Below are positions 1 through 64,000 of a DNA stretch of 64,000 bases, piece by piece. The stretch is taken from NCBI RefSeq assembly GCF_011057685.1, contig NZ_LNFY01000009.1, positions 305,810-369,809 on the forward strand. Reading direction: 5' to 3'. Positions within the stretch are counted from its first letter, which is position 1. Each line of letters opens with the position of its first letter. The notes under the pieces were generated by a model. It worked only from the letters and a program-made list of their open reading frames with translations. It was not told where the DNA came from and did not search any database. A program made the translations under genes and the position numbers. Source of the stretch: Thermotoga sp. Ku-13t. Lineage in GTDB: Bacteria; Thermotogota; Thermotogae; Thermotogales; DSM-5069.

Positions 1-430
1 TATCGGACTCCAGGATCTGTTTCACCTGTTCAAGTGTGTAGGGTTTTCCACATTCCATGCAGTAATACTCGAAGATGCTTCCATGGAGCTCTATCACCTT
101 TTTGTTGCCTGCCTTCTGGTGCAATCCATCTATGTTCTGTGTGATGACAGCTTCTATCAGATTTCTGCGCTCAAGCTCGGCCAGCAGAAGGTGCGCCCTG
201 TTTGGCTGTGCTTCGCTCATGGGAAGGAGTGCTTCCTTCCAGAATCGGTAGAAACCCTCCGGATCGTTCAAGAAGTAATCGATATCGAAAACGTACTCAG
301 GATATTTCGAGTACAACCCGCTTGGACTCCTGAAGTCGGGGATACCGCTGTCGGTACTCACGCCTGCTCCGGTGAGCACAACCACTCTACGAGAAGTTTT
401 TATTTTTTCGACCAGTTCTCTCTCCGTCAC
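1..430 (-). CDS. Sir2 family NAD-dependent protein deacylase (3' end outside window)
   Basis: Sirtuin that removes acyl groups from lysines using NAD. The visible N-terminal ~143 residues contain the NAD-binding motif GAGVSTDSGIPDFR at about residues 19-32, the ITQNIDGLHQKAG motif (Q-N-x-D, leading to the catalytic His later in the family), and the first zinc pair in YYCMECGKPY. It closely resembles T. maritima Sir2 (TM0490) as I recall it. The GTG start at 430 overlaps the stop of the preceding DUF4897 gene in a GTGA arrangement, with AGGTGA about ten bases upstream, so the two are translationally coupled. The C-terminal part, including the second Cys pair, lies beyond position 1. Confidence 0.93.
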   Translation of the reverse strand, partial: MTERELVEKIKTSRRVVVLTGAGVSTDSGIPDFRSPSGLYSKYPEYVFDIDYFLNDPEGFYRFWKEALLPMSEAQPNRAHLLLAELERRNLIEAVITQNIDGLHQKAGNKKVIELHGSIFEYYCMECGKPYTLEQVKQILESD

Positions 431-1008
431 GGCCCTTCACCTTTTCTGAACACGATTCGAGGGAAACTCATCGAACCGGTGGGTTTCCAGTAGATCTGGT
501 TGTTCAGAACTTTCGTTGGTGTCGGTTCCACGGACAGCACGATCGCATCTTCTGGAAGAACCACGACGATCTCTGAATCAGCAACGGCGTTGATCGACAG
601 TTCTTTTAAGCCGGTATCAATCACGTTGTTCTCAACGAGTGCCACGTTTGAAAGGGTCGCTTTTTCAACTACTTCGAGTATTCCGGATCGTTCAGTCACG
701 GTTGATTCCATCGAGATGACTTCGATCTGCCTTCCAACCCTTTTGCTGACCTCGGCGAAGTATTGCTTGAACTGTTCGATTGAACCCTGCCTGTAATTCT
801 GCAGGTACTGATTTTGTTTTGCCGAATCTTTAAAGAAAAGGCCGGCCGTAGTCGTAAAGGTAGCATTGCCGGCGTAATCGTACTCCATTCTGCTCCTGTA
901 ATAGACGATCTCAAAGGCCGGCCGCTGCAGGAACACGCCGATCAGCTGCATAACCGTGAAAAACAGTATAAAACCGATCAAAAGGTAAAGCAAAGTTCGT
1001 TGATTCAA
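427..1008 (-). CDS. DUF4897-type single-pass membrane protein
   Basis: About 193 residues, function unknown. The N-terminus has one strong hydrophobic segment (LLYLLIGFILFFTVMQLIGV) followed by a mostly beta-type extracytoplasmic-looking domain. It resembles the DUF4897 family known from Thermotogales next to Sir2; this assignment is from memory. I choose the TTG at 1008 because GGGAGG (1017-1022) lies 8 nt upstream; the longer frame to 1080 would start inside the cyclophilin-like gene without a ribosome site. It sits between the cyclophilin-like gene (31-nt gap) and sir2 (4-nt overlap), so the three form one operon. No catalytic motif is visible. Confidence 0.72.
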   Translation of the reverse strand: MNQRTLLYLLIGFILFFTVMQLIGVFLQRPAFEIVYYRSRMEYDYAGNATFTTTAGLFFKDSAKQNQYLQNYRQGSIEQFKQYFAEVSKRVGRQIEVISMESTVTERSGILEVVEKATLSNVALVENNVIDTGLKELSINAVADSEIVVVLPEDAIVLSVEPTPTKVLNNQIYWKPTGSMSFPRIVFRKGEGP

Positions 1009-1039
1009 TCGTTTGGCCTCCCAAGATATGTTAACACAA

Positions 1040-1414
1040 TCACTCCGCCTGCACGATGACCTTCGTGCCAGTCCTGACATTTTTCAGCAGATTCAAGCCT
1101 TCCTTGACTTTCCCGATGACGTTCACCGCACTCGCGGGCCTGATCTTGTCATCGCTTATTGGAGTCTTACCGAAGAAGATGCATATGGCCCTTCCCGGGA
1201 TCCAGAAAGCAACGTCGCCCTCTTCAACCACGTCTTTGCTGTTCTCCTCGATGGAGAGGCGTACGGGTGTTTCGAAGTATATCTCGTCACCCCAGCGATT
1301 CGCAACAGATTTGATCGGGAGTTCTTTTGTAATGGCCTCGATCGTCAGAGGCGCTTTCTTCTCATCGAGTTCGGCCACGCACTCGACCTGTCCGAAAATG
1401 AATCTCAGTTTCAT
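1040..1414 (-). CDS. cyclophilin-like fold protein (TM1367 family)
   Basis: A 124-residue protein closely matching the TM1367 cyclophilin-like family (formerly DUF369). Recognisable family segments are NRWGDEIYFETPV, GDVAFWIPGRAICIFFGKTP and PASAVNVIGKV. The fold is that of peptidyl-prolyl isomerases, but members lack proof of isomerase activity and their role is unknown. The ATG at 1414 has GGGAGGTGA 8 nt upstream, and a clear sigma-70 type promoter sits just before it. It is the first gene of the operon with the DUF4897 protein and Sir2. Confidence 0.87.
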   Translation of the reverse strand: MKLRFIFGQVECVAELDEKKAPLTIEAITKELPIKSVANRWGDEIYFETPVRLSIEENSKDVVEEGDVAFWIPGRAICIFFGKTPISDDKIRPASAVNVIGKVKEGLNLLKNVRTGTKVIVQAE

Positions 1415-1437
1415 AGCATCTCACCTCCCGTCCAAGA

Positions 1438-1466
1438 ATTTTAGAGCAAACATCTGGAAAGTTCAA
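1438..1466 (-). promoter_or_regulatory. promoter of the cyclophilin-DUF4897-sir2 operon
   Basis: On the minus strand a -35 element TTGAAC (1466-1461) and a -10 element TAAAAT (1443-1438) are separated by exactly 17 nt. Transcription would begin about 15 nt upstream of the GGGAGGTGA ribosome site of the gene starting at 1414, giving the short leader typical of this group. Confidence 0.7.
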
Positions 1467-1715
1467 CGGTTCTGCGGTTTGACCTCCACCCAATCCTTTG
1501 AAGAGGATGGGATCTTTCGCGCGGTGCGACCAGCTCAGCACCTTAACCGCACCGGTCTTGCCAGGACCTTTACTCTTATTCTTTTCGGACTCGGAGATAC
1601 CTTCCTCAAGATTTTTACCACGTGAATGGAGATAACCTTCCTCCACGATTCCATGAATGGTGTGCGCTTTCTGGCTTGCATTATGTAAAATGGTTTTAAG
1701 GAGGGAAACACTGGA
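1467..1715. other. non-coding block with repeats and competing hairpins
   Basis: No convincing gene lies between the divergent operons. The minus-strand frame to 1646 has no ribosome site, no recognisable domain and runs through the promoter at 1438-1466. The block holds a 7-bp stem CGGTGCG (1522-1528) with CGCACCG (1548-1554), and an alternative pairing of GGTGC (1523-1527) with GCACC (1538-1542). It also holds two copies of a GGAGATAACCTTCCTC-like element. A TAAAAT box at 1686-1691 could serve the plus-strand operon, but no good -35 is seen. It may encode an RNA or carry operators. Confidence 0.45.
1593..1644. repeat. two direct copies of a 15-17 nt element, 35 bp apart
   Basis: GGAGATACCTTCCTC at 1593-1607 recurs as GGAGATAACCTTCCTCC at 1628-1644, with one base inserted. 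Each copy has GGAG/CTCC-type ends. They lie about 45-100 bp upstream of the possible -10 box of the nucleotide-sugar operon, so they could be tandem regulator sites. Function is not shown by the sequence. Confidence 0.5.
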
Positions 1716-2873
1716 ATGAGGGTGCCCCTTTTCGATATGACCAGGCAGTACGAAACACTCAGAAAAGAGTTGCTCAACGCGGTTGATTCTGTCTTCAGCT
1801 CAGGCAGGCTGATCATGGGAGAAAACGTCAAATCGTTCGAGCGGGAGATGGCCGACTATCTGGGCGTGAAGCATGCGATAGGAGTGGCCAACGGTTCGGA
1901 TGCACTGTACATAGCAGTGAAGTCTCTGGGTATCAAAAGCGGCGATTTCGTCATCACGACTGCTTTCACGTTCTTCGCCACGGCGAGCTGCATAACCAGA
2001 AACGGTGCCACGCCCATTTTTGTGGACATAGACGAGCGTACTTTCAATATCGATCTGGATCAGGTCGAAAACGTTCTGGAGAGCCACCAATCGCGGGAGA
2101 GGATCAAGGCGGTGATACCGGTTCATTTGTTCGGACGGACGGTGGACCTGGAGAGGTTGAAACGCATCAGAGACAAATATAGTGTCAGGATCATAGAGGA
2201 CTGCGCTCAATCGGTCGGTTCCACGTGGCGTTTCTCCGATGGCACGGTGAAAAAGAGTGGAAGTGTTGGTGATATCTCCACGCTCTCCTTCTTTCCAACC
2301 AAAAATCTTGGTGCCCACGGTGATGCCGGCATGATCCTCACCAACGACGACGATCTGGCAGAATTCTGCAGGATCTTCAGGGTCCACGGTGCTAAGGTGA
2401 AGTACTTCCACGAAATCGAAGGGGTCAACAGCAGGCTTGACGAGGTACAGGCCGCGATACTGCGTGTGAAGCTCAGAAGGCTCGATGGGTACCACAGGCG
2501 CAGAATAGAACTTGCCAGGCTGTACAACGAACTTTTTGAAAAGCACGGCCTGACAGACCACATCGTGTGCCCTCCTGTGGGCAAAGACTTCGAATGCGTT
2601 TTTCACCAGTACGTGATAAGGGTGAAGAATGGGCACAGGGACAGATTGAGGTCCTATCTCGAATCGCGTGGTGTGGAGACGGCGATTTACTATCCGCTTG
2701 GTCTTCACAGACAGAAGTGTTTTTCACATCTGCCGGCTGTCCAGCTCGAGAAAACGGACAGAGCCTGTGCAGAAGTTCTTGCCCTGCCGATGTTCCCGGA
2801 ACTTCGCGAAGAAGAGGTCGAATATGTTGTCAGGTGTATCAGGGATTATTTTGAGGAGGAATGTGCATGCTGA
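1716..2873 (+). CDS. DegT/DnrJ/EryC1/StrS-family sugar aminotransferase
   Basis: PLP-dependent aminotransferase of 385 residues acting on nucleotide-linked keto-sugars, as in WbpE, ArnB or PglE. Family features are VANGSDALYIAVKSLGI (PLP phosphate-binding region), the EDCAQSVGS segment with the PLP-contacting Asp, and the SFFPTKNLGAHGDAG motif carrying the Schiff-base lysine (PTKNLG). The ATG has AAGGAGG about 11 nt upstream. Its last codons overlap the WbpA-like dehydrogenase, a pairing seen in UDP-aminouronate pathways. The exact sugar cannot be read from sequence. It heads the nine-gene run to 12899. Confidence 0.9.
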   Translation: MRVPLFDMTRQYETLRKELLNAVDSVFSSGRLIMGENVKSFEREMADYLGVKHAIGVANGSDALYIAVKSLGIKSGDFVITTAFTFFATASCITRNGATPIFVDIDERTFNIDLDQVENVLESHQSRERIKAVIPVHLFGRTVDLERLKRIRDKYSVRIIEDCAQSVGSTWRFSDGTVKKSGSVGDISTLSFFPTKNLGAHGDAGMILTNDDDLAEFCRIFRVHGAKVKYFHEIEGVNSRLDEVQAAILRVKLRRLDGYHRRRIELARLYNELFEKHGLTDHIVCPPVGKDFECVFHQYVIRVKNGHRDRLRSYLESRGVETAIYYPLGLHRQKCFSHLPAVQLEKTDRACAEVLALPMFPELREEEVEYVVRCIRDYFEEECAC

Positions 2874-4171
2874 GGGACAAGATCATCAACAGAACTGCAG
2901 TTGTGGGTGTGATAGGTTTGGGTTACGTGGGCCTTCCACTCGCGGTGGAGAAGGCGAAAGCGGGTTACATGGTCATAGGGTTCGACATTCAAAAGGAACG
3001 TGTGGATAAGGTGAACCGTGGGGAAAACTACATCGGAGATGTGGTGCCTGAGGATCTGGAAAGGCTCGTGAAGGAGGGCAAACTGCGTGCGACCAACAAT
3101 TACGATGAGCTTTCCCAATGCGACGTGGTTGCCATCTGTGTTCCAACACCCCTCGACGAATTTAAACAGCCCGACCTCACTTACGTTGTGAACACATCGA
3201 AAGAGATCGCGTTGAGGTTGCACAGGGAAATGCTCGTGGTTCTCGAATCGACGACCTACCCTGGCACCACCGAGGAAGTCGTCAAGCCGATCTTAGAATC
3301 GAGTGGCTTGAAATGTGAAGAGGACTTCTATCTGGCCTTCAGCCCGGAGAGAGTCGATCCAGGAAACTTGCTTTACAAAACCAAGAACACGCCCAAGGTT
3401 GTGGGTGGGGTGGGAAAGAAATCTGCAGAACTCGCGAAGTTGCTCTACGAGAGCGTGCTCGATGCACCGGTTTTCGTGGTCTCTTCAGCGAAGGCTGCGG
3501 AGATGACGAAGATCCTTGAAAACACGTTCAGAATCGTTAACATCGCTCTGGCCAACGAGATGGCGATCATCGCAGAGAAGATGGGAATAAACATATGGGA
3601 AGTCATAGAGGCAGCCTCGACGAAACCTTTCGGGTTCATGCCTTTCTATCCTGGTCCAGGCGTTGGGGGTCATTGCATCCCGATAGATCCGTTCTATCTC
3701 ACGTACAAAGCGAGGCAGTATGATTACCACACCAGGCTCATCGAACTCGCGGGTGAGATAAACGATTCGATGCCCTCGTACGTTGTGAACAGGATCATGA
3801 AGTTGTTGAACCAGAGGAAAAAGTGTCTGAACGGCGCACACGTCCTGCTCGTCGGGATAGCGTACAAAGGCGATGTGGATGATGTGAGAGAGTCTCCAGC
3901 CCTCAAAGTGCTCAAGCTTCTGGAAGAAGAACAGGCTCAGGTCATAGTGGTGGACCCCTACGTGAAATCCTTCAAGTGGAAAGGTTCGGAAAGAAACACA
4001 GAACCGCTGACGGCTGAACTGGCACGATGGGCCGACATAGCCGTCATAACGACCGCACACAGAAAACGCCTCGACTACAGAATTCTGGTGGAAAACTGTT
4101 CGTTGATCTTCGACACGAAGAACGTTCTGAAGAGTTTCAATCTCCAGGGGCCAAACATTGTGGTGCTTTGA
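2867..4171 (+). CDS. nucleotide sugar dehydrogenase (WbpA / UDP-N-acetylhexosamine 6-dehydrogenase type)
   Basis: Oxidises C6 of a UDP-hexosamine to the uronic acid in two NAD-dependent steps. The N-terminal Rossmann motif GVIGLGYVGLP, the SPERVDPGN segment, the central-domain lysine in SSAKAAEMTKILENTFR and the catalytic cysteine in GVGGHCIPIDPFYL are all present. The C-terminal domain has GIAYKGDVDDVRESPA. I prefer the ATG at 2867, 7 nt after GAGGAGG; the ATG at 2861 is too close to that site. It overlaps the aminotransferase by 7 nt. WbpA-like proteins use UDP-GlcNAc; UDP-ManNAc is the alternative. The partner oxidase and acetyltransferase of the Wbp pathway are not nearby. Confidence 0.88.
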   Translation: MLRDKIINRTAVVGVIGLGYVGLPLAVEKAKAGYMVIGFDIQKERVDKVNRGENYIGDVVPEDLERLVKEGKLRATNNYDELSQCDVVAICVPTPLDEFKQPDLTYVVNTSKEIALRLHREMLVVLESTTYPGTTEEVVKPILESSGLKCEEDFYLAFSPERVDPGNLLYKTKNTPKVVGGVGKKSAELAKLLYESVLDAPVFVVSSAKAAEMTKILENTFRIVNIALANEMAIIAEKMGINIWEVIEAASTKPFGFMPFYPGPGVGGHCIPIDPFYLTYKARQYDYHTRLIELAGEINDSMPSYVVNRIMKLLNQRKKCLNGAHVLLVGIAYKGDVDDVRESPALKVLKLLEEEQAQVIVVDPYVKSFKWKGSERNTEPLTAELARWADIAVITTAHRKRLDYRILVENCSLIFDTKNVLKSFNLQGPNIVVL

Positions 4172-4183
4172 GGGGGTGATGCT

Positions 4184-6235
4184 GTGGGCTGGTTAACGCT
4201 GAGTTTGCTGGCAGGGGCAGGCTCGATGGTCCTGGCAGTTTCATTGATGTTCTACGTGCTCAAAAAAGACACGGGTAACGAAAGGATGAGGCAGATCCAC
4301 GCAGCGATCAAAGAGGGTGCTCTGGCGTATCTGAGGAGGCAGAACAGAACCCTCGCGGTCTTCGTCCTGGTCATGGCGATCGTACTCGGAGCCGTCGGAA
4401 GCTTCCTCAAGGGAACCAGTATAGGCCTATCCATGGTGATCGCCTACGTGCTGGGTTCCGTGTGTACGACGCTCGCCGCCTACATAGGTATGCGGGCAGC
4501 AGTTGAGGCGAACGTCAGGGTTGCGGCTGCGGCACAGAAAGGTTTGAAAACGGCGTTCCCGGTCGCGTACTACGGTGGAGCAGTCATGGGTCTCTTCGTG
4601 GTCGGAATATCCTTGCTCGGGATTTCGTTGTTGTTCTTCGTGTTCAAGGTGTTGCTGGGCTGGTCAGATCCAGATGCGGCAAGTGTTGTGCTTGGTTTCA
4701 GCTTTGGAGCCAGCGCGCTGGCGTTGTTTGCCAAAGCCGGTGGAGGAATTTACACCAAGACGGCCGACATCAGCGCCGATCTGGTGGGGAAGGTTGAACT
4801 CGGGATAGCCGAAGACGATCCGAGAAATCCGGCCGTCATAGCGGACAACGTTGGAGACAACGTCGGAGATGTCGCGGGTATGGGCGCAGATCTGACAGAT
4901 TCCTACATCGCTAGCGTTGTCGCAACGATGATCATCGGAGCGGAGATTGCCAACGAAACGCTCACCGTATTACCTTTGACGATAGCAGCGGCTGGTCTGT
5001 TCGCTTCGATGCTGGCTTTAGTCTTCGTCGCGCGCAGCATCAAGAGGAGTCCAGGTCGAGCACTGAACCTTGGAACGTTCTTGACCTGCCTCATCTTTGT
5101 TGTGCTGCTCTTCTTCGTAACACGTTTCTCAAACCTTGAAGGAAATTCGTGGCTCGGTGTGTTTTTGCCGACACTTGCTGGTCTGGGTGCGGGTGTGGCG
5201 ATAGGATTGACCTCGGACTACTTCACCTCCATAGAGAAGAAACCTACCAGGACGATTGCTGAGGCGTCCGTCACGGGTACGGCCATAAACATATTGATGG
5301 GCTTTTCTTACGGTCTGATCAGCATCGTTCCGCCAATTCTGTGCATAGCTGCCGCGACGATCGCAGCGTGGTACCTGGCGAAGGCTTTCGGCATCGATCC
5401 GTTCTACGGCATAGCGTCTGCCGCACTCGGAATGCTGTCCATCGTGGGTACGGTCATCTCCGCCGACGCTTACGGGCCCATCTCGGACAATGCCAAAGGC
5501 GTTGCGGAGCAGTCTGGTCTTGGTGAAGACGTTATTGCTGTGACGGACATGCTGGATGCCGCTGGAAACACTTCGAAAGCGATAACGAAAGGTTTTGCCA
5601 TAGGATCGGCTGCGTTGACCGTGCTGGCGCTGTTCGCTGCCTATGCACACCTTGTTGACATCACGATGCTCGATCTGATGTCTCCTCAGGTCATCTCAGG
5701 AATATTCATCGGGGCCATGATGCCGCCACTGCTGTCTGCCATGTTGATTCTGGCGGTCAGCAAGAACTCTGAAAGGATGATAGAGGAAATAAGGAGACAG
5801 TTCCGTGAAATACCCGGTCTTGCGGAAGGCAAGGCGAAACCAGACTACGCGAAGTGTGTGGACATAGCGACCGCCGGGGCTTTGAAAGAATTGTTGCTTC
5901 CGGGTATAGTCGCGATCGTGGCTCCCGCGCTCACACTCGTGGTCCTCGGGAAAGAAGCACTCGCGGGATTCCTCGCCGGCAGCATCGTGAGCGGTATCAT
6001 ATTCGCTCTCTTCATGGCCAATTCTGGAGGCGCGTGGGACAACGCGAAGAAATACATCGAAGAGGGCCACTTCGGTGGAAAGGGTTCCGAGGCGCACAAG
6101 GCAGCCGTCGTGGGAGACACCGTGGGTGATCCGTTCAAGGACACCGCGGGGCCGTCTCTCAACACGATGATCACCGTGATGTCGCTGGTGGCAGAAGTCT
6201 TTGCACCGCTGTTGCTGCTCGTGGTGAGCCGGTGA
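4184..6235 (+). CDS. hppA: membrane-bound ion-translocating pyrophosphatase, K+-independent signature
   Basis: Hydrolyses cytoplasmic PPi and pumps ions outward. The 683-residue protein has about 16 membrane segments and the catalytic motifs GGGIYTKTADISADLVGKVE, DNVGDNVGDVAGMGADL, SDNAKGVAEQ and GDTVGDPFKDTAGPS. The motif after DAAGNT reads SKAITKG, with Lys465 and Thr468 where K+-dependent enzymes carry Ala (and Gly/Ala). In this family Lys at that place removes the K+ requirement, and known Na+ pumps are all K+-dependent, so I infer a K+-independent H+ pump. T. maritima's characterised enzyme is instead a K+-dependent Na+ pump. GTG start at 4184 with AGGGGGTGA upstream. Confidence 0.95.
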   Translation: MGWLTLSLLAGAGSMVLAVSLMFYVLKKDTGNERMRQIHAAIKEGALAYLRRQNRTLAVFVLVMAIVLGAVGSFLKGTSIGLSMVIAYVLGSVCTTLAAYIGMRAAVEANVRVAAAAQKGLKTAFPVAYYGGAVMGLFVVGISLLGISLLFFVFKVLLGWSDPDAASVVLGFSFGASALALFAKAGGGIYTKTADISADLVGKVELGIAEDDPRNPAVIADNVGDNVGDVAGMGADLTDSYIASVVATMIIGAEIANETLTVLPLTIAAAGLFASMLALVFVARSIKRSPGRALNLGTFLTCLIFVVLLFFVTRFSNLEGNSWLGVFLPTLAGLGAGVAIGLTSDYFTSIEKKPTRTIAEASVTGTAINILMGFSYGLISIVPPILCIAAATIAAWYLAKAFGIDPFYGIASAALGMLSIVGTVISADAYGPISDNAKGVAEQSGLGEDVIAVTDMLDAAGNTSKAITKGFAIGSAALTVLALFAAYAHLVDITMLDLMSPQVISGIFIGAMMPPLLSAMLILAVSKNSERMIEEIRRQFREIPGLAEGKAKPDYAKCVDIATAGALKELLLPGIVAIVAPALTLVVLGKEALAGFLAGSIVSGIIFALFMANSGGAWDNAKKYIEEGHFGGKGSEAHKAAVVGDTVGDPFKDTAGPSLNTMITVMSLVAEVFAPLLLLVVSR

Positions 6236-6239
6236 TAGG

Positions 6240-7739
6240 ATGAACGGTTTCGTGGATGGACCGACCAGGTCCTTCACGATGGTTGACGAGATTCTGAGGC
6301 CTTTCTCGCCGAAAACCGCGTACGGGAGGAGGGCTCTGGATAATTTTTCCTGCGTTCTGACATCTCAGGAGCAGTTTTTATCCCACTGGGCTCGACTGGA
6401 AAAGGTTCTCGCACTCAGTCCAGAATCTGTGGAAAGAATGGAAAAGATCTTGGAAAAGGTTCCGGATCTGAGCCATCAGATCGCGCATGGTTTTGCGGAG
6501 ATATCTGACTTTGCCAAACTGAAAAGGTTCGTGTTCAATTTCATGTCGCTCAGCAGGATTGTTGGTCAAACCTGGGACCTTCCAGACATCGGTGAGTTCT
6601 GGAAGGTCCTTTCTCATTTCTTCGGCGAAGGAGAGGCTCTTCAGCTCCAGTCGGAAACGTTGCTCAACCTCAGAAAGGCACATTTTGAAATCACGCAGCA
6701 GCTCAAGGAAGAGTTCTCTCACCTGTGCGATCGAGTGTACAGTCTGGTTGGCCTGAGACCTCACGGTGAAGAGTTCACCATTTCTGTGGAGATCGGGAGA
6801 AAGCTGGCTGAGGCCAATCTGGCACAGCTTCTGAAGGACTACGGTGAGCGATGGCACATGCGCTTGATAGATACCGAAAAAGCGACCCTGCTGAAGCGGG
6901 ATCTGGAGGTCCTTGAAGAAAGGATGCAGGACGAAACAGAAAAGTTGCTGAAAGATTTCAGGCAACAGATTGAAGGTTCTCTCGACCTTCTCAGAGCGTG
7001 TGAAAGAGCCATCGAGACCATCGATCTGGACCTGTCACGCTACAGGATGTATTTCACGTACAGATGTTGCAGGCCCGAAGTTGGAGAAAATCTGTGCCTG
7101 GTCAAAGGTAGGTTCATTCCCACACTGAGCTATTGCGAGCAGAACGGATACGAGTACTATCCGATCGATCTGGATGCGAAGAGCGGTGTCACCGCGCTGT
7201 GCGGACCCAACATGGGAGGAAAGACGACGGCTCTCAGAACGGTGGGAGCTTTCGTGTTGCTGTTTCAGCTCGGTTATCCCGTTCCAGCTGAAAGGTTCAT
7301 GAGTCCCATCTTCAGCGCCGTCCGCTTCGTTTCGAGGGGGGAAGAAATCGGATTCAGTTCGTTCGCCATGGAGATCCGCAGCCTGGTTCAGGCCTTGAAG
7401 CTTGGTGGCAGAAAATTACTCTTGCTGGATGAGTTCGGTGCGAGTACCAATCCGATCGAGGGTGAAGCGCTGGCGCTCGCCGTCGTCGAACATTTTTCTG
7501 CTCTGCAGGATTACGTCTTTTTGACGACGCACTATCCCCGGGTAGTCCTGAAAGCCGAGAACGTCTATGGTTGTGGAAGAATCAAGAATATCGACGAGGA
7601 CGATCCACACAGGATGTTCGACTATTCGCTCGTTCCAAACGTCAAACATATTGAAAAGATAGGACTCATGATCGCCGGTAAACTCGGCCTGCCTTCCGAA
7701 ATGCTGGAAAAGGCGAGGAGATACTGTGGAGTGGAGTGA
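6240..7739 (+). CDS. stand-alone MutS-like ATPase
   Basis: A 499-residue protein with a helical lever/clamp-like region (residues ~50-300, partly coiled coil) followed by a MutS ATPase domain: Walker A GPNMGGKTT near residue 322, FSSFAMEIRSL, Walker B LLLLDEFGAST and TTHYPRVV. It lacks the mismatch-recognition domain I of MutS and the Smr nuclease domain of MutS2. It is therefore not an orthodox repair MutS. The gene starts 4 nt after hppA with only a weak ribosome site and overlaps xseA by 14 nt, placing it with a DNA-processing enzyme. Function unknown. Confidence 0.8.
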   Translation: MNGFVDGPTRSFTMVDEILRPFSPKTAYGRRALDNFSCVLTSQEQFLSHWARLEKVLALSPESVERMEKILEKVPDLSHQIAHGFAEISDFAKLKRFVFNFMSLSRIVGQTWDLPDIGEFWKVLSHFFGEGEALQLQSETLLNLRKAHFEITQQLKEEFSHLCDRVYSLVGLRPHGEEFTISVEIGRKLAEANLAQLLKDYGERWHMRLIDTEKATLLKRDLEVLEERMQDETEKLLKDFRQQIEGSLDLLRACERAIETIDLDLSRYRMYFTYRCCRPEVGENLCLVKGRFIPTLSYCEQNGYEYYPIDLDAKSGVTALCGPNMGGKTTALRTVGAFVLLFQLGYPVPAERFMSPIFSAVRFVSRGEEIGFSSFAMEIRSLVQALKLGGRKLLLLDEFGASTNPIEGEALALAVVEHFSALQDYVFLTTHYPRVVLKAENVYGCGRIKNIDEDDPHRMFDYSLVPNVKHIEKIGLMIAGKLGLPSEMLEKARRYCGVE

Positions 7740-8928
7740 AGAGCGAGTTTACAGTGTGAGCGACCTCACCTTTTACATAGAGAACCTCTTTGAGAACGAT
7801 GAGAATCTGACCGGCGTGACCGTGGTCGGTGAAGTGGTCGATTGCAGGACGAGGAACGGTCATCTGTTCTTCTCGCTGAAGGATGAGCAGGCTTCGATCG
7901 GCTGCGTGATGTTCGGTGGGGTGTACATGGGAATCCATCTGGAAAACGGGATGATGGTTCAGGCGAATGGTGACGTGAGGATTTATCCGCCAAAGGGACA
8001 GTACAGACTGGTGTGCAGAAAGTTGAGACATCTTCCCGACAGAGGGCTCATGTTCTTGAAACTCAAAGAGACGTACGAACGGCTCAGCAAGATGGGAGTT
8101 TTTGACAAACCGAAAAAGCAACTTCCAAGGTTCCCATCCACGATTGGGGTGATCACATCGAGAGATTCGGCTGCCCTTCAGGATATACTCAGGACCATAT
8201 CGAAAAGGTTTCCGTTCGTGAAGGTGGTGCTCTACCACACAAGTGTTCAGGGAAAGGGAGCTAAGGAAGAGATTTTGAAGGCCCTGTACGACGCGAATCT
8301 CGATGAACTCGATGTTGTAATAATAGCCCGTGGTGGAGGTGCAACCGAGGATCTCTGGTTGTTCAACGACGAAGAGGTTGTGATGGGCGTGTACGCGCTG
8401 AGGCATCCCGTGATAACTGGTGTTGGTCATCAGATAGATTCTGTGCTGGTCGATCTGGTGGCTGACGTGGCTGCTCACACACCAACAGCCGCCGCTCAGA
8501 GTGCTGTACCAGATATGAGAGAAATCATTGGAAATGTCGAGCGCTCTCTGCAGGCGTGTTTCACGAACATCATCAGAGTCTGGAATCTCACCAAGGAATA
8601 CTCAGACGATCTTCTGCTCGAGATGAAAAGGAGCGTGACCAAGTTACTGGATGACTTTGAGAACTGTTCGAAGCAGAACCTTGAGAAATTGAAAACACTG
8701 ATCGGCGGCAAAGTCGATTCTTTGAGCCGGAAGCTCGAGCTGGCGGGTGCTAGGTTGAACCTTTTGAATCCCGTCGCCGAACTTGAAAGGGGTTACGTGA
8801 TCGTTGAGAAGGATGGGGTTAGGGTTCGCTCGAGCAGGGAACTGTCCCCGGGAGACGTTTTGATGGTAAGATTTCACGATGGATCGGTGAAGGTGGTAGT
8901 GAATGAAGATAGAAGAGCTGATGGATGA
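7726..8928 (+). CDS. xseA: exodeoxyribonuclease VII large subunit
   Basis: Catalytic subunit of the bidirectional single-strand exonuclease ExoVII. The 400-residue protein has the N-terminal OB-fold (VVGEVVDCRTRNGHLFFSLK), the catalytic region with FPSTIGVITSRDSAALQDI, ARGGGATEDLWLFNDE and VITGVGHQIDSVLVDLVAD, then the long coiled coil that binds XseB. The length is somewhat shorter than the E. coli protein. The GTG start at 7726 lies inside the end of the MutS-like gene, and its own end overlaps xseB by 26 nt, so the subunits are translationally coupled. Confidence 0.95.
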   Translation: MEWSEERVYSVSDLTFYIENLFENDENLTGVTVVGEVVDCRTRNGHLFFSLKDEQASIGCVMFGGVYMGIHLENGMMVQANGDVRIYPPKGQYRLVCRKLRHLPDRGLMFLKLKETYERLSKMGVFDKPKKQLPRFPSTIGVITSRDSAALQDILRTISKRFPFVKVVLYHTSVQGKGAKEEILKALYDANLDELDVVIIARGGGATEDLWLFNDEEVVMGVYALRHPVITGVGHQIDSVLVDLVADVAAHTPTAAAQSAVPDMREIIGNVERSLQACFTNIIRVWNLTKEYSDDLLLEMKRSVTKLLDDFENCSKQNLEKLKTLIGGKVDSLSRKLELAGARLNLLNPVAELERGYVIVEKDGVRVRSSRELSPGDVLMVRFHDGSVKVVVNEDRRADG

Positions 8929-9124
8929 ACTCGAAAGGATCTTGGAACTGCTGAATTCTCAAAGCTTGTCGCTGGATGAATCCCTGGAACTTTACAGGAA
9001 AGGTGTGGAAATCTACAGAAAACTTCAAGAAGCCCTGAACAGGGCCAGGATCGAAGTGGAAGATCTTTACGCTCAGCTGCATCGAAACGGGGTGGGAGAG
9101 AGTGATAACAATAGATCAACTTAA
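8903..9124 (+). CDS. xseB: exodeoxyribonuclease VII small subunit
   Basis: A 73-residue helical protein with the family core LMDELERILELLNSQSLSLD followed by ESLELYRKGVEIYRKLQEAL. Several XseB copies wrap the XseA coiled coil. The ATG has AAGGTGG about 7 nt upstream, inside xseA. Its last 23 nt overlap the start of dxs. The last dozen residues are poorly conserved, as is usual. Confidence 0.92.
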   Translation: MKIEELMDELERILELLNSQSLSLDESLELYRKGVEIYRKLQEALNRARIEVEDLYAQLHRNGVGESDNNRST

Positions 9125-10982
9125 GGATGCGCGAATCGAAGACCTCGAACGCTTCGCTGAATTGATAAGAAAAAGGATTATCGATGTCGTTTCTCAGAAT
9201 GGGGGTCATTTGGCGTCAAACCTTGGTGTCGTCGAGCTGACGCTCGCACTCTACAAGGTGTTCGACCCGAGGGAAAACATCATCGTTTGGGACACTTCCC
9301 ATCAATGTTACGCGCACAAACTCTTGACTTACAGGTGGGAAGAATTCTCCACACTGAGAAAACTTGGAGGCATAAGCGGTTTCAATTCCATCAAAGAGAA
9401 CGCACTCGACAGGTTCGGTGCGGGCCATGCAGGAACTGCGATCGCTGCTGCACTTGGTATCGAGAAAGGTTTGAAATTGCTGGGAGAGAAGAAGAACGTC
9501 ATCGTCGTTCTCGGTGATGGCGCTCTGACTAACGGTGAGACGCTGGAGAGTTTGAACCAGCTGAAGAGTTTGAACTCGAAACTGAAAATCGTCCTGAACG
9601 ACAACGGTATGTCGATCTCGAAGAACGTTGGTGCTCTGTCTGAGGCCTTCGCGAAATTGCGTACAAGTCAGGTGTACGTGATGTTCAAAAACCTTGTGAA
9701 AAAAGTGCTGTCTGCTTCCCCCACGGGTAAAAACCTGGAAGAGGAATTGAGAAGGTTCAGAGAAGGCCTGAAACAGTTCATCCAGGGAATCGATTTCTTT
9801 GAGGCCCTGGGCTTGAAGCACATAGGACCCGTCGATGGGCACGATCTGAAATTGCTCGTCGAATTGTTCGAGAGGATCAAAGATTACGATTATCCTGTGG
9901 TGGTGCACGTCGTAACACAGAAGGGCAAAGGTTACAAACCGGCCGAAGAGAACTGCGTTTTCTTCCACAGCCCACCGAAGTTCGATCCGGAATCGGGAGA
10001 GCCGGTCGTCAGAGAGGGCTGGCTCTCTTACAGTGATGTTTTCGGAGAGACTCTCGTTAGATTGGCTCGGAAAGATAAAAGATTGTTCGCTATAACGGCA
10101 GCTATGCCAGATGGAACGGGGTTGAGGAAGTTTTCGGAGGCGTTTCCGGACAGGTTCGTCGATCTTGGCATTACTGAGCAATCCTGCGTGACGTTCGCGG
10201 CTGGACTCGCGAGTGCTGGATTCAGGCCAGTTGTTGCAATTTACTCGACGTTTTTACAGCGGGCGTACGATCAGATCATCCACGACGTGGCCTTGCAGAA
10301 TCTGAACGTTATCTTCGCCGTGGACCGTGCGGGGCTGGTGGGGGAGGACGGACCAACTCACCATGGAGTCTTCGACATAGCCTTTTTCAGGACTGTGCCG
10401 AACAGCAGGATATTCGCTCCGTGTTGCCTGCAGGAATTGATCAACGTGTTGAGATCGGTTGTAGAGATGGATATAAAAGGAGTCGTGGCGATCAGGTATC
10501 CCAGGCAGGCAGAGGAAGGAAATTTCGATGATATGTGGAAAAAATCGGTTCTGATAGATCCATTCCGCTGGGAGATAGTCAGAGAGGGGAAAAACGTGGC
10601 CATCCTGGCCGTTGGCACGATGGTGCAGAATGTTCTGAAGGCTAATCTTGATGCCACCGTCGTCTACGTCCGGTGTGTTAAACCATTGGACGAAACCATG
10701 CTGGAGAGGGTGGCAGAAACTCACGAACTGATTGTAACCGTGGAAGAGGGTATCATCAGTGGTGGATTTGGAGAGTCCGTCCTGAATTATCTGAACAGAA
10801 AAGATTGGCGCAGGAGCATACTCCTCATAGGTATCAATGATGAATTCGTGCCACACGGTAGCAGAGAGGAGCTTTTGAAGCTAAAAGGACTCGATCCGGA
10901 AGGCATTCGCGAACGTGTGTTATCATTATTGAGAAAGGAGGTTGGTCTCTGTGGTGATCAAGCTGGAATATGGAGACCTTGA
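9102..10982 (+). CDS. dxs: 1-deoxy-D-xylulose-5-phosphate synthase
   Basis: Thiamine-diphosphate enzyme that joins pyruvate and glyceraldehyde 3-phosphate, the first step of the MEP isoprenoid pathway. Present are WDTSHQCYAHKLLT, GAGHAGTAIAAALGI, the ThDP/Mg motif GDGALTNGETLESLN followed by NDN, HIGPVDGHD, and the pyrimidine-domain motif DRAGLVGEDGPTHHGVFD. The 626 residues match the family. GTG start at 9102 with GGGAGAG just upstream, overlapping xseB, as xseB-dxs adjacency in other bacteria would suggest. Confidence 0.95.
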   Translation: MITIDQLKDARIEDLERFAELIRKRIIDVVSQNGGHLASNLGVVELTLALYKVFDPRENIIVWDTSHQCYAHKLLTYRWEEFSTLRKLGGISGFNSIKENALDRFGAGHAGTAIAAALGIEKGLKLLGEKKNVIVVLGDGALTNGETLESLNQLKSLNSKLKIVLNDNGMSISKNVGALSEAFAKLRTSQVYVMFKNLVKKVLSASPTGKNLEEELRRFREGLKQFIQGIDFFEALGLKHIGPVDGHDLKLLVELFERIKDYDYPVVVHVVTQKGKGYKPAEENCVFFHSPPKFDPESGEPVVREGWLSYSDVFGETLVRLARKDKRLFAITAAMPDGTGLRKFSEAFPDRFVDLGITEQSCVTFAAGLASAGFRPVVAIYSTFLQRAYDQIIHDVALQNLNVIFAVDRAGLVGEDGPTHHGVFDIAFFRTVPNSRIFAPCCLQELINVLRSVVEMDIKGVVAIRYPRQAEEGNFDDMWKKSVLIDPFRWEIVREGKNVAILAVGTMVQNVLKANLDATVVYVRCVKPLDETMLERVAETHELIVTVEEGIISGGFGESVLNYLNRKDWRRSILLIGINDEFVPHGSREELLKLKGLDPEGIRERVLSLLRKEVGLCGDQAGIWRP

Positions 10983-11283
10983 AGTAAGTTTGAAAGCACT
11001 CAAGAAACTTGCGTACATAGCAACGCTCCAGAGTTATGGGCCTGTGAAGATCAATTCAGATAGTTTTTTTGGAAAACTTTTTGGTGAAAAAGAAGAGGAA
11101 CGCATCAAGGTCGAAGAGCATGAAAATGGCAAGATCGTCGTTGACATCTACATCGAGGTCGAGTACGGTGTGAAGGTCACTGAGGTGGCGAAGAACATAA
11201 TGGAAAGTGTGTCTCACGTCATGCGAAATATAGGTGGTTGCGAAGACGTTGAGGTCAACGTGCACGTGACAGGGGTTCACTGA
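10951..11283 (+). CDS. Asp23/Gls24 family (YloU-like) protein
   Basis: About 110 residues with the Asp23/Gls24 pattern: KIVVDIYIEVEYGVKVTEVA and a C-terminal beta strand CEDVEVNVHVTGVH. The family is linked to envelope stress and, when paired with FakA, to fatty-acid kinase function. I choose the GTG at 10951, which is 9 nt after AAGGAGG; a TTG at 10942 overlaps that site. It overlaps the dxs 3' end by 32 nt and precedes fakA by 14 nt, the same order as yloU-yloV in Firmicutes. Confidence 0.85.
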   Translation: MVIKLEYGDLEVSLKALKKLAYIATLQSYGPVKINSDSFFGKLFGEKEEERIKVEEHENGKIVVDIYIEVEYGVKVTEVAKNIMESVSHVMRNIGGCEDVEVNVHVTGVH

Positions 11284-11297
11284 GGAGGTGCTCAGAC

Positions 11298-12899
11298 TTG
11301 CCAAAGGTGAACGGGAAGTTCATGAAGCTTGCGTTCGAGAAAGCAACAGAAGAACTTGCCCTTCATGTGGACGAGTTGAACGCACTCAACGTCTTCCCTG
11401 TACCCGACGGAGACACTGGCTCTAACATGCTTGCAACCATGCGCGAAGGATGTAAATACTTGGAGCAACTGACAAAAACGGACCTGAAGTCTGTCATGGA
11501 CGCCATCAAGAACGGAACGTTGATGGGGGCACGTGGAAATTCTGGCGTGATTCTTTCACAGATCTTTCGAGGGTTTGCGATCTATTGTGAGAAGAAGAAG
11601 ACTCTGGAACCACATGACATTCTCGACATGATCAAAGAAGCAAAGAACGTGGCCTACAAGGCTGTGATGAAACCAGTTGAAGGCACTATCCTCACTGTGC
11701 TGAGAAGGATTGTCGAACGATCGGAAGAGGCTGCGAGTTTTCAAGATTTCCCTGAGGTTTTTGGCTGGATCGTTCAGGTTGCGGAACAGGCCGTGAGAGA
11801 GACACCAAAACTTTTGCCTGTGCTCAGAGAAGCAAACGTGGTGGACGCAGGTGCAAAGGGATTGCTTTACATATTCAAAGGTTTCCACGCCGCTTCGCTC
11901 GGTGAGCAGGCCAATCTGGAACTGGTCGCGACCAAGAGTGGAGAAGTGACAGTTGAACTTCCAATCGAAGAACTGACTTTCCAGTACTGCACCGAGGTCA
12001 TGATAAAGAGAGAAAACAGTTTTTCCGACACCGAGGTGGAAAGATTCAGGAGCTTTCTCGAGAGCGTTGGAGACTCCGCTGTCGTTGTGCACGATTCTGC
12101 AGTTCTGAAGACTCATGTTCACACGAACAATCCCGGTGTGGTCATAGAGGAGGCCCTGAAGTACGGCGAACTGCTGAAGGTGAAGATAGACAACATGAAG
12201 CTCCAGCACGAGCACATTGTCCAGGAGAACGAACCGAGGAGAAAGTACGGTTTCGTGGCTGTCTCGCCGGGTCAGGGCATAACCACGGTGCTGAGGAACC
12301 TGGGTGTGGATCAGATCGTCAGGGGCGGACAAACTATGAACCCCAGCACGGCAGATCTGAAGATCGCCATCGAGAGGGTCAACGCAGATGTGGTTTTCGT
12401 CTTCCCAAACAATCCGAACATTCACATGGCCGCCAGGCAAGCCGCAGAGCAGATAAACGGTAAGAAAGTCATTTTGATACCCACCAACACCGTTCAGGAG
12501 TGTATCTCCGCCATGATGGCCTTCGATCCGAACGAATCTGAGGACGTTCTCACCAATAAATTCAACGAGGCTGCGAAGTACATCATAGCTCTCAGCATCA
12601 CGAGGGCCGTCATGGATGCAAAACACAACGGTACCAAGATCAAGAAGGGCGAGTACATGATCCTGAAAGGCAAGTCATTGATCGCCCACGGCCAATCGTT
12701 GAAGCAGGCATTGCACAGGGCGCTGTTGTCACTGGATTTGAGAAACAGGGAGGTCGTCACGATCTTCAAAGGACAGGAAGCCACTGACGAAGAGGTGGCC
12801 ATCCTGGAAAGCGTTTTCAAAAATGTCATGGACAACCCGCAAATAGACATCCATGAGGGCGGTCAGCCGCACTATCCGTACCTTTTGATGATCGAATGA
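11298..12899 (+). CDS. DAK2-domain protein, FakA/YloV-type fatty acid kinase
   Basis: A 533-residue protein with an N-terminal DhaL-like ATP-binding domain (NALNVFPVPDGDTGSNM, with the metal-binding Asp residues, and MGARGNSGVILSQIFRG) and the long C-terminal domain of the YloV family. FakA phosphorylates fatty acids presented by a FakB/DegV partner, which is not in this window. TTG start at 11298 with GAGGAGGTG about 8 nt upstream. It is the last gene of the plus-strand run; its stop abuts the stop of tdh on the other strand with no gap and no visible hairpin terminator. Confidence 0.88.
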   Translation: MPKVNGKFMKLAFEKATEELALHVDELNALNVFPVPDGDTGSNMLATMREGCKYLEQLTKTDLKSVMDAIKNGTLMGARGNSGVILSQIFRGFAIYCEKKKTLEPHDILDMIKEAKNVAYKAVMKPVEGTILTVLRRIVERSEEAASFQDFPEVFGWIVQVAEQAVRETPKLLPVLREANVVDAGAKGLLYIFKGFHAASLGEQANLELVATKSGEVTVELPIEELTFQYCTEVMIKRENSFSDTEVERFRSFLESVGDSAVVVHDSAVLKTHVHTNNPGVVIEEALKYGELLKVKIDNMKLQHEHIVQENEPRRKYGFVAVSPGQGITTVLRNLGVDQIVRGGQTMNPSTADLKIAIERVNADVVFVFPNNPNIHMAARQAAEQINGKKVILIPTNTVQECISAMMAFDPNESEDVLTNKFNEAAKYIIALSITRAVMDAKHNGTKIKKGEYMILKGKSLIAHGQSLKQALHRALLSLDLRNREVVTIFKGQEATDEEVAILESVFKNVMDNPQIDIHEGGQPHYPYLLMIE

Positions 12900-13931
12900 T
12901 CAGAATTTCATAACCACCTTGCCGCATTCTCCCTTCATCATCAGCTCGAACCCATACTGCCACTCGTCAAAGCTGATCACGTGGGTGACAACTTTCGAGA
13001 GATCAACCTTTTTGTGTTTCAGTAGCTTATCGGCTATGTACCATGTCTCGAACATTTTCCTTCCTGTTATGCCGAAGATCTTGAGGGCCTTGAACGTGAC
13101 CAGATCGTCCACGTTGAACGAGATCTCTTTTCCGTACAGTCCCAGGATCGCCACGGTTCCACCGTTGGTCGTTACCTTCAAGCCCTGCTTGAGTGCCTCT
13201 ACGCTACCGGACATTTCGAGGAAGACATCGACACCGTTTCCTTCGGTCAAACGCATCACCCTATCTTCGAGATCTTCTCTGGTGGGATCTATCACGATGT
13301 CCGCACCGTTTTTCAGCGCGAGGGCTTTTCTGTAATCTCTTATCTCCGAGGCGATCACCAGAGCGGCTCCAGAAACCTTCGCCACTTGTATCGCCATGGC
13401 ACCTATGGGCCCCACACCGCTGATGAGGACAACTTTACCCGTTAGATCTTCGACGAGCGCTGTATGGACTGCGTTACCAAAAGGTTCCATCACCGATGCG
13501 AAGATGGGATCGATCTCTTTCGACAGCTTCCATACAACTGTTTGTGGCACCTTCACGTATTCTGCAAAAGCTCCATTGGTGTCGACACCGAGAATCTTCA
13601 TGTTTCGACAGACGTGCATCCTGTTCGTGCGGCACTGAACACAGCTCAGACACGGTATGTGAGTTTCACACGCGACGTAATCTCCAACCTTGACAGTTTG
13701 AACGGCTTCCCCGACCCGTTCAACGATCCCGGAGAACTCGTGCCCGATTATTAGGGGTGGTTTTATGCGACTCTGTGCCCAGCTATCCCATCTGTAGATG
13801 TGCACGTCGGAACCACATATGGAAGCCGTTTTCACCCTGATCAGGACTTCGGTCGGCCCGGGTTCGCCGGGTTCTGGTACCTCCACCATTGTCAGGCCTT
13901 CCGCCATGGATGTTTTCATCAACGCTTTCAT
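12900..13931 (-). CDS. tdh: L-threonine 3-dehydrogenase
   Basis: Zinc- and NAD-dependent oxidation of threonine to 2-amino-3-ketobutyrate. The 343-residue medium-chain dehydrogenase has the catalytic zinc Cys in ASICGSDVHIYRWD, GHEFSGIVE, the structural zinc cluster in ETHIPCLSCVQCRTNRMHVC, and the NAD motif ISGVGPIGAMAIQVAK. The HIYRWD segment is typical of threonine rather than alcohol dehydrogenases. ATG start at 13931 with GGAGGG about 6 nt upstream; the frame continues to 14294 but runs through the divergent promoter region. It faces kbl head to head, whose product uses the unstable ketone. Confidence 0.93.
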   Translation of the reverse strand: MKALMKTSMAEGLTMVEVPEPGEPGPTEVLIRVKTASICGSDVHIYRWDSWAQSRIKPPLIIGHEFSGIVERVGEAVQTVKVGDYVACETHIPCLSCVQCRTNRMHVCRNMKILGVDTNGAFAEYVKVPQTVVWKLSKEIDPIFASVMEPFGNAVHTALVEDLTGKVVLISGVGPIGAMAIQVAKVSGAALVIASEIRDYRKALALKNGADIVIDPTREDLEDRVMRLTEGNGVDVFLEMSGSVEALKQGLKVTTNGGTVAILGLYGKEISFNVDDLVTFKALKIFGITGRKMFETWYIADKLLKHKKVDLSKVVTHVISFDEWQYGFELMMKGECGKVVMKF

Positions 13932-14019
13932 CTCTATCCCTCCTCTTACACCACACAGTGTACAACAAACGGATTCAAAAACGAAACATTGTATAATGAG
14001 TTCAGAGGAGGTGAAACCC
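13932..14019. promoter_or_regulatory. divergent tdh/kbl control region
   Basis: A consensus TATAAT (13992-13997) faces kbl; no good -35 is visible. Transcription would start near 14004, just before the ribosome site GAGGAGGTG (14005-14013). An inverted repeat TACAC (13947-13951) and GTGTA (13958-13962) lies between the two genes and could be an operator. The minus-strand promoter for tdh is not clear. Confidence 0.5.
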
Positions 14020-15258
14020 GTGGCGATAGATAGATTGGAAAGGGTTCTGAATGCGGAACTGGAACAGCTCAGAAACGAGGGAAGGGCGAAAGGAAAAGAG
14101 TTCATAATAGTGGATGTGAAAAAACCAGCCAATGGTAAAGGACCAAGATATCTGCTCAAAGGTTTCGGTGACAAAGAGTTCATAAGGATGAATTCGAACT
14201 CGTATCTTGGAATGTCTCTGAGAGAGGATATCATAAAGGTAGAGGAAGAGACCGCGCGAAAGTTCGGGGTTGGACCCGGTGCAGTCAGGTTCATAAGTGG
14301 AACTTTTCAGCCACACAGAGATCTAGAAAAGGCCCTGGCACGGTTCCACGGGCGGGAAGAAGCCATGATCTACAGTGCCGCATACGTGACGGTGATAGGC
14401 GTCATAGCGTCGCTCGTCACGCCCGAAACGATAGTGATCAGCGACGAGCTGAACCACAACTGCATCATAAACGCCATAAGGCTGGCCCGTCCAAAGGACA
14501 GGTTCATTTATAAACATCTGGACATGAAAGATCTTGAAGAAAAGATCATTCAGAGCATCAACAAGGCTGAAAGGTTGATCATCGTGACGGATGGAGTCTT
14601 CAGCATGAGGGGAGATTACGCACCGCTGGACGTGATTCAAAGGCTTGCAGAGAAGTACGATCGTCATTTCCCTCAGAATATCATCACCATCGTGGACGAC
14701 TCACACGGTGTGGGCGCCTTCGGTCCAACGGGCAGGGGTACAGAGGAAGTCACCAACGGCAGGGCAGACCTTCTCGTAGGAACGCTCGGTAAGGCCTTCG
14801 GTGTTAACGGTGGCTACGTTGTCTCGAGCGAAATGATAATCACTTACCTGAGAGAAAAAGCGATCACGTACATATACTCAAACCCAATCACGCCCGCCGA
14901 GGCTGCCTGTGCATTGAAGGTTCTTGAGATTCTGGACAGCCAGGAAGGAAGAGAAAGACTCTCTTATCTTAGAGGACTAGCGAGGAGATTCCGTGAAGGT
15001 CTGATCAGATTGGGTTACGAAACGATCGAAAGCGAACATCCCATCGTGCCGCTGCTCGTCAGGGACACGAAGAAAACGGCGGATCTGGTGAACTATCTGA
15101 TCGAGCACGGTGTGCTCGCGACAGGTTTAAACTTCCCGGTGGTTCCAAAGGGAGACGAAACGATAAGGTTCCAGATCAACGCGGACCACACCCCAGCTGA
15201 CATAGATTACGTCCTGAGCGTGCTGGAGAAGTACAGAAAAGAACGCTGGAACATGTAG
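14020..15258 (+). CDS. kbl: glycine C-acetyltransferase (2-amino-3-ketobutyrate CoA ligase)
   Basis: PLP enzyme that cleaves 2-amino-3-ketobutyrate with CoA to glycine and acetyl-CoA. About 412 residues of the alpha-oxoamine synthase family, with NSNSYLGM, GVGPGAVRFISGT, DELNHNCIINAIRL, VDDSHGVGAFGPTGRGTEE and the PLP lysine in LVGTLGKAFGVNGGYV. I choose GTG 14020, 6 nt after GAGGAGGTG. An in-frame ATG at 13996 lies within the -10 box and the ribosome site would then be inside the gene. Short-chain keto-synthase relatives exist, but the tdh neighbour supports this call. Confidence 0.92.
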   Translation: MAIDRLERVLNAELEQLRNEGRAKGKEFIIVDVKKPANGKGPRYLLKGFGDKEFIRMNSNSYLGMSLREDIIKVEEETARKFGVGPGAVRFISGTFQPHRDLEKALARFHGREEAMIYSAAYVTVIGVIASLVTPETIVISDELNHNCIINAIRLARPKDRFIYKHLDMKDLEEKIIQSINKAERLIIVTDGVFSMRGDYAPLDVIQRLAEKYDRHFPQNIITIVDDSHGVGAFGPTGRGTEEVTNGRADLLVGTLGKAFGVNGGYVVSSEMIITYLREKAITYIYSNPITPAEAACALKVLEILDSQEGRERLSYLRGLARRFREGLIRLGYETIESEHPIVPLLVRDTKKTADLVNYLIEHGVLATGLNFPVVPKGDETIRFQINADHTPADIDYVLSVLEKYRKERWNM

Positions 15259-15287
15259 TTGTTTGGTTTGCAATGTGGTATTATAAT
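15259..15287 (+). promoter_or_regulatory. promoter of the ABC importer operon
   Basis: TTGTTT (15259-15264) and TATAAT (15282-15287) with a 17-nt spacer, followed by a 24-nt leader region to the AGGGAGGT ribosome site at 15311-15318. Confidence 0.72.
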
Positions 15288-15325
15288 TATGCGAACCCAA
15301 AATCTTGTGAAGGGAGGTAGAGGGA

Positions 15326-17158
15326 ATGAAGAAACTGCTGGTACTTACTGTGATTCTCGCTGTGCTCTCAGTCTTTGCACAAACGCTCAACTGGGCACTG
15401 TTGCAGGAGCCAAAAACTCTGAACCCGTGGAACCACTACGGACCGAACGCCACAGTCTGGAACACCTACGTACTCGGGACGTGGTACGGGGCACTCTACG
15501 GTTATTCCGACGTGAGGTTTGACTGGATCCCGAGCCTTGCAGTGGACCTTCCGAAGATCGAACAGGAAGGGGACCAGTGGGTCTACACAATTCCACTCAG
15601 ACAGGATGTCGTGTGGTCCGATGGGACGAAGTTCACGGCAGACGACGTTGTTTGGACAATGAACACTGTGTTGAAGCTCATCAAAGAATACGGCCTGGGT
15701 GGAAACTGGGCGAGCATGATCGATCCAGACTACTTTGTCAAGGCAGAAAAAGTTGACGATTTCACAGTTAAGGTGTACTTCACCCAGCCGAGCTTGGCCA
15801 AGGCAAACTTTGGAGCTTTGATGATGCCCATACTGTCGAAGAAGTACTGGGAACCAAAGGTTGAGGAAGCTTTGAAGACCGGTGCTCCACTGCAGACGCT
15901 CTACAACTATGACAACTCCGACGAGCCCATCATAGGTCCGTTCAAGCTCGTCAAATGGGAAAAAGGCGCGTTCGTGCAACAGGTCGCAAGACCTGATTAT
16001 TTCGACAAAGGAAGCACGCTGATTCTCTACAAGAACGGAGCCGTTGAGATCAACAATCCCAACACGGGCTTCCACTGGGTTGGCTACGGAGAACCCACCG
16101 GTGAAAAGATGCTCGAGCTTGTCACCGGTCCGTACGTCGATGACATCATTTACAGAATCTATCTGAACAGGGCTGCCGCGATCACGGCACTGATCAACGG
16201 AGATGTCAGCTTCGTGTTCAACTCACTTGGTTTGCAGAAAGGTGAAGCAGACCAGCTGGCCAAGGCGAGTGGTGTGAAAGTCATCAGCAACACGACTAAC
16301 GGCTTCAGGTACATGTGCTTCAACATGAGAAGGTATCCAATGAACATCAAGGAATTCAGACAGGCCATAGCGGCACTCATCGACAGAGAGTTCCTGTGCT
16401 CTAGGGTGCTCGGTGGTCAGGCGTTCCCGCAGTACAGCGTGGTGCCCGTTGGAAACGCGTTCTGGCACAACCCGAAGGTTCCAGAACTCACGCCCGGTTA
16501 CGGTCTGAGCTACGGTGAGAGAAGAAAACTCGCCATAGAGTTGCTCAAGAAAGCGGGCTTCAAATGGGTCGTTGAGCCGAAGATCGAGGGCAACAACGTG
16601 GTCAGACAGGGTAGAGGTCTCATCGCACCGAACGGACAGAGGATCGAGCAGATTGAATTACTTGCTCCTGGTACCGGCTACGACCCGATGAGGGCAACGA
16701 TGGCACTCTACATTGAAAGATGGGCCAACGAAATTGGTATACCCATCAAAGCCAACCTAGTCGATTTCAACTACATCGTGCAGAGGGTCTGGGACGAACC
16801 GTTCAACTTCGACATCTACATGCTTGGTTGGAGCTTGGGTTACTATCCTGATCACATGGCGGACTTCTTCCACAGCAAGCGCGCTGGTGTCGGTGACTTC
16901 AACGCAGCTGGTTACAACAATCCAGAGTTCGACAAACTCGCTGATGAGTTCCTCGCCGCTTCCGACATAAACAAAGCGAGAGAACTGGGCTTCAAGCTGC
17001 AGGAAATCCTGGCGGAAGATCTGCCCTACATTGTCCTCTTCGACACACCAATCATCGAAGCTTACAGGATGGATCAGATCGTCTTCCCGTACGAGCAAAC
17101 ACTGTCTGGATTGCAGTATGTCAACGGTGTTCCTGCTCTGGTCAAAGCTGCTCAGTGA
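15326..17158 (+). CDS. ABC transporter substrate-binding protein, oligopeptide family 5
   Basis: Extracytoplasmic binding protein of 610 residues. The signal peptide MKKLLVLTVILAVLSVFAQ has no lipobox cysteine, so the mature protein is probably periplasmic rather than a lipoprotein, as is common in Thermotogales. Family 5 features include the WVYTIPLRQDVVWSDGTKFT motif with TADDVVWTMN after it. In Thermotogales this family imports peptides or oligosaccharides; no glycosidase or peptidase is adjacent, so the ligand is open. It is followed by a terminator hairpin, then by its permeases and two ATPases. Confidence 0.92.
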   Translation: MKKLLVLTVILAVLSVFAQTLNWALLQEPKTLNPWNHYGPNATVWNTYVLGTWYGALYGYSDVRFDWIPSLAVDLPKIEQEGDQWVYTIPLRQDVVWSDGTKFTADDVVWTMNTVLKLIKEYGLGGNWASMIDPDYFVKAEKVDDFTVKVYFTQPSLAKANFGALMMPILSKKYWEPKVEEALKTGAPLQTLYNYDNSDEPIIGPFKLVKWEKGAFVQQVARPDYFDKGSTLILYKNGAVEINNPNTGFHWVGYGEPTGEKMLELVTGPYVDDIIYRIYLNRAAAITALINGDVSFVFNSLGLQKGEADQLAKASGVKVISNTTNGFRYMCFNMRRYPMNIKEFRQAIAALIDREFLCSRVLGGQAFPQYSVVPVGNAFWHNPKVPELTPGYGLSYGERRKLAIELLKKAGFKWVVEPKIEGNNVVRQGRGLIAPNGQRIEQIELLAPGTGYDPMRATMALYIERWANEIGIPIKANLVDFNYIVQRVWDEPFNFDIYMLGWSLGYYPDHMADFFHSKRAGVGDFNAAGYNNPEFDKLADEFLAASDINKARELGFKLQEILAEDLPYIVLFDTPIIEAYRMDQIVFPYEQTLSGLQYVNGVPALVKAAQ

Positions 17159-17182
17159 TGGAACGGTAGACTCGTAGGATTT

Positions 17183-17214
17183 CCCAACCGCCCTCTTTGG
17201 GCGGTTGGGTTTTT
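17183..17214 (+). terminator. intrinsic terminator inside the ABC operon
   Basis: Stem CCCAACCGCCC (17183-17193) with GGGCGGTTGGG (17199-17209), 11 bp, loop of 5 nt, followed by five T residues. Its place between the binding protein and the permease genes suggests partial termination that makes the binding protein more abundant, and also 3'-end protection of its message. Confidence 0.88.
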
Positions 17215-17234
17215 AACAAAGGAGGAGATCGAGC

Positions 17235-18386
17235 GTGCTCAAATTTCTGGGAAAAAGAGTGTTGCAAATAGTGATACTGCTCTTCATCTACGTGACTGTG
17301 GTCTACTGGTTGATCGAGGCGATGCCAGGAAGTTTCGTCGATCAGTACCTTCTCAATCCGAAACTCACACCCGAGATCAGGGAGAATCTGAAGAGACAGT
17401 TCGGTTTCGACAAGCCTGCCTACATGAGGTATTTGATATACATGAAAAACTTCCTGAAACTGGACCTTGGAATCTCGTTTTCTTATTTTCCCACCAAGGT
17501 TACGACGATAATCGCTGAAAGACTCCCCAGGACCGTTTTTCTTTTCGTCACCTCGACGCTCGTATCTTACGCCCTTGGATACAGCCTGGGTAAACGCGCG
17601 GCGTGGAAAAGGAGTGGCATGCTGGACAAAGCGACTACCTTCGTTGGCATAGTTTTCTGGACTATATTCTTACCATTGCTCGCCATCTTCAACATATGGT
17701 TGTTCGGTGTGATCCTGAAGATCTTACCTTTGAACCAGTTCATTGACCCGAACCTGTGGAAGAATGCACCTTTGTCCGCCCAAACGATTTTTATAAGGCT
17801 TCTTTCGAACGCTCTGGTTTTTCTCATAGTTTTTCTGATAACGTTGCTGGTTTCCAACAGACTCAAGACGATTCCCGCAAAAAAGCTCACGCTTTACGTT
17901 TCTCCCATTGCCACGATTGTGGTATCGGTTTCGATATGGATCCTCTCAGGCTATTCGATCTACGCCTGGGATATCATAAAGCACATGGTGCTTCCTGTGC
18001 TCACACTCACGTTGTACTCTTTCGCCGGTAGCATGCTCGTAATGCGCGATACGATGCTCGATGTGATAAAGGAAGATTACGTAACCACCGCGAAGGCAAA
18101 GGGTTTGCCCGACAGCGTCGTTAGAGACAAACACGCAGCGAGAAATGCACTTCTACCTCTGGTCACCAACTTCGTCATCGGTCTCGGTGCCACTGTGGGT
18201 GGAGGTATCATCACCGAGACGATGTTCTCCTGGCCCGGAATGGGACGCGCTTATTTAGAAGCGCTCAACAGTCAGGATACTCCATTGCTGATAGGCCTTC
18301 TGGTCTTCACTGGCATCTTCGTCCTCATCGCGCATTTGGTGGCTGACATACTGTACGCGGTGCTCGATCCACGCATAAGGTATTGA
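17235..18386 (+). CDS. ABC transporter permease, DppB/OppB type
   Basis: Inner-membrane permease of 383 residues, one half of the transmembrane pore. It has the DppB N-terminus with the segment RQFGFDKPAYMRYLIYMKNF, six predicted membrane helices and the EAA-like loop around TTAKAKGLPDSVVRDKHAAR and ALLPLVTNF. GTG start at 17235 with AAGGAGG upstream. The protein is longer than the usual ~310 residues through an insert of about 60-70 residues around residues 160-230. It precedes the DppC-type permease by 14 nt. Confidence 0.92.
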   Translation: MLKFLGKRVLQIVILLFIYVTVVYWLIEAMPGSFVDQYLLNPKLTPEIRENLKRQFGFDKPAYMRYLIYMKNFLKLDLGISFSYFPTKVTTIIAERLPRTVFLFVTSTLVSYALGYSLGKRAAWKRSGMLDKATTFVGIVFWTIFLPLLAIFNIWLFGVILKILPLNQFIDPNLWKNAPLSAQTIFIRLLSNALVFLIVFLITLLVSNRLKTIPAKKLTLYVSPIATIVVSVSIWILSGYSIYAWDIIKHMVLPVLTLTLYSFAGSMLVMRDTMLDVIKEDYVTTAKAKGLPDSVVRDKHAARNALLPLVTNFVIGLGATVGGGIITETMFSWPGMGRAYLEALNSQDTPLLIGLLVFTGIFVLIAHLVADILYAVLDPRIRY

Positions 18387-18400
18387 AGGAGTGATCGATC

Positions 18401-19381
18401 GTGACTGAGATGGTCGTTACGGAACCACTGTGGAAGATCAGGTTCAAACTCTGGCTCAGATCACTCAGGACGGGTTGGGAACTTTTCAAAGAGAGAAAGC
18501 TTGCCCTTTTTGGTCTGGGCGTGATAATATTCTTCGCGATCTTTGGCCTTCTCTATCCCCTTTATCCACTGATCATGAAGAACATCTTCTGGAAGGACGA
18601 TCTGTTCACATACCAGACCTTCTTGCCGTACGACCCGATCATCGGTTTTGATCCGAACGTAGTGAGCCATCCCTCGCCTCCGTCGCTGAGGCATCCTCTG
18701 GGCACTGATCCGCTGGGTAGAGACATCCTTGCGATGATCATGTACAGTACACCGAGAGAGTTCGTGCTCGGTATCACCGCGGCTCTGATAACCGTCGTCA
18801 TAGGCACGATCATAGGAGCCAGCGCTGCGTATTACGGCGGGGTTATAGACACGTTTTTCATGCGTCTTGCAGACATCATCATGTTGTTCCCGAGCCTGGC
18901 ACTGCTCATGGTCCTGAGTGCGTTCGTGGAACTGACTCTGTTCAGACTCGCCCTCATTATGGGTATCCTTGCGGGCTTTGGGTCCATAACACTGGTTTTG
19001 AAGGCTCAGGCACTGACGGTCAAGGTGAGACCTTTCATAGATGCTGCAAAATCGACGGGTGCGAGCGATGCGTACATCATATTCCGGCACATCATCCCGA
19101 ACATTCTTCCCCTCTCTTTCCTTTACATGATGTTCAACGTCACTGGCGCGATATTCACAGAGGCGGTTCTCTCCTTCCTCGGGTTGGCCAACATACGCAT
19201 GAGCTGGGGCGTTATCATCCAGATGGCCGAATCTTCCGGTTATCTCATGGGTAGCAGCATCGGAGCATACTGGTGGTTGTGGCTACCGGCGGGTGCGTGT
19301 ATCACGTTGCTGTGTTCGTCGTTCTACTTCTTGGGTCGTGGACTCGAAGAGATCGTTAATCCAAGATTGAGAAAGAGGTGA
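18401..19381 (+). CDS. ABC transporter permease, DppC/OppC type
   Basis: Second permease of 326 residues, with an N-terminal extension and membrane helix (KLALFGLGVIIFFAIFGLLY), the conserved HPLGTDPLGRDILAMIMYS segment of DppC proteins, and the cytoplasmic coupling loop AAKSTGASDAYIIFRHIIPN. GTG start at 18401 preceded by AAGGAGTGATC. Its stop overlaps the possible upstream start of the first ATPase gene. Confidence 0.92.
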   Translation: MTEMVVTEPLWKIRFKLWLRSLRTGWELFKERKLALFGLGVIIFFAIFGLLYPLYPLIMKNIFWKDDLFTYQTFLPYDPIIGFDPNVVSHPSPPSLRHPLGTDPLGRDILAMIMYSTPREFVLGITAALITVVIGTIIGASAAYYGGVIDTFFMRLADIIMLFPSLALLMVLSAFVELTLFRLALIMGILAGFGSITLVLKAQALTVKVRPFIDAAKSTGASDAYIIFRHIIPNILPLSFLYMMFNVTGAIFTEAVLSFLGLANIRMSWGVIIQMAESSGYLMGSSIGAYWWLWLPAGACITLLCSSFYFLGRGLEEIVNPRLRKR

Positions 19382-19386
19382 TCCCG

Positions 19387-20385
19387 GTGCTCCTGTCCGT
19401 GCAAGACCTGCGGATGTATTACAGAACGAAGATGGGCTACGTGAAGGCCGTGGACGGTATAAACTTCGATCTGGATCAGGGAGAAAGTCTGGGTATAGTG
19501 GGTGAATCCGGTTGTGGAAAAACGTCCATATCGATGACGATCCTCAGGTTGTTGCCAGACAACGCCGAATTCATATCCGGTAGCGTGCTCTTCGACATGG
19601 GGAATGGGCCTGTGGATCTGGTGAAATTGCCAGAATCGGAAATGAGGAAATACAGATGGCGCGGAATTTCAATGATATTCCAGGCGGCCATGAACTCTCT
19701 GAACCCCGTTTACAAAGTTGGCGATCAAATCGTTGAAGCCATCCAGAACCACTTCCCGGACATGCCCATAGACAAGGCCAAGCAGAAGGTTGCTGAACTC
19801 TTCACCCTGGTGGGGCTCGATCCGTCCCGCATGGAGCAGTATCCACACCAGTACAGTGGTGGGATGAAACAGAGGGCCGTCATTGCCATGGCACTCGCCT
19901 GTGATCCAAAGGTGATCATAGCGGACGAACCGACCACAGCACTCGACGTGATCGTTCAGGACAGGATCTTGAAGGAGATAAGAAAAATCCAAAGGAAACT
20001 GAACATGGCGATGATTTACATTTCGCATGACATCGCTGTGATCGCCGAGGTGAGCGATAAGGTCGCCGTCATGTACGCTGGAAAGTTCGTAGAGCTGGCC
20101 GATTCTGTGACGATCTTCAAACGCCCCATGCACCCTTACACGTACGGCTTGATGCACGCGTTTCCGAGCACGGTCGGTGAAAAGACTGAGCTTGTGACGA
20201 TACCCGGTGAACCACCGAACCTTTTGAACCCACCGAAGGGTTGTCGCTTTGCGCCGAGATGTCCCAAGGCGGATCAAACGTGTATGGAAGTGGAACCGGA
20301 GTATCGTGAAGTGGAGAAAAACCACTTTTTGGCCTGTCATCATCCTGTCCAGCCTAACGAGGTGGTGCGTTTCTATGCAGACTAA
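19387..20385 (+). CDS. ABC transporter ATP-binding protein, DppD/OppD type
   Basis: ATPase of about 332 residues that powers the importer. Walker A GESGCGKTS, Q-loop IFQAAMNSLNPVYKVGDQI, signature YSGGMKQRAVIAMAL, Walker B KVIIADEPTTALD and the H-loop ISHDIAV are intact. The C-terminal oligopeptide-family domain has the cysteine motif GCRFAPRCPKADQTC, which in this family can bind an iron-sulfur cluster. GTG 19387 lies 5-6 nt after GAGGTGAT; GTG 19378 is in frame but is part of that site. Confidence 0.92.
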   Translation: MLLSVQDLRMYYRTKMGYVKAVDGINFDLDQGESLGIVGESGCGKTSISMTILRLLPDNAEFISGSVLFDMGNGPVDLVKLPESEMRKYRWRGISMIFQAAMNSLNPVYKVGDQIVEAIQNHFPDMPIDKAKQKVAELFTLVGLDPSRMEQYPHQYSGGMKQRAVIAMALACDPKVIIADEPTTALDVIVQDRILKEIRKIQRKLNMAMIYISHDIAVIAEVSDKVAVMYAGKFVELADSVTIFKRPMHPYTYGLMHAFPSTVGEKTELVTIPGEPPNLLNPPKGCRFAPRCPKADQTCMEVEPEYREVEKNHFLACHHPVQPNEVVRFYAD

Positions 20386-21547
20386 CGATGTGGTGCTGAA
20401 GATAGAGAACCTTCGAAAGCTCTTTCCCGCAGAGCGAAGGATTTTTGGAAAGGTTAGGAACTTCGTCCACGCAGTTGATGACATAAGCTTCGAGATAAGA
20501 AGGAAAGAATCGCTCGCCCTGGTGGGTGAATCCGGTTGCGGGAAGACCACCACCGGGAGGGTGCTGGTCGGTCTGGAAGAACCAACGTCCGGTAGGATCG
20601 TGGTCGAGCAGGAAGACGTGACACCATTGTTGTACGGAGACGAATCGGCGGCACGAAGATATGTAAAGGAGACCTACGTGAAGAGATTTGCAAGCATGAG
20701 CGACGAACAGCTGAAGGCTTTGAAGGGCATAGATACTATCTACGCGCAGAGATTTCTTGATCTTGGCAGAAACGAAGTAAAATTCGTGGATGATTTGCTC
20801 AAAAACAGGCGGGAGCGCATCTGGCATTTGAGACGGAGGATCCAGATGATCTTTCAGGATCCGTACGAATCTTTGAACCCGAGGATGACGATTTTCGATA
20901 TCGTCGCGGAGCCGTTGAACATACACGGAATTGGTAATCTCAAAGAGAGGGAGGAAATGGTCGCGAAAATATTAGCGGATGTTGGGCTCACCCCACCGGA
21001 AACTTTCATGTTCCGTTTCCCGCACGAGCTTTCCGGTGGGCAGAGACAGCGTGTGGCCATAGCTAGGGCACTCATATTGAACCCTTCCTTCGTGGTCGCG
21101 GACGAACCAACCTCCATGCTCGATGTCTCGATAAGGACCGGTGTGATGAAACTGATGATGAGGCTTGCGGAAGAACACCAGATGAGTTATCTTTACATCA
21201 CGCACGATCTCGCGGTTGCTAGGTACATGAGCAACGACATAGCTGTCATGTATTTGGGCAAGATCGTTGAGATGGGTCCAACGGAAGAGGTTCTCAAAAA
21301 TCCGCTGCATCCTTACACGCAGGCGTTGCTCGCGGCCGTTCCGATCCCGGATCCCGAAGTGAAGCGAGGAGAGCCGAACATAAAAGGTAGTGTTCCAAGG
21401 CCCATAAATCCTCCTCCGCGTTGTAGGTTTTTCGAAAGATGCCCTTATGCCGTTGATTTTTGCGAGAAGAACGATCATCCTCATTTGAAGGAAGTTGCTC
21501 CGAAGCATTTCGTGGCGTGCTATGTTGTCTCGGGCGAAGCGAGCTGA
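20375..21547 (+). CDS. ABC transporter ATP-binding protein, OppF type, with an insertion
   Basis: Second ATPase of about 390 residues. Walker A GESGCGKTT, Q-loop MIFQDPYESLNPRMTIFD, signature LSGGQRQRVAIARAL, Walker B FVVADEPTSMLD and the C-terminal PPRCRFFERCPYAVDFC cysteine motif are all present. Between Walker A and the Q-loop there is a charged, helical insertion of about 65 residues (roughly residues 85-152) that standard OppF proteins lack. ATG 20375 has GAGGTG about 10 nt upstream and overlaps the OppD gene by 11 nt. Confidence 0.92.
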   Translation: MQTNDVVLKIENLRKLFPAERRIFGKVRNFVHAVDDISFEIRRKESLALVGESGCGKTTTGRVLVGLEEPTSGRIVVEQEDVTPLLYGDESAARRYVKETYVKRFASMSDEQLKALKGIDTIYAQRFLDLGRNEVKFVDDLLKNRRERIWHLRRRIQMIFQDPYESLNPRMTIFDIVAEPLNIHGIGNLKEREEMVAKILADVGLTPPETFMFRFPHELSGGQRQRVAIARALILNPSFVVADEPTSMLDVSIRTGVMKLMMRLAEEHQMSYLYITHDLAVARYMSNDIAVMYLGKIVEMGPTEEVLKNPLHPYTQALLAAVPIPDPEVKRGEPNIKGSVPRPINPPPRCRFFERCPYAVDFCEKNDHPHLKEVAPKHFVACYVVSGEAS

Positions 21548-21956
21548 GTTCTGGAAGTTCGTTTTCTGGACCGCGCTGGCCCTGGTGGTGCTCAACTACA
21601 CCACCGGGGTTTTCGTTTATAGAAATTACGCAGATAAACTTTCGAAAGCGAAGGCTGTCTGCAAGGTTCGCTTCGAAGATGGAACCATCCGCGGAAGAGT
21701 TTTGATCGAAGGGTTCAGTGGCTTGAAAATCCATCCTGTGGATTATCAGCTCTATTTCCAGGACAACAGAAGGGGAAACGTTCTAAAACTCGTTTCCAAT
21801 TCCATGTTTGGTCGAACCGAGGCCGAGTTCGTCACGGACGCGTGGGCAGGCTACGAACAGGGAAACTGGCACGCTCAGGGTTACAGCAACGTGTCGATCG
21901 AATGGCTCTGGCTGAAGATAAACCTGTATCTCCCCTTAGAGGTGGAAATCGAATGA
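21522..21956 (+). CDS. hypothetical single-pass membrane protein
   Basis: About 144 residues, not recognised. It has a positively charged N-terminus (LSRAKRAEFWKF), one membrane helix (VFWTALALVVLNYTTGVFVY) and a beta-rich outer domain ending in acidic residues. It starts inside the OppF gene and its stop overlaps the next gene in an ATGA pair, so it belongs to the transporter operon. An in-frame TTG at 21495 with GAAGGAAG just before it is an alternative start. Whether it takes part in transport cannot be read from the sequence. Confidence 0.6.
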   Translation: MLSRAKRAEFWKFVFWTALALVVLNYTTGVFVYRNYADKLSKAKAVCKVRFEDGTIRGRVLIEGFSGLKIHPVDYQLYFQDNRRGNVLKLVSNSMFGRTEAEFVTDAWAGYEQGNWHAQGYSNVSIEWLWLKINLYLPLEVEIE

Positions 21957-22315
21957 AGAAGATCGCCTTTTTTGTCACAGTCATGATCCTTTCTTACCAC
22001 GCTGTTGTTTTCGAACTGCTTCTGGACCAGTTTTCCCCGTTGCCGGTGAGCGCGGTGTGGTTGCTTTCACTCGTCTTATCCTGGTGGGCGGGAAGAGAGC
22101 TGGAACATTTTTCTAAAACGCTGCTCGTACTCACGGTCTCTTTCATCATCGCGGGAGTTTTGAGCTACGTTTTGATAGGTTACTACATGAAGGAGACTAT
22201 CCAGTTCATCGTGCAAACGCTGACGATGAAGGCGGTGTCCGTTTCACTGCTCGTCTTTTTCACTTCCAGCATCATGGCGGCGTTTCTTGGATTCATGTTC
22301 AAACCAAGGCAGTAA
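21953..22315 (+). CDS. hypothetical four-helix membrane protein
   Basis: A 120-residue hydrophobic protein with about four membrane segments, not recognised. ATG 21953 overlaps the upstream stop (ATGA) and has GAGGTGG 8 nt upstream. The last 72 nt overlap, in the antisense direction, the 3' end of the CPBP protease gene. No terminator is visible between the two convergent genes. The best guess is a small integral membrane protein of the transporter operon. Confidence 0.6.
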   Translation: MKKIAFFVTVMILSYHAVVFELLLDQFSPLPVSAVWLLSLVLSWWAGRELEHFSKTLLVLTVSFIIAGVLSYVLIGYYMKETIQFIVQTLTMKAVSVSLLVFFTSSIMAAFLGFMFKPRQ

Positions 22316-22861
22316 GATTCCAAGACAGTTGTTGAGGATGTGACAAACCGCCGCGGAGAAGAGACTGCCAGTTTTCAACGTGGAATCTGCGAAGATGAAT
22401 CCGACCGTAAACCTGTAGATCACGTTGTAATAAGAGAACAGCTCGAAATTGGAGACAACGTTGAACAAATGCATCGCTGAAAAGATCAAACCGTTGACGA
22501 ACGCGTTCGGAAACAGTGCGAGTATGGCCCCCCTGAACAAGAGTTCCTCGGACATGGGTAACAAAAGACCCAGCGAGAGCATGTTCGCGGTCGAAGGTTT
22601 GATGTTCACGTTCGCAGCCTTTGCCCCAAGGAATTTTCCCAGAAGCATCGTGAAAGTGAACAGCAACGCGAAAGGGATGAAACTTCTCAGATGGGGTGAA
22701 AAACCGAACATGGGCCTTCGAATGTAGATCAGAACAGAGTAAGAGATCTGTGCGATCGAAAGGTAGACGAGTCTCAATTTGAACCCGACGAACCTGAACA
22801 GATTTTGAATCGCAACGAGACCTGCCAGAATGATGAAAACCTCAGCGAACCTCAAGAGCAT
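22244..22861 (-). CDS. CPBP family intramembrane glutamic endopeptidase
   Basis: A 205-residue polytopic membrane protein of the CAAX-protease and bacteriocin-processing (Abi) family. The three catalytic motifs are present in order: EELLFRG (Glu105, Glu106 and Arg), FSAMHLFN (His) and AVCHILNNCL (His and Asn). Family members cleave within the membrane or act in self-immunity; the substrate here is unknown. It is the last gene of the long minus-strand operon and starts 20 nt inside the radical-SAM gene. Its end overlaps the convergent gene by 72 nt. Confidence 0.82.
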   Translation of the reverse strand: MLLRFAEVFIILAGLVAIQNLFRFVGFKLRLVYLSIAQISYSVLIYIRRPMFGFSPHLRSFIPFALLFTFTMLLGKFLGAKAANVNIKPSTANMLSLGLLLPMSEELLFRGAILALFPNAFVNGLIFSAMHLFNVVSNFELFSYYNVIYRFTVGFIFADSTLKTGSLFSAAVCHILNNCLGILLPWFEHESKKRRHDAGSEKDEQ

Positions 22862-24632
22862 CTCTCTCCAGGACGTTTTTCACCTTGGAACTGCAGACGC
22901 CGCAAAGTTGGCAGATTTCTCTGCAATCCGGTGTGGTTTCTGCCTTCAGAGCTTTTTTCAACTCTTCCACCAAGAAAGATTTATTCACACCGATGTCGAT
23001 GTGATCCCAGGGTAAGGGTTCATCAATCGATCTGCTCGCCAGTAACTTTTCTAACTTTAGATCTGCCATTTCCAGGGCCCTCGTCCACTTCGAATAATCG
23101 AACAAACTCTGCCAGCTGTCGTAACACGCGCCCAGCTCGTAGGCTTTCATAACGACGGAGAACACCTTTCGATCTCCCCTCGACAGCAACCCCTCAACCA
23201 TACTCATCTTCGGATCGTGGAAATCGAGCTTTGCGAACCTTCTCGCTTCTGAAAGAATACGCCTTGCGTGTTCGAAATACTCCAGATTTTTCTGTTCGAC
23301 GAATTGAAAAGGTGTGTGGGGTTTGGGAACGAACATCGCTACAGACAGAGTGACGAGGTCGAATCCAATTTTTTTCGCGATCTTCGCCATTGAAACGATT
23401 CCTCTGAGATCCTCGTCGGTTTCCGTCGGGAGTCCCACCATGAAATACAGTTTGACCCTGTGCCAGCCATTTTTTCTTGCGAGTTCCAGCGCCCGGACGA
23501 AATCTTCGTCCGAAACGTTCTTGTTTATGACGTTCCTCAATCTCTGCGTTCCCGCTTCGGGTGCGAACGTCAAGCCCGTTCTTCTCGCCCCGCCGATGTT
23601 GCCCGCCAGCGTGACACCGAAAGCATCCAAACGAGTCGAAGGTATGGAGACGGATATGAACCTTGAGTCTGAAATCTGTTTGAGATTTTCAACGATCTTG
23701 GTTATCGCCGTGTGGTCCGCACTCGAAAGTGAAAGCAATCCGATCTCTTCGTAACCCGTACATGTCAAACTTTCCAACGCCTCCTCGAGGACCTCGCTCG
23801 AGAACTTTTCCCTGACGGGCCTGTAGATGAATCCAGCCTGGCAGAACCTGCATCCCCTCGTGCAGCCGCGCATGATTTCGATGGAAATTCTATCGTGGAC
23901 GAGTTGCATGTGTGGCACGATGCGTCTGATCAGCTTTCGTCCGAGCGCCGGTTCGATCCTTCTTTTCACCTTCTTGGGTACGTCAAGCTCGACAGGTTTC
24001 GGTGGAACACCGTCGTCGTAGAGGGAAGGAACGTAAACACCATCGATCTTCGAGAGAGCCTTCAATCTCTTGGTTCTCTCCATACCCTTTGTTTCGATCA
24101 GAACCTGTGCGATTTCTCTCGCCACACTCTCTCCATCGCCTATCACCATGGCATCGAACACGGGCGCGATCGGCTCTGGGTTCACCGTGCACGGGCCGCC
24201 GGCGAGCACGATGGGATCGACCTGCGTTCTTTCTCTCGCGAGGATGGGTATCCCTGCGAGCTCAAGCGCATGGAGTACGTTGGTGTACAGCAGTTCGTGC
24301 TGGAGCGAAATTCCAAGAACGTCCAGGTTTTTGACAGCTGTCTTTGATTCGAGAGTGAACAGGGGAAGATTCTTCCTCCTCATCTCGCTCATCATGTCGA
24401 TCCAGGGCATGAAGATCCTCTCGGCCCACACTTCTTCCATACTGTTCAGCGCATCGTTGATGATCATTAATCCGAGGTTCGACATGCCAACTTCGTACAC
24501 GTCCGGAAACAGAAGTCCAACCCTCAGCTTCACACGGGATGGATCTTTGACAATCTGGTTGTATTCACCGCCTATGTACCTTGCAGGTTTTTCGACACGA
24601 TTGAGAATTTCATGGAGCTCTCTCAGAATCAT
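22842..24632 (-). CDS. TIGR03960 family B12-binding-type radical SAM protein
   Basis: A 596-residue radical SAM protein. The [4Fe-4S] motif CTRGCRFC (CxxxCxxC) lies near residue 255, in MRGCTRGCRFCQAGFIYRPV, after an N-terminal B12-binding-like domain. A C-terminal CREICQLCGVC cluster is a second cysteine group typical of the family. The reaction is unknown; the paired TIGR03936 protein found next to it in many bacteria is not here. ATG start at 24632 overlaps the PBP2 stop by 4 nt. Confidence 0.88.
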   Translation of the reverse strand: MILRELHEILNRVEKPARYIGGEYNQIVKDPSRVKLRVGLLFPDVYEVGMSNLGLMIINDALNSMEEVWAERIFMPWIDMMSEMRRKNLPLFTLESKTAVKNLDVLGISLQHELLYTNVLHALELAGIPILARERTQVDPIVLAGGPCTVNPEPIAPVFDAMVIGDGESVAREIAQVLIETKGMERTKRLKALSKIDGVYVPSLYDDGVPPKPVELDVPKKVKRRIEPALGRKLIRRIVPHMQLVHDRISIEIMRGCTRGCRFCQAGFIYRPVREKFSSEVLEEALESLTCTGYEEIGLLSLSSADHTAITKIVENLKQISDSRFISVSIPSTRLDAFGVTLAGNIGGARRTGLTFAPEAGTQRLRNVINKNVSDEDFVRALELARKNGWHRVKLYFMVGLPTETDEDLRGIVSMAKIAKKIGFDLVTLSVAMFVPKPHTPFQFVEQKNLEYFEHARRILSEARRFAKLDFHDPKMSMVEGLLSRGDRKVFSVVMKAYELGACYDSWQSLFDYSKWTRALEMADLKLEKLLASRSIDEPLPWDHIDIGVNKSFLVEELKKALKAETTPDCREICQLCGVCSSKVKNVLERDALEVR

Positions 24633-26284
24633 TTTCTCAACTCCCAGTAATATTCGAGAATTTTCCTTGCCACGGGTGCGGCCGCTTCACCACCGGTACC
24701 CGCATTCTCGAGCAACACTGTGACCACCACCTGTGGCCTGTCAACTGGACTGAAACCAGCAAACCATGAATGCGGTTTTTCTCCAGACTTACCTACTTCG
24801 GCCGTTCCAGTCTTTCCAGCCGCTTGAAACGTCGCTCCCTTGAACGCCTGATAGGCTGTTCCTTCGTCGGCCGGACCATCTCTGTAGGAAACCACCTCGA
24901 CGAGTGCGTTCGAAAGAAAAGACCAGACCGAAGGTTCCAGATCAATTGTGAAAGAAACCACAGGTTGGACTGTCTCTCTCGATTTGGTGTTCGAATCGAA
25001 AGTTTCAAGCAGCACGTGCGGTGTGTAACACGTTCCTCTGTTTGCTAAAGCGTTGAAGAAATTGAGAACCTGTATGGGGCTCATGAGTATGAAGCTCTGG
25101 CCTATGCCACAGAGGATCGTATCACCTGGATACCAAATCTCTCCAAACTTTCTCTGTTTCCAGGATGGGTCTGGAAACAATCCTTCCACTTCATTCGGCA
25201 GATCGATGCCCGTTCTGGAGGCGATCCTGAACTTATCCGCCCACAGTTTCATCTTTTCGATGCCGAGTTTCAAAGCGAGCTGGTAAAAGTAGACGTTACA
25301 CGAAACGCGCAGCGCTTTTCGCAGATCTGTCAAACCGTGACCAGGGCTGTACCAGTCTTTGTACACCCCTGCGACTTTACCGTCGGACGTCCTGTACTCG
25401 TAGTAACCCGGACAGTTCTCCACGAACTGTTGCGGACCAAACTCCTCTAAGTACGCGATCGCGTAGAGTGGTTTTATCACGGAACCAACGGCATAGAGGG
25501 CGGCCGTTGCACGGTTCAAAAGAGGCGCGTTGGGATCGTTTGCGAGTTTCTCCCATCGTCTCGGTTCGATACCACCAACCAGATCGTTCGGATTGAAACC
25601 GGGATTCGATGCCATCGCGAGAATCTCTCCGTTGATGGATTGAACTATGATCGTTCCTTTGTGATTTGACTCTTTCAGGAGTTCTTCCGCATACCGTTGA
25701 AGTCTTGAATCTATCGTGAGAACCACGTCTTTTCCAGGAAGCGGAGGAGAGGTGAGCAACCTGCCCAGAACCTTTCCAGAGGGAGAGATGCTGACCAATT
25801 CGTATCCGAGTTTGCCTTTCAGAAGGGAATCATACTGTTTCTCCACGCCAGTCACACCGTTTCGGGAAGCATCGACGTAGCCAACGACGTGCGGCGCTAT
25901 TCCTCCGTATTTACGCACATAGCGTTTTTCTATGTACACTCCTGCCTTCTGAAGACTCGCCGCTTCGGTTTGTGTGACGGTCAGTCTACCTTCGAGTACG
26001 AGCTGGAGCTTTCTTTCCGGTCCTAAAATCCTTTCCACTTCATCGAAATCCGTCGCGAGCGTGGCGTGCGCCACGAGTTCTTCTTCATCCCACGCGAGCA
26101 CCACACCATCTCTACTCAGTATGCGACCACGCGGGGCATCTAGACTTCTCAAATGGATTCTGAGTGATTCGACGTATTCTCTGTGTGATCTCCGCTCGAG
26201 GACCTGAAGCACGAACGCCCGGCCGAGCAAGAGAAGAAACGGCGCGATGAGCAACACGTACACGACGATCTTAGACCTTTTCAA
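24629..26284 (-). CDS. mrdA: penicillin-binding protein 2 (peptidoglycan DD-transpeptidase)
   Basis: Class B PBP of 551 residues that cross-links peptidoglycan during elongation. It has one N-terminal membrane helix (KIVVYVLLIAPFLLLLGRAF), the dimerisation domain, and the transpeptidase motifs SVIK (SxxK) in VGSVIKPLYA, SCN (SxN) in VSCNVYFYQ and KTG in AGKTGTAEVG. It starts 13 nt inside the MreD-like gene. The neighbourhood fits the elongasome, although RodA and MreBC are not in the window. Confidence 0.93.
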   Translation of the reverse strand: MKRSKIVVYVLLIAPFLLLLGRAFVLQVLERRSHREYVESLRIHLRSLDAPRGRILSRDGVVLAWDEEELVAHATLATDFDEVERILGPERKLQLVLEGRLTVTQTEAASLQKAGVYIEKRYVRKYGGIAPHVVGYVDASRNGVTGVEKQYDSLLKGKLGYELVSISPSGKVLGRLLTSPPLPGKDVVLTIDSRLQRYAEELLKESNHKGTIIVQSINGEILAMASNPGFNPNDLVGGIEPRRWEKLANDPNAPLLNRATAALYAVGSVIKPLYAIAYLEEFGPQQFVENCPGYYEYRTSDGKVAGVYKDWYSPGHGLTDLRKALRVSCNVYFYQLALKLGIEKMKLWADKFRIASRTGIDLPNEVEGLFPDPSWKQRKFGEIWYPGDTILCGIGQSFILMSPIQVLNFFNALANRGTCYTPHVLLETFDSNTKSRETVQPVVSFTIDLEPSVWSFLSNALVEVVSYRDGPADEGTAYQAFKGATFQAAGKTGTAEVGKSGEKPHSWFAGFSPVDRPQVVVTVLLENAGTGGEAAAPVARKILEYYWELRK

Positions 26285-26684
26285 TTCTGACCCTCCACAA
26301 CGTTGAGCCCAACAACCAGAAAATCACCGCACCGATCCAGTGGCTCTTCATGAAAATGAAGCTCACACAGAGTACAGCTGAATAGATCAGAAAAGGAACG
26401 AAAGCTTTCAGAAAATATTCCCGCCAGACCAGAGATAGAACGTAAAGAATGAACAGGACGATGTAACCGACATGCAGGTCGGCAAAGCAAGCTATCGAGT
26501 GGAACATGAGGACGATCATGACACGCAGAGGATCGAACACGGATTCGAACCAGAGATATTCCAGTAACATGTAGAGGATCAGAGAAGGAAAAAGATCAAA
26601 GAACGCACCATCAACAACGATGCACGCTGTTCCGATACCGAGCAGGGTCAAATTCCGTGAAAGAAGACTTTTCAATACTGCCAC
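26271..26684 (-). CDS. MreD-like small membrane protein
   Basis: A 137-residue protein with about five membrane segments, low sequence conservation and a position directly before PBP2. That is where mreD usually sits, so MreD (rod-shape determination) is the likely identity, inferred from context and topology rather than motifs. GTG start at 26684 with GGGTGG about 8 nt upstream; the first 13 nt overlap the end of the dehydrogenase gene. Confidence 0.6.
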   Translation of the reverse strand: MAVLKSLLSRNLTLLGIGTACIVVDGAFFDLFPSLILYMLLEYLWFESVFDPLRVMIVLMFHSIACFADLHVGYIVLFILYVLSLVWREYFLKAFVPFLIYSAVLCVSFIFMKSHWIGAVIFWLLGSTLWRVRIEKV

Positions 26685-27643
26685 TCTGGATCCACCCGGT
26701 TCATCAGTTCACCGCTGAGAATGTATTTCTCAAGGATCTCAAACGTCTCGTTCATCAAGTTGTTCAAAGCCTCTTCACAGTAAGCACCAACGTGTGGCGA
26801 CATGACCACGTTGCGAAGCGTGTTGAAAGGGAATCTGCTCGGAAGAACACATTCCCTGTCAGTGGTGGGATACGTGTACCAGGTGTCGATCGCGGCACCC
26901 GCGAGCACGCCATCCCTCAGGGCCTCAAACAACGCCTGTTCGTCGATCACCTCGCCCCGCGATACGTTGATGAGAAACTTGTTCTTCATTCTGAACAACC
27001 TTTCTCTGTTGAAAAGGTTCCTGGTGTCTTTGGTGAGCGGCACGGTTATGAAAATCACGTCGCTCGTATCGATCGCCCAATCCAGATCGGAGGTGATCCG
27101 ATCCTTCACCATGGGAGCAGTCCTTTTGACCGCCACGATCTCACAGGAGAACGATTGTAGAAGTCGTGCGAGGTGTTGACCGATGTGACCAAAGCCAACG
27201 ATGCAAACCTTCTTTTTCTGCAGGCTGATCCAGTAGTCTTTCTCTCCCCCGTGCACCGAATAACCATGCCATATGCCGTATCTCAGATCGTGATCGTATT
27301 CGACTACACGTCCCAGTAGGGCGAGTGCGAGCGCGAGCGCCCTTTCGGCAACGGCGGAGGCGTTCGAATGGCAGTTACATACCTGTATTCCTCTCTCTCT
27401 GATTGCCTGCCAGTCCAGGGCGTTGACGCCCGCCATCGGGACGATTATCAGCCGCAGCTTCTGCGCCTTCTGAATCTCTTCTGCAGATAGCCTCGCGGCA
27501 ACCACCACGTCGGCCATGCTGAGGAGAGAGTCCAGCGAATCTTCGTGACGCGTTTTGAAAGTGATACCGGGATAGTTGCTTTTCATCTCTTCGATTCTTT
27601 TGAGCCACTGATCGTCAAGCCTGTTGAGGAAGAGTACCAGCAC
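26672..27643 (-). CDS. D-2-hydroxyacid dehydrogenase family protein with altered active site
   Basis: NAD-binding D-isomer 2-hydroxyacid dehydrogenase of about 323 residues. The Rossmann motif is VCIVGFGHIGQHLARLL, the active-site Arg is in NVSRGEVIDEQAL and the His in SPHVGAYCEEAL. The catalytic Glu normally found in the xEP motif about 23 residues before the His is replaced by Tyr (AIDTWYTYP, Tyr258). I prefer GTG 27643, 7 nt after GAGGT; GTG 27652 overlaps that site. Substrate unknown. Confidence 0.82.
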   Translation of the reverse strand: MLVLFLNRLDDQWLKRIEEMKSNYPGITFKTRHEDSLDSLLSMADVVVAARLSAEEIQKAQKLRLIIVPMAGVNALDWQAIRERGIQVCNCHSNASAVAERALALALALLGRVVEYDHDLRYGIWHGYSVHGGEKDYWISLQKKKVCIVGFGHIGQHLARLLQSFSCEIVAVKRTAPMVKDRITSDLDWAIDTSDVIFITVPLTKDTRNLFNRERLFRMKNKFLINVSRGEVIDEQALFEALRDGVLAGAAIDTWYTYPTTDRECVLPSRFPFNTLRNVVMSPHVGAYCEEALNNLMNETFEILEKYILSGELMNRVDPEWQY

Positions 27644-27653
27644 CAACATCACC

Positions 27654-28493
27654 TCAGAGCTTGAGAATCATTTCGTACTGTTCGAAGAACGGTTTGAAAC
27701 CTGTTCGATCCGCCGCCTGGTAGAGCGGATCGTCTTCAGGCACGTTCCCCATGAAGCAAACTGTTCTGTTCTCGATTAAGCAGACGTAGTTGACGGCCTG
27801 TTCCAGAAGTTCTGTATAAGAAGTTTCTGCGTTCGTTGGTGCACAGTCCACGATGAACGCGTTTTCTGCGCTCTTTCCCCAGACAACGTAACCGGAGAGA
27901 GGATGTGCGACTCTGGCCATTCTGTACCTGTCGACGGACAGTAAAAGGGTGAGAGGTTCTCTCTGCCAGTTGGGGCGCCTGGAGAATTTCACCAGAGCTT
28001 CGAGCGCACTTTTGTGAATGGATTCTCTCTCCGCTTTGAGGAACCTAGCAGAGGCTGACGGAACTGGCAAATGTCTGATCATGGAAACGAGTCTTCTTGA
28101 GACTCTGAATCCGAAGCGGGAATAGAAACGTACAACCTTCTCCTGGTTCGCAAGAACCTCGAGCACCACGTCTGTGATGTTTCTCTTCTTCAACGCTTCA
28201 AGACAGAAAGAAAGGATTTTCCCTCCCAGTCCTTTGTTTCTCTCTTCCTTGACGACACCCATCGAATCGATTCTTCCCCTGTTCTTTCTGATGCAGCACA
28301 GAACGAATCCCACAGGCTTGCCGTTTTTGAGAAAGACGTAGGAATCCGTGAGTGAAACGGAATTTTCACGCACATCCAGATTGAAGGAAAACAGGTCCCA
28401 GTTGATCGGCACCGGGTAGTCTTCAAAAATCTGGTTCACCAACTCCAGGAATCTGAGTGTCGGAAACTCAGAAACCCTGATCGTTTCGTACAT
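27654..28493 (-). CDS. GNAT family N-acetyltransferase
   Basis: A 279-residue protein with an N-terminal GNAT domain. The acetyl-CoA binding pattern is in IDSMGVVKEERNKGLGGKIL, followed by ITDVVLEVLANQEKVVRFYS and RFGF. The C-terminal ~130 residues look like a second, degenerate GNAT-like half. Substrate unknown. ATG 28493 has GGGGTGA upstream. It lies 12 nt after fliS in the same operon. Confidence 0.85.
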   Translation of the reverse strand: MYETIRVSEFPTLRFLELVNQIFEDYPVPINWDLFSFNLDVRENSVSLTDSYVFLKNGKPVGFVLCCIRKNRGRIDSMGVVKEERNKGLGGKILSFCLEALKKRNITDVVLEVLANQEKVVRFYSRFGFRVSRRLVSMIRHLPVPSASARFLKAERESIHKSALEALVKFSRRPNWQREPLTLLLSVDRYRMARVAHPLSGYVVWGKSAENAFIVDCAPTNAETSYTELLEQAVNYVCLIENRTVCFMGNVPEDDPLYQAADRTGFKPFFEQYEMILKL

Positions 28494-28505
28494 GGATTCA
28501 CCCCG

Positions 28506-28910
28506 TCACACCGAGATGTTGAATCCACCCTGGGATTTTTTATCGACATTGGCAGACTTCATTGCAGCCCGCCACGCTTCGAGGAGTTCCTGGAAATAAC
28601 CTAAGATCTCATCGAGTTTCTTCAAGTCCTTCTTGATGTTCGCTTCCACCAGCGTTCTGTACATGTAAAGGTACAGCGACCTCAAAGACTGCGCGATTTG
28701 TCCACCTTTTTCCATGTCTAAGGAAGCGTTCAGTTCTATCAGTATGTCCTGCACCCTCTTGATCCGTTCGTTGGCCTCCAGGAAGTATTCTTTTTCTATG
28801 AACTCTCTCGCTTCCTTCAGAAGCTCCACGGATTTTTCGTAGAGCATCTCGATCAGTTTGGCAGGACTAGCTGTCAACACCGCGTTTTCGAGATAGTGGT
28901 CCTTCATCAT
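28506..28910 (-). CDS. fliS: flagellar export chaperone FliS
   Basis: Cytoplasmic helical chaperone that binds the C-terminus of flagellin and prevents early polymerisation. The 134-residue protein has the family start YLENAVLTASPAKLIEMLYE and the LRSLYLYMYRTLVEANIKKD segment. ATG 28910 overlaps the stop of the upstream beta-grasp-like gene in an ATGA pair. No flagellin or FliD gene is in the window. Confidence 0.93.
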   Translation of the reverse strand: MMKDHYLENAVLTASPAKLIEMLYEKSVELLKEAREFIEKEYFLEANERIKRVQDILIELNASLDMEKGGQIAQSLRSLYLYMYRTLVEANIKKDLKKLDEILGYFQELLEAWRAAMKSANVDKKSQGGFNISV

Positions 28911-29497
28911 GAAGTTTTCGCCCCCCTCAGTTTCAGGAGAGCCCTCTGGAAGAGGTTCAAGTAGAATGTCATAACCTGCGGTATTTCCTGTTCCAAGCAG
29001 TTGGCTATGGAGGACATATCCTGTCGCTCGAGCGCTTTCAAAAAGTTTCTCAGTTTGGCAACCACTTCGGAATTGCCATCCATTTCCATGGGTACGATCG
29101 CCAGCACACTCTGCCTCAGATCGTCGAGTGCCGAGATGGCGTTCGATAGATCTTCTATGTCCTTAAATGCGCTGGGTTCCAGCTCTCTCACCTTTGCGGC
29201 CACGTTTGGCAGCAAGTTGATCACCATGTCTATGTAACGCAGGATGCTGGGCAACATTTCTTCAAGATACTCCTGCGGGGTAGCGAACTCCATCGTGATA
29301 GTTTCGTCTTCGTGCAGTGGTTCTGAAAGCCTCTCCGAAAGCTTTTGGGGTTCGACTTGCTCGTTGTCTATGCTGATAGTTTTCAGCACCATGCCCTTCG
29401 GAGCGACGCGTTCGTAAAGTTCTCCGAGATTGCCGAATTCGTCCTTGGAAAACGTCAGTTCCTGACCGTTGATAAAAACCCTAACCACGCTCTTCAA
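28907..29497 (-). CDS. unknown protein, beta-grasp-like N-terminus, coupled to fliS
   Basis: A 196-residue protein that I do not recognise. Residues 1-75 alternate strands in a ubiquitin-like or MoaD-like pattern (VRVFINGQELTF, LGELYERV, KTISIDNEQVE, DETITMEFAT). Residues 80-196 are helical. TTG 29497 overlaps the nudF stop, and GTG 29488 is an alternative about 10 nt after AAAAGGGG. Overlap with fliS suggests a role in flagellar assembly, but this is an inference from context only. Confidence 0.7.
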   Translation of the reverse strand: MKSVVRVFINGQELTFSKDEFGNLGELYERVAPKGMVLKTISIDNEQVEPQKLSERLSEPLHEDETITMEFATPQEYLEEMLPSILRYIDMVINLLPNVAAKVRELEPSAFKDIEDLSNAISALDDLRQSVLAIVPMEMDGNSEVVAKLRNFLKALERQDMSSIANCLEQEIPQVMTFYLNLFQRALLKLRGAKTS

Positions 29498-30021
29498 CCC
29501 CTTTTCAAGAATGCCAGTGACAGGAGGGCCACCGTCTTTGCATCCGTTATCTCACCATCGATACACATCCTGAGCGCCTCCCTGAGAGGTAATCTGATCG
29601 TTTCAACAATTTCATCGACATCGAGATCCTGTTCATGCTGACTGAGTTCCTCAGCGATGTAAAGATATATCTTCTCGTTGGAAAAACCTGGACTGGTATA
29701 TACGAAACCGACGTACTCAAGTTTGCCTGCATCTATACCAGTCTCCTCGCGAAGTTCCCTGAGAGCGCATTCTTCTGGTTTCTCACCCGGATCCAGTTTA
29801 CCTGCGGGTACCTCGATCAAGACTTTTCCCACAGGGTATCTGAACTGTTTCACCAGAACCACATCGCCGTTGTCGAAGAGCGGAAGTACTGCCACGGCAC
29901 CGGGATGCAGGACGACTTCCCTTAAGGAGGTCCATCCGTTGGTCAGCGAGACACGATCGACTTTGACCGTGATGATTTTACCAGTAAAAACGGTGTTACT
30001 TTCAAGTGTTTTCTCTTCCAT
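29494..30021 (-). CDS. nudF: NUDIX hydrolase, ADP-ribose pyrophosphatase type
   Basis: Hydrolyses ADP-ribose or related nucleoside diphosphate sugars. The 175-residue protein has a complete Nudix box, GKLDPGEKPEECALRELREE followed by TGI, and the NudF pattern of a proline or valine-rich N-terminal strand pairing region (VLVKQFRYPVGKVLIEVPAG). ATG start at 30021, overlapping smc by 20 nt. Confidence 0.9.
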   Translation of the reverse strand: MEEKTLESNTVFTGKIITVKVDRVSLTNGWTSLREVVLHPGAVAVLPLFDNGDVVLVKQFRYPVGKVLIEVPAGKLDPGEKPEECALRELREETGIDAGKLEYVGFVYTSPGFSNEKIYLYIAEELSQHEQDLDVDEIVETIRLPLREALRMCIDGEITDAKTVALLSLAFLKRG

Positions 30022-33000
30022 ACGCTTCCTCCCGAACGGCCAGCGTTTCCAGCTCCACCGGGACCACGTTCGACACCCCGTCCACCATAGTTATACCGTG
30101 GAGCGTGCTCGCGGCCTCCATGACAACCTTGTTGTGCGTGATCACGATGAACTGCGCGCGCTCCTTGTTTATTGTGAGCATGCGTTTGAACCTCTCGGCA
30201 TTGAACTCGTCGAGCGCGGCGTCGATCTCATCGAGTACGTAGAAGGGACTCGGATTGACCTCCATGAGTGAGAAGAGCAACGCTATGCCAACGAGGGACT
30301 TTTCTCCACCCGAAAGCAGTTGCAATTTTTGAACCCTCTTTCCAGGTTTCTTGAGCGATATCTCGAGGCCCGCCTCGAGCAGGTCCTTGCCCGGTTCCAG
30401 CTTGATCTCTCCCTCGGCTCCTGGAAAGAGCTGCGAGATGTAACGAGAGAAAGCCGCGTTGACCTGTTCGTAAACGTCCAGGAACCTCTTTCGTGCTTCC
30501 TCATCGGTTTTTTCTATGAGCTCCTCGATCTTTCTCTTGGATTCTTCCAGATCTTTTTTCTCCACCAGTAGTTCTTCGTACCTTCTTTCGACCTCGTTGT
30601 ACTCGTCGATGGCGGTCAAATCCACCGGGCCGAGGTACTTTATCTTGTTCTGGAGATCCTCCATCTCGTTTTTCAGCGATTCGAGAACCTCTTCGCTCAA
30701 TTCTTCTACCTTCTGCGCAGATTCCATGTCGATCTCCTTCAGATGTTGCTCGATACGGTTTTTAACTTCCTGAATGAGCAATTCCAGATGGTGAGCGTTT
30801 TCTCTGAGCTTTTCTCTTTCTTCCTTGAGTTCGTTCATCCTCATTTCTATATCGTTCAACTGCGCGAGTTTTTGATCCTTGTCCATCCTCTGCATCCTCA
30901 TGGTCTCAAAAAGCTCTTCGGTTTCTTTGCGTATCGATTCGAGTTCCTTTGCGTTCTCCAGAAGTTCAAGCCTAACCTTTTCTATCTGTGTCTCGAGTTC
31001 GACACTCTGTCTCTGCAAGTCCAGCTTTTCCTCAGCCAGCTTTTCTGTCTGGCTCTTTATCCTCTCCAGTTCAGATTCATAGTGTAGCTTCTTCTCCAAC
31101 GCTCCTGTGAGTTCCGCTTTCAGATCGAAATACCTTGTGGAGATCTCATCGAGCGACTGCTTCTCGAGCTGCAATTCTTTGTCGAAGTCTTCGATGCTGT
31201 CGTGTAGCTTTTCTTCCTGAAGACGCAGTTCGTCCAGCTGATTCAGAACTTCCTGTTTTCTGAGTTTCAATCCCTCGGAACGACTCTTGTATTCCCTTTC
31301 CAACTGTTGGAGCGAATCGAGTTCCTTTTTCACATCTTCGAAACTCCTGGACAGTTCCTCTATCATCCTCTTCGTCAGACTGTCCTGTGTCATGACTTCC
31401 ACGAGCTCTCTTTCGACGAGTTCATGGTGTTTCTTGAGCTCTTCCAGTTCTCTTTCCACTTCCTTCAACTCCGAGTCGATCCGTTTTTCATTCGACGCCA
31501 ACTGCATCCTCTGCGCTGCTATCTCACCGAGCCGGGCCTTCCTCACGATGAGAGAATCGGACCTGTCGAGCGAAGATTCGCCACCCGTTATGGAACCGTG
31601 CGGCCCAACAAGTTCCCCATCGAGCGTGGCGATCCTGCATCTCAACCTGTACTTTCGTTTCATATCTATCGCGTCTTCCAGTCTTTTCACGATTATGTCG
31701 CTTCCGAACAGATAACTCGGCAGGGAGGAAAACTGAGGAGAGACTTTCACCAGCTGTGCGGCGTAACCCACGAAACCGGGGTGGTTTTCCACCTCTCTCA
31801 TTCTCGTGAACTGCGGTTCTATCAGGTCCAAAGGAAGGAACGTCACGCGACCGATCTTTTCGTTCTTGAGCCACTCTATGATTCTTTGCGCGTCTTCCGC
31901 AGTTTCGACCACGACGTGCTGTACGGCCCCACCGAGCAGTACTTCTATTGCCTTCGCGTGTTCGAGCTGAAAGCTGAGCAGGTTTCCGACCACATCGTGA
32001 ACGTTGGGAAATTCACCCTCGGCTTTCTTCGCGAAGATGGCTCTCACCGCTCGGGAATAGCCCTCGTAGCTGGCAATCAAATTTCGCAGCCTCTTCTCTT
32101 CTTCGTCCAGGTACCTCAAGTTCCTGCGAATTTCTTCCAGGTCCGCAACCAGCTGTTCCCGTCTGGTCTTCAATTCGCTGGTTTGTAACTCGATCTGTTT
32201 GAGCTCCTCGGAAAGTTTGTTCTTGCGATCGCTCGCCTTGCTGGATTTTTCAAACAGGGTGGAAAGTTCGTACTGAAGCGCGTTCAAACGTTCGATCTTC
32301 GCTGTGAGCTGTGTCTGCAGCATGGAGAGCCTCTTTCTGAGATCCTCCATGGTTTCGTCGAGTTTGGTCAGCTCGTTTTCCAGAGCGATTTTTTTCTTTT
32401 CGACGCCGGCGAGCTGTTCTCTCAAAAGCAACGCGTTCTTTTCCTTTTCCGAGTATCTGGACAGTATTTCCTGCCTGATCGCTTCCACCTCTCTGAGCTG
32501 TTCCTCTTTCTGGTTTACCTCCTCGAGCAGGGCTTTAAAGATGAGGCTGAGTTCATCTTTTCTCTTCTTCAACTGTGACACCTGTTCGTCTATCAGATAG
32601 ATCTTCGTTGTGAGTTCAACGTACCGATTTTCCATTTCGTTCAGCTTTTTGCTGTAAATCTCTCTCATCTCGCTGAGGGCAGCCTGACGTTTCTTGTAGT
32701 CCTCGAGCAGGTTGGTGAAAGCTTCTATGCCTTTGTCAACCTCTGCGAACTCTTCTTTGATCGAGGACCATTGAGATTCGAGTTCTATGAGCTTTTTCTG
32801 CACCTGGTTGATCTTTTCCTGGTTCTCAGCAAACTGCGTCTCAAGGTTCTCCAGTCTTCTTAAATCTCTCTTCAGAACGTTTCCGAAGAAGAACTTTCTC
32901 ACTTCTTCGAGTCTTTCTGAGTATTCCTTGTATCGTTCCGCCCTTTTTGCTTTCAGATAGAGCGATTTTCTCTGTCTGTCAAGCTCGGTCAGAAGATCCT

Positions 33001-33553
33001 GTATGCGCGTCAGGTTGCTGGAAACGTTTTCGAGCCTCTGCAAGGCCTCTCTCTTCTTCTCCCTGTAGAAGGAAGTTCCAGCCGCTTCCTCGAGAAGGGC
33101 CCTCATCTCCTCGGGCGTCGCGCTGGTGATCCTCTCTATCTGTCCCTGACCGACTATGGAATAGAGCTCCTTGCCCACTCCCGTGCCGGCGAACCTTTCG
33201 TGGATGTCTTTCAAACGTACCGGTTCGCCGTTGAGCATGTAAACGTTCTTTCCATCCGAGGAGAGTGAACGTGCGACGGTGAAGGTATCACCATCGTGTT
33301 CAAACGTCAGCTCAACGTAAGCGGACGAGCTGGCAGGGGTGGTGCTGGAACCTGCGAAGATGATGTCGAACTTTTCCTCTGCACGGAGCTGTTTCATCGA
33401 CTGTTCACCGAAGACCCAGCGGATCGCATCGACGATGTTCGACTTTCCCCCTCCGTTGGGACCGACTATCGTGGTGACACCTTCAGAAAAGTTCAGTCGC
33501 GTCGGTCTGGCAAAAGATTTGAACCCGTGCAGGAACATGCTTTTGAGTTTCAT
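30002..33553 (-). CDS. smc: chromosome segregation protein SMC
   Basis: Condensin ATPase of 1183 residues that loops and compacts DNA. The head is formed by Walker A GPNGGGKSNIVDAIRW at the N-terminus and LSGGEKSLVGIAL plus FYVLDEIDAALDE at the C-terminus. Long coiled coils flank a hinge near residues 490-650 (DVVGNLLSFQLEHAKAIEVL and GPHGSITGG). ATG start at 33553, 16 nt after nagA. ScpA and ScpB are not present in the window. Confidence 0.96.
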   Translation of the reverse strand: MKLKSMFLHGFKSFARPTRLNFSEGVTTIVGPNGGGKSNIVDAIRWVFGEQSMKQLRAEEKFDIIFAGSSTTPASSSAYVELTFEHDGDTFTVARSLSSDGKNVYMLNGEPVRLKDIHERFAGTGVGKELYSIVGQGQIERITSATPEEMRALLEEAAGTSFYREKKREALQRLENVSSNLTRIQDLLTELDRQRKSLYLKAKRAERYKEYSERLEEVRKFFFGNVLKRDLRRLENLETQFAENQEKINQVQKKLIELESQWSSIKEEFAEVDKGIEAFTNLLEDYKKRQAALSEMREIYSKKLNEMENRYVELTTKIYLIDEQVSQLKKRKDELSLIFKALLEEVNQKEEQLREVEAIRQEILSRYSEKEKNALLLREQLAGVEKKKIALENELTKLDETMEDLRKRLSMLQTQLTAKIERLNALQYELSTLFEKSSKASDRKNKLSEELKQIELQTSELKTRREQLVADLEEIRRNLRYLDEEEKRLRNLIASYEGYSRAVRAIFAKKAEGEFPNVHDVVGNLLSFQLEHAKAIEVLLGGAVQHVVVETAEDAQRIIEWLKNEKIGRVTFLPLDLIEPQFTRMREVENHPGFVGYAAQLVKVSPQFSSLPSYLFGSDIIVKRLEDAIDMKRKYRLRCRIATLDGELVGPHGSITGGESSLDRSDSLIVRKARLGEIAAQRMQLASNEKRIDSELKEVERELEELKKHHELVERELVEVMTQDSLTKRMIEELSRSFEDVKKELDSLQQLEREYKSRSEGLKLRKQEVLNQLDELRLQEEKLHDSIEDFDKELQLEKQSLDEISTRYFDLKAELTGALEKKLHYESELERIKSQTEKLAEEKLDLQRQSVELETQIEKVRLELLENAKELESIRKETEELFETMRMQRMDKDQKLAQLNDIEMRMNELKEEREKLRENAHHLELLIQEVKNRIEQHLKEIDMESAQKVEELSEEVLESLKNEMEDLQNKIKYLGPVDLTAIDEYNEVERRYEELLVEKKDLEESKRKIEELIEKTDEEARKRFLDVYEQVNAAFSRYISQLFPGAEGEIKLEPGKDLLEAGLEISLKKPGKRVQKLQLLSGGEKSLVGIALLFSLMEVNPSPFYVLDEIDAALDEFNAERFKRMLTINKERAQFIVITHNKVVMEAASTLHGITMVDGVSNVVPVELETLAVREEAYGRENT

Positions 33554-33569
33554 CGCCCTGCCCCCTCAA

Positions 33570-34697
33570 TCAAACTCCATGAACAAGCAGACCGTCGATG
33601 TAAACTGCCAGCAAATTCAACTCTTCGTCCAATGCGACGAAGTCCGCCATCATACCTTCTTCGAGCAGGTTCGGCTCGATGCCACTCGCCTTAGCAGGTG
33701 TAAAGCTCGACACGATGAACGCAGATCTCAGGGGCACACCGAGTTCGAAGACGAGATTTTTGACGGCCCGATCCATGGTGAGCGTGCTACCGGCGAGTGT
33801 CTCTTGACCGTGAACCTTCGCCATTCCGTGTTTGACCTCGACCTTCATCTTACCGAGTTTGTACACCCCATCGTCGAGTCCCGTAGCGGATATCGAATCG
33901 GTGATCAGGAGAGTTTTGAAAGATCCTTTCGTTTTCATAACGATCTGAACCGTCGCCGGATGTAGATGAACCAGGTCACATATGATCTCGCAGTAGACCT
34001 TTTTGTGTGTCAGAACGGCTCCAACCACACCGGGTTCTCTGTGGTTGAACTCTCTCATTGCGTTGAACACGTGTGTCGCTCTGGTTGCGCCAGCTTTTAT
34101 AGCGTTGAGGGTTTCGTTGAAGGTGGCGTTCGTGTGCGCGATGCTCACGATTATTCCGCGTCTCCGCAAGAGCTTTATGGCTTGCTCTGCACCCTTCAGT
34201 TCCGGCGCTATGGTGAACACCTTCACGATGTCACCGTAACGAGAAAGGAATTTTTCCAGTTCTTCGAGGTCAGGTTCTTTCAAAAGCTCTTGTCTGTGAG
34301 CACCACGTTTGTTGGGACTGAGGTATGGCCCTTCGATGTACAGGCCTGCAATCTTTGCGGCTGGCATTTTGATCTGCATCACCTTCTTGACTGTTTCTGC
34401 CACGCGTGCGAGATTCTCGAAGGTGTCAGACACGGTCGTTGGAAAAAAACGTCCCACACCGTGCCGGGCGTAAAAGGAAGAAAGCTTCAAAAATTCTTCA
34501 ACGCTCGCGTTCATCACGTCTATGCCTGCGGCGCCGTGTGTGTGGCTGTCCACGAACGCGGGTGCAACTATCGGATAGCATCGATCGGCGCGAAGCTTGG
34601 TTTTTTCTATCGCGACGATCCTCCCGTTTTCCACAGTGACAGAAACATCCTGAAGCTCTCTGATTGGGGTGAACAACCGTTTCACTTTTATTCTCAA
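33570..34697 (-). CDS. nagA: N-acetylglucosamine-6-phosphate deacetylase
   Basis: Amidohydrolase that deacetylates GlcNAc-6-P, feeding amino-sugar use or cell-wall recycling. The 375-residue protein has the metal-site HTH in DSHTHGAAGIDVMN, YIEGPYLSPNKRGAH with the metal-binding Glu, SIAHTNATF, THVFNAMREFNHREPG and the catalytic Asp in ITDSISATG. ATG start at 34697, first gene of the long minus-strand operon. NagB is not adjacent. Confidence 0.94.
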   Translation of the reverse strand: MRIKVKRLFTPIRELQDVSVTVENGRIVAIEKTKLRADRCYPIVAPAFVDSHTHGAAGIDVMNASVEEFLKLSSFYARHGVGRFFPTTVSDTFENLARVAETVKKVMQIKMPAAKIAGLYIEGPYLSPNKRGAHRQELLKEPDLEELEKFLSRYGDIVKVFTIAPELKGAEQAIKLLRRRGIIVSIAHTNATFNETLNAIKAGATRATHVFNAMREFNHREPGVVGAVLTHKKVYCEIICDLVHLHPATVQIVMKTKGSFKTLLITDSISATGLDDGVYKLGKMKVEVKHGMAKVHGQETLAGSTLTMDRAVKNLVFELGVPLRSAFIVSSFTPAKASGIEPNLLEEGMMADFVALDEELNLLAVYIDGLLVHGV

Positions 34698-34778
34698 TCA
34701 CACCAGCTCCCCACTTTTCACTTCAACAATTATGATACACCTATGTGGTACTATTGATCTAAAAGAGGAGGTGTTGAG
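34698..34778. promoter_or_regulatory. divergent nagA/thrS intergenic region
   Basis: An 81-nt AT-rich gap with candidate -10 boxes on both strands: TACTAT toward thrS, and TATCAT or CATAAT toward nagA. No clear -35 is seen for either. GAGGAGGTG precedes thrS. It is too short for a T-box, and no long hairpin is visible. Confidence 0.4.
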
Positions 34779-36695
34779 ATGCTGATCCTGAAAGACGTAG
34801 GAGAGGTGAAACTTGAAGTTCCGATCTCTGTGAAGGCCCTCGCGGAGAGAATGAAATACAACGGAGTTATAGCGGCCGTGCTTGACGGGAAGCTGATCGA
34901 CGTTCGGGACGAAGTCATTTCTGGACAGATGGAGTTCGTCACGCTCGATCATCCCATGGCTCCCCAAGTGTACCGCCACACGATGTCGCACATAATGGCC
35001 CAGGCGGTGATGAGGATCTTCGGTGAAAACAGAGTCCTGCTCGGCATAGGCCCGGTCATCGAGAACGGTTTCTACTACGATTTCGAGATCGTCGATGGCA
35101 GGATCGTGGAAGAAGACCTTCCAAGGATCGAAGAAGAGATGAGAAAGATCATCGAAGAAGATCTCACGATAGAGCGTTTCACGATGAAGAGGGATGAAGC
35201 CATTCAATTCATGAAGAACAAGGGTCAGAAATACAAGGTGGAGTTGCTGAACGAGATGCAGGAAGAGATCGTGACGTTCTACAAACAAGGAGAATTCGTT
35301 GATCTGTGCAGAGGTCCACATCTTCCGTCCACCGGAATGGTGAAGCACTTCAAGTTGCTCTCGCTCTCTGGGGCGTACTGGAGGGGTGATGAGCGCAATC
35401 CGATGCTTCAGAGGATTTACGGAACAGCCTTCACGACTGAGGAAGAATTGAACAGATACATCGAAATGATCGAGGAAGCCAAGCGGAGAGACCACAGAAA
35501 ACTTGGACCCGCACTCGGTATATTCTTCATAGATCATGAGAATGCACCCGGTATGCCGATCTTCACACCCGCCGGAACGATCATCCTGCGCGAGCTCATG
35601 AACTTTTCGAGGGAGCTGCATCTGGCGAGCGGGTATCAAGAGGTCATGACACCGCTGGTGATGAGTGAAAAGCTCTGGAAGATGTCTGGCCACTGGGACC
35701 ACTACAAGGAAAACATGTACTTCACATCGAAGGAAGACCAGAACTTCGCCATAAAACCAATGAACTGTCCAGGTCACATACTCATATACAAGAGCAGGCC
35801 CGTATCCTACAGGGATTTGCCGATCCGGTATTTCGAGTTCGGCAAGGTCCACAGGTACGAAAGGAGCGGAGTGCTGCACGGCTTGTTGCGTGTGAGGAGC
35901 TTCACACAGGACGATGCGCACATCTTCTGCAGGATAGACCAGATAGAAAAAGAGATCGTTGGCATCATAAGACTCATCGAACGGATCTACGCCCAGTTCG
36001 GTTTTGAGTACTCCGTCGAACTGAGCACCATGCCGGAGAACCACATGGGTGACGTGGAAACATGGAACATGGCCACGGAGTCGCTGAAAAATGCGCTGGA
36101 TTCCATCAAGTTGCCTTACACGATAAAAGAGGGCGAGGGGGCTTTCTACGGTCCCAAGATCGACTTCCACGTGAAGGATTCCATAGGCAGGACCTGGCAG
36201 TGTGCGACGGTACAGCTGGACTTTCTCATGCCCCAGAGGTTCGACCTTTACTACGTCGATTCGGATGGTTCACAGGTTCGGCCGGTGATGATACACACGG
36301 CCAAGTACGGAAGCCTGGAGAGGTTCCTGGGGATACTCATAGAACACTTCGCAGGCGCGTTCCCAACCTGGCTCACTCCGACGCAGGTCGTGGTGCTACC
36401 TATTTCTGATCGTCACACACATTATGCAGAAAAGATCGTTGAAAAATTTTCAAACAGTGGTGTTAGAATCAAACTCGACGCGCGCCACGAAACTCTGTCT
36501 TACAGGGTGAGGGAAGCGCAGACGATGAAGATACCCTACATGTTCATCGTTGGTGACAGGGAAATGAACGAAAACAAGGTCTCCGTGAGGACGAGGAAAG
36601 GGACAGATCTCGGACCCAGGGATGTCGATCAAGTTTTGAGCATCATTGTTGAGGAAATAAAGACTCGTTCGTTGAAGAATCTGTTAGAGGGATGA
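34779..36695 (+). CDS. thrS: threonyl-tRNA synthetase
   Basis: Charges tRNA-Thr. The 638-residue protein has an N-terminal TGS domain, the editing domain with [11 protein letters not shown] and [13 protein letters not shown] (zinc-like His and Cys residues), the class II core with [12 protein letters not shown] and [20 protein letters not shown], and the C-terminal anticodon domain. ATG start at 34779 with GAGGAGGTG upstream. The HD-GYP gene follows after 3 nt. Confidence 0.97.
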
Positions 36696-36698
36696 AGA

Positions 36699-37574
36699 AT
36701 GGTGTGCAGGATTCTCAAGGAAAAGGATGCGCTGAGTGAATGCTTTGAAAGGTTGTGTCTGGCAGAAGAACCAACTTCCACTCTGTTCATCACCGATTCT
36801 CTGAAAGAAGGCCTATCACCACAGCTGGTCGTAAAGAAGGAATCTGTGGAACTGTACGACGCAGGAAAACTCGTGGCCAGGTTCGTGAATGAACCTGGCA
36901 GTTACGATTCGATCTGGGTATTTGTGAAATCTTACGTTGATAGAGAAGACTCCAAAGTCTCGTTGACCAGTTACAGACTCGCTCGGAGAATGATCAGTGG
37001 TATACTGCAGGCGATGGTTGTCCTGATGGAAACAGAGGACAAGGAAGGGTTCAGTCATTCACAGAGGGTGGCACGTTTGTGCCTCGAGATGGCTGAAGAG
37101 CTCGGACTGGATGAAAAGCAGAAAACTCTGTTGAAAGAGTGTGCGATGCTTCACGATGTGGGAAAGATAGGCATCGAACAGTTGATGATGTACACTCCCA
37201 CGAGGATCAGGATCTTCGAGAATATGCCGCAGGACCACACCGTGATGGGAGCAGTTTATCTGACTTCCATCGAATACTTGTGGGATGTCGTGCCTGCCGT
37301 GAGATCTCACCACGAAAGGTGGGACGGGAAAGGTTATCCGGATGGGTTGAAAGGTGAAGAGATACCATTCTTTGCCAGAATCATAGCGATCTGTGATTAT
37401 TTCGACGAGCTCACGCACTTCGTCACGTCCGAGTGGGGTACTGGACCGAAGACGGAAGTTGAAGCCCTCGAGATGGTGAAGAATCAGAGCGGTAGGATGT
37501 TCGATCCAGAGTTAGTTAAAGTTTTCGTGAAGGTGATGGAAAAGAAACTTTCAGGCGGTCGCGTTGAAAAGTAA
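36699..37574 (+). CDS. HD-GYP domain phosphohydrolase
   Basis: A 291-residue protein with a C-terminal HD-GYP domain: HDVGKIGI (His152, Asp153), HTVMGAVYL, and HHERWDGKGYPDGLKGEEIP with GYP at 212-214, then RIIAICDYFDEL. HD-GYP enzymes typically hydrolyse cyclic di-GMP or related dinucleotides. Residues 1-110 form an N-terminal domain that I do not recognise, with no CheY receiver motif. The gene follows thrS by 3 nt. Its last 24 nt overlap the convergent hypothetical gene. Confidence 0.88.
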   Translation: MVCRILKEKDALSECFERLCLAEEPTSTLFITDSLKEGLSPQLVVKKESVELYDAGKLVARFVNEPGSYDSIWVFVKSYVDREDSKVSLTSYRLARRMISGILQAMVVLMETEDKEGFSHSQRVARLCLEMAEELGLDEKQKTLLKECAMLHDVGKIGIEQLMMYTPTRIRIFENMPQDHTVMGAVYLTSIEYLWDVVPAVRSHHERWDGKGYPDGLKGEEIPFFARIIAICDYFDELTHFVTSEWGTGPKTEVEALEMVKNQSGRMFDPELVKVFVKVMEKKLSGGRVEK

Positions 37575-38036
37575 TCCGAGAGGTTCGAGGAGCATCTGAA
37601 CGAGCTGGAGTGGCAGATTCATGGCCATCCTCAGAAGCTGAATCTGTTGCTCCAGCTTTTCCTTTTCTTCTGGTGTGGCAAAATTCAGCTGGCTTTCGAG
37701 CTCCCTGATCTTCTCCTGGATCTGCTGCTTGTACTGCTGTTCCGTGGCTGAGTTGGCTTGAGTTTTCCCACCAGGATAGTACACCCAGACCGTCGTTCTG
37801 CCGGCTACCGCTGCGAGGAAAGATCCTCTCTTTCTGAGATCGAGGCTGATGCCACCCTGTATTATCACTCCACCTTCCCGCTCGACCTTCCTCTTGAAGT
37901 ACAGCCAGTTACTGATCTCCTGTGTGAGCACGCGCAGAATGCTTCGCCCAGCCGAAGCACTGTTCCACAAACCGAGTTCTCCAGGATCGAGCCTGTAACC
38001 AAGCGTTGGATTCGATACAGACTCGAGCACACTCAC
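37551..38036 (-). CDS. hypothetical protein downstream of ruvA
   Basis: A 161-residue protein that I do not recognise. Residues 1-100 are mixed, with a glycine- and aromatic-rich part (GGVIIQGGISLDL, TTVWVYYPGGKT). Residues 105-140 are a Gln- and Glu-rich coiled coil, and the last 20 residues are hydrophobic. There is no signal peptide. GTG 38036 overlaps the ruvA stop by 4 nt, so it is translated with ruvA. It ends in a 24-nt antisense overlap with the HD-GYP gene. Confidence 0.68.
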   Translation of the reverse strand: MSVLESVSNPTLGYRLDPGELGLWNSASAGRSILRVLTQEISNWLYFKRKVEREGGVIIQGGISLDLRKRGSFLAAVAGRTTVWVYYPGGKTQANSATEQQYKQQIQEKIRELESQLNFATPEEKEKLEQQIQLLRMAMNLPLQLVQMLLEPLGLLFNATA

Positions 38037-38599
38037 ACCTTCTTGGAGAGTAACCTTAGAGCTTCTTTCACTATCTGTTCCGCGTTCATGTGCGGTTTGA
38101 AAACTTTTCTCACCGCATCTCGAGAATCTGATTTCGAAAAGCCAAGCACCGTCAAAGCTTCGATCGCATCGAGGTATTCCCTGTTCATGCTCGGCACAAT
38201 GGAGAACTCCTCATCCTTCAGCTCCGATACGAGTCTTTCTGCCGTCTTTCGACCGATACCAGGCACCTGCGAGAGCCTTTCCACATCATTGTTCTTGATC
38301 ATGTAGACGAATTCCTCAGGTTCGAGAGAAGAAAGTATCTTCAGAGCCGTCCTGTGACCAATCTTCGAAACCTTGGTAACTTTTTCAAAGATTTCGAGCT
38401 GTTCTTCTTCGAGAAATCCGTAAAGCGTGAACCCATCTTGGTTGAATTCGAGATGCGTGTGTAATTTGACGTCCTCACCGATTTTCAAAGCTTCTAAAGT
38501 TTTCTGGTCGCAGAGGATCTGGAAAACAAAACCCGAAACGCTCAACAACAGAGCGTTGCCCTTTATCGCCTCCACCCGACCCTGAACGGCCCTCAACAA
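38033..38599 (-). CDS. ruvA: Holliday junction branch migration protein RuvA
   Basis: Holliday-junction binding subunit of RuvAB. The 188-residue protein has the N-terminal OB-fold (VQGRVEAIKGNALLLSV), the helix-hairpin-helix motifs around RTALKILSSLEPEEFVYMI and LSQVPGIGRKTAERLVSELK, and the C-terminal domain that contacts RuvB. It starts with TTG, 6 nt after folC, with GTGAGGTGAG upstream. RuvB and RuvC are elsewhere. Confidence 0.95.
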   Translation of the reverse strand: MLRAVQGRVEAIKGNALLLSVSGFVFQILCDQKTLEALKIGEDVKLHTHLEFNQDGFTLYGFLEEEQLEIFEKVTKVSKIGHRTALKILSSLEPEEFVYMIKNNDVERLSQVPGIGRKTAERLVSELKDEEFSIVPSMNREYLDAIEALTVLGFSKSDSRDAVRKVFKPHMNAEQIVKEALRLLSKKV

Positions 38600-38605
38600 G
38601 AGGGC

Positions 38606-39928
38606 TCACCTCACGATCGACCATTCTGGTTCCAGTTTTCCGTCCAGAACGTAGTCCCTTATGTAACCGACGAGGTACAGTGAACCTGTTATTATTATCG
38701 TCGGCCAGCCCTCTTGCTTTAGCGTCTCCAGGGCTTTGATGGGATCCGGTTCGAACGAAACGTTCCTGTTGAACTGTTTCGCTATCTCGTAAGTTTCTTC
38801 AGGTTTCACAGAACGGTGAGAGATCACGCGCGTTATCATCAACCTTTCAAGCAATGGACCAAGCTGCGAGAGCACCCCGACTTTGTCCTTATCATCCAGT
38901 ACACCGACGAGTCCCGCAAGTTTTTCACCTTTCAGGTACGTTTCGATGGTCTTTTTCAGACTCGCCGCAGCCGGTGCATTGTGTGCCCCATCGAAAATGT
39001 ACCTCGGCTTTCCTTCGATGACTTCGAACCTCCCGGGATGAGTCGTCTTCTTCAGTGCGCTTCGAACAGCATCTTCCTTGACTTCGAAACCGACCCTTTC
39101 AGCGAACAGCAAGAACGCCTGGAGTGCCACCGCGGCGTTCAGAAACTGGTGCTCACCGTTGAGCGAGAGCTCCAGGGCTCTGAAGTCTTTCAAACCTTTG
39201 AAATCGAATCTGTTCTCGTTGAGCTTCATTTCGGTGTTCTCGAAAGCGAAGTCTTTACTAAAAAGATGAAGCTCGCTGTGCCTTTCCCTACAAACGCCCT
39301 TGATCACTTCGACAGGTCCTGGTTTAGTCTCACCACACACCGTCGGGATCGAATCTTTCACGATGCCGGCTTTCTCGAAAGCGATCTTCTCCAGAGTGTC
39401 ACCGAGGATGTGCATGTGATCGTAATCCACCGTGACTATGACGGCCACATCGCTCTTCAAAACGTTCGTCGCATCGAACCTCCCACCGAGACCGACTTCT
39501 ATTGCGGCCGTTCTAACGTTCAACCTTTGAAAGATGCAGAATGCCATCGCCGTTGTGAATTCGAAGAAACTGGGTTTGTTCGTCTCCCCCTGTTCGTCCA
39601 TGATCCGAGCAAATTTCTGTACTTGCTCGAAACATTCCGAGTACAGTTCGTCCGGCACGAACCTTTCGTTCACAAGAATTCTCTCTTTGAACGTTGAAAG
39701 GTGTGGCGAGTAATAACCGCCAGTTTGAAAACCGTGTTCTATCATCAGGTTACTCAAGAGTTTGGTGACGGATCCTTTTCCGTTGGTCCCCGTGATGTGA
39801 ACGCTGCGAAAACTGTTCTGAGGATTTTCAAGCATCTCGCACAGCCTGCTGATCCTCTCGAGTCCCAGGGTGATCTTTCCTGAAGGTCTCTCTTTGTAAA
39901 GGTATTCGAGCATCTGGAGATAATTCAT
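38606..39928 (-). CDS. folC: bifunctional folylpolyglutamate/dihydrofolate synthase
   Basis: Mur-ligase-family enzyme that adds glutamate to folates, and often also to dihydropteroate. The 440-residue protein has the P-loop TGTNGKGSVTKLLSNLM, EVGLGGRFDATNVL, the DYDHMHILGDTLEKIAFEKAGI motif and the FDGAHNAPAA motif of the C-terminal domain. ATG start at 39928 overlaps the valS stop by 4 nt. Confidence 0.95.
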   Translation of the reverse strand: MNYLQMLEYLYKERPSGKITLGLERISRLCEMLENPQNSFRSVHITGTNGKGSVTKLLSNLMIEHGFQTGGYYSPHLSTFKERILVNERFVPDELYSECFEQVQKFARIMDEQGETNKPSFFEFTTAMAFCIFQRLNVRTAAIEVGLGGRFDATNVLKSDVAVIVTVDYDHMHILGDTLEKIAFEKAGIVKDSIPTVCGETKPGPVEVIKGVCRERHSELHLFSKDFAFENTEMKLNENRFDFKGLKDFRALELSLNGEHQFLNAAVALQAFLLFAERVGFEVKEDAVRSALKKTTHPGRFEVIEGKPRYIFDGAHNAPAAASLKKTIETYLKGEKLAGLVGVLDDKDKVGVLSQLGPLLERLMITRVISHRSVKPEETYEIAKQFNRNVSFEPDPIKALETLKQEGWPTIIITGSLYLVGYIRDYVLDGKLEPEWSIVR

Positions 39929-42513
39929 GAGAGATCCTCCTTTATCTGTCTCAAAATCTTCAGCCTTTCTTCCACCTGGGACAGCTTCTGTTTCGCTTCA
40001 TTGATGGCATCTTCTGGTGCTCGCGTCAGGAAGTTTTCGTCCGACAGTTTTCTCTGAAGCCATTGTCTGTCTTCTTCGAGCTTCGAGATGTTCTTTTCGA
40101 GTCTTTTGATCTCTTCTTTGATGTTCATACCTTCCACGTTCACATAGACATGAATCTCGCCGGACACGAAAGCAGTCGCGCATTTTTCTGGCTTTCTGGG
40201 AACGTGTTCAATTCGTTCAACGAAAGCCAGCTTCTTGACGTAGAGTTCCTCTTCACTCGAAAGCGGCCTTCCAACGACAAGAAGTTGGAGCGGTTGCCTG
40301 GGTGGCACGTTCAGTTCCGCACGGATGTTCCTCACGCCTCTGACGATCTGCTGGATGGTTGAGAAGGATTTCTCCGCCTCTTCATCGATGAGACTGTCTT
40401 CAACTTCCGGCCACGGAGCGATCACGATCGATTCTCTCGCGATGGGGAGTTTCTGCCAGAGTTCTTCGGATAGGAACGGCATGAAGGGATGCAGCAACCT
40501 GAAGCTCACGTCGAGGACCTTGACCAGTACGTTTTGAACGACTTTCCTCGCTTCGAAAGACAGCCTCGGTTTTGCACACTCGATGTACCAATCGCAGAAC
40601 TCGTCCCAGAAGAAATCGTACAGAGCTTTGGCGGCGACGTTGAAATCGTAACTTTCCAGAGCCTCTGTGACCGTTCGTGTTGTTTTCTGGAGCCTCGAAA
40701 GGATCCATCTGTCTGCGATATCGAGCTCATCCAGTTCGATGGGTTCGAACCCCTCGAGGTTCATGAGAACGAACCTGGAGGCGTTCCAGATTTTGTTTGC
40801 AAACTTTCTGTACGTGTCGAAGTACCTCTCGTCCAGTTTTATGTCGACTCCCTGGGCAGCGAGGATGGCGAGCGTGAACCGGACAGGATCTGTACCGTAC
40901 TTCTCCGCCATGTCTATCGGGTCTATACCGTTACCCAGAGATTTGCTCATCTTCCGTCCAAATTTGTCGCGAATCAGCTGGTGGATGTAGACGTAACTGA
41001 AGGGTTTCTCACCCATGAAGTGATAGCCCATCATGATCATCCGTGCGACCCAGAAGAAGATGATGTCGAAACCTGTGACCAGTACCGTGGTGGGGTAATA
41101 CCTCTTGAGATCGTCCGTTTCTTCAGGCCATCCGAGCGTTGAGAACGGCCAGAGCGCCGAAGAGAACCACGTATCGAGCACGTCTTCGTCCTGTTTCAGA
41201 TGGTTCGAACCGCAGCGTGGACACACCTTTGGTTCTTCTTCCTCGACAATCGTTTCTCCACAGTTTTCGCAGTACCAGACGGGAATCCTGTGACCCCACC
41301 AGAGCTGTCTGCTTATGCACCAATCTCTCACGTTGTACATCCAGTGCAGATAGACCTTCTTCCATCTTTCTGGTACGAATTTGACTTCACCGGTTTCAAC
41401 CGCTTCGATCGCTTTTTCCGCAAGAGGTTTCATTCTGACGAACCACTGGTCCATGAGCCTCGGTTCCACCACCGTTTCACACCTGTAGCAGTGACCAATG
41501 GAGTGGACTATGTTTTCAACCTTGAGCAGATAACCTTCCGCTTCGAGGTCTGCAACTATGGCTTCCCTCGCTCTGTATCTGTCGAGACCTTTGTATTTTC
41601 CTCCGTTCTCGTTCACCACGGCGTTGTCGTCAAAGATGTCCACCAGCGGCAGGTTGTGCCGTTTCGCCACTTCGAAATCGTTTGGATCGTGGGCGGGTGT
41701 GATCTTCACCGCGCCCGTGCCGAATTCTGGATCAACGTATTCATCCGCAACGATCTGCAGTTCACGGCCCACCAGTGGCAGTATCGCCTTCTTACCTATC
41801 AAGTGCCTGTATCTTTCATCTTTCGGATTCACGGCGACGGCGGTGTCGCCCAGCATCGTCTCCGGGCGGGTGGTGGCCACCACGATGTAATCGTGTGAGT
41901 CCAGCAGCGGATACTTGATGTAGTAGAGTTTTCCCTGAGTCTCTTCGTGCTCGACCTCGTCGTCCGCCAGCACCGTCTTGCACCTGGGACACCAGTTCAC
42001 CATGTATTTACCCCTGTAGATCAAACCCCGTTTGTAGAGCTCGACGAAAACTTTCCTCACGGCGCGGGAAAGACCCTCGTCCAGGGTGAACCTTTCCCTC
42101 GTCCAGTCCACCGAGGCACCGAGCGTTTCTATCTGCTGTCTGATCTCTTTTCTATACTTCTTCGCCCAGTCCCACACGACTTCCAGGAACTTTTCCCTGC
42201 CCAGTTGTTCACGGTTCAAACCCTGTGAGGCAAGGTATTTCTCGACGGCGTTCTGCGTCGCTATACCAGCATGGTCTTCCCCAGGAACCCATAGGGTATC
42301 GTAACCTCTCATCCTCTTGTAGCGGACGAGTATATCCTGCAGGGTTATGTTGAGCGCGTGTCCCATGTGGATGCGCCCGGTGATGTTCGGAGGCGGAATG
42401 ACTATGACGAAAGGTTCTCCGATACCTGTCGGGGTGAAGTAACCCTTGTTCAGCCAGAATTCGTACCATTTTCTTTCGATCTTTTCGGGAGCGTATCGGG
42501 TACCGAGGTCCAT
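39925..42513 (-). CDS. valS: valyl-tRNA synthetase
   Basis: Class I synthetase of 862 residues. It has the HIGH-type motif in PPPNITGRIHMGHALN, the CP1 editing domain (TTRPETMLGDTAVAV), zinc-like Cys pairs (NWCPRCKTVLAD and WYCENCGETIVEEEEPKVCP), KMSKS in GRKMSKSLGNGIDP, and a C-terminal coiled coil that clamps the tRNA. ATG 42513 has GGAGGTG 7 nt upstream; the frame open to 42555 lacks a ribosome site. Confidence 0.97.
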   Translation of the reverse strand: MDLGTRYAPEKIERKWYEFWLNKGYFTPTGIGEPFVIVIPPPNITGRIHMGHALNITLQDILVRYKRMRGYDTLWVPGEDHAGIATQNAVEKYLASQGLNREQLGREKFLEVVWDWAKKYRKEIRQQIETLGASVDWTRERFTLDEGLSRAVRKVFVELYKRGLIYRGKYMVNWCPRCKTVLADDEVEHEETQGKLYYIKYPLLDSHDYIVVATTRPETMLGDTAVAVNPKDERYRHLIGKKAILPLVGRELQIVADEYVDPEFGTGAVKITPAHDPNDFEVAKRHNLPLVDIFDDNAVVNENGGKYKGLDRYRAREAIVADLEAEGYLLKVENIVHSIGHCYRCETVVEPRLMDQWFVRMKPLAEKAIEAVETGEVKFVPERWKKVYLHWMYNVRDWCISRQLWWGHRIPVWYCENCGETIVEEEEPKVCPRCGSNHLKQDEDVLDTWFSSALWPFSTLGWPEETDDLKRYYPTTVLVTGFDIIFFWVARMIMMGYHFMGEKPFSYVYIHQLIRDKFGRKMSKSLGNGIDPIDMAEKYGTDPVRFTLAILAAQGVDIKLDERYFDTYRKFANKIWNASRFVLMNLEGFEPIELDELDIADRWILSRLQKTTRTVTEALESYDFNVAAKALYDFFWDEFCDWYIECAKPRLSFEARKVVQNVLVKVLDVSFRLLHPFMPFLSEELWQKLPIARESIVIAPWPEVEDSLIDEEAEKSFSTIQQIVRGVRNIRAELNVPPRQPLQLLVVGRPLSSEEELYVKKLAFVERIEHVPRKPEKCATAFVSGEIHVYVNVEGMNIKEEIKRLEKNISKLEEDRQWLQRKLSDENFLTRAPEDAINEAKQKLSQVEERLKILRQIKEDLS

Positions 42514-42559
42514 GTTTTTCGCACCTCCACGATCTTTCGGAGAGAATTTTACCACAGCG

Positions 42560-42937
42560 TCAGCTCACGAACACACGCACGATTGTGCCATCTTCGCTCG
42601 ATATGTTTACCATATCTCCTTCGAATTCTTCCAACCTTTCAAGTGCCTGATCCAGTTGCTTCGATATACTTTCTAGATCGATGCCAGGTATCTTCTCTTT
42701 GAAAGCAGGTAAAGAGAGCTTCAACAACTGCGCCATACTCAGAGGGATCTTCACATCGACCTTTTCTCCCTTGGGACCCCTGATCTGAATGTAGAGCATC
42801 CTTCTGGACGATTTTTCTTTCGTCATCTCCTGGGGCTGTGAAAAAATTCCAACGGTCTCTGCTATCTCCACCGCTTCCTCTGGGCTCAGTTTACCGTCCC
42901 TGACGAGCTTGAACAACTTTAAGAGTTCATCCCTCAT
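42560..42937 (-). CDS. small SHOCT-like/beta-domain protein
   Basis: About 125 residues. The N-terminal stretch LLKLFKLVRDGKLSPEEAVE is a SHOCT-like helix pair of the kind found in YvlB-type proteins. A charged linker leads to a strand-helix-strand domain ending with a DMVNISSEDGTIVRVFVS strand pair. ATG 42937 follows GGGGGG by about 6 nt; a GTG at 42955 is in frame but overlaps that site. The C-terminal domain resembles that of the next protein upstream. Function unknown. Confidence 0.7.
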   Translation of the reverse strand: MRDELLKLFKLVRDGKLSPEEAVEIAETVGIFSQPQEMTKEKSSRRMLYIQIRGPKGEKVDVKIPLSMAQLLKLSLPAFKEKIPGIDLESISKQLDQALERLEEFEGDMVNISSEDGTIVRVFVS

Positions 42938-42951
42938 CGATTTCCCCCCTT

Positions 42952-43473
42952 TCACACCAGACCAATCCTGACCGTTGCGGTTTCAGTTTCGATGTGGACA
43001 AAATCTCCTCTGTACGTTGATATCTCGTCGAGGCAAGAATTGATCAACTTCATCGCGATCTTCAGATCTTCTTCTGACACGGAGAAAGGCATCTTTTTGT
43101 TCAAAAACCGTGCAGCGATCGGTGCAAGTGAGTTGAGGAACGGTTTCAAAAGCAGGATTAACGAAACGGGTATTGAGATCCTCACGGTGGTGTTGTCATG
43201 TTTTTCTTCGATCCAGACGATGAGTTTTCTTCCCGTCTGTGAGGTGAAAAAGCTTGCGAGCCACCCCAGGTCTTCCTCACTGAGCTTGTCTCTGAGCTGT
43301 TCTTTGAGGAAAGAAAGTTCTTTCTCTCGCCTTCTCTTAGCCCTGATCCTGATCTTCAAAAGTGAAAGGATGAGATAAAGTCCCGCGGCAAAAAACAGCA
43401 CGCCAAAAAACACTCTGGCACCGAAGATCAACAATCCAAGTCCTGCCACGATCAGAGTCACGGCAAGCACCAT
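42952..43473 (-). CDS. membrane protein with C-terminal domain related to the next gene
   Basis: A 173-residue protein with two N-terminal membrane helices (AVTLIVAGLGLLIFGARVFF and GVLFFAAGLYLILSLL), a basic loop, and a cytoplasmic-looking domain ending in DFVHIETETATVRIGLV. That ending mirrors the downstream protein in spacing and pattern. This suggests a membrane-anchored and a soluble version of one domain. ATG 43473 follows GAGGTGG. It heads the operon to 37551 and has its own strong promoter. Confidence 0.7.
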   Translation of the reverse strand: MVLAVTLIVAGLGLLIFGARVFFGVLFFAAGLYLILSLLKIRIRAKRRREKELSFLKEQLRDKLSEEDLGWLASFFTSQTGRKLIVWIEEKHDNTTVRISIPVSLILLLKPFLNSLAPIAARFLNKKMPFSVSEEDLKIAMKLINSCLDEISTYRGDFVHIETETATVRIGLV

Positions 43474-43490
43474 ATGACCACCTCACAAAA

Positions 43491-43519
43491 ATTGTAAAGC
43501 ATATCTTCATATTTTTCAA
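43491..43519 (-). promoter_or_regulatory. promoter of the SHOCT-like/valS/folC/ruvA operon
   Basis: Minus-strand TTGAAA (43519-43514) and TACAAT (43496-43491) separated by 17 nt, shortly before the GAGGTGG ribosome site of the gene at 43473. Confidence 0.75.
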
Positions 43520-43614
43520 GTTCCAATTTCATATTTTCCATAAGGAAGCGTCGAAGACGTGGGGGTGCGGAACGTTTGTGTAAAGTTTTATTTTCTAAAC
43601 CTTAATGATGGTGG

Positions 43615-43623
43615 TGATAAAAT
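43615..43623 (+). promoter_or_regulatory. probable extended -10 promoter of the rplU operon
   Basis: TGATAAAAT (43615-43623) reads as an extended -10 (TGnTAAAAT). The -35 region is poor. Initiation about 7 nt downstream would give a leader of about 95 nt containing the hairpin structure before rplU. Confidence 0.5.
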
Positions 43624-43644
43624 ACTCGTGCTGATCATACATTC

Positions 43645-43703
43645 GGCACTTGGAAAACGTCATAAAGGTTCCACGGTTCAGTGGAACTACGTTTTTCAGT
43701 GCC
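43645..43703 (+). ncRNA. structured leader of rplU (candidate L21 autoregulatory element)
   Basis: Three nested stems are perfectly complementary: GGCACT (43645-43650) with AGTGCC (43698-43703), AAAACGT (43654-43660) with ACGTTTT (43689-43695), and GTTCCAC (43668-43674) with GTGGAAC (43681-43687), closed by the loop GGTTCA. Short internal loops separate the stems. It ends 23 nt before the GTG of rplU. Leaders before rplU that bind L21 are known in Firmicutes; similarity of this one to them is not shown here. Confidence 0.7.
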
Positions 43704-43726
43704 TGTCTTACCGGGGAGGTGTGTGC

Positions 43727-44050
43727 GTGTACGCGATCATCGAAACTGGCGGAAAACAGTACCGTGTCAGTGAAGGTGACATCGTGGCGGTAGAGAAACT
43801 GCCGCAGGCAGAGGGTGAACCGGTCGTGTTCGACCGTGTGGTTCACGTCTCTACAGACCAGGGAGTCAAGATAGGTCAGCCTTATGTCGAAGGCTGCAGC
43901 GTTCAAGGCATCGTGATGAAGCACGAGAAAGCCCGAAAGGTGATGTCGATAAGGTACCGGCCAAAGAAGAACGTTCGAAGAAGGCGTGGACACAGACAGT
44001 GGTACACTCTAGTCAGGATCGAAAAGATCAACGTTGGTGAGGGCTCGTGA
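43727..44050 (+). CDS. rplU: 50S ribosomal protein L21
   Basis: Ribosomal large-subunit protein of 107 residues with the family start YAIIETGGKQYRVSEGDIV and the C-terminal RPKKNVRRRRGHRQWYT segment. The frame is open upstream to 43559, but GTG 43727 is the family start and follows GGGGAGGTG. The preceding 100 nt form a strong hairpin. Its stop overlaps the prp start (GTGA). Confidence 0.96.
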   Translation: MYAIIETGGKQYRVSEGDIVAVEKLPQAEGEPVVFDRVVHVSTDQGVKIGQPYVEGCSVQGIVMKHEKARKVMSIRYRPKKNVRRRRGHRQWYTLVRIEKINVGEGS

Positions 44051-44382
44051 TAAAGGCGAGGTTCACTTTGGTGAACGGCCACTACGTCTCTTTCTCTTTT
44101 GAAGGTCACAGCGAATTCGATGCCAAGGGAAGAGACATCGTTTGTGCGGCCATCAGCGCACTCGCACAGCACACGGCAAGAATGCTCGCCGAACACTGTG
44201 GCGCCATCGTTGAAAAGGGATCAGCAAGGTTGAAAGTAGAATTGGCTCAGCCGAACGAACTGTCGGATCTTTTGATCGAAGAGCTATATCGAAGCGTTGA
44301 TAACATCAAATCGCAGTACCCACAAAACTTGTCGGTGGAGGTGAAGATCAATGAAAATCGACATACAGTTGTTCGGTCGTAG
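44047..44382 (+). CDS. prp: ribosomal-processing cysteine protease Prp
   Basis: Cysteine protease of 111 residues (YsxB family) that removes an N-terminal extension from L27. The catalytic pair is His21 in [12 protein letters not shown] and Cys33 in [11 protein letters not shown]. It lies between rplU and rpmA as in Firmicutes, with a 4-nt overlap to rplU and a 32-nt overlap into rpmA. GTG start. The L27 next door carries the matching cleavage motif. Confidence 0.93.
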
Positions 44383-44623
44383 GAAGAGCGGCTCGATAGG
44401 TAACAGGGACAGCAATCCGAAGTACCTTGGAGTGAAGGTTGGAAACGGTCAGTTGGTCAGGGCTGGTAACATAATCGTGAGGCAGAGAGGGACCAAGATC
44501 CATCCGGGAGAGAACGTAGGTTGCGGTAGGGATTTCACACTCTTTGCTCTCAAAGATGGGATTGTTAAGTTTTACGAGAGAAGGAACAGAAAGTTCGTAA
44601 AGGTCATTCCACAGGAACAATGA
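44351..44623 (+). CDS. rpmA: 50S ribosomal protein L27 with cleavable N-terminus
   Basis: Ribosomal protein of 90 residues. It begins [15 protein letters not shown]: the IQLF segment matches the Prp cleavage motif of extended L27 proteins, so mature L27 would start at Gly9. The rest has [18 protein letters not shown] and [15 protein letters not shown]. The ATG lies inside prp. Its N-terminal tail reaches the peptidyl transferase centre in known ribosomes, so cleavage is essential where it has been studied. Confidence 0.95.
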
Positions 44624-44636
44624 GGAGGGACAGAAA

Positions 44637-45080
44637 ATGGCACGCCCTTTACCGATACAGAAAACCACGATTGTGAGGAATGCTGGAGGAAAATGGTATC
44701 TGGTCGATGCATCCGGAAAAGTGTTGGGTAGGCTTGCGAGCCAGATAGCCAAGTATTTGATGGGAAAGAACGAACCAACGTTCTTCCCAGGCGTTGACAA
44801 CGGCAACTACGTGGTGGTCATCAACGCGGACAAGGTCGTCCTGACCGGTAAGAAACTCGATCAGAAGATCTATTACCGCCACAGCAATTATCCAGGTGGA
44901 TTAAAGATGCAGACGGCGAGACAACTGCTCCAGACACATCCTGAAAGGTTGATATATCTGGCAGTGAAAAGGATGTTGCCCAAGAAGGCACTTGGAGACA
45001 GGTATCTGAAAAGACTCAAGGTGTACGCTTCTGATAAACACCCCCACGAAGCTCAAAAGCCTGTGCCGATCGAAATATGA
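44637..45080 (+). CDS. rplM: 50S ribosomal protein L13
   Basis: Ribosomal protein of 147 residues with [40 protein letters not shown] and the [20 protein letters not shown] motif. It starts 13 nt after rpmA with GGAGGGACAG upstream and pairs with rpsI, as in most bacteria. Confidence 0.96.
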
Positions 45081-45094
45081 TGGGAGGGTGAACA

Positions 45095-45508
45095 ATGGCT
45101 GTCGTTGCTGAGCAGGTCATTTACCATGGCGTTGGTAGAAGGAAAACTTCCGTCGCCCGTGTATATCTGAAACCTGGTAATGGAAAGCTCATCATAAACG
45201 ACAAAGAATACTCAGACGCAGAAGAGTATTTTAAAGACACGGTGAGAGCCAGGCACGCAATGGAACCGCTCGTTGTGACGAACATGGTTGGAAAGTTCGA
45301 CGTGATGATCAACGTCAGGGGTGGAGGACTTTCCGGACAGGCTGGTGCAGTGAGGTTGGGGCTTGCCAGGGCGCTCGTGCAGTTCGATGAGGGTTTGAGA
45401 CCAACGTTGAGAGAGAAAGGCATGCTCACGAGAGATCCGAGGATGGTGGAGAGGAAGAAGTACGGATTGAAGAAAGCCCGCAGGGCTCCTCAGTACTCCA
45501 AGAGATGA
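45095..45508 (+). CDS. rpsI: 30S ribosomal protein S9
   Basis: Ribosomal protein of 137 residues. It has [40 protein letters not shown] and the C-terminal [12 protein letters not shown] tail that contacts P-site tRNA. GGGAGGGTGA precedes the ATG. It is the last ribosomal gene of the operon; an 88-nt gap follows before dnaG. Confidence 0.96.
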
Positions 45509-45515
45509 AACTGTT

Positions 45516-45531
45516 GGGGGCGTGTGCCCCC
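45516..45531 (+). other. short GC hairpin after rpsI
   Basis: GGGGGC (45516-45521) pairs with GCCCCC (45526-45531) around GTGT. Only three T residues follow, so it is a weak terminator at best and may be a processing or attenuation site before dnaG. The rest of the 88-nt gap holds a loose TCACC/GGTGA inverted repeat and no gene. Confidence 0.4.
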
Positions 45532-45596
45532 TTTGAACCGTTCCGTTCATTCACCAGTCAAACAAAACCGGTGAAGCTTCCGCGAGCAACCTCACG

Positions 45597-47273
45597 ATGG
45601 TGAACAGGGAACTCATAGAAAGGATCAAAAAGTCCATCGACATCGTCGAGCTCGTTTCCCAGTACGTTTCTCTACAAAAGGTAGGTTCCAGCTACAGGGG
45701 GTTATGCCCGTTTCACACTGAAAAGACCCCGTCTTTTTTCGTGAATCCAGACCTGAAGTTGTACCACTGTTTTGGTTGCGGGGCGGCTGGCGATGCGATC
45801 AAGTTCCTTCAGGAAATAGAGCACATCTCTTTCCAGGAAGCTCTAGAAAGGCTCGCCAAAATGGCGGGAATAGAGCTCAAAGTATCTCCAGGTCGTTCGG
45901 AAAAAGACGTCTACGTAGAATACCTCGCGAGGGTTTTCGCAGAGTACAGGAAACATTTCGAACAGCACAGGCCCATCGTTGAGTACCTCATCAGGAGGGG
46001 ATTTTCCGAGGAAGAGGTGAGGTCTTTCGAATTCGGTTTCAGCCCCCAGAATTCCCGTATCGCCCAAAGGGTGGCACGGGCCATGTCCCTGCCGGACGAG
46101 AAAGCGTTGCAGTATGGGCTCTACAGACCGAACACGGGTATAGACCTCTTTGAAAACAGATTGATACTACCCATAAGGGACGAGAACGGCAAAATAATTG
46201 CCTTCGCAGGCAGGAGCTTAGATGATCGAGAACCCAAGTACATGAACTCTCCTGAGACGAAGTTTTTCTCAAAAAAGACTGTTTTGTTCATGCTGGATAA
46301 GGCAAAGAAGGCCATCAAATCTCTGGATTTTGCTGTGATCTGCGAAGGTTACTTCGACGCCCTGGCTTTCCACAGGGCCGGTGTGACCAACGCGGTTGCG
46401 GTTCTCGGCACCAGTTTGACGAGGGAACACATAATGAAGCTCATGCCTCTGACGAAGAACGTGATTCTGAGTTTAGACAACGACGATGCAGGTGTCAAGG
46501 CGACGTTGAGATCTTTGAAAGTTCTGCTCGAGGCTTCTTTTGACGTTGCGATCCTGAGGTTGCCTGAAAAGGACCCAGACGATGTCTACAAGAAATACGG
46601 GCCTGAGTTCTTGAAAAAGCTCCTTTCAGAGTCGATTCCTTTCGAGGATTACCTAGCGGAGGTCTATGAGAGATTCTTCAACATCTCAACCAGCGCGGGT
46701 CTTGAAAAATACATCGGCACACTCAAAATCTGGGCTCAGATCCTTCTGAGAGACAGGAGGATGGACAGGTACGAAAAACTTGTTGAAGCCGTTTCAAAAA
46801 GGACAAGGCTTTCTACAGCGCAAGTAGGTGAGATGTTCAGACTCCAGAGCAAGCCGGTCACACCGATCGTTGAGGCCACACTCCCGAACGAAGAAGACTA
46901 CATAGTTTATCTGTACATAACGCATGAAGAATTGAGGAACGAGATCGATGAGATAGATCCACAGTTCCTTTCCGAGAGAACGAAAAGGTTGTTATCCTTC
47001 TTGCGCGAAAACAGGGATCTGTCGGAGCTGGATACGGACTTGAGAGAATACGCGTTCAGAGTGCTGGCAAAGATACCTGAAGGCGATCCAAACAAAATGC
47101 TGAGCGACGTGAAAAGGCGTTTTGCGAGAAAAGTTGTTGAAAGAGAATTGTCACAAATTGACAGTAAACTGTCTTCCTGTCGGGACGACGAAGAACGTGT
47201 CCTCCTTTTGAAAAGGCGGCTTGAGCTGGTTTCCCGACTCAGATCACTTGGAGGTGATCGAGGTGGAACCTGA
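45597..47273 (+). CDS. dnaG: DNA primase
   Basis: Makes RNA primers at the replication fork. The 558-residue protein has the CHC2 zinc finger ([20 protein letters not shown] and [13 protein letters not shown]), the catalytic TOPRIM core with [20 protein letters not shown] and LDNDDAG, and a C-terminal helicase-interaction region. ATG 45597 has no good ribosome site; GTG 45600 is an alternative. It ends inside the 5' region of rpoD, giving the dnaG-rpoD order of the macromolecular synthesis operon. Confidence 0.95.
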
Positions 47274-48462
47274 AAAGGAAAAGGTGGTGGAGCAAGAAGA
47301 AAAGGCGCTCCACGATGAAAAAGAAGAAAAACCCGCCAAGGTACTCAGTCCGGAGGAGATAGAGAAAAAGATCAAGAACCTCATCAGGCTCGGTAAGAGG
47401 AAAGGATTCATCACCTACGATGATATAGATCGTGCCTTTCCGCCAGATTACGACGGTTTCGATTCTTCATTGATCGAAAGGATCTACGAAGAACTGGAGA
47501 AGAACAAAATAACGATCCAGGACTCCGAGCCGGAGTCTCTTGACGAGATCGAGTCTGAGGTTGAAGGCATCTCGGCCATGGAAGAGGAAGGTCCCGAAGT
47601 TTACGACAACGTGTCGCTCAAAGATCCGATAAAGATGTACCTGAGAGAGATCGGGAAGATACCGTTGCTCACACCGTCACAGGAAAGGGAACTCGCGAGG
47701 CGCGCCCAGATGGGAAACGAGAGAGCCAAGAAGAAGCTCATCGAATCCAACCTGCGTTTGGTGGTGAGTATAGCCAAGCGTTACATAGGCCGTGGCCTAT
47801 CTTTCCTTGACCTCATTCAGGAGGGCAACATCGGCTTACTCAAAGCTGTGGAAAAGTTCGACTGGAGGAAGGGTTACAAGTTCAGTACCTATGCAACCTG
47901 GTGGATCAGGCAGGCGATCACACGCGCGATCGCCGATCAGGCGAGGACTATAAGGATCCCGGTGCACATGGTCGAGACGATCAACAAGCTGAACAGGGTG
48001 AGCAGGGAGTACTATCAGAAATACGGTGAACAGCCAACGGTGGAAGAGCTCGCCAAGCTGATGAACAAACCCGTGGAAAAGATCGAAGAAGTGCTGCAGG
48101 CGTCCCGTGAAACCGTTTCTCTGGAGTCTCCGGTTGGTGAAGACGAAGATTCCGTAATGGGAGACTTCATCGCCGACGAAAGCATAGCCTCTCCCAAGAA
48201 GGAAGCCATGAGGATGCTCATTAGGGAAGAGCTGGAAAAGGTTCTGAAGACCCTGAACCCCAGAGAAGCGATGGTGCTGAAGATGCGCTACGGGTTGCTC
48301 GATGGCAAGGCCAAAACGCTTGAAGAGGTCGGGCAGTACTTCAACGTGACCAGGGAAAGGATAAGGCAGATTGAAGTGAAGGCTTTGAGAAAGTTGAGGC
48401 ACCCTTCCAGGAGCAAGTACCTGAAGTCTTTGATAACCCTCCTTGATGACCACGAGAAGTGA
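47263..48462 (+). CDS. rpoD: primary RNA polymerase sigma factor (SigA/RpoD)
   Basis: Housekeeping sigma factor of 399 residues, the same length as I recall for T. maritima SigA. It has the region 1.1 N-terminus, region 1.2 ([17 protein letters not shown]), region 2 ([20 protein letters not shown], then [18 protein letters not shown]), region 3 and region 4 ([20 protein letters not shown]). GTG 47263 has GGAGGTGATC upstream; an in-frame TTG at 47221 would put that site inside the gene. Overlap with dnaG is 11 nt. Confidence 0.97.
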
Positions 48463-48472
48463 GTCTGACGGT

Positions 48473-48478
48473 TATAAT
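48473..48478 (+). promoter_or_regulatory. possible -10 box of phoH
   Basis: TATAAT, 22 nt upstream of the likely phoH start; no -35 at proper spacing. Would give an internal promoter after rpoD. Confidence 0.35.
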
Positions 48479-48500
48479 CGTGTTTGGAGGTGGTGAATAA

Positions 48501-49454
48501 CTGGCTACCAGAACGCTGGAAATTCCTGAGAGTGTTGACATGGTTGTTGTGCTCGGTCAGTACGACAACAGGTTGAGATTTTTGAAGAAGCGTTTCCCCG
48601 TGAGCATCGACGTTTCAGACAAAAGGATCATAGTGGCTGGCAACGATGAGACAGCTGTTGAAATCGTTGAGAACATCATAGCTCAGGTGATCGCTGCTGC
48701 GAGAAAGGGTTATGTCCTGGACTGGCAGGAATTCGAAGCTTTGGTGAGTTTCTACTCAGATTCAGCGAAAGCTGTGGATGTACCACAACCTTCGCCCCTG
48801 GTTGGAAGGATTAGACCCAAGACTAAGGGCCAATCTGAGTACATCGAGGCAATGAAGAAGTACGACGTGGTCTTTGTGATAGGTCCAGCTGGAACTGGCA
48901 AAACTTATTTGGCGGTGGCCATGGCCCTGGATTATCTGAAGAACGGCCTGGTTCAGCGCATCGTTCTGACCAGACCTGCGGTCGAAGCCGGTGAAAAGCT
49001 GGGTTTTCTTCCGGGGGATCTGGTTGAGAAGGTGGATCCGTACCTCAGGCCCATTTACGATGCCATTCTGGATATGATCTCCGCTGACAAGTTCTACACC
49101 TACAGGCAGAGGGGTATCATAGAGATAGCCCCGTTGGCGTTCATGAGGGGAAGAACGCTGAACAATTGTTTCATCATTCTGGACGAAGCCCAGAATGCGA
49201 CACACCAGCAGATGAAGATGTTCCTGACGCGCATAGGTTTCAACTCCAAGGCCGTGATTACCGGGGATGTGACACAGGTGGACATAGACAGGCAGCAGTC
49301 CGGACTGATCGAGTGCGAGAAGATACTGAAAGGCATCGATGGTATAGGTTTTGTGTACCTGAGCGATGCTGACGTGGTCAGACACCCGGTCGTGAGGAAC
49401 ATAATAAAAGCCTACGAAGAGTACGAGAGGAAAAAGAATGGCTCCGATAAGTGA
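48501..49454 (+). CDS. PhoH family ATPase with probable CTG start
   Basis: PhoH-like ATPase (YbeZ group) of about 317 residues with Walker A GPAGTGKTYLAVAMALDYL, TRPAVEAGEKLGFLPGDL, Walker B FIILDEAQNAT and TGDVTQVD. YbeZ usually lies beside YbeY, as here. The conserved family N-terminus (ATRTLEIPESVDMVVVLGQY) begins upstream of the first ATG at 48540, directly after an in-frame TAA. Only CTG 48501, 10 nt after GGAGG, can start it. A start at 48540 would lose 13 conserved residues. Confidence 0.88.
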   Translation: MATRTLEIPESVDMVVVLGQYDNRLRFLKKRFPVSIDVSDKRIIVAGNDETAVEIVENIIAQVIAAARKGYVLDWQEFEALVSFYSDSAKAVDVPQPSPLVGRIRPKTKGQSEYIEAMKKYDVVFVIGPAGTGKTYLAVAMALDYLKNGLVQRIVLTRPAVEAGEKLGFLPGDLVEKVDPYLRPIYDAILDMISADKFYTYRQRGIIEIAPLAFMRGRTLNNCFIILDEAQNATHQQMKMFLTRIGFNSKAVITGDVTQVDIDRQQSGLIECEKILKGIDGIGFVYLSDADVVRHPVVRNIIKAYEEYERKKNGSDK

Positions 49455-50862
49455 TCTGGCGAAGAGATGGTACCATTTCCCGATTGTTCTTGGTTCACTG
49501 TTTCTGATCCAGTTCCCTAACTTGCATGATCCGCCAAGGTTCATTGCCGAATACGTGGCGCTGGTCGCGCTGTGGCTGGCGGTGGTCTCGCCAGAACTCG
49601 AGAGAAAACCGTTTTCGTTGCACAGAGCATATCCTGCACTCGTTTTCTCTATACTGCTGGTTGGTTCCTTCGTTTCCAAGATGATTCTGATGAGGTTCGG
49701 TCTGTTTGCCTCGCCGTTTTTCGCCCCCATTCTCTTGCTCGCCCTTCTTACCGACAGGAGACTGAGCGTCAATGTGGCTGTTTTCTTCTCTGTCATGTTG
49801 ATCACGAGCGTTGAGCCGACGCCCATCAGGTTTGGTTTGATCTTGGTGAGCAACATCGTCGCTGCCGTGACCGGTTCTGGTTTGAAGAAAAGGCTTCAGA
49901 TTATCAGACCCGCATTTTTCACGGCGTTGTGCAATGTTTTGTTTCTGGTGTTGAGCTTGTTTTCTGGGGAGAGTCTTTCGCTCGATCGTGATCTTCTGGT
50001 TTCATTCTCGGCACCGTTCTTGTTCTCAGTGGTGGATCTCGGATTGCTCCCGTTTGTGGAGTACTTAAGTTTAGTGTATTCAGACATAGATCTGGTCGAA
50101 CTCGGTAACATGAACCATCCTTTGATCAAGCTCCTTTCTCTGCGGGCACCGGGTACTTACTATCATTCGACGATCCTCGCAAACCTTGCGGAAGCCGCCG
50201 CGGAGAAAATCGGAGCGAATCCAATCCTCGCTAGGACGGCTGCATATTTTCACGACATTGGTAAGGTGAAGAGACCTTACTTCTACACGGAGAACATTCA
50301 GGACAGGAACCCGCACGATGAGTTGAATCCAAAGCTCAGCCATCTGATCGTTCAGGATCACGTGAAATACGGGTTGGAGCTGGCGCGTCGCCACAGGTTA
50401 CCCCTTCTAGTCCAGGACGTGATCCCCCAGCACCACGGTACGCGTGTGCAGAAGTATTTCTACCACAAAGCGAGAGAGATGGGTGAAAACCTCAGTGAGG
50501 ACGAATTCAGATACACGGGTCCGAAACCGCAGTTCAAAGAGGCTGGTATCATCATGCTCGCAGATTCAGTCGAAGCGGCGTTCAGGAGCGTGAAGAATCC
50601 CAGCGCCGGCAGGATCAGGTCGCTCGTTGAAGAAATCGTCTCTGGTATATACAACGAACGTGAACTCGACGAATCGGGCCTGACTCTGAAGGATCTCGAG
50701 GCGATTGCGGGTGAATTCGCCAAAGTTTTGCTCAACATGTTTAAATCGAGAATAGAGTATCCTAAGGAAGAGATAAAGCGGGTGATTGTGCTTGCCGAAA
50801 ATCCGGATTCAAAACCGAACGAAGCACAGAGTTCCGATCAAGAAGATTCGAAAGATCGTTGA
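49438..50862 (+). CDS. membrane HD-domain phosphohydrolase (PgpH/YqfF-like, short)
   Basis: A 474-residue membrane protein with about six or seven N-terminal helices, then a cytoplasmic HD domain: APGTYYHSTILANLAEAAAE, HDIGK at 272-276, RNPHDELNPKLSHLIVQDHV and PQHHGTRVQKYFYHKA. The same motifs occur in PgpH/YqfF, a c-di-AMP phosphodiesterase. The usual ~250-residue extracytoplasmic 7TMR-HDED domain is absent, and the protein is far shorter than the ~710 residues of the family. ATG 49438 overlaps phoH by 17 nt. Location between phoH and ybeY is the usual one. Confidence 0.9.
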   Translation: MAPISDLAKRWYHFPIVLGSLFLIQFPNLHDPPRFIAEYVALVALWLAVVSPELERKPFSLHRAYPALVFSILLVGSFVSKMILMRFGLFASPFFAPILLLALLTDRRLSVNVAVFFSVMLITSVEPTPIRFGLILVSNIVAAVTGSGLKKRLQIIRPAFFTALCNVLFLVLSLFSGESLSLDRDLLVSFSAPFLFSVVDLGLLPFVEYLSLVYSDIDLVELGNMNHPLIKLLSLRAPGTYYHSTILANLAEAAAEKIGANPILARTAAYFHDIGKVKRPYFYTENIQDRNPHDELNPKLSHLIVQDHVKYGLELARRHRLPLLVQDVIPQHHGTRVQKYFYHKAREMGENLSEDEFRYTGPKPQFKEAGIIMLADSVEAAFRSVKNPSAGRIRSLVEEIVSGIYNERELDESGLTLKDLEAIAGEFAKVLLNMFKSRIEYPKEEIKRVIVLAENPDSKPNEAQSSDQEDSKDR

Positions 50863-51214
50863 GAAAATTGTGGAAGAGGAAATAGGGGACGTTTCAGTAG
50901 ACGTTTTCTTCGTCGGTGAAAAGACCATCGCCAGGCTGAACGAAGCCTTCGGAAAGGTCAAGGGTTCGACCGATGTGCTGACGTTTGTTTACAACGATCA
51001 GGATCTTCACGGTGAAATATTTCTCTGTCCTGCCGTAATATCGAGAAACGCACGCAAGTTCGGCTGCGATTATGAGGAAGAGCTGCTGAGGGTCACGATT
51101 CACGCCATACTGCACCTTGCAGGTTACGATCACGAGTTTGACACGAGTCGTTCAGAGATCATGTTCCAGAAACAGGAAGAATACTTAAAGGAGGTTGAAG
51201 GCGGTGGTTGTTAA
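50786..51214 (+). CDS. ybeY: endoribonuclease YbeY
   Basis: Zinc-dependent RNase for rRNA maturation and quality control. The 142-residue protein has the motif HAILHLAGYDHE with zinc ligands His106, His110 and His116, and GSTDVLTFVYND. The likely start is TTG 50786, far inside the HD-domain gene (77-nt overlap), with only a weak ribosome site upstream. The extent of the N-terminus is therefore less certain than the identity. Confidence 0.94.
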   Translation: MCLPKIRIQNRTKHRVPIKKIRKIVEKIVEEEIGDVSVDVFFVGEKTIARLNEAFGKVKGSTDVLTFVYNDQDLHGEIFLCPAVISRNARKFGCDYEEELLRVTIHAILHLAGYDHEFDTSRSEIMFQKQEEYLKEVEGGGC

Positions 51215-52448
51215 GCCTTTCAGGGCCCTCAGGCCGAGAAGGGAGTTCGCGGTCAAGGTTGCTGTGAAACCATACGACGTGATAAGTTCTGAAGAAGCAC
51301 GAAAGGTTGTGTTGTCGAACCCACTGGCTTTTTACAGAGTGACGAAGCCGGAGGTGAACTTCGATCGTCCAGTTGATCCATCCTCTGAGGAAGCTTTAGA
51401 AGTGGCAAAGCGCAACCTTAAGAGGTACATCGAAGATGGAATCTTCTTCCAGGAGGATCAGGACTGCTTCTACATCTACAGACAGATCTCGCACGATCAC
51501 ACTCAGACCGGTCTGGTTGCGACGTTTTCTGCCAGAGAATACATCGATTCGAAGATCAAGAAACACGAGCTGACCAGGAAAGACAAGGAAGAAGAAAGGG
51601 TCAAACACATAGAATATTTGCGAGCGCAAACGGGATTGGTGTTCCTGTTCTATCGTTCCAATCAGAAGGTGGACAGTTTGATCGAGTCGCTCACCGATCA
51701 GGAACCCGAATACGATTTCGTGGATGAAGATGGTGTCAGGCAGATCGTCTACATCGTCAAAAACAGAGCTGTCGTGGAGCAAATCAAGCGGGCGTTTGAA
51801 GAAGTGCCAGTGTTTTACATAGCGGACGGACACCACAGGGCCGCCGCGGCCGTGAGAGTTGCAGAGAGGATGGTCAGCAGAAATCCCAACCACACGGGAA
51901 TGGAAGAGTACAACTATTTTGTGGGAGTCGTTTTTCCCCACAGTCATCTCAAGATATACGATTACAACAGAGTCGTGAAAGACCTGAACGGTCTCAGCGT
52001 GGAAAAGTTTTTGAACCGACTGAGTCAGGCGTTCATCGTCGAAAAAGCGCCTGCTCAGCCGTACAGACCGAAGGAGAAGCACGAATTCGGTATGTTCTTG
52101 GCAAACACATGGTACAGGTTGAAAGTGAAGGATGAAATTCTGAAACAAATCGAATCCGATCCCACGGCGACTCTGGACGTCTCGATATTGCAGAGAGAGG
52201 TGCTGGATAAAATTCTGAACATAAAAGATCCGAGGACAGACAAGAGGATCGATTTTGTCGGCGGAATTCACGGCCTCAACGCGCTCGAGGATTACGTTTT
52301 GAACAAGGGTTGGGCAGTCGCGTTCGCGCTCTATCCAACGTCTCTGGAAGAATTGATGAGCGTTGCGGATGCAAACCTGATCATGCCACCCAAATCAACG
52401 TGGTTTGAACCGAAACTCAAGAGTGGACTTTTCGTTCACTTAATTTGA
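51204..52448 (+). CDS. DUF1015 family protein
   Basis: A 414-residue protein of the DUF1015 family, function unknown. It has the family start VKPFRALRP and VAVKPYDVISSEEAR, the HDHTQTGLVATFSAREYIDS segment, FYIADGHHRAAAAVRVAERM, and the C-terminal DFVGGIHGLNALE. The GTG at 51204 lies 9 nt after AAGGAGG; TTG 51195 overlaps that site. It overlaps ybeY by 11 nt. Confidence 0.88.
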   Translation: MVVKPFRALRPRREFAVKVAVKPYDVISSEEARKVVLSNPLAFYRVTKPEVNFDRPVDPSSEEALEVAKRNLKRYIEDGIFFQEDQDCFYIYRQISHDHTQTGLVATFSAREYIDSKIKKHELTRKDKEEERVKHIEYLRAQTGLVFLFYRSNQKVDSLIESLTDQEPEYDFVDEDGVRQIVYIVKNRAVVEQIKRAFEEVPVFYIADGHHRAAAAVRVAERMVSRNPNHTGMEEYNYFVGVVFPHSHLKIYDYNRVVKDLNGLSVEKFLNRLSQAFIVEKAPAQPYRPKEKHEFGMFLANTWYRLKVKDEILKQIESDPTATLDVSILQREVLDKILNIKDPRTDKRIDFVGGIHGLNALEDYVLNKGWAVAFALYPTSLEELMSVADANLIMPPKSTWFEPKLKSGLFVHLI

Positions 52449-52503
52449 ACACGGTGGTTTACAGAATCGTCTTAGAATTGGTGTGGAACAAGGAGGTGAA
52501 AGC

Positions 52504-53193
52504 ATGTTCTTCTACGATCCAACGTTTCTGCTTCTGATACCCGCGCTCATACTCGCCGTCTGGGCGCAGGTCAAGGTTAGTGCAGCCTTTTCAGAGTATT
52601 CGAGGTTCAGAGCCTCGGTAGGACTCACAGGAAGCCAGCTCGCCATGAGGTTGCTCGAGATAGCGGGCATCTACAACGTGCGCGTTGAAGCTATGCCGGG
52701 CCATCTGACCGACCACTACGATCCGAGAAACAAAGTTGTCAGGTTGTCTTCGGCCACTTACGCCAGCCAGTCCGTCGCAGCACTGGGTGTGGTCGCGCAC
52801 GAGATCGGACACGCCATACAGGATGCACAGAAGAACCCATTGTTGGTGTTCAGAACGATCCTTGCACCCGTCGCGAGCTTTGGTTCGTCTCTCGCTTGGA
52901 TACTCTTCATAATGGGCATCATCTTTGCAGTACCTGGACTCTGGCAGTTCGGGATAGTTCTCTTCTCTCTGGCCGTGCTGTTCAGCCTGGTGACTCTGCC
53001 TGTCGAATACGATGCAAGCAGGAAGGCGCTCAAACTTTTGAGAGAAAACCTCTTGATGAGCGAAGAAGAGCTCAGGGGTGTCAAGAAGGTGCTCTCGGCC
53101 GCGGCCCTGACCTACGTTGCAGCAACAGCGACAGCAGTTTTGCAACTGCTCAGGATGCTCCTCATCGCGGGTGCTTTCGGTAGGAGAGACTGA
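52504..53193 (+). CDS. zinc metallopeptidase, YugP-like membrane protein
   Basis: Membrane-embedded metallopeptidase of 229 residues (family DUF2268/YugP type). The catalytic HEIGH lies at residues 99-103 in GVVAHEIGHAIQDAQ, after an N-terminal helix and the LTDHYDPRNKVVRLS segment that characterises the family. Three further membrane segments follow. Substrate unknown. ATG 52504 has AAGGAGGTGAAAG upstream. It is the last gene of the ribosomal/replication operon, ending before a strong terminator. Confidence 0.9.
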   Translation: MFFYDPTFLLLIPALILAVWAQVKVSAAFSEYSRFRASVGLTGSQLAMRLLEIAGIYNVRVEAMPGHLTDHYDPRNKVVRLSSATYASQSVAALGVVAHEIGHAIQDAQKNPLLVFRTILAPVASFGSSLAWILFIMGIIFAVPGLWQFGIVLFSLAVLFSLVTLPVEYDASRKALKLLRENLLMSEEELRGVKKVLSAAALTYVAATATAVLQLLRMLLIAGAFGRRD

Positions 53194-53210
53194 AAGAATT
53201 AGAAAAATTC

Positions 53211-53244
53211 TAAGAGCCACACGTAAGTGTGGCTCTTATTTTTT
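53211..53244 (+). terminator. intrinsic terminator
   Basis: Stem TAAGAGCCACAC (53211-53222) with GTGTGGCTCTTA (53227-53238), 12 bp around a GTAA loop, followed by six T residues. It closes the operon that starts at rplU. Confidence 0.9.
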
Positions 53245-53280
53245 GGTAGCATTGTCTGAGGAGGTGAACTTGCACAACAC

Positions 53281-54111
53281 ATGAAAAGAGTCAGAGCGAT
53301 CCTGGCGCTGCTCCTCGTCACCGTGGCCTGGGGGTTGACTTTCCCGGTCCAGAAGGTTGCCCTGTCCGGGTCCAATCCCTTCCTCTACAATTCGTTCAGG
53401 TTTCTCATCGCCAGTTCGTTCACGCTCCTGTTTTTCAGAAAGAAGCCCCGCTGGAAGGAAGGATTGATACTGGGCTTGTTCATCGGCACAGGCTATGCAA
53501 CACAAACGAGCGGGTTGAAACTGACCAGTTCGACCAAGAGCGGCTTCATCACGTCTCTGTACATACCGTTCGTACCAGTTTTCTCGTTTTTCATCGAGAG
53601 GGTCAAACCGTCGCGTCTTCAAATCCTTTCTTTTCTCCTATCCATCCTGGGACTGTACCTTCTGAGCAGCCCCTCGGCAGATCCGTTCAATCTCGGTGAT
53701 CTGCTGACCCTTTTCTGTGCGATCACCTTCGCGATCCAGATCGTTCTCGTCACGCGTTACACGAACAACAAAGACTGCGACGAAGCTGGTTTGTTGTTGC
53801 CCCAATTTCTCTTAACTGCACTGTTCAATCTCCTTCTGGCACCTTTAGGAGGGCCTGTGGGGTTCAAGTGGAGTTATCTCTTCGCCTTGTTCTTCACCGC
53901 GATACTTGCAACTGTCGTGGCCTTCTGGGTGCAGGTGAAGTTTCAGAAAGATGTGGGTTCGAACTCGGCAGCACTTATCTACACGGCTGAACCAGTCTTC
54001 GCATCCCTGTTCGCTTTCTGGTTACTGGCAGAAAGGGTGACATCTTCACAGTTGATCGGCATGTGTATCCTCGTTGCTGCTTCGATCCTTGGAAATCTGA
54101 GGAGGGGGTGA
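53281..54111 (+). CDS. EamA/DMT family transporter
   Basis: A 276-residue membrane protein with about ten helices in two EamA repeats: LLVTVAWGLTFPVQKVALSG, SSTKSGFITSLYIPFVPVFS, and the second-repeat SAALIYTAEPVFASLFAFWL with ILGNLR at the end. It exports or imports small metabolites; the substrate is not determinable. ATG 53281 is 14 nt after GAGGAGGTG, a long spacing, and no other in-frame start exists closer. First gene of a three-gene run. Confidence 0.87.
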   Translation: MKRVRAILALLLVTVAWGLTFPVQKVALSGSNPFLYNSFRFLIASSFTLLFFRKKPRWKEGLILGLFIGTGYATQTSGLKLTSSTKSGFITSLYIPFVPVFSFFIERVKPSRLQILSFLLSILGLYLLSSPSADPFNLGDLLTLFCAITFAIQIVLVTRYTNNKDCDEAGLLLPQFLLTALFNLLLAPLGGPVGFKWSYLFALFFTAILATVVAFWVQVKFQKDVGSNSAALIYTAEPVFASLFAFWLLAERVTSSQLIGMCILVAASILGNLRRG

Positions 54112-54116
54112 AGAAT

Positions 54117-54617
54117 GTGAGCATCATTTATTTGAGAAGGAGCGTGAGAAAATACCAGAAGAAAGATGTTGGAGACGAGATTGTGACCGAACTTTTAAGG
54201 GCAGCGATGCACGCACCTTCGGCAGGAAACGCTCAACCATGGCACTTCACTGTGATCAGATCCGAAGAGAAAAAGCAGAGGATCGCCGAAGCGCACCCTT
54301 ACGCTAGGATGGTGCTGCAGGCACCGGTAGCGATCTTGGTCTGCGCGGATCCGAGCCTTGAGATTTACAAGGGCTTCTGGGTCCAGGATTGTTCGGCAGC
54401 CACGATGAACATCTTGCTCAGAGCGGTCGAACTTGGGCTGGGAGCGGTCTGGTGTGGGGTTTATCCGAACGAAGAGCGTGTAGAAGCGTTCAGGAAGATC
54501 TTCGGACTGCCGGAACATGTGGTACCGTTTTCGATCGTTCCTGTTGGTTATCCTGCAGAAACTCCGAAACTTGTCGATCGGTTCAAGCTTGAAAGGATCC
54601 ACTACGAAGTGTGGTGA
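54117..54617 (+). CDS. nitroreductase family protein
   Basis: FMN-dependent oxidoreductase of about 166 residues. Family segments are LRRSVRKYQKKDVGDEIVTE, AAMHAPSAGNAQPWHFTVI, DCSAATMNILLRAVELGLG and the C-terminal FSIVPVGYPAE. Physiological substrate unknown. GTG 54117 lies 7-8 nt after GGAGGGGGTGA; the frame is open upstream to 54063 within the transporter gene. Psug follows after 6 nt. Confidence 0.9.
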   Translation: MSIIYLRRSVRKYQKKDVGDEIVTELLRAAMHAPSAGNAQPWHFTVIRSEEKKQRIAEAHPYARMVLQAPVAILVCADPSLEIYKGFWVQDCSAATMNILLRAVELGLGAVWCGVYPNEERVEAFRKIFGLPEHVVPFSIVPVGYPAETPKLVDRFKLERIHYEVW

Positions 54618-54623
54618 GAGAAC

Positions 54624-55487
54624 ATGGAAAAGATAGTTGCCCTCGAATCGACTGTGATAGCGCATGGACTGCCGAGGCCTCTGAACGTGCAGGTCGCTCA
54701 GCAGCTCGAGAATCTTGTCAGACAGAGAGGTTGTGAACCCAAAACGATAGCCATAATAGAAGGTCAGATCAGAGTGGGCCTGACGCTGGACGAACTCGTT
54801 CAGTTAGGTATGAGGGACGATGTCATGAAAGTCGGGGTTGCGGAGATAGCGATAGCGCTGGCAAAGAAAGCATGGGCAGCCACCACTGTGAGTGCCACGA
54901 TGAGGATCGCAACGATGGACAACATAGAGGTTTTTGCGACCGGCGGTATCGGGGGTGTACACGAGATACAGAAGTGGGACGTCTCTCAGGATCTTGTGGA
55001 ACTTTCACGAACGCGCATGATCGTTGTTTCTGCCGGTCCAAAATCTTTGCTCGATCTGAGATCGACGATCGAGATGCTCGAAACACTTCAGGTTACGGTG
55101 CTTGGTTACAGAACGAACAAGATGCCCGCCTTCTACGTTCGGGAAGTCGACGTTCCCGTGCAGAGGATCGATAGCGTTTCTGAAATAGTGGAGATCTACC
55201 TTGAAAAATGCAAGTCGAACTTACCAGGTTCGGTGTTGGTCTTCAATCCCATTCCTGCGGAGTACGAGATAAACGAGGAGCTACTTTCAGAGTGGGACAG
55301 GAGAGCGAAGGAGGAACTGAAGAGATCCAGGATAGAAGGAAAAGCCGTCACGCCATTTTTGCTTGCAAAACTCGCCGAGATCTCAAACGGAAGAACCGTC
55401 AGGAGCAACATCGAACTTTTGAAGAACAACGTTTCTCTCGCGTGCGATATAGTCAACGAACTGGCGCGCCGCAGGGGATCACTTTGA
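54624..55487 (+). CDS. psuG: pseudouridine-5'-phosphate glycosidase
   Basis: Splits (or in reverse forms) pseudouridine 5'-phosphate into uracil and ribose 5-phosphate. The 287-residue protein has ALESTVIAHGLPRPLN, IEGQIRVGLTLDEL with the catalytic Glu, ATTVSATMRIA, VFATGGIGGVHE and VSAGPKSLLDL, as in T. maritima TM1464. The kinase PsuK that usually accompanies it is absent. ATG 54624 with GAGAGAAC only upstream. Its stop is 13 nt from the pyk stop on the other strand. Confidence 0.93.
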   Translation: MEKIVALESTVIAHGLPRPLNVQVAQQLENLVRQRGCEPKTIAIIEGQIRVGLTLDELVQLGMRDDVMKVGVAEIAIALAKKAWAATTVSATMRIATMDNIEVFATGGIGGVHEIQKWDVSQDLVELSRTRMIVVSAGPKSLLDLRSTIEMLETLQVTVLGYRTNKMPAFYVREVDVPVQRIDSVSEIVEIYLEKCKSNLPGSVLVFNPIPAEYEINEELLSEWDRRAKEELKRSRIEGKAVTPFLLAKLAEISNGRTVRSNIELLKNNVSLACDIVNELARRRGSL

Positions 55488-55500
55488 TTCGGAAGCTCTT

Positions 55501-56922
55501 TCATTCAACGGTGTGTATCTTCAACATGTTCGTCGTTCCCACCACACTACACGGTGTTCCGAGCGTTATGACGACCGTGTCGGATGGCCCCACGTAGCCG
55601 AGCGCTTTTGCTTTCTCAACTGCCACGTGAACCACGATGTCTACAGAGTAAACTTCCGGTACAAGTACAGGAATGACGCCCCAGACGATGCACAGTTGAT
55701 GGTACGTTGATTCTCTGGGTGTGGTTGCCAGAATGGGGCACTCTGGTCTGAAATAAGAAACGCGTCGTGCGGTGCTGCCGGAAGCTGTGGAGGCTATGAT
55801 GAGCTTCGCGCGCGTCTCTCTCGCAATTTCGTAGGAACTCTTGGCGATCGCATCCGACGCGTCAGTCGATGGCTCTTTTCGTCTGATTTCGAACCATACA
55901 CCGAGCATGTCAAGATGCTTTTCCACGCTCTGTACGATTCTCTTCATCGTTTCGACCACCAGAACGGGCCGTTGCCCAACGGCAGTTTCAACGGTCAACA
56001 GCAGGGCATCTGCTCCGTCGAAGATCGCGTTGGCGATGTCTGTGACCTCGGTGCGGGTTGGCTGGTCTTTTTCAACCATCGACTCGAGCAACTGTGTGGC
56101 AACAACAATGGGGATTTTGAACTTCGAAGCCTTCATTATCAGCTTTTTCTGAAGGATGGGTAGATCCTCCAGAGATGTTTCTATCGCGAGATCTCCCCTC
56201 GCCACGATGATCCCATCGCTGACACTGCAGATCTTTTCAAAATCGTTCACAGCTTCCTTGGTTTCTATCTTTGCCAGTATCGCAGCTTCGCAGTTCAGAG
56301 TCTCGAGAAAGTTCTTGGCTTCCTGAATGTCTCTCGATGATCTGACGAACGACAGGCAGTAGTAATCCACCGGAAGATCGGCCATTCGCTCCAAGATGCT
56401 TCTATCCCTGTCGGTGAAAGAGAGAACAGAAAGCTCGATGGTGGGTAGATTCACCCCCGCATTCTTCCTGATAATTGCAGCCCTTTCTACCAGACATTCT
56501 AGATACTTATCTTGCTTCTTGACGACCCTCAGCCGGGCCTTTCCATCGTCAAGGAGGACGATGTCATCCTTGCCCAGTAGCCGCAACACCGATGGTTCGT
56601 TCAGCATGATCTGCTTCCTGTCCGCCGAAACTTCGTTTTCCACAAGAAGAACAGTCTCACCTTCCAGCAACTCCAACGATTCGGAGTTCGAGACCGGTTT
56701 TGCTCTCAATTTGGAACCGGGCAGATCGACTATGATCGAGAAAGCCGTTGAGGAATCGCTTCTGATTTCAGCGAGCAGTTTGACCAGCTCAATCAGTTTA
56801 TCCAAATCGTAATGGGTGGCACTCAGCCTAAAACCACTCACACCTGCGCCCAGCAATGCTTTTATCGTTGATTCATTTTCACTGCTCGGCCCCAGGCTGC
56901 AGAGAATCTTGGTCTTCGTCAT
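55501..56922 (-). CDS. pyk: pyruvate kinase, divergent active site
   Basis: Converts phosphoenolpyruvate and ADP to pyruvate and ATP. The 473-residue protein retains the catalytic AKIETKEA (Lys, Glu), ARGDLA (Asp), VATQLLESM and DGADALLLTVETAVG motifs. The usual RxNFSHG motif reads FRLSATHYD (Arg32 then Ser, Thr, His, Tyr), and DxxGPKIR reads DLPGSKLR at residues 66-73. Lys71 in that motif matches the K+-independent type. T. maritima's enzyme keeps the standard forms. Overlap-free, 11 nt after pfkA. Confidence 0.9.
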   Translation of the reverse strand: MTKTKILCSLGPSSENESTIKALLGAGVSGFRLSATHYDLDKLIELVKLLAEIRSDSSTAFSIIVDLPGSKLRAKPVSNSESLELLEGETVLLVENEVSADRKQIMLNEPSVLRLLGKDDIVLLDDGKARLRVVKKQDKYLECLVERAAIIRKNAGVNLPTIELSVLSFTDRDRSILERMADLPVDYYCLSFVRSSRDIQEAKNFLETLNCEAAILAKIETKEAVNDFEKICSVSDGIIVARGDLAIETSLEDLPILQKKLIMKASKFKIPIVVATQLLESMVEKDQPTRTEVTDIANAIFDGADALLLTVETAVGQRPVLVVETMKRIVQSVEKHLDMLGVWFEIRRKEPSTDASDAIAKSSYEIARETRAKLIIASTASGSTARRVSYFRPECPILATTPRESTYHQLCIVWGVIPVLVPEVYSVDIVVHVAVEKAKALGYVGPSDTVVITLGTPCSVVGTTNMLKIHTVE

Positions 56923-56932
56923 GGTCCATCCC

Positions 56933-57892
56933 TCACGACAGCGTCATACAGAGATCGTAAAGGGAAAGGTCCAGCTGCTTCTTCGTGGCCACAACTTTTT
57001 CTGTCTCAACCAGTTCGATCTTTCCGGCTTTGAGTATGGTCGTCGCACACTTTTCCCCATCGAGTAAAGCCTGTACCGCCCTGACACCCATACGCGTGGC
57101 GAGCAACCTGTCGAAAGCCGTGGGACTGCCTCCCCTTTGAATGTGGCCCAGTACAGAGATTCTCGTTTCGTAGCCTATTTTGGCTGAAAGCTTTCTTGCA
57201 ACATCTTCGGCCTTTCCCGCACCCTCTGCCACCACGACGATACAGTTGAGTTTCCCACGCTTTCTCTCTTCGAGCAGTCTCGCGGCAAGCTGGTCAAGGT
57301 CCACCGGTACCTCCGGTATGATGACCGCTTCCGCGCCCGTGGCGATCGCCGACATCAACGCGATGTATCCGGACTCTCTTCCCATGACTTCGACAATGAA
57401 GGCACGTTCGTGGGAAGTGGCAGTGTCTTTGAGTTTCTGAATCGCATCGACCACCGTGTTGAGACACGTATCCACTCCCACACACATGTCTGTGTATGCG
57501 ATGTCGTTGTCGATGGTACCGGGTATACCGATCACCGGGACTCCGAATTCTTTGTGGAAAACCACCGAGCCTGTTAGACTGCCCTCGCCCCCGATCACAA
57601 CGAGCCCTTCTATGCCGAATTTTGCAAGATTTCTCGCAGCCTTTTCTCTTCCTTCCTTCGTCAGAAATTCGCCACACCTGCTCGTTCGCAGTATGGTTCC
57701 GCCCTTTTCCATGATCCCGGCTACTGAAGCGAAATTCATTTCCCTGATCGCTCCATCTATCAGGCCGCAGTAGCCTCTCTCGATACCGAAAACTTTCAAA
57801 CCGTTCCTGACCCCGTATCTCACGACAGCCCTGATCGCTGCGTTCATTCCGGGAGAATCTCCACCACTGGTCATGACACCTATGCTTTTCAT
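56933..57892 (-). CDS. pfkA: ATP-dependent 6-phosphofructokinase
   Basis: Phosphorylates fructose 6-phosphate. The 319-residue protein has the start [20 protein letters not shown], the phosphate-binding [28 protein letters not shown], the [12 protein letters not shown] motif and the effector/subunit motif [21 protein letters not shown] in place of GGDGS is as I recall for T. maritima PFK and not unusual here. Divergent from the DUF2007 gene with a 66-nt gap and upstream of pyk. Confidence 0.94.
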
Positions 57893-57958
57893 TTTTTACC
57901 CCCCAGAGTGTTAGAATTGTCCTTGGAAGATTATATAACGGCGATGAAGGTGATGCAC
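57893..57958. promoter_or_regulatory. divergent pfkA/glycine-cleavage control region
   Basis: A palindromic TTATATAA (57931-57938) provides TATA-like -10 boxes on both strands: TATATA toward the glycine cleavage operon and TATAAT-like (TATATAAT) toward pfkA. No strong -35 is seen in either direction. There is no room for a glycine riboswitch, which would need about 100-200 nt. Confidence 0.4.
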
Positions 57959-58189
57959 TTGTGGAAAGTTCTCGTTGAAGGTGTCAGCGTTACACTTGCA
58001 AATGTTTTGAAATCTCTGCTCGAACAGAATGGTATAGAGGTCCTTGTGAGGACTTCGAAATTGTTTGATCCCGTCATATTCGGTCAGGGTGGATCGCTGG
58101 ATCTACTCGTGCCGGAAGATAAAATCGAAGAGGCGCGTTCACTGATCAAGGAGGCGCAAAAGCATGGAGAAGAAGACACCACTGTATGA
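57959..58189 (+). CDS. DUF2007 putative signal-transducing protein
   Basis: About 76 residues of the DUF2007 family, resembling T. maritima TM0210, which as I recall sits in the same place. It has ANVLKSLLEQNGIEVLVRTS and the SLDLLVPEDKIEEARSLI segment, a small alpha-beta fold. The TTG at 57959 is about 8 nt after AAGG; ATG 57953 overlaps that site and the longer frame to 57908 covers the promoter region. It overlaps gcvT by 26 nt. Function unknown; it may act as a sensor for the operon. Confidence 0.78.
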   Translation: MWKVLVEGVSVTLANVLKSLLEQNGIEVLVRTSKLFDPVIFGQGGSLDLLVPEDKIEEARSLIKEAQKHGEEDTTV

Positions 58190-59261
58190 AGAACACGTCA
58201 AACTGGGTGCGAAGATAGTTGATTTTGCGGGCTGGATGATGCCACTCCAGTACGAAAGCATCGTTGCTGAAGTTGAGGCTGTCAGAAAAAACGTGGCCCT
58301 TTTCGACGTCTCACACATGGGGGAGATATTCGTTCGCGGACCTGACACCGTCGCGTTTTTGGAACGATTGTTGACGAACAGTTTCAGTGCACTAAGCGTA
58401 GGTCAGGCGATGTACTCGGTTATGTGCAACGAAAACGGTGGGATCATCGATGATCTCATAGCTTACAAGCTTGACGAGGACGAAGCGATGCTCGTGGTGA
58501 ACGCCGCGAACACTCAGAAAGATTTCGAATGGATCAAATCTCAGTCAAACCGTTTCGACGTGCGAGTCGAAGATCTTTCAGATCGTTGCGGTTTGATCGC
58601 TGTGCAGGGGCCAAAGAGTGAGGCTTTGCTTTCATCGATCGTACCTGAAATCGCATCTTTGAAGTATTATCACTCAGCCAATTTCACAGTTCTCGGGAAG
58701 AAGTGTTTGATCAGCAGGACAGGCTATACGGGTGAAGACGGTTTTGAGATCTGTTGCGACTGGCAAGACACCGTGTACATCTGGCGTGGTCTCCTCGAAC
58801 TGGGTAAGGACTTTTCACTGAAACCTGCTGGACTCGGAGCGAGGGACGTTTGCAGGCTCGAGGCTTCCTATCTGCTCTACGGGAACGATATGTACGAGAC
58901 CGTGACACCGCTGGAAGCAGGATTGAGCTGGGTCGTGAGGTTCGAAAAGGATTTTGTCGGGAAAGAAGCCCTGCTGGCTCAGAAAGAACAGGGGGTCAAG
59001 AGACGCATCAGGGGGTTGAAACTCGAAGGAAGGCGTATCGCGAGACATGGCATGCCTGTTTTGAAAGATGGAAAACAGGTTGGGACTATCACCAGTGGAA
59101 CGTTTTCACCAACGCTTCAGAGTTCCATTGCGCTGGCAATGATCGATTCGTCGTTGAAAATGGGAGAAGAAGTATCGATAGACATGAAAGGTGCGACTGT
59201 TAGGGGATGGATCGTAAAGCTTCCTTTCTACAGAGGGAGTGTAAAAACCGCATCAGCCTGA
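58164..59261 (+). CDS. gcvT: aminomethyltransferase (glycine cleavage T protein)
   Basis: Moves the aminomethyl carbon from lipoyl-GcvH to tetrahydrofolate, releasing ammonia. The 365-residue protein has DFAGWMMPLQYESI, DVSHMGEIFVRGPD, NENGGIIDDLIAYK, ISRTGYTGEDGFEI, GLGARDVCRLEASYLLYGND and TSGTFSPTL, all typical of GcvT. ATG 58164 with AAGGAGG upstream inside the DUF2007 gene. Confidence 0.96.
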   Translation: MEKKTPLYEEHVKLGAKIVDFAGWMMPLQYESIVAEVEAVRKNVALFDVSHMGEIFVRGPDTVAFLERLLTNSFSALSVGQAMYSVMCNENGGIIDDLIAYKLDEDEAMLVVNAANTQKDFEWIKSQSNRFDVRVEDLSDRCGLIAVQGPKSEALLSSIVPEIASLKYYHSANFTVLGKKCLISRTGYTGEDGFEICCDWQDTVYIWRGLLELGKDFSLKPAGLGARDVCRLEASYLLYGNDMYETVTPLEAGLSWVVRFEKDFVGKEALLAQKEQGVKRRIRGLKLEGRRIARHGMPVLKDGKQVGTITSGTFSPTLQSSIALAMIDSSLKMGEEVSIDMKGATVRGWIVKLPFYRGSVKTASA

Positions 59262-59274
59262 GGAGGTGTCTCTC

Positions 59275-59646
59275 GTGAAGAAGTTTGCGAAAACGCACGA
59301 ATGGGTTGAAGTGGAAGGGAACCTGGCGGTGGTAGGTATATCTAACCATGCTCAGGAAAAGCTTGGAGACGTGGTCTACGTGGATCTTCCACAGGTGGGA
59401 AAGATCGTGAAGAAAGGTGAAGCGTTCATGAGCGTTGAATCTGTCAAAGCTGCGAGTGACATCTACGCACCTGTGAGTGGAAAGATCGTCGAGGTGAACG
59501 AAAAGCTTTCGAACCAGCCGGAACTGATAAACAAAGACGCCGAGGGAGAAGGATGGCTCGTCAAGATTGAGATGAGCGATCCGGCAGAACTTTCTAATCT
59601 TCTCGATGAAGAGTCATACAGGAGGTTCTGCGAGGAGGAGAGCTAA
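59275..59646 (+). CDS. gcvH: glycine cleavage system H protein
   Basis: Lipoyl carrier of the glycine cleavage system, 123 residues. The lipoylated lysine is in SVESVKAASDIYAPVSG, and family segments THEWV and LGDVVYVDLPQVG precede it. GTG 59275 lies 8 nt after AGGAGG; the GTG at 59266 is part of that site. It begins 13 nt after gcvT. Confidence 0.96.
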   Translation: MKKFAKTHEWVEVEGNLAVVGISNHAQEKLGDVVYVDLPQVGKIVKKGEAFMSVESVKAASDIYAPVSGKIVEVNEKLSNQPELINKDAEGEGWLVKIEMSDPAELSNLLDEESYRRFCEEES

Positions 59647-59647
59647 A

Positions 59648-60979
59648 ATGTTCCCCTATGTGCCCCACACAGAACAGGAAATACGTGAAATGCTCAAAGC
59701 GATAGGTGTAGATTCGATCGAAGATCTTTACAAAGACGTGCCGATGACCGTGCGCGAGCTGAACCTGCCGAACGGGCTCGACGAATTCAGCGTCGTGAAG
59801 AAAATCAAATCCATCGCGCAGGAAAACGTTGTGGTGGAGAAAGAGAAAGTTTTCATGGGTGCAGGTATCTACGTTCACTACGTACCTTACGTTGTGAAAG
59901 TCATGGCCTCGAGACCAGAGTTCGTGACCGCTTACACACCTTACCAGGCAGAAGTTTCGCAGGGAACGCTTCAAGCTCTGTTCGAATACCAGACGATGAT
60001 CTGTGAGCTCACAGGGATGGAAGTTGCAAACTCCTCCATGTACGATGGTGCATCTGCGCTCGCCGAGGCTGTGCTCATGGCCCACAGGATCAACAACAGA
60101 AAGAAGGTCTTGATGAGCGAAGCGGTGCACCCCGAGTACGTGCAAACCTGTAAAACGTACGCACAGGGCTTTGGTCTGAATTTCGTATCTGTACCTGTGG
60201 ACGAGAGTGGAGCAACGGATATGGAAGCTCTCTCAAAACTTGCTAACGAAGATAGCTGTGCCGTGGTTGTGCAGCAACCGAACTTCTTCGGCGTCGTTGA
60301 AGACTTAAAGCGCGTTCGGGAGATCGCGAAAGATACCATATTCATTGTTGTCGCTGAACCCATATCCCTTTCCTTGCTCGAGCCGCCTGGAAGCTTCGGA
60401 GCGGACATCGTGGTCGGTGACGGTCAGCCACTTGGAATAACTCCGAATTTCGGTGGACCCACGGTTGGATTTTTTGCAACTTTGGAAAAACACGTCAGAA
60501 AGATGCCGGGCAGGATCATAGGACAAACGAAGGATGTTGAAGGAAGAACCGGTTACGTGATGATCCTTCAGACCAGAGAACAGCACATCAGGCGAGAGAA
60601 AGCCACTTCCAACATCTGTACGAACCACGCACTGATGGCACTCGTCAACGCTATCTATATGAGTCTCATGGGCCCTGAAGGACTGCGCGAAGTTGCCAGA
60701 AGGAGCTACGCGAACGCCCATTATTTTGCAGAGAAGTTAAAAGAGAAAGGGTTCAAACTGAGATTCAAAGGTCCTTTCTTCAACGAGTTCGTCTTTTTCG
60801 TTGATGAAAACTACCCACACCGCTGGAAAAAGCTCTTTGAGGAAGGTTTCTTAGCACCTCTGCCGCTGGAATGGTTTGACAGAAGATACAAAGGTCTCGC
60901 ACTCGCTTGTGCGACCGAGGTCAACACGAAAGAGAGTATAGATCAGATGGTACTTGCCCTGGAGCGTGGTGCCAGATGA
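59648..60979 (+). CDS. gcvPA: glycine dehydrogenase (decarboxylating) subunit 1
   Basis: Alpha subunit of a split P protein, 443 residues. It has [67 protein letters not shown] and [17 protein letters not shown]. It pairs with GcvPB to decarboxylate glycine on PLP. ATG 59648 follows GAGGAGGAG by about 9 nt. Its stop overlaps the gcvPB start (ATGA). Confidence 0.95.
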
Positions 60980-62412
60980 CGGTTTTCGAAAAATCCGTAA
61001 GCGGAAGAATTGGCTTCAAATTGCCTGAGTCTGGTGTGCGTTTCGAAAAAATGGATATACCAGAACACCTCGTCAGGACCAGGAAACTGGGTCTACCGGA
61101 GCTGAGTGAGGTTGACGTGGTCAGGCACTACACAGAGCTTGCATCGAAGAACTATTCGGTAGACAGGGGCTTTTATCCTCTTGGTTCTTGCACGATGAAG
61201 TACAATCCGAAGGTGAACGAGTACCTCGCGTCACTGGAGGGTTTCACCGAGATCCATCCTTACCAGCCCGTAGAATCCGTTCAGGGTGTTCTCAAGCTCA
61301 TGTACGAATTGAAGAATGCGCTGTGCGAGATAACGGGTATGGACGAAATGACACTCCAGCCAGCCGCGGGTGCGCACGGTGAGCTCACCGGTATGCTCAT
61401 CGTCAGGGCGTACCATCTTTCCAGAAACGACACGAAGAGAACGATCGCACTCATTCCAGATTCCGCGCACGGAACGAATCCAGCCTCCGCAGCCATGGCA
61501 GGTTTCGAAGTTGTGGAGCTGAAATCAACGAAAGAAGGCTTGCTGGACGTGGAGGAGTTGAAGAAACATCTGAACGATAGAGTTGCTGTTCTCATGCTCA
61601 CCAATCCGAACACGCTTGGACTCTTCGAGAAGGATATTCTTGAGATCGCGAAACTCGTCCACGAAGCGGGCGCTCTGCTCTATTACGACGGGGCGAATCT
61701 GAACGCCATCATGGGAAGGTTCAGACCGGGCGATATGGGTTTCGACATCGTTCATCTGAACCTGCACAAAACTTTCTCGACCCCGCACGGAATGGGAGGC
61801 CCGGGCAGTGGACCAGTGGGGGTAAAGCAGTTCCTTGCACGCTTTTTGCCGGTGCCGCTGGTCAGAAAATCCGACAATGGTTCTTACTACCTTGACTACG
61901 ATTTGCCGGACAGCATCGGCAGAATGAGGAGTTTCTATGGAAACTTTGCTGTCCTCGTCAAAGCCTATGCTTACATACTGACCATGGGAAAGGACGGACT
62001 GAAGCACACGAGTGAGATGGCCGTTCTGAACGCGAACTATTTGAGGAAATTACTTTCCAGGTATTTCAGAATGGCTTCTGACAGAACCTGTATGCACGAA
62101 TTCGTCGTCGACGGCAGCGAGTTCGTCAAGAAAACGGGTGTACGCATCCTGGACGTCGCCAAAAGGTTGCTGGACCACGGTGTTCACGCTCCGACGATCT
62201 ATTTCCCGCTGATCGTCCATGAAGCGATGATGATCGAACCCACGGAGACGGAAAGCAAACAGACACTTGACAGATTCGCCGAGATTATAGGTAAAATAGT
62301 TGAGGAAGCGACGAACAATCCCGATTTGGTCAAGAACGCACCGCACACCACACCAATTAGAAGGCTGGACGATGTAACGGCCACCAAGAATCCCATTTAT
62401 AGATATCGTTGA
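60976..62412 (+). CDS. gcvPB: glycine dehydrogenase (decarboxylating) subunit 2
   Basis: Beta subunit of the P protein, 478 residues, carrying the PLP cofactor. The lysine is in [20 protein letters not shown], preceded by [40 protein letters not shown] and [13 protein letters not shown] are also typical. ATG 60976 overlaps the gcvPA stop. The lipoamide dehydrogenase is not in this window. Confidence 0.95.
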
Positions 62413-62467
62413 CTTATCGAGAAAAAAATCCAAAGAGGGGGCGAGAGAAGAAAGCGAGGTGATGTGA

Positions 62468-63127
62468 ATGAAAGCACTCTTACTCGATTACGACGGAACG
62501 CTCGCATTCGTAGACGAAGAACGGTTTGCCGAGGAGTATTTTTTCAATTTCAACGTGTTCCTGGTGGAAAAATACAAAACGGCTTTGGATCACTTTGAAA
62601 TACTCGACTGCATAATGCAGATCACGAAGTGTTCCGATGGAAAGGCTAACAACTACGAAAGATTCGTGAAATGTCTCACAGACAAGTTTGAGAAATTTGA
62701 CTGGAAGGAAGTGTTCGATAGTTTCTACAACAGTGAGGAGTTCGAAGCGCTCAATGATCTGGTCGAACCGAACGAGAAGACTCTGGAGTTACTCAAGAAG
62801 GCAAAGCAATCGGGAATTTTGGTCGTACTGGCCACGAATCCAATTTTTCCCAGAAGTGCCACTGAGAAACGTTTGAGATGGATCGGTTTGAGCCTGTCCG
62901 ATTTTGACCACGCAACGTTCATGGAGAACTCCCACTTCTGTAAACCAGATCCAAGGTACTTTCTGGAAATCTGTGAAGCCATCTCGGTTAATCCGAAAGA
63001 TTGTCTCATGATAGGTGATGACGATCTTCTGGATGGATCCTGCAGGAATGTCGGTATGAAATATAGATCCATAGAGCTAGTTTCCAAGGACGGAAAGAAA
63101 GATTTGAGGGAATGGTTCTTAGAATAG
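62468..63127 (+). CDS. HAD superfamily phosphatase
   Basis: A 219-residue HAD hydrolase. Motif I is LLLDYDGTLAF, motif II VVLATNP, the Lys is in CKPDPRYFLEIC, and motif IV is MIGDDDLLDGSCRNVGMKY. A helical cap follows motif I. Substrate unknown. ATG 62468 with GCGAGGTGATGTGA upstream. It starts 55 nt after gcvPB with no terminator between, so it likely belongs to the same transcript. Confidence 0.87.
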   Translation: MKALLLDYDGTLAFVDEERFAEEYFFNFNVFLVEKYKTALDHFEILDCIMQITKCSDGKANNYERFVKCLTDKFEKFDWKEVFDSFYNSEEFEALNDLVEPNEKTLELLKKAKQSGILVVLATNPIFPRSATEKRLRWIGLSLSDFDHATFMENSHFCKPDPRYFLEICEAISVNPKDCLMIGDDDLLDGSCRNVGMKYRSIELVSKDGKKDLREWFLE

Positions 63128-63183
63128 TTTGATGAGTTGGTTTGAGCGAGTATCGCTTTCGGGTAGAAAGGGGGGGAAATTAT

Positions 63184-63258
63184 ATGCCGTGCGGCCAAAA
63201 AAAAGAAGAAAAGAAGCAGGAAACGACGAAGAAAGAAGAAAAGAAGGGCAAGAAATGA
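63184..63258 (+). CDS. 24-residue lysine-rich small protein (candidate)
   Basis: A short frame encoding 24 residues: MPCGQ, then about 19 residues made mostly of Lys, Glu, Thr and Gln, ending GKK. It has GGGGGG 7 nt before the ATG and a terminator directly after the stop. Charge is strongly positive (11 Lys, 5 Glu). It lies 56 nt after the HAD gene. This reads as a real small gene, though I know no characterised homolog and a short A-rich frame can arise by chance. Confidence 0.55.
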   Translation: MPCGQKKEEKKQETTKKEEKKGKK

Positions 63259-63259
63259 G

Positions 63260-63288
63260 AAAACCCCGGCTTGATGCCGGGGTTTTTT
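63260..63288 (+). terminator. intrinsic terminator of the glycine cleavage operon
   Basis: Stem CCCCGGC (63264-63270) with GCCGGGG (63276-63282), loop TTGAT, extended by AAAA/TTTT, then six T residues to 63288. It begins right after the small protein's stop. Read from the other strand it is followed by TTTTCTC, so it may also act for the converging gene. Confidence 0.88.
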
Positions 63289-64000
63289 CAATCTGCTATT
63301 CTTGCGAACTTCTCTCTGAACTGCTCGGGTGTCATCTTCGCCACAGCCGCGAGCTTGGAAAGCATCACAGGATCTTCGAGATCTTTCTTTGTGAGCCTTA
63401 TCATGTAACTCTTCGCGACCTTGTAGTGTTCGGAGTTCAGATCAACCAGCCTCACCTTGCTCCTTCCCGTCTCCGGATCAGTGAACGCTTCGAAAGGTAG
63501 AATCGTTATTCTTCCCTGATCCAGACAAACCATCCCGGCCTTCATGTTGGGAGCGATCTTCCCGAGTAAAAATTGCACGGCTCCATAACCGAGAGTTCTG
63601 GTGTAATCGATGTCGAAAGGTATTGGGCGAGCACACCTCAGTTCGTAACCGAGGGGCACATCGACGATCGCTATCTTTTCTCCACGCTCGGCGAATCGCT
63701 TCTGGATTTCTCTCTTGAGTATCGTTGCAAGTGGTATCTCGCTCAATCTGATGTGACCGTGTGGATCTTTTTCGACTATGACACCCGGGATGCTCGCGAG
63801 CTCGTTCTCATCCAGTATTTCACCGATTCCCTCAGCGATGACCGCGAGTCCATCGTTTCTTCCCAGTACCCTGCGTTTTATCATCGCAGCTTCAAGTACA
63901 TCGCACACTTCTGCGAGACTGATTTTCTCCTTTCGGAACTCTTCTGCGATGACTGTTATGGTGGCGCTCGCCGCTTTGCCTATGCCGAGTGCGAGATGAC
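63288..64000 (-). CDS. PPi-type 6-phosphofructokinase, C-terminal part (5' end outside window)
   Basis: Phosphofructokinase of the pyrophosphate-dependent clade, similar to T. maritima TM0289 (Pfp) as I recall. The visible ~237 residues include GIGKAASATITVIAEEF, RRVLGRNDGLAVIAEGIGE, SIPGVIVEKDPHGHIRLSE, LGYELRCARPIPFDIDYTRT and LGYGAVQFLL. The stop is at 63288, beside the terminator. The N-terminal catalytic GGDD and TIDND-type motifs, which separate ATP from PPi use, lie beyond 64000, so the phosphate donor is inferred from clade only. Confidence 0.87.
   Translation of the reverse strand, partial: HLALGIGKAASATITVIAEEFRKEKISLAEVCDVLEAAMIKRRVLGRNDGLAVIAEGIGEILDENELASIPGVIVEKDPHGHIRLSEIPLATILKREIQKRFAERGEKIAIVDVPLGYELRCARPIPFDIDYTRTLGYGAVQFLLGKIAPNMKAGMVCLDQGRITILPFEAFTDPETGRSKVRLVDLNSEHYKVAKSYMIRLTKKDLEDPVMLSKLAAVAKMTPEQFREKFARIAD

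Follow-up and report, generated by a model that had tools for sequence, protein, structure and literature searches.

The stretch of DNA analysed here, referred to as the window, comprises 64,000 nucleotides of Thermotoga sp. Ku-13t. On its forward strand lie the genes rplU, prp, rpmA, rplM and rpsI, preceded by a compact hairpin at 43645-43703, which is the 5' leader of the rplU-prp-rpmA-rplM-rpsI mRNA and probably acts in cis. The features of this region are given below, where P1a, P1b and P2 denote the helices, A3 is an alignment made with plain MAFFT from 25 leaders of four families, f1 to f11 are working family labels for Thermotogota genomes, and RF00559 is the Rfam L21 leader.

43615-43623, forward strand: extended -10 element TGATAAAAT; nearly all families examined have TG-N-TANAAT 8-26 nt upstream of the stem
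43645-43649, forward strand: 5' strand of P1a, GGCAC, pairing with 43699-43703; compensatory changes in A3 columns 3-57 and 4-56
43650, forward strand: one-base bulge (U43650 and U43651 are equivalent here), retained across Thermotogota and in the RF00559 consensus CGC-a-C
43651-43660, forward strand: 5' strand of P1b, pairing with 43689-43698; invariant GU/AC at the internal-loop end
43661-43665, forward strand: asymmetric internal loop on the 5' side only, CAUAA (consensus NNNAA); AA invariant in A3, same loop in Bacillota leaders
43666-43667, forward strand: A43666-U43688 pair and bulged G43667, as compared across leaders
43668-43687, forward strand: apical hairpin P2, GUUCCAC-GGUUCA-GUGGAAC, of variable length; from the fold and compensatory changes
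43688-43703, forward strand: U43688, 3' strand of P1b (43689-43698) and 3' strand of P1a (43699-43703); from the A3 alignment
43709-43721, forward strand: candidate small hairpin UACC/GGUG partly covering the Shine-Dalgarno region; seen in family f1, RNAalifold on A2
43713-43720, forward strand: Shine-Dalgarno region GGGGAGGU, from the sequence
43727-44050, forward strand: rplU, ribosomal protein L21, start GTG 43727 (Pfam PF00829, 125.6 bits; start position conserved across loci)
44047-44382, forward strand: prp, cysteine protease Prp (Pfam PF04327; match to the solved structure 1s12, TM1457 of T. maritima, which fits the phylum Thermotogota)
44351-44623, forward strand: rpmA, ribosomal protein L27 with the N-terminal extension MKIDIQLF (Pfam PF01016)
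44637-45080, forward strand: rplM, ribosomal protein L13 (Pfam PF00572)
45095-45508, forward strand: rpsI, ribosomal protein S9 (Pfam PF00380)

A long open reading frame running through the leader (43559-44050) was rejected as a gene because the conserved start of L21 is GTG 43727. Between valS and rplU two overlapping small genes were found on the minus strand (42560-43473). One gave a weak SHOCT-like DUF2089 C-terminal match below the cut-off (26.5 bits, cut-off 27), and the other had no Pfam match.

An earlier note on this DNA had described three perfectly matched stems of 6, 7 and 7 bp within 59 nt. All of them are present at 43645-43703, namely GGCACU/AGUGCC (43645-43650 with 43698-43703, 6 bp), AAAACGU/ACGUUUU (43654-43660 with 43689-43695, 7 bp), and GUUCCAC/GUGGAAC (43668-43674 with 43681-43687, 7 bp). 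Together they form one coaxial rod made up of P1a, a one-base bulge, P1b, a 5-nt loop, an A-U pair with a bulged G, and P2. The 59-nt segment folds with -30.4 kcal/mol, compared to a mean of -11.5 (sd 2.7) for dinucleotide shuffles (z -7.0), and none of 200 shuffles was as stable. With the RNA parameters used, the pairing probability of the stems is still 0.86-0.90 at 80 C. The position just upstream of the ribosome site of rplU is likewise borne out by the Shine-Dalgarno core at 43713-43720 and the GTG start codon at 43727. A transcript start downstream of 43703 had been named as the observation that would speak against a leader. The start predicted from the extended -10 element is at about 43630 and thus upstream of the hairpin, which begins approximately 20 nt after this box and ends approximately 10 nt before the Shine-Dalgarno sequence. 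Among the parsed leaders of all families, the Shine-Dalgarno sequence starts 9-22 nt after the stem.

rplU was detected in 100 of the 103 genomes of the phylum, and upstream regions were read at 99 loci. A parser built on this shape (P1a and P1b separated by a single bulged base, the NNNAA loop, a pair with a bulge at its side, and P2) scored at least 40 in 37 of these 99 leaders, but in none of 1980 shuffled leaders and in none of 1806 neighbouring stretches of the same loci. In A3, 95.5% of the cells were paired versus 77.6% in column shuffles and 34-46% with the 3' partners slid, and 104 cells carried double changes versus 34 in shuffles. Unconstrained RNAalifold recovered 16 of the A3 pairs, with double changes at 11. 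In the larger alignment A5 (62 leaders) 96.0% of the cells were paired and double-change cells numbered 252 versus 82 in shuffles, a count that is biased towards structure because A5 was fitted to the structure model. At a single P1b pair up to 37 of the 62 sequences were changed on both sides; the loop-adjacent GC and UA pairs were invariant. Covarying base pairs upstream of rplU, suggested earlier as a feature to look for in Thermotogota, are abundant in both alignments and show that the leader structure is conserved by compensatory change.

Two covariance models were built from Thermotogota sequences only, R1 from A3 and R2 from A5; all their E-values are rough due to a shortened calibration. 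R1 matched the window hairpin (E 4e-13) and gave a single match in its own whole genome, at rplU (E 3.6e-12). It also found the held-out families f5, f7 and f11 as well as the core in f10, and R2 reached f8 and more of f10. Together both models matched 75 of the 99 Thermotogota rplU loci at E<=0.05. Among the unmatched loci are forms that look divergent (f3 g10/g11/g14 and some f8) and the f10 genera g29, g30 and g34, in which the leader structure was not seen by eye either. As the three group together as a well-supported clade of the L21 tree, the leader was likely lost in a single event. At the f10 loci L014, L017, L042, L079-L081, L083, L085 and L087, which belong to this clade, the leader is absent and rplU-prp-rpmA is kept, a point against the regulatory explanation given below.

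The earlier note had left a choice between a new family and a divergent member of the L21 leaders described for Firmicutes, and had proposed a comparison with the L21 leader covariance model. Neither at the gathering cut-off nor at E<=10 did RF00559 match in the window, where only chance matches were obtained, and its gathering cut-off of 36 bits was reached by none of the 103 Thermotogota genomes. The hairpin is outside RF00559 as curated, below the detection limit of Rfam. The best score, 28.5 bits, was found in f8, of which four genomes gave sub-threshold matches (E 0.001-0.004 per genome), all directly before rplU and all with the same bulge, loop and pair.

Bacillota leaders found with RF00559 and then read share the core GGU-NNNAA-(G/A)-N-P2-(C/U)-ACC with those of Thermotogota. 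Like RF00559, the window hairpin is about 60 nt long and lies directly upstream of rplU-prp-rpmA at a short Shine-Dalgarno distance. It has a lower stem with a single-base 5' bulge followed by an upper stem, an asymmetric loop ending in AA, a base pair with a bulge beside it, and P2 at the apex, which corresponds to GGU-NNNAA-(A/G)-N-P2-(U/C)-ACC. The pair next to the bulged base is A-U in the window and in most Thermotogota, whereas it is G-C in the RF00559 consensus and also in family f8. Further differences concern the flanks. The near-constant CGC/GGCG stem ends and the AGUCU tail, the latter as seen in Bacillota loci, are replaced in the window by GGCAC/GUGCC followed by UGUCU. P1a is variable across Thermotogota, and the near-constant 5' AACCGC and 3' GGCGAGUCU flanking the Bacillota leaders are both missing there. 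Moreover, unlike in the RF00559 setting, the operon of the window is extended by rplM-rpsI.

The whole-genome searches of Bacillota were the only blind tests, since the 30 Bacillota loci used otherwise had been chosen by RF00559. Against 299 genomes R2 gave 17 matches at E<=0.05, every one immediately before rplU and in its orientation, and R1 gave 3 matches in 149 genomes, again all at rplU. Because of the shared core and the detection in both directions, the Thermotogota leader is best seen as a diverged branch of the Bacillota L21 leader, both belonging to one structural kind. Hence, the divergent member is supported and a new family is disfavoured.

Taking these observations together, we assign a probability of roughly 0.7 to the following explanation as a whole. 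As a diverged L21 leader, the hairpin would be recognised by excess free L21, or less likely L27, at the internal-loop core GU-NNNAA-A-N / U-AC between the two stems. Once bound, the protein would lie next to the Shine-Dalgarno sequence, at the border of the 30S footprint, and would hinder 30S loading, so that the output of the operon would follow ribosome demand. From the short conserved Shine-Dalgarno spacing and the lack of a conserved terminator we infer that control is translational rather than transcriptional. Thus, L21 most likely binds the leader and lowers translation of its own operon.

The choice of the ligand is based on gene content. The genes common to all leader-bearing loci are rplU and rpmA, and the L21 gene is always the first. 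Being the first gene and present at every leader locus, L21 is the best candidate, with L27 as the main alternative, and binding of the leader by the encoded L21 is put forward on these grounds. The E. coli rplU-rpmA operon reportedly shows no response to the proteins it encodes (PMC10931766). Autoregulation by L21 would therefore have no precedent in E. coli, and the control would be lineage-specific. A literature search found no experimental proof of the ligand of the L21 leader, and a crude scan of 23S rRNA for local motifs mimicking the core gave only weak, G-U-rich matches.

That the same regulatory leader answers to another protein is unlikely, although it is the most probable of the alternatives. 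The ligand would then most probably be L27, which is encoded beside every leader examined, or L13 where rplM belongs to the operon. The invariable first position of L21 argues against another ligand, as does the fact that prp is missing in family f9 while the leader is kept. L13 has known leaders in E. coli, Firmicutes and Bacteroidetes (PMC7247131), and the operon of the window resembles the setting of the L13 leader in having rplM and rpsI downstream. Position and structure of the element, however, follow rplU rather than rplM. In f1, f9 and a few further families the operon runs on into rplM-rpsI. Families f2 and f10 bear the leader too, but there the next rplM comes only after several hundred bases. 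At three Bacillota loci checked rplM was not found, and the Rfam L13 leader model had no match in the window at the gathering cut-off or in the E<=10 scan.

Improbable, in our view, is a transcription attenuator, in which P2 and the following ACGUUUUU would act as intrinsic terminator, and read-through into rplU would depend on pairing in other parts of the leader. A terminator-like site does exist at 43667-43688 with the tail ACGTTTTTCA, and at least 5 U in 8 positions follow a GC-containing P2 in all 11 f1 leaders and in all 7 parsed leaders of f2 g5/g6. In this combination of P2 and U-run the f1 leaders resemble intrinsic terminators. The GC-rich hairpin with U-run is nevertheless restricted to f1 and f2 g5/g6. 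Since none of the 37 parsed leaders outside these groups was classed as terminator-like, attenuation is not the conserved function. In addition, the U-run doubles as the 3' strand of P1b, and no conserved antiterminator partner was found. An alternative 5' hairpin (GUGCUGA/UCGGCAC), which by eye is possible in some but not all species of the genus, would compete with P1a, but is outcompeted by it when the transcript starts at 43629.

It is still less probable that the Thermotogota and Bacillota leaders are unrelated, convergent solutions. No Thermotogota genome exceeds the RF00559 cut-off, and the P1a sequence and the 3' tail differ between the phyla. On the other hand, the core agrees position by position and detection succeeds in both directions, with 17 of 17 R2 matches at rplU. 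Intermediate forms also exist in Bacillota, where the loci L216/L227 and L223 carry Thermotogota-like CUUG/CAG stems, those of L216/L227 as CGCUUG...CAGCG together with the AGUCU tail. The weakest alternative is a structural 5' UTR hairpin that only stabilises the mRNA or marks it for processing at high temperature and has no protein ligand. It agrees with a very stable rod near the 5' end whose stems are paired at 80 C in the model. It is nevertheless very improbable, as stability alone would not explain why the bulge, the asymmetric AA loop and the bulged base next to an A-U or G-C pair are preserved in both phyla, mesophilic Bacilli among them, and only before this one gene.

How the two phyla came to share the L21 leader is addressed by the L21 protein tree, which is weakly resolved (144 rows, 105 columns). 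In 99% of the bootstraps a branch separates the Bacillota from all other sequences. This short alignment therefore gives no support to rplU having moved recently between the phyla by horizontal transfer, and the pattern would be compatible with a leader shared since ancient times as well as with a single early transfer. We tentatively consider that the leader was present in the common ancestor of Bacillota and Thermotogota and was inherited with rplU, whereby a protein-binding core of about 25 nt was kept and nearly all other bases drifted; we stop short of preferring this history. By their descriptions, most r-protein leaders do not extend beyond a single phylum, and in a survey of 20 new ones only one spans more than one phylum (PMC7247131). 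The leader is probably a feedback switch of ancient origin, which has escaped the reference databases in Thermotogota. What the two phyla share is a minimal core of the L21 leader, the likely protein site, and the shared gene content narrows the ligand to L21 or L27. Furthermore, both the RNA and the protein from Thermotogota are heat-stable, which suits them to binding or structural studies.

Some families show peculiarities of their own. Loci of f9 without prp between rplU and rpmA are L026, L035-L037, L044, L048, L057, L062, L063 and L065 as well as L067, L068, L070, L071, L074, L075 and L089. L27 of this family starts with MAHKK or MARK and does not have the MKIDIQLF extension found in the window, which appears to be a joint loss of the Prp protease and its target peptide in L27. 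In f3, a Prp-like gene is kept in most loci though L27 has no extension. Three f9 genomes (L026, L035, L063) have a tRNA gene some 200-300 nt upstream of rplU, encoded on the opposite strand. In the f2 loci L049-L051, L066, L072, L073, L077, L078, L092, L096 and L097, P2 is long and ends in a conserved apical CCCGCAC loop, which is possibly an extra binding element.
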